Shown here in pieces: positions 1-20,735 of a stretch of DNA of 20,735 nucleotides. A program made the translations under genes and the position numbers. Source of the stretch: a virus. The notes under the pieces are model-generated. The model searched no databases and was not told where the DNA came from. It saw only the letters and a program-made list of their open reading frames with translations. Numbering within the stretch: position 1 is the stretch's first letter; every line of letters begins with the position of its first letter. The stretch spans positions 1 through 20,735 of the IMG/VR virus record IMGVR_UViG_3300036759_000101; one strand, written 5' to 3'.

Positions 1-150
1 GTGAATTCGCGGCGCCGGTTTCGGAAAAATCGGGGTGCGTAAATGTCGGAATGTGTCGCGTGTTCGCGTCTTTCGCGCGGTTGCAGTGCGCGTGTTCGGG
101 TGCGAGGTTCGTGTCGTCGCCGCCTCGGGCGCGGGGGGTGGCGTGGCCGA
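1..150. repeat. terminal redundancy, left copy (matches 20586-20735)
   Basis: Bases 1-150 align without gaps to 20586-20735 with five mismatches, at 71, 83, 86, 87 and 88. The segment lies wholly inside the HNH gene, so it is best explained as assembly overlap of a circular or permuted genome whose two ends came from slightly different variants. It does not look like a physical long terminal repeat. Confidence 0.9.
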
Positions 151-304
151 GGTCCCATGCTTGGCCGGGGGTGATGGGGGCGTGGCAGATGCGGCATTCG
201 ATGGTGGTGCCGGTGGTCCAGGCGGTGGTGAGGATTGCTTGGTGGTGGGTGCGGAGTCGGCGCCATGCGGTGGTGGATCCGTGGGGGGTGAGTGCGCTGG
301 TCAC
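1..304 (-). CDS. HNH endonuclease, 5' part (gene continues across the circular joint)
   Basis: This is the N-terminal 101 codons of a 117-aa HNH nuclease; reading from base 1 into base 20585 restores the complete gene, which ends at 20536. Visible residues are Cys37-x2-Cys40, His54 in DLGH, Asn66 in TNL, and His71/Cys74-Asn75 in a PEHAxCN block, which is a treble-clef HNH core. The GTG start at 304 is preceded by GAAGG (314-310) and overlaps the stop of the upstream 68-aa gene as GTGA. HNH proteins beside terminase genes are known in HK97-like phages to assist terminase cleavage at cos sites; that role is inferred here from position. Confidence 0.9.
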   Translation of the reverse strand, partial: MTSALTPHGSTTAWRRLRTHHQAILTTAWTTGTTIECRICHAPITPGQAWDLGHATPRARGGDDTNLAPEHAHCNRAKDANTRHIPTFTHPDFSETGAANS

Positions 305-507
305 GGTTGCCTTCGGGGCGGCCTAGCAGCTGGGCCGTCGACTAGGGTGAATGTTCCGCGGCCGTGCTGCCACCGTCGCGCTAGCCGTAGGTGGTCTCTT
401 GCGGCACGCCAGGGCCATGCTCGGTGCGATCTCCATCCGCATGTGCACTCGGTTCGTCCGATGTCGGGGATGAATCTGATCTCGTGATGTGCCCAGTTTC
501 GGCCCAT
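301..507 (-). CDS. small Cys/Trp-motif protein, first gene of late operon
   Basis: A 68-aa protein starting at ATG 507. Residues 20-26 contain a TECTCGW block (CxC followed by Gly-Trp), and a His pair lies near the N terminus. I remember a similar short CTCGW pattern in small actinobacterial and actinophage proteins of unknown function; it may bind metal. Its stop overlaps the HNH GTG as GTGA (304-301), the junction style used throughout this genome, and that is the main reason to accept it. No good Shine-Dalgarno precedes the ATG. No recognisable small terminase gene exists, so this gene beside HNH and terminase could be an unusual packaging partner, but that is speculation. Confidence 0.6.
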   Translation of the reverse strand: MGRNWAHHEIRFIPDIGRTECTCGWRSHRAWPWRAARDHLRLARRWQHGRGTFTLVDGPAARPPRRQP

Positions 508-543
508 AGCGTTAGTGGAAGCAATCCTTTCAAGGTGAGTATT

Positions 544-591
544 CGTCCGTCAGTCCGTCCGTCCGTCCGTCCGTGCACGCACGCACGCATG
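544..591. repeat. tetranucleotide tandem repeats (CGTC)n and (CACG)n
   Basis: Bases 544-571 are seven CGTC-type units with the third changed to AGTC. After a CGTG unit, 576-587 are three CACG units and then CATG. Such short tandem repeats are rare in compact phage genomes and can change length by slippage. The segment is outside any accepted gene. Confidence 0.85.
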
Positions 592-630
592 CATTGAGCA
601 TGTGCTTGAGCACGCATTGAGCATGTGCTT
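591..630. repeat. 17-bp direct repeat pair (iteron-like)
   Basis: GCATTGAGCATGTGCTT occurs at 591-607 and again at 614-630, a period of 23 bases with a 6-base spacer. Each copy contains AGCATGTGCT, a near-palindrome with AGCA and TGCT arms. Repeats of this size next to a replication gene resemble initiator-binding iterons or operators. Confidence 0.85.
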
Positions 631-640
631 CGGGCATGCA

Positions 641-1048
641 TCAGTCATCGTCCCGATGCCACCGTGCGCGGGCAGCGTGACGCGCACGCTCGGACCGGTC
701 GCCGGTGTCGTTATCCCACCGCGCTTGCGCCGCACGCCGCGCCTTGTTCGACCGGCGTTCCTGCGCTTCGATACCGTCCTGCTGGTACTCGGCCCAGCCG
801 TGGATATCCCACCCGCCCTCACGCTTGTGCCACAGTTCGACGTCGACCAGCGCTGCCGCGTCGGCCGGGCGGCCACCGAGGATCCGCAGCATCCGGGACG
901 GGACGAACCCGCCGAGCTCGTGCTGTCCGCAGTAGGCGAGCCCGGCCATGTACAGCCACACCGCGCCGAGGCGGCGCCCGTCGTAGAGTTCGACGAACTT
1001 CTCGTTGGTGTACCAGTTGGTGTCTAGCCGGACCCACGGCAGCGGCAT
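641..1048 (-). CDS. replisome organiser-like protein (DnaD/phage replication initiator N-terminal type)
   Basis: A 135-aa protein starting at ATG 1048, with CAGGAGC six bases upstream. The N terminus (WVRLDTNWYTNEKF, then AVWLYMAGLAYCG and FVP) and the later LW-x-GWDIHGWAEYQ block match what I remember of phage replisome organisers, whose winged-helix domain recognises the origin and recruits the host helicase. The C terminus is basic and has two copies of an AR-x-AA-x-ARW motif (about residues 102-130), which could contact DNA. It is the last gene of the leftward operon and ends exactly where the iteron-like repeats begin, which supports a replication role. It is shorter than many initiators, so it may need a partner. 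Confidence 0.6.
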   Translation of the reverse strand: MPLPWVRLDTNWYTNEKFVELYDGRRLGAVWLYMAGLAYCGQHELGGFVPSRMLRILGGRPADAAALVDVELWHKREGGWDIHGWAEYQQDGIEAQERRSNKARRAAQARWDNDTGDRSERARHAARARWHRDDD

Positions 1049-1063
1049 CGCGTCAGCTCCTGT

Positions 1064-1408
1064 TCATGGCGCGGCTTCGTCGGGTGTCCACGGTTGGCAT
1101 GGCCAGGTTTGGGACCGGTCCACGTGCCAGCCGACGATGCGCCGCCACCGGATGCCGCTGCTGTCCCGGTCGGCGAGGATCGCCTCACCCTGCAACCGGT
1201 GCGCGAGTTGGAACAGGGCGTTCCACCCGGCGCCGCTGATCGGTTTGTCCCCGCCCTTGCACTGCACCAGCAGCACCTGCAGGGGTTTCAACGCGACCAG
1301 GTCGACCGGGGTTTTGCTGCCGCGGGTTTGGACGCACCAGTACCCGTCGTCTGTCAACTGTTGCTTGACGCGTTTCTCGAAGTAGTCGCCGCGCTGATAG
1401 GCGGTCAC
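1064..1408 (-). CDS. Hjc-like Holliday junction resolvase / PD-(D/E)XK endonuclease
   Basis: A 114-aa protein starting at GTG 1408, which overlaps the upstream stop as GTGA. The core reads G7-x3-E11, then RGSK at 29-32, D36 in PVDLV, and Q49-C-K51 in LLVQCKGG. This E...S...D...QxK order is the catalytic arrangement of archaeal Hjc-type resolvases in the PD-(D/E)XK superfamily. The role expected for the family is cleaving four-way junctions or branched DNA before packaging. It sits with the exonuclease and RecT-like genes, which fits recombination. The assignment of fold is firm; resolvase versus another structure-specific nuclease is less sure. Confidence 0.78.
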   Translation of the reverse strand: MTAYQRGDYFEKRVKQQLTDDGYWCVQTRGSKTPVDLVALKPLQVLLVQCKGGDKPISGAGWNALFQLAHRLQGEAILADRDSSGIRWRRIVGWHVDRSQTWPCQPWTPDEAAP

Positions 1409-1632
1409 GGCAGCACGTCTGGGTGTCCGGTTCGCCCGTCGAGGGCGAACCCGATGGCGGCGAGGCGGCGTGTCGCGGTGTGGTGGGACGCGATGAGCCG
1501 GGCCATCTCGGTGAGCAGCACCCCGATCTCGTGGCTGGACAGGTGCCCCCCGCCGCTCAGTGTTGTGGTCGCGGTTTTGTGCCGGGCTTCGATGCGTTGC
1601 ATCGCGACTAGGCCGAGCACGCCCCGGTTCAC
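1405..1632 (-). CDS. hypothetical protein, 75 aa, in recombination operon
   Basis: Starts at GTG 1632, which overlaps the RecT-like gene stop as GTGA with GGAGGA just upstream, and ends by GTGA overlap with the resolvase. The predicted protein is mostly helical, with a segment around residues 27-58 (SGGGHLSSHEIGVLLTEMAR and following) that could be amphipathic. I do not recognise a family. Its place between a RecT-like protein and a resolvase suggests an accessory recombination or single-strand DNA role, by context only. Confidence 0.7.
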   Translation of the reverse strand: MNRGVLGLVAMQRIEARHKTATTTLSGGGHLSSHEIGVLLTEMARLIASHHTATRRLAAIGFALDGRTGHPDVLP

Positions 1633-2666
1633 TCGTCCTCCAGCGCCGGGTCGCCGTCGAGGGCGGGCTGCTGCTGCTGCGCGGTCTTCATCTCAGCTTC
1701 GTAGGCGGCTTCGAGGGCGGCGTCCTCGTCGGCCTGGGCTAGTCGGGTGCGGCGTAGCCGCAGCTCGTCGATCACTGTCGACGCTTCCCGTTCGTACAGT
1801 GTCTTCGTCGATTCGACGTCGCGGCCCACGATCTCGCTCACCAGTTGGAGCCCGGCGTCACGTTGCCCGGCGCCGACGGCGCGTAACGCGGCGTGCAGCG
1901 CCTTCGACTGTGCGGCGGTGATCATCGGCGGGTCGGGTTCGGCCGGCTGCTCGGTGCTGGTGTCGTCGAGGGGTGGGTTGTCCTCGCTGGTGGGCGCCGC
2001 CGCCGACGCAGCAAGGGTTGGGGGTATCGGCGGCGGCGCGTCCACTGTTCGGCGGCGTTGCGCGGTGCGCCGCGGCGGCGTTTCCGGTTTTTCGACCGGC
2101 TCTGAGGCGGGCTCGGCCTGGTCGTCGATCTCTTCCGCGATGTAGGGGATCGCCAGCAGCACGTCCGCTGCGATCAGCCGCGCGCATTCTGCTGTCGCCC
2201 GTGCCAGCAGCATCGCGGTCGGCTGCGCCCGCCACTGCTCCCGGCCGGCCAGGTGCTTGGCCCGGTCGATCGTCCACGTCGAGGTTTGCCAGTCGGTTGA
2301 TCCGCGGCGGCGTCCTGCGACGACGGCCCGGGTCGAGTTCGACTCGCGTACCACGATCTCGTGGCCGGCGTTGAGTACCAGCGCCCGCAGCGCGATCGCC
2401 CGCAACGCGGGCGTGCCCTGGATGACGTCGATGCTGCGTAGCGATCCCATCGGGGTGAGCCCGAGTTCGGCGCCGGTGAGGATGGCGGCGGTGACGTTGC
2501 CGACGGTGGCGTCGATGTCGGCGGCGCGCAGCGACGCGGGCACGAACGAGGTGCGTGCCAGCGACGCCGCTATGGCGGCGACCTGCCGCGCGTTCTCCGC
2601 CCATTGGGTGAGGTACCCGTCGGCCAGGTCGTGCCCGCCGCGGCGCAGCTCGATCTCGCTGCTCAC
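1629..2666 (-). CDS. recT: RecT-family single-strand annealing protein
   Basis: A 345-aa protein starting at GTG 2666 (GTGA overlap with the exonuclease). Residues about 25-180 match the RecT/Redβ-type annealase core: TAAILTGAELGLTPMGSLRS, an ALRAIALRALVLNAGHEI block, W126/W131 and a C-terminal AECARLIAADVLLAIPYIAEE helix. A Pro/Thr/Glu-rich linker (about 183-247) leads to a C-terminal domain (about 248-303, ITAAQSKALHAALRAVG...) like the extra domain I remember in actinobacterial RecT proteins. It would anneal complementary strands made by the adjacent exonuclease. The acidic, glutamine-rich end (about 311-345) resembles tails that contact single-strand-binding proteins, which is inference. 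Confidence 0.88.
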   Translation of the reverse strand: MSSEIELRRGGHDLADGYLTQWAENARQVAAIAASLARTSFVPASLRAADIDATVGNVTAAILTGAELGLTPMGSLRSIDVIQGTPALRAIALRALVLNAGHEIVVRESNSTRAVVAGRRRGSTDWQTSTWTIDRAKHLAGREQWRAQPTAMLLARATAECARLIAADVLLAIPYIAEEIDDQAEPASEPVEKPETPPRRTAQRRRTVDAPPPIPPTLAASAAAPTSEDNPPLDDTSTEQPAEPDPPMITAAQSKALHAALRAVGAGQRDAGLQLVSEIVGRDVESTKTLYEREASTVIDELRLRRTRLAQADEDAALEAAYEAEMKTAQQQQPALDGDPALEDE

Positions 2667-3442
2667 GACGCGGCCTCCACCGCACGCAGCGGCGAGATCG
2701 CCGGGCCGACCCAGTCCCGCAGCCCGTCGCAGCGCTCCAGCTGCCGGTACAGCCAGGCCAGGTGCCGGAACGTCGACCACACCTCCTCACCCGACACCAG
2801 CGGGCGCAGGTCCCATCCGTCGGAGCGGACGTGGATCGCGCCGATCCGGGTGATGCCGAGCTCGGCCATGTCATGCTCGGCCCCGTCCACACCGAGGTAC
2901 GCCTCGGCTTTGGCGTAGGCGGTGCATTGCAACGCGGTCTCACCGAAGATGCCGGACCGGCCGGTTTTCACGTCGAGCAGCCACCGGACCTTGGGGCGGC
3001 CCATGTCGGCGACCAGGTCTGCGGTGCCGCAGTAGCCGACGGTCCGGTTCGCGAGTACGGCTTCGACCAGCACCGGCTCCGGTTCCCAGGTGTTGAGGAA
3101 GTCCACATAGGCTTCGACGTGCCCTGCGAGTTCGTCGGGGACGTCGACCTGCGCGCCGGCGACGAGTTGTTCGGCGAGCCGGTGCACTTCGGTGCCGCGC
3201 CGTGCTGCGGCGTCTTTTTCCTCGAACCGGGCCCGGTTGAGCCGGTCGAGCCGTTTGGACGGGGTGAGTTCGCCGAGTTCGGCCCAGTAGTCGACGGCGT
3301 AGTTCGCGGTGGTTTTCCCGGCCCATTCGATCAGCGCGGGTTTGGCCATGGTCTTGTCGAGGATGGTGGTGACGCCGGGCAGTTTGACCCCGTCGACGAG
3401 GTAGGAATGTCCCCGGCCGTGGTTACGGCGTTCGATCGTCAC
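2663..3442 (-). CDS. RecE/Cas4-like PD-(D/E)XK exonuclease
   Basis: A 259-aa protein starting at GTG 3442 with AGGAGGT five bases upstream. Signature residues of the RecB/Cas4-like nuclease family are present: RRGTEVH (His87), Glu127, GTADL with Asp142, LLDVKTG with Asp157 and Lys159, and Q172-x3-Y176. It is the likely 5'-to-3' exonuclease partner of the RecT-like protein, with which it overlaps as GTGA. There is no Cas context and no four-cysteine iron-sulfur cluster pattern, so a phage recombination exonuclease is preferred over a Cas4 protein. Confidence 0.85.
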   Translation of the reverse strand: MTIERRNHGRGHSYLVDGVKLPGVTTILDKTMAKPALIEWAGKTTANYAVDYWAELGELTPSKRLDRLNRARFEEKDAAARRGTEVHRLAEQLVAGAQVDVPDELAGHVEAYVDFLNTWEPEPVLVEAVLANRTVGYCGTADLVADMGRPKVRWLLDVKTGRSGIFGETALQCTAYAKAEAYLGVDGAEHDMAELGITRIGAIHVRSDGWDLRPLVSGEEVWSTFRHLAWLYRQLERCDGLRDWVGPAISPLRAVEAAS

Positions 3443-3693
3443 CGGGTACCTCCTGCCGGGTGGTGCCGTATCGCCTGGTCGAGGCGCCGCTGCTCGAGCT
3501 GGTCGTCGCTGACGATCGCCAGCACCCGGTCGCAGTGGTCGTCGAAGTCCTGGTCGGGCCGCATCGACCGCAGCCAGCGCACCGTGTCGTCGGCCCATTG
3601 CGTGTCGCGGCGGTCGCGGTGGTAACGCTGCGCGGCGAGCCCGGCCCACGACGCGGCACTAGCGGCGATCAGCACGATCAGCAACGCGCTCAT
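3439..3693 (-). CDS. small membrane-anchored protein, 84 aa
   Basis: Starts at ATG 3693 (ATGA overlap with the gene before). The first 20 residues (SALLIVLIAASAASWAGLAA) form one transmembrane helix, followed by a charged cytoplasmic-type domain with many Arg, Asp and Gln residues. It ends by GTGA overlap with the exonuclease. No family is recognised. It could anchor replication or recombination factors to the membrane, or interfere with host functions; neither is shown. Confidence 0.72.
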   Translation of the reverse strand: MSALLIVLIAASAASWAGLAAQRYHRDRRDTQWADDTVRWLRSMRPDQDFDDHCDRVLAIVSDDQLEQRRLDQAIRHHPAGGTR

Positions 3694-3800
3694 GAGCACC
3701 GCCGGGCGCGACGCACCAGCCGGAACCCGAACCCGGCGATCACAGCAGCACCGGCCAGGCCGACGAGCGCACCGACTGCGAACGCGATCACGTAGGTCAT
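3690..3800 (-). CDS. very small single-helix membrane protein, 36 aa
   Basis: The protein starts MTYVIAFAVGALVGLAG and ends in a basic RLVRRARRCS tail, so it is one transmembrane helix with a positively charged end. ATG 3800 overlaps the previous stop as ATGA and has GGGAGA eight bases upstream; the stop overlaps the next ATG as ATGA. The exact double coupling is the main support for a real gene. Function unknown. Confidence 0.72.
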   Translation of the reverse strand: MTYVIAFAVGALVGLAGAAVIAGFGFRLVRRARRCS

Positions 3801-4147
3801 AGCGGATCTCCCGGTGTGGGAACGGGCCGATAGCTGTGGTCACCGCGATGCGTGGCCGCGGCCGGTGAGGACCGCATCATGGCGGCGAGCTGCTGCATCT
3901 CTTCGAGCCGAAGTTGAAGCTCGGCTTCCGCGATACGCAGCTCCTGTCGGCTCGCTCGGGTGGAGCACTTCGCCGCTGCGGCGCGTGCTCGCTCGGCACG
4001 CTGATGAGCACGTGCGGCGGCGTGCTCAGCCCGGCGATATCTCGCCTCGGAACGCGCGACCGCCGCGTCGACCTCGGCCTGATACTCCGGGGTAATCGGG
4101 TCCGACAGTCGAAGATGCTCGACCGGCACTCTGTGTTGCCGCTTCAC
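3797..4147 (-). CDS. coiled-coil protein, 116 aa
   Basis: Starts at GTG 4147 (GTGA overlap). Residues about 20-92 are a nearly continuous Ala/Arg/Glu-rich helix (EVDAAVARSEARYRRAEHAA and onward), predicted coiled coil, followed by a flexible Pro/His tail. There is no catalytic motif. The position after another coiled-coil gene suggests the two could assemble together. Function unknown. Confidence 0.7.
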   Translation of the reverse strand: MKRQHRVPVEHLRLSDPITPEYQAEVDAAVARSEARYRRAEHAAARAHQRAERARAAAAKCSTRASRQELRIAEAELQLRLEEMQQLAAMMRSSPAAATHRGDHSYRPVPTPGDPL

Positions 4148-4794
4148 TCCTGATCCCCGGTGATCAGGGCGTCGCCTCGCGCGGCAGCGAGAAATAGCGC
4201 CTCGCGCAATGCGTCGCTGTCGCCGTGAATGATTCGCTTATAGAGCTGCGTTGAGATCTTGTTCAGCGCGCCGACGAGCGACGCGATCTGCGCCTGACGA
4301 TTCCTCGTATCAACCCGCGCCGCCTGTTTCCGCACAGCATCGTTGTCGCCCTCGTAGTCAGCCTCGTGATAGCTGCCGACGAACCAATCCGACTTGTGGG
4401 CCGCCGCCCACATCGGGAACGTGTCCACCACGATTGACGCCGCGTCGAACGTCTCGATCCCGGCGTCGCGCAATGCCGCGAACAGCACCATGCGCCCAGC
4501 GCTCTGCTGGTATCCGAGCCGTGTGGTGACTTGGCGTCGAACGTCGATCTCACGCTGCAGTTTCGCGTTCGCCCTCCGCAGCGCCCCCACTTCCGGTGAG
4601 ACACCTTCACTCAATCGAGCACGAAGCTCCCGCTCGATCCTCCGATGACCCTGATCGTGTTTCGCCAGCGCGGCCCGCGCCTCGTCCCGTTCGCGCGTCA
4701 GCCGCGCGACGGCATGCTGATAGGTCGCGATCTGTCCCTCGAGCTCGTCGTTCACTCGGCGTGGGCCAGCGATCTGCTGATGCTTGCCCTTCAT
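4144..4794 (-). CDS. coiled-coil protein, 216 aa, unknown function
   Basis: Starts at ATG 4794, overlapping the HTH gene stop as ATGA. Residues about 14-95 form a heptad-like helix (DELEGQIATYQHAVARLTRE and on); a more globular part follows, including LFAALRDAGIETFDAASIVVD and a WFVGSYHEADYEGD stretch, then a helical C terminus. I do not recognise the family. As second gene of the early operon it is likely made soon after infection and could be a regulator, scaffold or host-takeover protein. Confidence 0.75.
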   Translation of the reverse strand: MKGKHQQIAGPRRVNDELEGQIATYQHAVARLTRERDEARAALAKHDQGHRRIERELRARLSEGVSPEVGALRRANAKLQREIDVRRQVTTRLGYQQSAGRMVLFAALRDAGIETFDAASIVVDTFPMWAAAHKSDWFVGSYHEADYEGDNDAVRKQAARVDTRNRQAQIASLVGALNKISTQLYKRIIHGDSDALREALFLAAARGDALITGDQE

Positions 4795-4973
4795 GCGTCT
4801 GCCTTCGTCTCGGCGATCAACTTTTCGACCGCATCGGGGTCAAACATGTAGGCACCGCGCAGGCCGGGCGTCTTGATAACGGGTGTGAGCCGGCCGGCGT
4901 CGACGAGACGGTGGACAGTGCGGACGTCTTTGCCGAGGCGGCGTGCGACCTCAGCTGTGGAGATGGGGTCCAT
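4791..4973 (-). CDS. excisionase/MerR-like helix-turn-helix protein
   Basis: A 60-aa protein, MDPISTAEVARRLGKDVRTV followed by HRLVDAGRLTPVIK, then a short wing with GAYMFDPDAVEKLI. This is the layout of MerR-like HTH excisionase-type DNA-binding domains. ATG 4973 is chosen over the TTG at 4982 because the family starts close to the first helix and because the -10 box ends at 4982. It heads the leftward operon and lies behind an operator-like inverted repeat, so it is a good candidate for a Cro/Xis-like regulator of its own promoter. No integrase is present, so an excision role is doubtful. Confidence 0.82.
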   Translation of the reverse strand: MDPISTAEVARRLGKDVRTVHRLVDAGRLTPVIKTPGLRGAYMFDPDAVEKLIAETKADA

Positions 4974-4981
4974 GCGGCCCA

Positions 4982-5010
4982 ACCTTAGGCATTTGACGAA
5001 GATTAGTCAA
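4982..5010 (-). promoter_or_regulatory. leftward early promoter with operator-like inverted repeat
   Basis: On the minus strand TTGACT (5010-5005) is separated by 17 bases from TAAGGT (4987-4982), a sigma-70-type pair. The -10 ends eight bases before ATG 4973, giving a leaderless or nearly leaderless transcript. The -35 lies in an inverted repeat, TTGAC-N8-GTCAA (5010-4993), a likely operator. Confidence 0.7.
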
Positions 5011-5046
5011 CCGCCGTGTCCAGGTCGATTAATAACTCGCGGTGAG

Positions 5047-5075
5047 TTGCCCAATACGCGGGTAATGACTAACGT
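5047..5075 (+). promoter_or_regulatory. rightward promoter for the ParB-like operon
   Basis: TTGCCC (5047-5052), 17 bases, TAACGT (5070-5075). Predicted transcription would begin near 5082 and leave a leader of about 90 bases containing a strong hairpin. It is divergent from the early leftward promoter, so the two form a switch-like control region. ACGTCGA occurs at 5076-5082 and 5090-5096 just downstream. Confidence 0.55.
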
Positions 5076-5104
5076 ACGTCGAAGTTCGCACGTCGAGTGC
5101 GGGC

Positions 5105-5141
5105 GGGCCTGGTCACGAGATTGCGGCTCCCGACCAGGCCC
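5105..5141 (+). promoter_or_regulatory. 10-bp-arm hairpin in the leader of the ParB-like gene
   Basis: GGGCCTGGTC (5105-5114) pairs perfectly with GACCAGGCCC (5132-5141) across a 17-base loop. It lies between the predicted start site and the ribosome-binding site (GAGAGGA, 5158-5164). It could be an attenuator, an RNA protein-binding element, or a DNA palindrome bound by the ParB-like protein. GTCACGAGA occurs at 5112-5120, overlapping the hairpin, and again at 5153-5161, overlapping the ribosome-binding site. Confidence 0.7.
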
Positions 5142-5172
5142 TAACGACAACCGTCACGAGAGGACGGTCACC

Positions 5173-6117
5173 GTGACCACGATTATCCGACCCATTTCCG
5201 ATCCGAAGGTCGAAGCGATCCTTCGAGAGTGGAATCTCCGATTCGAGCTGCTCGAAGCGGTCGAGATCGGCTCGATCATCCAGGTGTCCGAGCAACAGGC
5301 TCGAGCGGTCGCGCACCGCGCGATCCCAGCCAACGTCGAGCGCTACTACGAGCACATGAAGAACGGGGCGCAGTTCCCGCCGATCGTGCTGCGCGAGCCG
5401 CGGATCATGCTCGACGGCAACACTCGTGTCCAGGCGGCGACCAAATTGGGGATGCAGTTTTTCCCTGCCTACGTGGTGCACGACATCACGACGACTGATA
5501 TGGCCCGCGCGTTGAGCGCAGCGATCAACCAGTTGAACGGGCAGCCGCTCACCGTCGAAGAGGCGCAGGAGATCGCTATCGAAATGCTTTACGGCGAGCT
5601 CAAGTTCTCAGTCGGCACTGTTGCACGCTATGTCGGCCGTTCGGGCGCGCAGATCACCCGTTGGCGCAAGCAGGCTGAGGTTATGCGGCATGCGGAGCGG
5701 CTCGGGATCGAAGAGCAGGCTACGAGGATCTCGGCAACGCAGCGGGAGAAGCTCGCGGGCGTGCAGTTCGATGAGCCGTTCCGCCGGCTGGTCGAAGTCG
5801 TGTCGGATTCCAAGCCGCCGAATGCGGAGCTGAGCACGGTCGTCAAGGACATCGAAAACGCGTCGAGTGAACACGAAGCGGTCAGCCTGGTCGAAGCTGC
5901 GGCGATGCAGTGGCGTCCGACCGGGCCGAGCGGGCGAGTTATCCGCAACGAGAAGGCGCGGCGGGCCCGGATGCTGGCGCCGCAGCTGCTGAACCTGCGT
6001 GCTGCGGATCTCTTCGACCCGGAGAAAGGCGTCGACGACCGGATCATGTGGGAACGGCTGCGCGATCACTGCGACGACGTGCTGCGCGCGTTCATCACGC
6101 ATGGCATCCGGTCGTGA
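5173..6117 (+). CDS. ParB-like nuclease-domain DNA-binding protein
   Basis: A 314-aa protein starting at GTG 5173, with GAGAGGA eight bases upstream. The N-terminal ParB/sulfiredoxin-like domain (about 28-105) includes FPPIVL and a DGNTRVQAATKLG block at 81-93 in the place of the ParB GxxR motif. A NQLNGQPLTVEEAQEIA helix and an HTH (about 145-167, FSVGTVARYVGRSGAQITRW) follow. In the family this fold binds parS-like DNA and may hydrolyse CTP. No ParA ATPase is seen, so a stand-alone regulator or a maintenance factor using a host ParA are the main options. The C-terminal half is not recognised. It leads the rightward operon, opposite the HTH gene. Confidence 0.8.
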   Translation: MTTIIRPISDPKVEAILREWNLRFELLEAVEIGSIIQVSEQQARAVAHRAIPANVERYYEHMKNGAQFPPIVLREPRIMLDGNTRVQAATKLGMQFFPAYVVHDITTTDMARALSAAINQLNGQPLTVEEAQEIAIEMLYGELKFSVGTVARYVGRSGAQITRWRKQAEVMRHAERLGIEEQATRISATQREKLAGVQFDEPFRRLVEVVSDSKPPNAELSTVVKDIENASSEHEAVSLVEAAAMQWRPTGPSGRVIRNEKARRARMLAPQLLNLRAADLFDPEKGVDDRIMWERLRDHCDDVLRAFITHGIRS

Positions 6118-6281
6118 AGCGGGCTTTCGATTCGCTGCTGGGTGAATTGAGTGCGGCTTATGAGGTGATCATCGAGGTGGTTGCCGAGGCGTCAGCAGCT
6201 GGCGCGACATGGGACGAGATCGGTTCCAGGTTGGGCATGGCCGGCGACATGGCTGCTCAAAGTTTCGGGAGCCAACAATGA
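6114..6281 (+). CDS. small sigma-region-4-like HTH protein, 55 aa
   Basis: Starts at GTG 6114 (GTGA overlap with the ParB-like gene). The second half, ATWDEIGSRLGMAGDMAAQSFG, has the pattern of a sigma-70 region 4-like HTH, and the first half is one amphipathic helix. It strongly resembles the protein at 7188-7349 in length and in the [ST]WxxIGxRLG core. Likely a small DNA-binding regulator or a partner of a larger one. Confidence 0.75.
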   Translation: MKRAFDSLLGELSAAYEVIIEVVAEASAAGATWDEIGSRLGMAGDMAAQSFGSQQ

Positions 6282-6850
6282 CCGTGCCGAGCAAGTCGCC
6301 GCGGGGCAGGGCGGCCAGCTCAGAGATCGTGAAGATTTACCAGATTCTTCGTGACGCTGGCGAGCCGATGACGGTGCCGGAGATCGCCGAACGGTTCCCC
6401 CGCACCGGCTACGTGTCGCAGGCCATGCAGGACTACGCGAAGCACAAGGCCGAGGTCGACCCCACTTGGCTCGAGGGCAAGACGGAACGATGGAGCGACG
6501 CGGCGCAGGACGAGGCCTTCGTCTGGTGGGTCCGCAAGGTGGTTCGGCTAGGCGCGCACATTAGAATTTTAAATGTGCGCGCGAAGCCCGTGCAGAACGC
6601 GCACGGACGGACTCGCGAAGGCACCTATTCTCCTGGCCGGGCCCCTAAGGTCCGGCGCCGCGTATGGGTTGAGAAGACAGTCCTAGTCGACTGGACACCG
6701 GACCTCGAGACGGAGCTGAACCGCGGGCATGCCGCTGGCATGCAGTTCCTGAGCCGTCTTGCCGAGTACCGGACAGGTCAGCGGCACAAGGCCGCTGACA
6801 CGAAGGAGCTGCTCGATCTGGCTGAGCGCGCGATCCGTGCCCACAGTTGA
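6278..6850 (+). CDS. winged-helix DNA-binding protein, 190 aa
   Basis: ATG 6278 overlaps the previous stop as ATGA. Residues about 15-60 (EIVKIYQILRDAGEPMTVPE, then IAERFPRTGYVSQAMQDYA) look like a winged-helix domain. The remainder is rich in Arg and Trp, with no family I recognise, and ends in a helix. The gene contains an unusual AT-rich palindrome (6552-6582) at about residues 92-102. It could be an origin-binding or regulatory protein, judged only from fold and context. It is the last gene before the next promoter. Confidence 0.68.
   Translation: MTVPSKSPRGRAASSEIVKIYQILRDAGEPMTVPEIAERFPRTGYVSQAMQDYAKHKAEVDPTWLEGKTERWSDAAQDEAFVWWVRKVVRLGAHIRILNVRAKPVQNAHGRTREGTYSPGRAPKVRRRVWVEKTVLVDWTPDLETELNRGHAAGMQFLSRLAEYRTGQRHKAADTKELLDLAERAIRAHS
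6552..6582. repeat. 11-bp-arm inverted repeat around an AT-rich core
   Basis: GCGCGCACATT (6552-6562) and AATGTGCGCGC (6572-6582) are perfect complements flanking a 9-base A/T-rich spacer. From 6561 to 6574 almost every base is A or T, in a genome that is otherwise strongly G+C rich. It lies inside the winged-helix gene. It could be an operator, replication origin element or cruciform-forming site. Confidence 0.9.
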
Positions 6851-6882
6851 CGAAGCTGCGACACGTGCCGTAGCTTCGGCAC
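6847..6882 (+). promoter_or_regulatory. rightward leaderless promoter with inverted repeat around the -10 box
   Basis: TTGACG (6847-6852), 18 bases, TAGCTT (6871-6876). The -10 box sits exactly in the centre of a perfect 6-bp inverted repeat, GTGCCG (6865-6870) and CGGCAC (6877-6882), and an ATG follows at once at 6883. GAAGCT (6852-6857) and AGCTTC (6872-6877) form a second, nested pair. This looks like a repressor-controlled promoter. TTGACGAAG here is repeated exactly at 4993-5001 in the early control region. Confidence 0.65.
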
Positions 6883-6904
6883 ATGACGACTGGTGCAGAC
6901 ACTC

Positions 6905-7012
6905 ATGGGGCACAGCTCGCCGACGACGACACGCGGCTACATCAAGCTGCCCGACGAGGCGCTGCGCCGGGTCGTCGTCAAGGTCGCCGAGCACTACCGC
7001 GAGGCGGCGTGA
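6905..7012 (+). CDS. very small protein, 35 aa
   Basis: ATG 6905 opens a frame with G or C at nearly every third codon position, coding for MGHSSPTTTRGYIKLPDEAL and then a basic helix ending in EHYREAA. Its stop overlaps the next ATG as TGATG. The ATG at 6883 is in another frame with poor codon use over this stretch and is not preferred, although it is better placed for the promoter; GTG 6893, in frame, is another option. Function unknown. Confidence 0.6.
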   Translation: MGHSSPTTTRGYIKLPDEALRRVVVKVAEHYREAA

Positions 7013-7230
7013 TGGCTGCGCCGGGTCCGCTGGAGCATGCGGTGCTGGTCACCGGCAACGGTGGCCGCACCTGGCATGTGATGCACGACGGTGGGCGGAC
7101 AGTGTGCGGGCAGCGGCCAGGGCGGTGGGCGTCGCAGCGGGTGTGGGACGTCGGCCGGCATGGGCTGGCGCCGGCGTTGTCGCGGGTATGCCGCCGCTGC
7201 TCGCCGCGCAGGACGAGACCGAGCAGCTGA
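7012..7230 (+). CDS. small Cys-containing protein, 72 aa
   Basis: ATG 7012 overlaps the preceding stop (TGATG). The protein has TWHVMHDGGRTVCGQ near residues 22-36 and CRRC near 60-63, so single Cys/His residues plus a CxxC could form a small zinc site. The C terminus is basic. It overlaps the next gene by up to 43 bases. No family recognised; small zinc-ribbon-like proteins of this type are frequent in actinophages. Confidence 0.6.
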   Translation: MAAPGPLEHAVLVTGNGGRTWHVMHDGGRTVCGQRPGRWASQRVWDVGRHGLAPALSRVCRRCSPRRTRPSS

Positions 7231-7349
7231 TGCGGGAAGCGGTCGCCCGCTGCCGTGCTGACGGGTACTCGTGGGCGGACATCGGGGCCCGGTTGGGCAT
7301 CACCCGGCAGGCGGCGCAACAACGCTTCGGGGTGTCAAGCGTTGATTGA
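7188..7349 (+). CDS. small sigma-region-4-like HTH protein, 53 aa
   Basis: Carries CRADGYSWADIGARLGITRQ followed by AAQQRFG, a clear HTH in which the ITRQAAQQRFG helix would be the recognition helix. It parallels the 55-aa protein at 6114-6281. Start ATG 7188 gives 53 aa with a leading helix; ATG 7230, which forms TGATG with the upstream stop, gives 39 aa and is a real alternative. Probably a DNA-binding regulator. Confidence 0.7.
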   Translation: MPPLLAAQDETEQLMREAVARCRADGYSWADIGARLGITRQAAQQRFGVSSVD

Positions 7350-7378
7350 CACCGTTCGGGTGTCGCGTCGTCTAGCGT
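7331..7378 (+). promoter_or_regulatory. regulatory segment before the membrane-protein gene
   Basis: GGTGTC (7331-7336), GACACC (7348-7353) and GGTGTC (7359-7364) can form two mutually exclusive stem-loops, the second with a 5-base GTTCG loop directly after the upstream stop codon. TAGCGT (7373-7378) is a -10-like box seven bases before GTG 7386, the leaderless arrangement. A TTGACA at 7346-7351 is 21 bases away, too far to be ideal. Confidence 0.5.
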
Positions 7379-7385
7379 CGCGGTG

Positions 7386-7871
7386 GTGAGCCCGACGCCT
7401 GCACGGCTGCCTACGCCGGCTGAGCCGCCCGAGGACGGGAGCTCCGCGCGGCTGGTTGAGCTGTACAAGATGGCGGTCGACGAGTACCGGTTCCAGGTGC
7501 AGTTGAACTGGTCCCGCACGCAGTACTGGCTGGTGTTTAACTCGGGGTTCCTCGCCGCCGGGGTGGGACTGTTGGCCGCGTTCAAGCATTCGACGTTCCC
7601 GGCGTTGGTGTTCGCGGTCGGGGTGGTGGCGTGCGGTTTGTCGGCGCGGGCGATCCAGATCAGCCACAGCTACTACCGGGTGACGCGTGCCCGGGTGCGC
7701 CGCTTCGAGGAGAAGCTCGACCTGGACCGGGAGCTGCGGTTTGACACGACGGCTGGTTTCCGTGGCGCGCGCAAGTCGATTCGGGTGAACGTGACCGCAG
7801 TGACGTATCTGCTGCTGGCGTCGGTGGCGGCGGCGGATGTGGTGGGGATCGTCGCGGCGTTGACCCGTTGA
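7386..7871 (+). CDS. three-helix membrane protein, candidate exclusion or defence factor
   Basis: About 161 aa from GTG 7386 (GTG 7383 adds one codon). A Pro-rich N terminus is followed by LYKMAVDEYRFQVQLNWSRT, then TM1 (YWLVFNSGFLAAGVGLLAAF), TM2 (LVFAVGVVACGLSARAI), a charged segment with YYRVTRARVRRFEEKL, and TM3 near the C terminus (VTYLLLASVAAADVVGIVAA). The EYRFxVxLNW...NSGFLAAG pattern resembles what I recall of small bacterial membrane proteins called RipA-family or SLATT-like; this is a memory-based likeness. It is the last rightward gene, has its own leaderless-type promoter, and precedes the shared terminator, as expected for an independently expressed accessory gene. A superinfection-exclusion role is inferred. 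Confidence 0.72.
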   Translation: MSPTPARLPTPAEPPEDGSSARLVELYKMAVDEYRFQVQLNWSRTQYWLVFNSGFLAAGVGLLAAFKHSTFPALVFAVGVVACGLSARAIQISHSYYRVTRARVRRFEEKLDLDRELRFDTTAGFRGARKSIRVNVTAVTYLLLASVAAADVVGIVAALTR

Positions 7872-7877
7872 TGCGTG

Positions 7878-7921
7878 CCCGGTGGCCGGTTGGCGGTCCG
7901 AGGCCGCGGCCGGCCACCGGG
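7878..7921. terminator. bidirectional terminator between converging operons
   Basis: CCCGGTGGCCGG (7878-7889) pairs perfectly with CCGGCCACCGGG (7910-7921), a 12-bp stem with a 20-base loop that can itself form GCGG/CCGC. It sits between the stops of the rightward membrane-protein gene (7871) and the leftward 29-aa gene (7926). There is no U tract, as is usual in high-G+C actinobacterial systems. Confidence 0.85.
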
Positions 7922-7925
7922 GGGT

Positions 7926-8015
7926 CTAGTGCAGCACGGGCCACACGATCGCGAGCGCGAGCGCAACGAGCATGACCGCCATGATCACGATGAGGATGAG
8001 GTCTTCACCCTTCAC
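7926..8015 (-). CDS. very small single-helix membrane protein, 29 aa, end of lysis cassette
   Basis: GTG 8015 overlaps the previous stop as GTGA. The protein, MKGEDLILIVIMAVMLVALA and then LAIVWPVLH, is almost entirely one transmembrane helix. It is the last late-operon gene, directly before the terminator. A holin-accessory, antiholin or lysis-timing peptide is plausible from the location. It could also be a host-membrane effector. Confidence 0.68.
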   Translation of the reverse strand: MKGEDLILIVIMAVMLVALALAIVWPVLH

Positions 8016-8260
8016 TGACCGCCGGCGCCGCCCTCGTCCGCGCTGTCGTCCTGGTCCTCGTCGTCCTGCTCGTCGTCGGTCTGCGTGTCCCCGGTGCCGC
8101 TGTCGTCGCCGTAGCGTTGCGCGCGGGCGTCCTTCGCGGCCTGCACCGGGTCAGCCACTGTCGGCCCGTCCTGGACGTCCTGGGCGCCGCCGTCGGGGTC
8201 GCTGACGTCGTGCATGGTTTCCTGCTCGCTGTCGGGGCTGGTGTCAGTCGGTTCGGTCAT
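8012..8260 (-). CDS. highly acidic, disordered protein, 82 aa
   Basis: ATG 8260 (ATGA overlap, GAGAGGA nine bases upstream). It is dominated by Asp, Glu, Gln, Ser and Thr, with a run of acidic residues near the C terminus (TDDEQDDEDQDDSADEGG) and one short helix-prone part (DPVQAAKDARAQRYG). No signal peptide or membrane helix is seen. It lies inside the lysis cassette. Function unknown; DNA mimicry or a regulatory binding role is possible but unsupported. Confidence 0.72.
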   Translation of the reverse strand: MTEPTDTSPDSEQETMHDVSDPDGGAQDVQDGPTVADPVQAAKDARAQRYGDDSGTGDTQTDDEQDDEDQDDSADEGGAGGQ

Positions 8261-8526
8261 GGTGGTGGTTCCTCTCGGATCGCTGGATCGTCCTCGGGCG
8301 GGCTGCCCGAAGCATGCTGCTGGGTTCCTACCCGGTACCCGACGTAGGCGCCGATGATGCCGACCATGCCGCCGCCCCAGCCGGTGAGCAGCTGCACCGC
8401 GTTGTCGGACAGGCCGGGGCCTTCGGAGAAGATCGCGTCGTAGAGGACGCCGGCGGTGACCAGGTTCAACGCGGTCCCGAGCGCGACCGCGATGACCAGC
8501 ACCACCCAGTCCTTCGTCGGTTTCAC
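8257..8526 (-). CDS. holin-like membrane protein, 89 aa
   Basis: GTG 8526 overlaps the upstream stop as GTGA. Two transmembrane helices (about residues 7-30, WVVLVIAVALGTALNLVTAG..., and about 43-68, AVQLLTGWGGGMVGIIGAYV...) are followed by a charged, Pro-rich C-terminal tail. Size, topology and position after the endolysin match a class II holin that would form membrane lesions to release the endolysin. Confidence 0.68.
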   Translation of the reverse strand: MKPTKDWVVLVIAVALGTALNLVTAGVLYDAIFSEGPGLSDNAVQLLTGWGGGMVGIIGAYVGYRVGTQQHASGSPPEDDPAIREEPPP

Positions 8527-8720
8527 CGATCATCCCGGCTGTCATCACGGTCGTCGCGGGTGAGGGCGACGACCAGCATCGCGACCCCGCCCAACACGAG
8601 GCCGGCGGCGAGCACGTCGGCCCGGTCCTGCTGCGGGAGGAACGGGACGAGCAGCCCGCCGGCGATGCACGCTGCGGCGAGCACGACCAGCCGGGCCCGC
8701 GCCTGCCACCGTCTCACCAC
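8523..8720 (-). CDS. small two-helix membrane protein, possible holin or antiholin, 65 aa
   Basis: Starts at GTG 8720 (GTG 8717 is one codon shorter). A basic N terminus (VRRWQARAR) precedes two helices (about 9-28, LVVLAAACIAGGLLVPFL, and about 34-53, ADVLAAGLVLGGVAMLVVAL), then a charged RDDRDD tail. It begins ten bases after the endolysin stop. With the next gene it forms a possible holin/antiholin pair; which is which cannot be told from sequence. Confidence 0.68.
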   Translation of the reverse strand: MVRRWQARARLVVLAAACIAGGLLVPFLPQQDRADVLAAGLVLGGVAMLVVALTRDDRDDSRDDR

Positions 8721-8729
8721 GCATCCCGC

Positions 8730-9134
8730 TTACCAGTACAGGCAGCGCCACCACGCCTGCGTCACCGCCACGTTCGCGCAGGTGGCGGCGACAAGCAGCC
8801 GCAGGTTCGTTTTCTTCGGCACCGACCCGACTTGCGCGAATTCGACGTTGGTGCCGCCGCTGGTGCCCCGCACCTCGCCGACCGGGAACTTGGCGAGCTC
8901 GTTGCCGTTGCGGTCCAACGTCTGGACCCGCCAGTACAGGTTGTCATCCGGGGCCAGCCCGGTGGTGTACAGCCATGCGGCCATGGAGAAGATCGTCGCC
9001 GAGTCGGGCAAGGACATGGACGAGCCGCCGGTGCCGGACAGGGACGCGTCCCAGCCGACGGTGTAGTAGGTGTTCGCTTTCGCGAGCTTCGTGGTCTGCC
9101 CGGACTTGGAGTACAGGTAGATCTGTTTGGGCAT
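8730..9134 (-). CDS. possible separate C-terminal endolysin subunit (internal in-frame start)
   Basis: ATG 9134 is in frame with the endolysin and sits five bases after GGAGGAGG (9147-9140), one of the strongest ribosome-binding sites in the window. Initiation here would yield a 134-aa protein consisting only of the C-terminal domain. Some phage endolysins are known to make such extra wall-binding subunits from an internal start. The codons also encode a Pro-Glu-Glu-Asp-Asp linker, so coincidence is possible. Confidence 0.45.
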   Translation of the reverse strand: MPKQIYLYSKSGQTTKLAKANTYYTVGWDASLSGTGGSSMSLPDSATIFSMAAWLYTTGLAPDDNLYWRVQTLDRNGNELAKFPVGEVRGTSGGTNVEFAQVGSVPKKTNLRLLVAATCANVAVTQAWWRCLYW

Positions 9135-9632
9135 GTCGTCCTCCTCCGGGGACGGGGCGGCGCCGCCCGTGACGATGGCGGCGACCTGTTGTAAGGCGGC
9201 GTGGTCGTTCGAGTACTGCCTGGTGATGCTCAGGTGGACGTGCCACAGGTGGGAGTCGTCGCTGGTGGCCGGGCAGCCCTCGTAGTAGTCCCAGCCGCAC
9301 ACCGTGTAGCCGTCGGTGGACCCGAAGAACGACCGCAGCACCTTCTTCGCCGTCGCGTTGTTCTTGGCGTTGAGCAGCCGCTGGCTGACGGTGTACTGGT
9401 CGGCGGCTTTGCCCCAGGAGATGTCCAGCGCGCAGGCCGCCTCACCGTCGCCCTTGCGGTCGGCCGGGTTCTGGCTCACCGAGTAGTCGCTGCCCGACAC
9501 GTAGTTGCGGCCCCGGTGGTAGCCGTAGGTGTGGGCGGAGTCGCCGATAATCCCGGCCATCTGCGCGGACGGGATACCCGCCTTGATGGTGTTGAACATG
9601 GCGGTGATCGCGGCTGGCGCGTACTCACTCAT
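8730..9632 (-). CDS. endolysin with peptidase M15-like domain
   Basis: A 300-aa protein from ATG 9632, chosen over GTG 9641 because the AGGGAAGGGGG Shine-Dalgarno sits eight bases before the ATG. The N-terminal domain (about 1-145) has DSAHTYGYHRGRNY, then ALDISWG (Asp70) and SHLWHVHLS (His131, His133), the H...D...H order of M15 zinc peptidases that cut peptidoglycan cross-links. A Pro/Glu/Asp linker (about 158-166) leads to a C-terminal beta-rich domain (about 168-300) that is probably wall-binding and not recognised. There is no signal peptide, so release needs a holin. No lysin B esterase was found. Confidence 0.72.
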   Translation of the reverse strand: MSEYAPAAITAMFNTIKAGIPSAQMAGIIGDSAHTYGYHRGRNYVSGSDYSVSQNPADRKGDGEAACALDISWGKAADQYTVSQRLLNAKNNATAKKVLRSFFGSTDGYTVCGWDYYEGCPATSDDSHLWHVHLSITRQYSNDHAALQQVAAIVTGGAAPSPEEDDMPKQIYLYSKSGQTTKLAKANTYYTVGWDASLSGTGGSSMSLPDSATIFSMAAWLYTTGLAPDDNLYWRVQTLDRNGNELAKFPVGEVRGTSGGTNVEFAQVGSVPKKTNLRLLVAATCANVAVTQAWWRCLYW

Positions 9633-9657
9633 CGGCCTCACCCCCTTCCCTGTCGCT

Positions 9658-9663
9658 TACACT
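9658..9663 (+). promoter_or_regulatory. leaderless-type -10 box before the plus-strand mini-gene
   Basis: TACACT lies six bases before ATG 9670, the spacing typical of leaderless actinobacterial genes. No good -35 is seen at the expected place. The box lies beside the endolysin ribosome-binding site on the opposite strand. Confidence 0.4.
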
Positions 9664-9669
9664 TGTGGC

Positions 9670-9786
9670 ATGGGAAACCGGCGTCCGTACGGTTCCGACT
9701 TCGATCGGGTATGGACGCGCGTCGGTGCGGCAGGCGGCAAGCGGACCTGCGCCGAATGCTCGCGGATGCGCAACCGTAAGCACTAG
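9670..9786 (+). CDS. small Cys-motif protein on the opposite strand to the late operon, 38 aa
   Basis: The frame reads MGNRRPYGSDFDRVWTRVGA then AGGKRTCAECSRMRNRKH. It is basic, with one CxxC (CAEC). It lies in the 150-base gap between the 44-aa gene and the endolysin and is transcribed against them. Codon third positions are mostly G or C. The opposed strand, tiny size and private promoter are the marks of a moron-type insertion. A CxxC plus a basic tail could bind nucleic acid. Confidence 0.5.
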   Translation: MGNRRPYGSDFDRVWTRVGAAGGKRTCAECSRMRNRKH

Positions 9787-9791
9787 ATCCG

Positions 9792-9926
9792 TCATCGTTG
9801 ACTGTCGCCGGGCTGTTCGAGCCGGGCGGCGTCGCCGGTGTCGCGGCGGACCGGGTCCGGTTCGGGTTCGGGTTGCACGGGTTCTTCCTCGACCGGTTGC
9901 ACCGGCCAGCCGTCCGGGTCGCTCAT
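9792..9926 (-). CDS. small acidic Pro-rich protein, 44 aa
   Basis: ATG 9926 overlaps the previous stop as ATGA. The sequence is low-complexity, with Pro-Glu alternation (EEEPVQPEPEPDP) and a basic end. It has no fold or family I recognise. Its coupling to the CxxC protein upstream is the main support. Confidence 0.6.
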   Translation of the reverse strand: MSDPDGWPVQPVEEEPVQPEPEPDPVRRDTGDAARLEQPGDSQR

Positions 9927-10096
9927 GACGCTGCTCCGTCCTGAATGTCGGTGATCGGCTGCCCGCACGGGCCGCAGATCACGGTGCTGGTGGTGCCGGC
10001 CGGTTGCCCGGTGTCCGGGTCGTAGACGGTCAGGTCGAGTTGCAGCGGCACCCCGTTGTTGTCGCAGCCCTCGGTGTGGCAGGTGACGGTGCTCAT
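9923..10096 (-). CDS. small zinc-ribbon-like protein, 57 aa
   Basis: ATG 10096 starts three bases after the tail-fibre-like gene. Residues 6-11 (CHTEGC) and an ICGPCG block near residue 40 supply two cysteine pairs that could hold zinc, with a short beta segment (LQLDLTVYD) between. Small proteins of this kind follow tail genes in many actinophages; their role is not established. Confidence 0.7.
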   Translation of the reverse strand: MSTVTCHTEGCDNNGVPLQLDLTVYDPDTGQPAGTTSTVICGPCGQPITDIQDGAAS

Positions 10097-10098
10097 GC

Positions 10099-10566
10099 TC
10101 AGGCCCCGATCGCGATGTACCAGCAGGTTTGTGTGCTGGTGTTGGACCGCATCGCGTTCATGGTGAAGCCGCTGGCGGTGCCGGCGGACGGCCAGGCGAA
10201 CGCGGACCCGGCGGCGGGTGGGCCGGTGCTGATGCCGGCGACGATGAACGGTGCGGCGGTGAACGACCCGGCCGGGAAGGTGACCGCGGCCGAGGCGGCG
10301 GTGTTCGCGGTCGCGATCGGCACGGCGACGCTGCCCCACACGATTCTCATGCCGGTCGGAACAGGCACCCACGCCCCGGACACGAACACCCACAGGGTTT
10401 TGGTGTCCTCGGTGAACGACATCGCGCCGGGCTGCGGTGCGGGGAACTGGTTGTCACGGTCCGCGGCGGAGGCGAACGCCTGTACTGAGTGGTCCCACAG
10501 CGGGTTGCCCCAGCCGGCCGACACGATGGTCTGGCCGGGGGCGACCTGGATTCGTCCGGTCGGCAT
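10099..10566 (-). CDS. minor tail / receptor-binding protein with H-type-lectin-like end
   Basis: A 155-aa protein whose ATG 10566 directly follows the upstream TAA. The N-terminal half has MSFTEDTKTLWVFVSGAWVP, typical of tail-fibre head repeats. The second half (about 75-155, VTFPAGSFTAAPFIVAGIST and on to CWYIAIGA) has the beta-strand spacing of the H-type lectin-like domains found at phage tail tips. As the last structural gene it is the likely host-recognition protein. Confidence 0.68.
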   Translation of the reverse strand: MPTGRIQVAPGQTIVSAGWGNPLWDHSVQAFASAADRDNQFPAPQPGAMSFTEDTKTLWVFVSGAWVPVPTGMRIVWGSVAVPIATANTAASAAVTFPAGSFTAAPFIVAGISTGPPAAGSAFAWPSAGTASGFTMNAMRSNTSTQTCWYIAIGA

Positions 10567-11880
10567 TTAGATGTACCCCCACTGGTCGATGTCCCATTTC
10601 GCGGTGTCCCACGCGCCGGACGCCCACGCGGACATGTCCAGCAGGGCGATCACGCCGGTGATCTCACGCCGGTTGATCTGCACGTCGGAGAACGCGGACG
10701 GCGCGACCTGCCACGCCGAGACACCGTCGGTGATGGTGAGGCGGTGGTCGAAGTCCAGGCCGAGCAGCAGTTGCGCGGCGCGCGGGTCGACCCGGGAGTT
10801 GAGCTCGACCGACTGGGGCGCGTCGCGGGGCCAGGCGGACCCGGCGAGGACGGCGTCGGCGATCACGCCGGACCAGTCGTCGTCCCAGTGGATCAGGTCG
10901 GTGCGCTGGTAGGTGTGCGGCAGGAACCGCGCCACCGACTCGTCGTCGGTACGGGTGATGGTGACCGGGGTGTCGGTCTCGTCGCGGGCCTGCCGGGATA
11001 TCGACACGATGTTGCGGGTGACGGTCGGCTGCCCGCCTTCCATGTCGACCATCTGGATCTGCGAGCTGTCGGCGGGGCAGACCGCGATGGTCGCGTCGAC
11101 CGCGACCATGGACTTGATCCGGCCGAGCGGGCGGTAGCAGACGTAGCCGTCGCGGCGGATCCACAGCAGGGCGAGGTCGGTGTCGGCGACTTGCAGCAGC
11201 ATGGTCCACGCGTTGTCGGCGAGCGTGGTGGCCTGCACGGCGACGCCGCCGGCGGTGATGTCGCGCAGCGTGGCTGACCACAGCGCGGTGTCCAGGATGC
11301 GGGTGACCCGCTGCGAGGCGGTTTCCTGCGCGCCTTGCGGGTTTTGTTCGAGCCCGTCGAACGCGGACAGGATGCGGGTGCCGTCGGTGGCGGCGAGCGC
11401 GGCGTAGGAGCGGGCCGGGTCGGTCTGCGGGTTCCAGTTGTATCCCTCGTCGTCGACGGCGCCGACGAACGCGAACTGCCAGCCCGACGCGTCCAGATCC
11501 TCCTCGTCGTCGGCGATGCCGGCCAGGGCGGCCATCCCGGTGGCGGGGCGCCACCGGATCCGCACCGGCAGTCCCGGGCCCGCCAGCCCGGCGTAGGGGC
11601 CGTGCCACGGGTCCCAGGCGGGGCCGAGCAGCCGCAGCGAGCAGGTTGCGGCCGCCCAGTGCGTCACCACCCCGTCGGTCTGGTCCGTGCCGGACGTGGT
11701 GGACAGCGACTCGTCGACCACGTCGCAGGTGAAGTCCACCCAATCCCCGAGGCTGGTGTCCGACTGCCCCCACACGTTGGTGCCCCACACCGCGGAGTCC
11801 CACACGCCCTCCAGCGCGGAACGGCCGACGCCGAGCTCGACCGCGATCTCGACCGTGCCGTCGGCGACCAGGGTGCTCAC
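10567..11880 (-). CDS. minor tail protein, 437 aa, with Trp pentad repeats at both ends
   Basis: GTG 11880 overlaps the tape measure stop as GTGA; GTG 11892 is an alternative. The first part has Trp27, 32 and 37, and the last has Trp419, 424, 429 and 434, each spaced five residues apart (GAWDTAKWDIDQW). The middle contains tail-hub-like blocks (TRILDTALW, TDLALLWIRRDGYVCYRPLGR, SISRQARDETD) as in siphovirus minor tail proteins. Directly after the tape measure this is the expected place for a distal tail or hub protein. Confidence 0.72.
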   Translation of the reverse strand: MSTLVADGTVEIAVELGVGRSALEGVWDSAVWGTNVWGQSDTSLGDWVDFTCDVVDESLSTTSGTDQTDGVVTHWAAATCSLRLLGPAWDPWHGPYAGLAGPGLPVRIRWRPATGMAALAGIADDEEDLDASGWQFAFVGAVDDEGYNWNPQTDPARSYAALAATDGTRILSAFDGLEQNPQGAQETASQRVTRILDTALWSATLRDITAGGVAVQATTLADNAWTMLLQVADTDLALLWIRRDGYVCYRPLGRIKSMVAVDATIAVCPADSSQIQMVDMEGGQPTVTRNIVSISRQARDETDTPVTITRTDDESVARFLPHTYQRTDLIHWDDDWSGVIADAVLAGSAWPRDAPQSVELNSRVDPRAAQLLLGLDFDHRLTITDGVSAWQVAPSAFSDVQINRREITGVIALLDMSAWASGAWDTAKWDIDQWGYI

Positions 11881-13991
11881 GCGGATCGCCACCCTGCGCC
11901 GGCGGCCCGCTCGTAGGCCTGGATCGCCTTGACGATGACCCGGCCGGTTTCGGCGGGGTTCGCGGTGGGCGGGACCTGGAAGTTGTACACGTTGCCGCCG
12001 CCGCGGCCGAGCTCGTCGCGGATCACCGCGCGGAGCATCGGCTCCGGCGCGACGAACTCCGCCGAGCGGCCCTCGCCGACGACGGCGGCGGTGGCGCGGG
12101 TGACGTAGGCGCCGGACGCGAGCAGCGGCAGGTTCGGCGTGCTGATCGTCACGGACGGGAACTTGGTGTGCGGCGGGAACGGCAGCTTGAACCCGCCGAT
12201 CGTGAAACTGAGGTTGTTCCAGGCTCGGATGACTGCGTTGATCGGTTTCTTCAGTGCGGCGCCGAGCGTGGAGAACCCGGACGCGATCCTGTCGATCACG
12301 TTGGTCTTGATCCACGTCCAGGCCGCTTTGAACGGTGCGGTAATCGCCCCTTCCACCTTCGACATGGCGTTCCTGATCGCCGACCACAGCCCGGCGAACG
12401 CGCCGCCGATCTTGTCGATCACGTTGGTCTTGACCCACGACCAGGCGGCGGAGAACGGTGCCTTGATGATCGCGGCCAGGGTGGCCAGCGCGGCCCGCAC
12501 CTTCCCCGGGATCGACTGAACCCAGCCGATGATGCCGGGCACGAGAGTGTGCGCCACCCAGTCCCAGGCGGCGCGGAACGGCGCCTTGATCGCCTCTGCG
12601 ACACCGGTGAGCGCGGAGGTGACCTTCCCGGGGATCGACTTGACCCAGCCCACGATGCCGGGGACGAGGCTGTTAGCGACCCAGTTCCACGCGGCCAGGA
12701 ACGGCGCCTTGATGATGTTGAACAGTCCGGACAGGGCGGATTTGATCCAGCCGGGGATCTTCCGGATCCAGCCGATCATGGTGGCGCCCGCGTCGACGAC
12801 CCATTTGAACGCGGCCATCACGCCCCGCGCGACGGTCTGCACCACGGCCAGCACCAGCCGGAATTGCAGCATCCAGAACGCGAACAGCAGTTTCAACCCG
12901 GCCCACAGCACCTTGGCGACGGCGACGATCCCGCCGAACGCGGTCTGCACGATCTTGCGGAACGTCGCGGACTTCTTGTAGGCGATAACCAGGGCCACGC
13001 CGAGCGCAACCACGGCGGCGATGATCAGCACGATCGGGTTGGCCGCCATCACCGCGTTGAAAATCGCCTGAGCCAGCGACCAGGCCTTGATCGCGAGCAC
13101 GACCGTGCCGATCACCCCGGCCAGGATCCCGAACAGGGTCTGGTGTTTCTCGATGAACCCCATCACCTTCTCAAACGCGGGCAGCACGTCCTGCAGCAGC
13201 ACGTCCGCGAGCTTGGTGATGATCGGCATCAGCGACGCGATCAGCCCTTGCGACACGTCCTCGAAGGACCGTTGCGCGCGGGCCATTTTCCCGGGCAGGG
13301 TGTCCCCGGCCGCTTTCGCCGAGTTGCCGAACTCCTTACGCAGCTCGGCCATGATGACTTTTTGCGCGCCCACCCTGTTCCCGGCCTTGTCCATGGCCGC
13401 GATCTGTTTTTTCTGCGCGTCGGTGAACGTCACCCCGATCTTCGTCAGCTTCGACACGCCCTTGGCCGGGTCGTTCAATGCCTTACCAAGCTGCACCGCG
13501 TATTTCGACGCGTCACCACCCATCTTCGCGGCCATGTCCGCGGTCATCTTGGTGGCCTGGTTGAAAATGTCGTTGTTCTTCCCGGCCTCGTTCCGGACCC
13601 CGGTGAACGTCAACAGCAGTTTCTCCGACGCGACGATCGAGTCGTCGGTCTGCCCGGAGTAGTTCTGGATCGACGAGGCGAGATCCTCGAGCCCGCCCAC
13701 CGACACGTGCGCCGCGTTGCCGGTGGTTTTGATCCCGTTCGCGAGCTGCGCCTGCCCGGACAGGAAATCTTTCTGCTCGTCGACACCGGTTTTGAACATC
13801 TTCACCACGCCGCCGAGCGCGGCCCCGCCGATCGCCGCGCCGGCCACCTTGGCGAGGGTGCCGAACTTCGACCCGGATTTCTCCGTCGACGATGCCGCCT
13901 TGCCTGCCGCGTCGTCGACGCGTTTGAGCCCGGCGACAGCTTTCGCCGCGTCCGCGATGATCGCGATCTTCAGGGTTGCCGGGGCACCCAT
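11877..13991 (-). CDS. tail tape measure protein
   Basis: A 704-aa protein from ATG 13991. The N-terminal Ala/Lys-rich helix region (1-100) is followed by a LxxxLxxxNxxY-like helical part, hydrophobic segments (about 287-338) typical of tape measures, then five consecutive repeats of about 41 residues (393-590) built on IKAPFxAAWxWV...LVPGIxGWVxSIPGKV. A Pro/Thr stretch and the VGEGRSAEFVAPEPMLRAVI end match actinophage tape measures. It sets tail length and enters the membrane at infection. At this length a tail of about 105 nm would be expected using the usual 0.15 nm per residue, which is an estimate. Upstream AAGAAGG serves as ribosome-binding site. Confidence 0.92.
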   Translation of the reverse strand: MGAPATLKIAIIADAAKAVAGLKRVDDAAGKAASSTEKSGSKFGTLAKVAGAAIGGAALGGVVKMFKTGVDEQKDFLSGQAQLANGIKTTGNAAHVSVGGLEDLASSIQNYSGQTDDSIVASEKLLLTFTGVRNEAGKNNDIFNQATKMTADMAAKMGGDASKYAVQLGKALNDPAKGVSKLTKIGVTFTDAQKKQIAAMDKAGNRVGAQKVIMAELRKEFGNSAKAAGDTLPGKMARAQRSFEDVSQGLIASLMPIITKLADVLLQDVLPAFEKVMGFIEKHQTLFGILAGVIGTVVLAIKAWSLAQAIFNAVMAANPIVLIIAAVVALGVALVIAYKKSATFRKIVQTAFGGIVAVAKVLWAGLKLLFAFWMLQFRLVLAVVQTVARGVMAAFKWVVDAGATMIGWIRKIPGWIKSALSGLFNIIKAPFLAAWNWVANSLVPGIVGWVKSIPGKVTSALTGVAEAIKAPFRAAWDWVAHTLVPGIIGWVQSIPGKVRAALATLAAIIKAPFSAAWSWVKTNVIDKIGGAFAGLWSAIRNAMSKVEGAITAPFKAAWTWIKTNVIDRIASGFSTLGAALKKPINAVIRAWNNLSFTIGGFKLPFPPHTKFPSVTISTPNLPLLASGAYVTRATAAVVGEGRSAEFVAPEPMLRAVIRDELGRGGGNVYNFQVPPTANPAETGRVIVKAIQAYERAAGAGWRSA
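12219..12812 (-). repeat. 41-residue (about 123-bp) tandem repeats within the tape measure gene
   Basis: Units begin at residues 427, 468, 509 and 550, with an exact 41-residue period, and a degenerate first unit starts near 393. The first two full units share LVPGIxGWVxSIPGKV and the last two share KTNVIDxI, so the array looks built by successive duplications. The coordinates given are the approximate span on DNA. Confidence 0.85.
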
Positions 13992-13992
13992 G

Positions 13993-14393
13993 TCAGCGGG
14001 CCTTCTTGACCGCTTCGGCCCGGTCCTCGAGGTAACGCACCGCCGTGGTCATGGCCCGCGTGTCGGCCAGCCACACGGTCATCGGAACCCCTGTCTCGAC
14101 GGCGAGCACCACGGCGAACTCCGCTAGTCCGCCAGCCGGGTAGGGTCCATGTCCCCCACGCCGTCCTCGTCGTCGGTGATGTCGTCGAACTCGTCGAGCA
14201 TCGACGCGAACTCGTCGAACTTCACCGGCACCCCGTCGACCCGCTGCCGCAGGCACGCCTGATGCATCAGCCGCAGCCCCTGCACCACCGGGCCTTCCCC
14301 CTCGCGTTCGGCCTTGGCCAGGTCGAGCGCGTTGGTGTCGATCTCGACCTTCTGCCCGGCCAGGACCAGCCGGAACCTGCGCCGCACCTGCAC
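13993..14393 (-). CDS. tail assembly chaperone, frameshifted long form (G-T-like)
   Basis: The second frame, LAEFAVVLAVETGVPMTVWL then ADTRAMTTAVRYLEDRAEAV, has no start codon of its own of good quality but runs to the base before the tape measure gene. A -1 shift on the GGGGG run (14157-14153, with GGG in the P site) joins 80 residues of the short form to 53 residues of this frame, making about 133 aa. This matches the conserved programmed frameshift of siphovirus chaperones. The slippery site is a G run followed by AC, weaker than the classical heptamer. Confidence 0.75.
14124..14393 (-). CDS. tail assembly chaperone, short form (G-like)
   Basis: An 89-aa protein from GTG 14393 with AAAGGAG upstream. 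An N-terminal beta/basic segment (QVRRRFRLVLAGQKVEIDT) precedes a helical middle and an acidic tail (DEFDDITDDEDGVGD). It is the gpG-type protein of lambda-like tails, made before the tape measure gene. A -1 shift near its end gives the longer G-T form. Confidence 0.8.
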   Translation of the reverse strand: MQVRRRFRLVLAGQKVEIDTNALDLAKAEREGEGPVVQGLRLMHQACLRQRVDGVPVKFDEFASMLDEFDDITDDEDGVGDMDPTRLAD

Positions 14394-14394
14394 G

Positions 14395-14775
14395 TCAGAC
14401 TCCTTTAACGGTGTCGAGCACCTTCTGGATGTCGGCCTGGTAGACGGGCAGCCACGCCGGTTGGGTTTCCACCGCCGCCTCGGACACCCAGGGTTGGGCG
14501 GTGATGTGCCGGGACCGCCAGCCCCAGTGGATCGGCCCCGCGTAGGGGACGGCGGCCGTGCCCGCGCTGACGACCGCCGCCCCCGCCTGACGCCCGGCCC
14601 GGACCGACTGGCCGAGCCGGCCGGTGCGCCGGGGGGCGCGCACCGACGCCCATTGCGCCACCATCGCCCCGACCCGCGCGTTCGCGTCCTTCAGGTCGTC
14701 CAGGTTCTGCTCCGCACGCCGCAGCGTCGTCGACAGGGTGCGCAGCCCTTCGACCTGGACGACCGGGCCGGGCAT
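14395..14775 (-). CDS. HK97 gp10-like neck/tail completion protein
   Basis: A 126-aa protein; ATG 14775 overlaps the major tail protein stop as TGATG. The APRRTGRLGQSVRAGR block followed by VPYAGPIHWGWRSR is the diagnostic pattern of the HK97 gp10 family, a head-tail joining or tail completion factor. In most phages this gene lies before the major tail protein; here it lies after it. Confidence 0.78.
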   Translation of the reverse strand: MPGPVVQVEGLRTLSTTLRRAEQNLDDLKDANARVGAMVAQWASVRAPRRTGRLGQSVRAGRQAGAAVVSAGTAAVPYAGPIHWGWRSRHITAQPWVSEAAVETQPAWLPVYQADIQKVLDTVKGV

Positions 14776-15248
14776 CAGGCCGCCGGCTCCTGCTGCTCGT
14801 CCTCCTGCGCGGCACCGGCACCCGCAGTGCGGGTCGGCCGCCCAACCACGTCGAACTCCCAGTCAGTGGTGATCCGGGTGTTCACGTCCCCACCCTCTTC
14901 GACCGCGACAACCACGCACTCACCGGCCCAAGTCGGCGCACCGGTCTGGTTCGGTTCCCACGTGAACGCGACGGTCTGCATCGCGTTCGTGTAGCAGTAG
15001 GCGAGGAACCCGTCCGGGTCGTCGAAGTCCTGCACGCTGGTACCGGCCAGCACCCACGTTTCTTTCTTCCCAGGCGGCAGGGTGTCCCCGCACAGGGTTT
15101 CGATGTTGTCCCCGTCGTCGTCGTAGGACGGGGTGACGTGCACGTTGGTCGCCTGGCAGGCGAACGCGGTGCCGTCCGGCAGGGTGCCGCCACCGGACCC
15201 GCCGAAGGTGAGGATGCCTTGCTTGACGCGTGACTCGGTGATTGTCAT
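14775..15248 (-). CDS. major tail protein
   Basis: A 157-aa protein starting at ATG 15248 (ATGA overlap). It begins TITESRVKQGILTFG and has VTPSYDDDGDNIETLCGD, TWVLAGTSVQDFDDPDGFLA and TTDWEFDVVG, features of the short actinophage major tail proteins that polymerise into the tail tube. A charged, Gln-rich tail ends the protein. Confidence 0.78.
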   Translation of the reverse strand: MTITESRVKQGILTFGGSGGGTLPDGTAFACQATNVHVTPSYDDDGDNIETLCGDTLPPGKKETWVLAGTSVQDFDDPDGFLAYCYTNAMQTVAFTWEPNQTGAPTWAGECVVVAVEEGGDVNTRITTDWEFDVVGRPTRTAGAGAAQEDEQQEPAA

Positions 15249-15586
15249 AGGTCGACTCCTTGCGTGAACGTGCACCGGTACGCCGGCGCCGGCGGGTTGT
15301 CCGGGGAAAGCATGTAACTGATCTTGTCGGCGCGTTCGAGCGGCAGCACCGCCGCCGCCGCGGCGAGCAGCGGCACCAGCGAGTCGACCGCGTCCAGGTT
15401 CGCGGTGCCCGGGGCGAGGGCGACCACACCCCATTCACCGGTCGCGCCGCAGCCGACGTCGAAACGCAGGTTCGGGTACTCCACGAGCAGGCACGGCGGG
15501 GTCGCCGAACGCGGGTCGCAGGTGGCGTCCACCCCTTGCGCGGCCAGCTTGTCCGCGATCGCCTGCATCTCGTCGGTGATGCTCAC
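15245..15586 (-). CDS. neck / tail terminator-like protein, 113 aa
   Basis: GTG 15586 overlaps the connector stop as GTGA. It starts SITDEMQAIADKLAAQGVDA and has PPCLLVEYPNLRFDVGCGAT, a WGVVALAPG segment and a C-terminal YRCTFTQGVDL. I recognise the type as a virion assembly protein between connector and tail tube, most like tail terminators, but cannot exclude a head-closure protein. Confidence 0.6.
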   Translation of the reverse strand: MSITDEMQAIADKLAAQGVDATCDPRSATPPCLLVEYPNLRFDVGCGATGEWGVVALAPGTANLDAVDSLVPLLAAAAAVLPLERADKISYMLSPDNPPAPAYRCTFTQGVDL

Positions 15587-15942
15587 GCGAACGCCGATCG
15601 CTGATATTCGCCGAGCTCGAGCAGCACCCGCACGTCCGGGTCGAGCCGGGCCAGCAGTGACACGCCGGCGTCGGCGAACGCGGCCACGCCTTGCACGGAC
15701 CCGCGCCGCCCGTACAGGCGGGCCGCTTGCAGTGTGGCCGCCTCGTCCGCCCGCGGCGGCCACACCACAGTTGCCGGGTCGACCGGCTGCCCGTCCTCGT
15801 CGACCAGCTGGGGCAGGTCGGCCCGCAGCTGGGCGACGAGGTCGTTGGCCGAGTCGGCCGCGTCCTGCAACGCGGCCTGGTCCACCGGCCGGCCCGGGGC
15901 GATCCCCAGGTGGGTCAGCAGCCGCTCGACCGTGGTGGGCAT
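15583..15942 (-). CDS. head-tail connector (gp6-like adaptor)
   Basis: A 119-aa protein; ATG 15942 overlaps the capsid stop as TAATG. Helical pattern with VWPPRADEAATLQAARLYGR, GVAAFADAGVSLLARLDPDV and LLELGEYQRSAFA, as in HK97 gp6-like adaptors that sit under the portal. The order capsid then adaptor is standard. Confidence 0.78.
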   Translation of the reverse strand: MPTTVERLLTHLGIAPGRPVDQAALQDAADSANDLVAQLRADLPQLVDEDGQPVDPATVVWPPRADEAATLQAARLYGRRGSVQGVAAFADAGVSLLARLDPDVRVLLELGEYQRSAFA

Positions 15943-17126
15943 TACGGGCCGGTGACCGTCAGTTTGGCCAGCGCGGACGCGTCGGTGACCGCCGGCAAGG
16001 CCCTGGTCTCGGCGAGGATCACCAGCACGTTGGATAGGAAGTTCGACGCGTGCGAATCGGTGAGGTACACCTGTGACACGCCCCGGTCGAACACGGTCAC
16101 ACCGTTCTGGAAGTCGCCGACGTACCCCTCGCCTTGGGCTACTTGCGGCGACGCGACGATCTTCACCCCCCATGGTGACGAGTTGGACACCGGCCCGCCC
16201 AGCGTGCCGGCCAGGATCGCCAGGTCGATGTCAGCCCAGTCCAGCGGGTTGAGCAGCAACGCGTTGGACACCTTCCCGCGGGACTGCAGCTCGGCGATGC
16301 CGATGCGGGCGGCGGCCAGCATCGACGGGCCGGACACCGGCAGGAACGTGGCGTCCGCGTTCAACGCGTCCGCGACACCGTTCTCGATCGCCATCTGCAA
16401 CCCGGCCTGCAGCTGGGTGCGGACCAACGCTTCGATACCGGGGATGTCGTCGAGCGCCTGCCGAGTCAGCGCCTTCCAGTGCGCGTAGGTCTGCAACGTT
16501 TCCGACCGCGGGTTGATGGTGAACGTCATCTCCGGTTTGGCGGTGTTCTCCGGCACCACCGGGGCGGCGTTCGCCGGCGTCGGGGTGATGTATGCGTAGT
16601 CAACCGCGCCGGCGTTGACCCGCTGGTAGCCGCAGGCCGCCGTGAGCGGCGCGATCACCATCGGCGCCTGCGTGTTGCCGGTCCACTTGTAATGCGGCTG
16701 CGGCACGTCGGTCGACAGGATGGTGGCCCGCTCGGAGAACACCGACCCGCATTCGACCCGCGCCGACGTGCCGTGCCCGGAGTAGGCGGCGAACTCGGCG
16801 GATCGGGTGATCGGCGCCAGCCACGACTCCTCAATGGCGGCGGCGCCGGCGCGGCGCGGCACGATCTCGGTGCCGGGCGCGTCCTCGGCCGGTTCCGTTT
16901 CGGCCGCGGACCGCAGCTGCGCGTACGCACGCTGCGACGCCGCCTGCTCGTTGTAGGTCGTGATCTGCGCGTCCAGTTCGGCGCACCGCGCCTGGATCGT
17001 CGCCAGCGTCGCCTCTTCAGTGGGTGACAGGTCGACGTTCTCCGCGGCGGCCTTGTCGGTGATGCCGGTTGCGGTGGCGGTCAGCTTGTCCCGCTCGTCC
17101 AGCAGCCGCTTGATGTAATGGATCAT
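15942..17126 (-). CDS. major capsid protein, HK97 fold with delta domain
   Basis: A 394-aa protein from ATG 17126, with GGGAGGAC five bases upstream. Residues about 1-75 form a helical delta domain (RLLDERDKLTATATGITDKA and on), which acts as built-in scaffold and is expected to be cut off by the protease upstream. The rest follows HK97-type capsid layout, with an E-loop/N-arm region, WKALTRQALDDIPGIEALVR, a LNPLDWADIDLA segment and a VYLTDSHASNFLSN end. No separate scaffold gene is seen. Confidence 0.9.
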   Translation of the reverse strand: MIHYIKRLLDERDKLTATATGITDKAAAENVDLSPTEEATLATIQARCAELDAQITTYNEQAASQRAYAQLRSAAETEPAEDAPGTEIVPRRAGAAAIEESWLAPITRSAEFAAYSGHGTSARVECGSVFSERATILSTDVPQPHYKWTGNTQAPMVIAPLTAACGYQRVNAGAVDYAYITPTPANAAPVVPENTAKPEMTFTINPRSETLQTYAHWKALTRQALDDIPGIEALVRTQLQAGLQMAIENGVADALNADATFLPVSGPSMLAAARIGIAELQSRGKVSNALLLNPLDWADIDLAILAGTLGGPVSNSSPWGVKIVASPQVAQGEGYVGDFQNGVTVFDRGVSQVYLTDSHASNFLSNVLVILAETRALPAVTDASALAKLTVTGP

Positions 17127-17256
17127 TGGTGTCCTCCCGGAACACACGACGGAATAAGCACTCACGTCGCGGGTGCCTTCCGGGGTGACCACCGCCGGCG
17201 ACCGCTAGCTAGGCGGATGCACGGTTCAGGTAGCCGGCCAGGACAGCGGCCACGAT
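17127..17256. other. 130-bp gap between protease and capsid genes
   Basis: No gene is supported here. The frame upstream of the capsid ATG is open back to a GTG at 17192, but the strong ribosome-binding site argues for ATG 17126. A CTAGCTAG palindrome with CCGC/GCGG-like flanks lies near 17206-17220 and could form a weak stem-loop; a role in raising capsid expression is conceivable but not shown. Confidence 0.5.
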
Positions 17257-17805
17257 CTAACGGCCCGAATCGTACAACCACACCGCCGGGATCGGGGAAA
17301 GGTCGACAACCGGGCGTGGCGGCAACGCCGGCGCCGCGGCCCGCGACCGGGTCGCCAACACCCGCGCCCCCTCATACGCAGGCACCCCGACCAGCGACAC
17401 CTCAGCCAACGCCGCCTCACGGATCTCCCGCACCCCGTCCTCACCGCGGGTCTGCACCAGCGGCCGGAACCCGACCGACAGGCCCCCGTACAAGTCGGCG
17501 CGGCAGTCGTCGAGCGCCTGGTCGCCACGCGCCCCGGCCGCCACGGTGAACACCGCGGACAGACCCGCCTCGTCGTCAACCCATTCGGTGGCGTGCCCGA
17601 CCGCCGCACCCCGGTTGTCATGCGCGACGAACAGCCGGACCTTCCCGCCCCGCTGCTCGATCGACTTGCGGAACGCGCCCCGCACGATCCGCTCCCCCGC
17701 CGGGTCGGGGGTCAGGTAGGACACCTCGTCGTAGGGGGCGACGATCCCGGTGATGGTCCGCGCCTGCGGGTCGACCGCCCGCAGTTCCATCGACAGTTCG
17801 TTCAC
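17257..17805 (-). CDS. prohead protease (HK97 family, peptidase S78)
   Basis: A 182-aa protein; GTG 17805 overlaps the portal stop as GTGA, with GGAGG upstream. Catalytic pattern: His62 in FVAHDNRG, Ser110 in YGGLSVGF and Glu135 in AEVSLVGVPAYE. It would cleave the delta domain of the capsid protein during maturation. Its C terminus (about 155-182) is Pro/Ala rich. Confidence 0.9.
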   Translation of the reverse strand: MNELSMELRAVDPQARTITGIVAPYDEVSYLTPDPAGERIVRGAFRKSIEQRGGKVRLFVAHDNRGAAVGHATEWVDDEAGLSAVFTVAAGARGDQALDDCRADLYGGLSVGFRPLVQTRGEDGVREIREAALAEVSLVGVPAYEGARVLATRSRAAAPALPPRPVVDLSPIPAVWLYDSGR

Positions 17806-19109
17806 GGTGTGACCTCCAAAGGATCCGGCGGCGCCGCCGCCGCGGCCGCGGGGGTCGGTGCCGGCGGCGGCGCCTCGTCGAGCGGCGGCAGATCCTCCAA
17901 CGCCCGGATCTCGTCCGTCGTCATCCACCCGGTGCCGTCCGGTTTCATCTGCGCCAGGTTGTACGCCTGGTAGCGGGTGTTCGTGTCGGCCCGTTCCAAC
18001 CCGGCCGTTTTGATCTTCAACGTGGTGCCGGCCGGGAACTCCGCATCCAGACAGGATTCGATGCGCCGCACCCACGGGTTCAGCAACGTCAACATCCGGT
18101 ACTGGATCATCCGGGACTCCACGTTCGCGTACGTCGCCGAATCCCCGGGCACGTCAAGCATGTAGGACGGCATGCCGAAAATCAGCGCCACGTCCCGCAG
18201 CGACCATTCCCGCGCCGACGCCAGCTGCGCATCCAACGCGGAGATCGCGATCGGGGTGAACTTCGTGGTCGCGTTGAGCACCGCGACCCGCCGCCGCCCA
18301 CCATGCTGCGCCTCCCACGCCGCCTGCAGCGACCGGGCATCGTCCGCGGTCAGGTTCGGCTGCGACGACTCGATGTAGCCGGCCGGGATCCCCGACTGGT
18401 ACTGCTGCCCGGTGTAACCACGCACCGACAGGGCGATCCCGAGCTCGGCGGCGTGCTGGGTCAACACCCCGGTGCCGTGCCCGTCATCGGTGATCCGCCC
18501 GCCCCGCAGATGCAGCACCGTCCCCACCGGCAACGGCCCCTCGGTGTCCCCGGCGACCCAGTACCGGCCGCCGCGGATCTGCACCGCATCCGGGTGCAGG
18601 ATCCACAGCGGCGGCCGCGGCGCCCCGTACGCGTCCCGCAGCGGCGCGTACACGTACCCGTCACCCCACCACAGCGCCGACGTGATCCACGTCGACCAGA
18701 ACTCCACCGCCGACAGCTGCGTGTCGATCGACAACGGGCCGACGACCCGCCCGTCGACCCGTTTCGCCTGCGGATCCGCCATCCACGACGGCGACGCGAG
18801 TATCTCCCAGTCGCCGCGGATCACGTCCCACGGCAACCCGGCGATCACGTCCACGATCAGCGACGTGCACCGTTGCACCGCCGGTAACGTGCCGAACCCG
18901 CACGGATCACCCGCGCCCGGCGGCGGGTTACCCCAGACTGTCCCGTCCGGCGGCGTGTTCACGAACCACAGGCCCGGCCGTTCCACCTCCCACCCGTCCG
19001 GCGAATTCCACAGGATGTCCCGCCCGGCGCCGGCGGTCAGCGTCGTCGACGACACGGCCGCCCGCTGCTCGAGCTCGACCCGGCGCCGGTAGAAGTCCCT
19101 CAGACCCAT
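17802..19109 (-). CDS. portal protein (HK97 type)
   Basis: A 435-aa protein starting at ATG 19109; GGAAAGG is eight bases upstream, and the frame reads MGLRDFYRRRVELEQ. The gene overlaps the terminase by ten bases. Typical blocks include the conserved WSTWITSALWWGDGYVYAPL, LHLRGG, and ALIFGMPSYMLDVPGDSATY with the LRDVALIFGMPSYML helix. A long Ala/Pro-rich C-terminal tail ends the protein. It forms the DNA channel at the head vertex. Confidence 0.9.
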   Translation of the reverse strand: MGLRDFYRRRVELEQRAAVSSTTLTAGAGRDILWNSPDGWEVERPGLWFVNTPPDGTVWGNPPPGAGDPCGFGTLPAVQRCTSLIVDVIAGLPWDVIRGDWEILASPSWMADPQAKRVDGRVVGPLSIDTQLSAVEFWSTWITSALWWGDGYVYAPLRDAYGAPRPPLWILHPDAVQIRGGRYWVAGDTEGPLPVGTVLHLRGGRITDDGHGTGVLTQHAAELGIALSVRGYTGQQYQSGIPAGYIESSQPNLTADDARSLQAAWEAQHGGRRRVAVLNATTKFTPIAISALDAQLASAREWSLRDVALIFGMPSYMLDVPGDSATYANVESRMIQYRMLTLLNPWVRRIESCLDAEFPAGTTLKIKTAGLERADTNTRYQAYNLAQMKPDGTGWMTTDEIRALEDLPPLDEAPPPAPTPAAAAAAPPDPLEVTP

Positions 19110-20536
19110 ATCTGTGACCTTTCCACCGGCGCCACCCGCGACCCCGCCCACCAGGCCAACACCATCGCCAACATCGCCGGGCCCGACCGGGCCCGGTCGA
19201 ACATCCACGCCTGCCCGACCGACCGCCGCGCCGCCGCCGCCACCGCGTCATCCAGGATCTGGTTCGGCGTGTGCAACACCCCCGGCGGGTCCGCGATCAC
19301 CGCGTCATAGAACCCGCCGCACGCCGCCGCCAACTCCCGCGTCGACGTCACCACCAACGTGTCCCCCAGATGCGGACGCAGCTGCTCCGCGACCGTCCCC
19401 GCCGGTCCCGCCGCGTCCACCACCACCGCCGGCGCACCCCACCGCGCCACCAGATCCAACACCCGCTGGGTCACCCAGTCCGCGTACGGCCGGTGCTCCA
19501 CCAGCTGCACCGTCGTGCCGACCGCGGCGACGATCGCCGCCGCCGACCGGTCCACCGCCACATCCACCCCGAACACCGGCAGCCCACCACCGAGCTCGGG
19601 CACCGTCCCGGCCCGCCACGCCGGCTCCGGCAACAACCGCAGATCCTCCTGCGTCTGCCACCGGTTGCCGTACTCGTGGGCGAACTGCCACGCCGGCATC
19701 GAGTCGGCCGCCACCACCATGGCGTCGCGCCGCGGCCCACCTCGCCGACCCGCCGCCGGATGCGCCGCCCACACCCGCTCGAGCAGATCACCACCGGCCG
19801 CGTCCTGACCGCCGATCGACCACTCCGCGTGACAGCGCGGCGAACGCCGCCCGGTCAGCGACGCGCGGCCCGCGTCGATCTCACCGGCCAGGAACGTCGA
19901 CCCCGGCCCGCCCGCCGTCGACACGATCCACAACTGCCCGTCCCGGGTCAGCTGCGACGGCTCGATCGCCCCGATCAGGTCCCGACCCTGCACCTCGTCG
20001 AAGAACCGTGCCTCGTCGATCACCACCAGGTCCGTCGTCGCCCCGTGCAGCGAATCCCGCGCCGGCGCGAACACCCGCAGCTGCGCGCCGTTGACGAACT
20101 CGATCGATTCCTCACCCGCCGCGCCCTTGACCCGGTACTCCCACGGCCCCTCCGCCCGCGACCGGGCCGGCAACTCCACCATGCCGGAGCGGCGCAGCAG
20201 CCGGACGATGTCACGCCACCGGTCCACCGCGTCCATCCGCGATTGCGCCGTGTACCAGACCCGCGCGTCCGGCTGGGTCAGGCAGCGGGCCAGGCACACC
20301 AGCGCGGTCAGTGTCGTTTTGCCGGACTGCCGGGGCACCGAAACGGTCACCCGGGGGTAGCGCCACCGGTCTCGGCCGGTCCGTTCGAGCGCGACGTCGG
20401 CGACGGCACGCTGCCAGGGGTACAACGGGCGGCCGAGACGGGTCGCGAGCTCGGAAACCGTGTTCCCGGCGGTGTGGTTGCGGCCACGTCGGGTCAGATG
20501 CGTCGGGGCCGGGCCGGACCGGGACGGGCCGGCCAT
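19100..20536 (-). CDS. terL: terminase large subunit
   Basis: A 478-aa protein from ATG 20536 (GTG 20539 is one codon longer). The ATPase has Walker A PRQSGKTT (about 68-75), Walker B LVVIDEARFF (about 170-179) and a following coupling region; the nuclease has Asp325/Asp329 in FGVDVAVD, Asp374 in VVVDAAG and Asp416 in VIADPPG. It cuts and pumps DNA into the prohead. The start overlaps the HNH stop as TGATG. No separate small subunit gene is recognisable next to it. Confidence 0.93.
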   Translation of the reverse strand: MAGPSRSGPAPTHLTRRGRNHTAGNTVSELATRLGRPLYPWQRAVADVALERTGRDRWRYPRVTVSVPRQSGKTTLTALVCLARCLTQPDARVWYTAQSRMDAVDRWRDIVRLLRRSGMVELPARSRAEGPWEYRVKGAAGEESIEFVNGAQLRVFAPARDSLHGATTDLVVIDEARFFDEVQGRDLIGAIEPSQLTRDGQLWIVSTAGGPGSTFLAGEIDAGRASLTGRRSPRCHAEWSIGGQDAAGGDLLERVWAAHPAAGRRGGPRRDAMVVAADSMPAWQFAHEYGNRWQTQEDLRLLPEPAWRAGTVPELGGGLPVFGVDVAVDRSAAAIVAAVGTTVQLVEHRPYADWVTQRVLDLVARWGAPAVVVDAAGPAGTVAEQLRPHLGDTLVVTSTRELAAACGGFYDAVIADPPGVLHTPNQILDDAVAAAARRSVGQAWMFDRARSGPAMLAMVLAWWAGSRVAPVERSQIWV

Positions 20537-20735
20537 CACCAGTCCCGATCGGCGGGGTTCGCGCGAAAAACGGACAAAGCGCGGGGTGAATTCGCGGCGC
20601 CGGTTTCGGAAAAATCGGGGTGCGTAAATGTCGGAATGTGTCGCGTGTTCGCGTCCTTCGCGCGGTTACACGTCGCGTGTTCGGGTGCGAGGTTCGTGTC
20701 GTCGCCGCCTCGGGCGCGGGGGGTGGCGTGGCCGA
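20536..20735 (-). CDS. HNH endonuclease, 3' part, second copy at the window end
   Basis: This is the same gene as at 1-304, seen from the other side of the joint, and it carries the C-terminal part of the protein, ending in ADRDW. Its stop codon overlaps the terminase ATG as TGATG (20538-20534), implying coupled translation. Within the duplicated 150 bases it differs at five positions: His73 becomes Thr by a full three-base codon change, and there are synonymous changes in the Cys74 codon (TGC to TGT) and in the Lys78 codon (AAA to AAG). None removes a catalytic or zinc residue. The gene runs off the window edge. Confidence 0.88.
   Translation of the reverse strand, partial: GHATPRARGGDDTNLAPEHATCNRAKDANTRHIPTFTHPDFSETGAANSPRALSVFRANPADRDW
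20586..20735. repeat. terminal redundancy, right copy (matches 1-150)
   Basis: This is the right-hand copy of the 150-bp end repeat; mismatches fall at 20656, 20668, 20671, 20672 and 20673. The unit length implied by the two copies is 20,585 bp. Confidence 0.9.

Follow-up and report, generated by a model that had tools for sequence, protein, structure and literature searches.

What is the function of the dense cluster of short repeats that fills the gap behind a replication gene in a small virus genome? The window, a virus record of 20,735 bp, is probably from a small tailed phage of an actinobacterium. Its two ends (positions 1-150 and 20586-20735) share 150 bp with five differences, which cluster within the HNH gene (71-88). 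We read these end repeats as the mark of an almost complete assembly, either circular or concatemeric, that contains a variant haplotype. The gene order on the minus strand is exonuclease, RecT, a small unassigned gene (1064-1408), the replication gene referred to here as Rep, the gap, a small ORF, HNH, and terminase, the last being reached across the contig junction. A ParB-like nuclease-domain gene (4873-6117) is found in a short plus-strand block, opposite most genes. An earlier note on this DNA had the gap begin at the stop of a replisome-organiser-like gene, and had placed one small gene between the gap and the packaging genes; both statements agree with our annotation, in which the gap is bounded by the Rep stop codon (TGA, 641-643) and the small ORF (507). 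We argue below that the repeats very probably belong to a conserved, Rep-linked, iteron-type phage replication origin.

The natural reading direction of the element is the minus strand, the same as that of Rep, and in this direction the Rep stop is followed by two 21-nt iterons, a GTGC array, eight tetranucleotides and an AT-rich core (Table 1). The CGTC-type units (from position 543 or 544), the CACG units and the two repeats listed in the earlier note are all present, and the 23-base period given for the two repeats is correct, whereas their stated length of 17 bp covers only the core of 21-nt copies that differ by one mismatch. The minus-strand reading, the division of the tract into ACGN words, and the extension of the module to about position 517 with an AT-rich core were beyond the view of that note. 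The sequence after the last word, ACGA, reads ATACTCACCTTGAAAGG, with an AT fraction of 0.58 as compared to 0.31 genome-wide. The repeats are beyond chance; the perfect period-4 runs of 22 nt and 15 nt in the gap outrank all others in the 20.7-kb window, of which the longest has 11 nt, and ACGNACGNACGNACTNACGNA, with at most one mismatch allowed, has a single site in the window, the tract itself, and is found in 0 of 100 shuffles.

Table 1. Features of the Rep-linked element and its surroundings in the window
Feature	Position	Strand	Remarks
Rep, short (135 aa) actinophage replication-initiation-like gene	641..1048	-	predicted winged helix and long C-terminal helix
Iteron 1, AAGCACATGCTCAATGCGTGC	610..630	-	direct repeats above shuffles, p=0.016
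Iteron 2, AAGCACATGCTCAATGCATGC	587..607	-	23 nt from iteron 1
GTGC array (plus-strand CACG-type/GCAC units)	575..592 (GCAC units 575-593)	-	between iterons and tetranucleotide tract; overlaps end of iteron 2
Tetranucleotide array, ACGGx5 ACTG ACGG ACGA (8 words; plus-strand CGTC array)	543..574	-	conserved in relatives
AT-rich core, ATACTCACCTTGA..., candidate unwinding region	517..542	-	AT 0.58 versus 0.31 genome-wide
Putative packaging end (cos), ~8-nt gap CCCGCGCT between contig ends	20577..20586	-	not part of origin; ~540 bp from tract

The product of the gene next to the element matches a PHROG family of replication initiation proteins (E 4.5e-26), and homologues are present in 190 phage records. 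Three of 16 members of the Rep family show a weak match to Phage_rep_org_N (best 8e-4), while a sequence search of the PDB with Rep returned no match. An AlphaFold model (mean pLDDT 78.7) predicts a winged-helix-like domain followed by a long C-terminal helix. Foldseek found no significant match to this model, and VIA-align listed Orc/Cdc6 winged helices (Z up to 7.0) and the initiator N-domains 4pql, 4pt7, 4pta and 5kbj (Z 6.0-6.4), which we take to be RepA_N proteins; all of these scores are below 8 and are not decisive, such that the resemblance to initiators of iteron-type origins is too weak to assign Rep to a RepA_N or DnaD-like replisome-organiser family.

To follow the element across viruses, loci were gathered with Rep protein queries from annotated phages and from IMG/VR, with the exception of two of the 84 loci, namely the window itself and prophiGD91-2 (L004), which was found by a DNA match yet carries Rep. 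For one IMG/VR query (A2), the Rep proteins used came from contigs that carry the tract, which leaves this arm partly dependent on the tract; the second IMG/VR query (A3) and the annotated-phage arm are independent of it. Among the 84 distinct short-Rep loci, 78 show a match to the core on the Rep strand at a distance of 27-470 nt past the Rep stop, marginal in one or two loci (E 0.06-0.09), and 61 have an AC-phased 4-nt tract. A period-4 score of at least 8 was reached by 47 of 84 downstream regions, as compared to 0 of 83 upstream regions and 1% of shuffles. When Rep proteins are clustered at 70% identity, in a set that includes loci fetched by pattern, the core is found in 48 of 53 clusters and is missing from five. 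At the largest distances between Rep and core, an additional reading frame separates the two in the cases inspected (L087 and L004). A blastn search of the 60-nt element against phages gave two weak matches. The match at 15.8 kb of prophiGD91-2 (H61) was at first read as chance because it lies within an annotated gene; the core HMM, however, places a core 360 nt behind Rep, so that this match is apparently genuine, with one more frame separating Rep and core.

The association was also examined in the reverse direction. A degenerate pattern, ACGNACGNACGNACTNACGNAGAA, matched 45 IMG/VR sites, and at 41 of these a Rep frame on the same strand ends 24-504 nt upstream. Three of the remaining four are on contigs with only 59, 113 and 299 nt of upstream sequence, and the fourth has a Rep frame that extends beyond the start of the tract. 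A stricter core pattern had no matches in 394 actinomycete genomes, where Rep is mostly of a longer form and a single weak core match was seen (E 0.06). A pattern scan of a genome collection gave 21 matches across unrelated bacteria, and no Rep was found in the four actinobacterial genomes checked among them; a search of plasmids with Rep also gave no match. As judged from these comparisons of sequence, Rep and the element are in near-perfect two-way linkage, with the fixed order of Rep stop, iterons, ACGN array and AT-rich core. In the M. smegmatis phages Taheera and Tweety, Rep and the element are located within 34.8-35.5 kb and 47.2-47.8 kb, respectively. The search of relatives for conserved repeats that the earlier note had proposed thus found the repeats kept, the opposite of the outcome named there as refuting.

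Two observations on existing annotations were made at these loci. Hypothetical genes cover the origin-like array in L006 (5363-5686, Budski gp94), L085 (1357-1677, Holliday gp90) and L090 (1353-1577, Piper2020 gp89), and these gene calls are possibly spurious. In Mycobacterium phage RitVan (OQ201593, 35196-35896), genes in the place of Rep and the origin bear labels that set them apart from relatives (tail assembly chaperone, RNA polymerase subunit, HNH endonuclease), a probable misannotation.

The surroundings of the array are suggestive of a replication origin. The locus combines an adjacent initiator gene, direct repeats, and an AT-rich region, a candidate for unwinding, next to the iterons, all of which are expected of an iteron-type origin. 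Above-shuffle iterons are present in 38 of 60 loci. Loci with similar Rep proteins also have similar iterons (Mantel r 0.53, 0 of 500), a correlation explained in part by shared ancestry because core similarity follows that of Rep as well (0.60). Across 60 loci the AT fraction reaches 0.56-0.57 over the 40 nt that follow the array, as compared to 0.32-0.47 elsewhere. DnaA boxes number 16 in 58 kb downstream as compared to three in 119 kb upstream, and seven versus two when one representative per cluster is counted (p=0.0018); in the window itself no DnaA box is found near the element, even with one mismatch. Neither the window nor phage Taheera has a switch in GC skew at the element, and this measure is uninformative. 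The iterons, the relatively AT-rich core and the downstream enrichment of DnaA boxes would fit a theta-type origin, and of the explanations offered in the earlier note it is the replication origin that gains strong support from the conserved Rep-linked module.

The same position and composition could also be explained by a regulatory site, either an operator or a promoter region, by which Rep would control its own operon or the genes downstream, with replication starting elsewhere. The next gene on the Rep strand begins downstream of the element, a stretch resembling a ribosome-binding site follows the core in some relatives, and both the AT enrichment and the short distance to Rep would fit. 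We regard this explanation as improbable, however, as an operator needs neither an enrichment of DnaA boxes nor an AT-rich core, and no promoter or terminator-like site was identified in window positions 300-1200. In addition, the close relative L002, whose Rep is 73% identical in amino acid sequence (77% for the gene), has different genes downstream, which argues that the element stays with Rep. The array and core of the two viruses are identical at 47 of 47 bases, the odd ACTG word included, within flanks of about 55% identity that cannot be aligned; the GTGC array is present in the window and not in L002.

A structured RNA, acting as a riboregulator or replication primer and transcribed from the conserved part, would have precedent in the RNA-based origins described for some mycobacteriophage prophages (PMC7157519). 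It is nevertheless quite unlikely here, as an alignment of 61 sequences gave no consensus fold on either strand, and Rfam yielded no credible family, its only match being below threshold and ascribed to chance.

Less probable again is a packaging site (cos or terminase binding), one of the options in the earlier note, even though the HNH and terminase genes are nearby in the window. The ends of independent contigs converge on a single homologous position between these two genes, which is an unannotated likely cos end. L008, with an identical terminase, and L009 (74%) both begin TTGTCCGTTTTT, corresponding to window base 20577 on the minus strand, and L012 and L016 begin CTGTCCATT at the homologous place, just before terminase. 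The start of the window is 8 nt from that of L008 and L009, leaving CCCGCGCT between, as expected if library preparation had removed a 3' single-stranded cos extension. The packaging end would thus be located some 540 bp from the tract, with HNH and terminase on either side. In Taheera, a linear phage of 41.1 kb, the element is found near 35.3 kb, roughly 5.7 kb from the genome end and far from the terminase genes. The cos reading was rejected, as the element coincides with genome ends in neither case.

The slippage-prone microsatellite, whether a phase-variation switch (the earlier note had suggested a slippage-prone switch) or a neutral repeat, is suggested by the nearly perfect CGTC repeats of the window but is scarcely tenable, given the 47 identical nucleotides, interrupting word included, in a relative with 77% identity, a fourth base that is variable, both inside one locus and from locus to locus, with no loss of phase, and no link to a promoter.

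In 61 loci the array consists of 3-9 words, each starting with AC (by definition of the count), with G as the third base in 84% of words and a fourth base that is G in 46%, T in 35%, A in 11% and C in 8%. Typically, several ACGN words precede one ACTN and a further ACGN, after which come AGAA and a CTACTCACCTT-like core. The array is not a simple slippage microsatellite, because its words are ACGN with a free fourth base. At several loci the 4-nt tract is replaced by units of 5 or 6 nt (ACAGA in L149, CCAGA in L186, ACCCGT in L094), so the array is constrained as a short-period series, usually of 4 nt, and a strict 4-bp reading is not universal. Tandem units of 5 or 6 nt are seen in the distant or variant Rep loci L014, L094, L186, L190, L204 and L149.

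If the element is a replication origin, the short Rep encoded alongside would bind the iterons and then assemble across the adjacent short-tandem array of ACGN words, which would form a ladder of repeated binding steps between the iterons and the unwinding site. Assembly of Rep would open the AT-rich core behind the array, and the host replication machinery would be loaded at the opened core, with DnaA possibly helping in those relatives that have a downstream DnaA box. We infer the origin identity, the binding by Rep and the ladder role of the array from sequence comparison. A more tentative proposal, possible but below even chances in our estimation, is that the ACGN array represents a new kind of initiator ladder, in which each short word, of 4 nt or, in diverged lineages, 5-6 nt, would take up one protein unit. 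Such a ladder might be entered from lineage-specific iterons, lead to the unwinding site, and be common to a large class of actinobacteriophages, and its layout might be analogous to the GAGY repeats of AAV or the DnaA-trios of oriC, with an independent origin.

Among known systems, the iteron-type origins of plasmids and phages (P1 RepA, lambda ori, and staphylococcal RepA_N initiators) share the succession of initiator gene, direct repeats and AT-rich region, as well as DnaA boxes in some members. They differ in that, in the phages studied here, a conserved ACGN array is inserted between the iterons and the AT-rich core. In the AAV Rep-binding element, one Rep monomer is bound per four nucleotides of GAGY tetranucleotide repeats (PMC2809752), and both systems have tandem 4-nt words with three fixed bases and one degenerate base (ACGN in 61 loci). 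However, the Rep of AAV, an initiator that nicks DNA and has a helicase domain, acts at the hairpin ends of a linear genome, whereas the phage Rep is short, is predicted to be a winged-helix protein, and has no family match to a nicking nuclease of the AAV Rep type, so the resemblance is one of layout only. At oriC, short-period repeats (DnaA-trios) are found beside initiator sites and the unwinding element (PMC10201434), and the order of double-strand initiator sites, short-period repeats and unwinding region is the same; the oriC units are 3 nt and are bound as a single strand by DnaA, whereas the phage units are mostly 4 nt, G+C-rich, and beside Rep iterons.

The prophage origins of cluster A mycobacteriophages (Miko, of the RepA type, and RedRock, of the RNA type; Wetzel et al. 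2020, PMC7157519) are likewise actinophage replication regions near a rep gene. The cluster A RepA is 320-350 aa and different from the short Rep, and in the passages of that paper on cluster A origins no repeats are identified at the expected ori and the ACGN array is not mentioned. A short-tandem array in an iteron-type phage origin seems to be previously undescribed, as no description of an ACGN array was found in open-access titles, abstracts and searched passages.

Mycobacteriophage replication systems are described in PMC7157519 as not well characterised, and the module reported here is recognisable from sequence in dozens of lineages of actinobacterial viruses. The short-word array raises the question of which protein reads the 4-nt period. 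The module is carried by cultured phages of Mycobacterium smegmatis, Gordonia and Rhodococcus, with variant units in those of Arthrobacter and Propionibacterium, which makes the question of origin function directly testable, and it could supply plasmid origins for actinobacteria.
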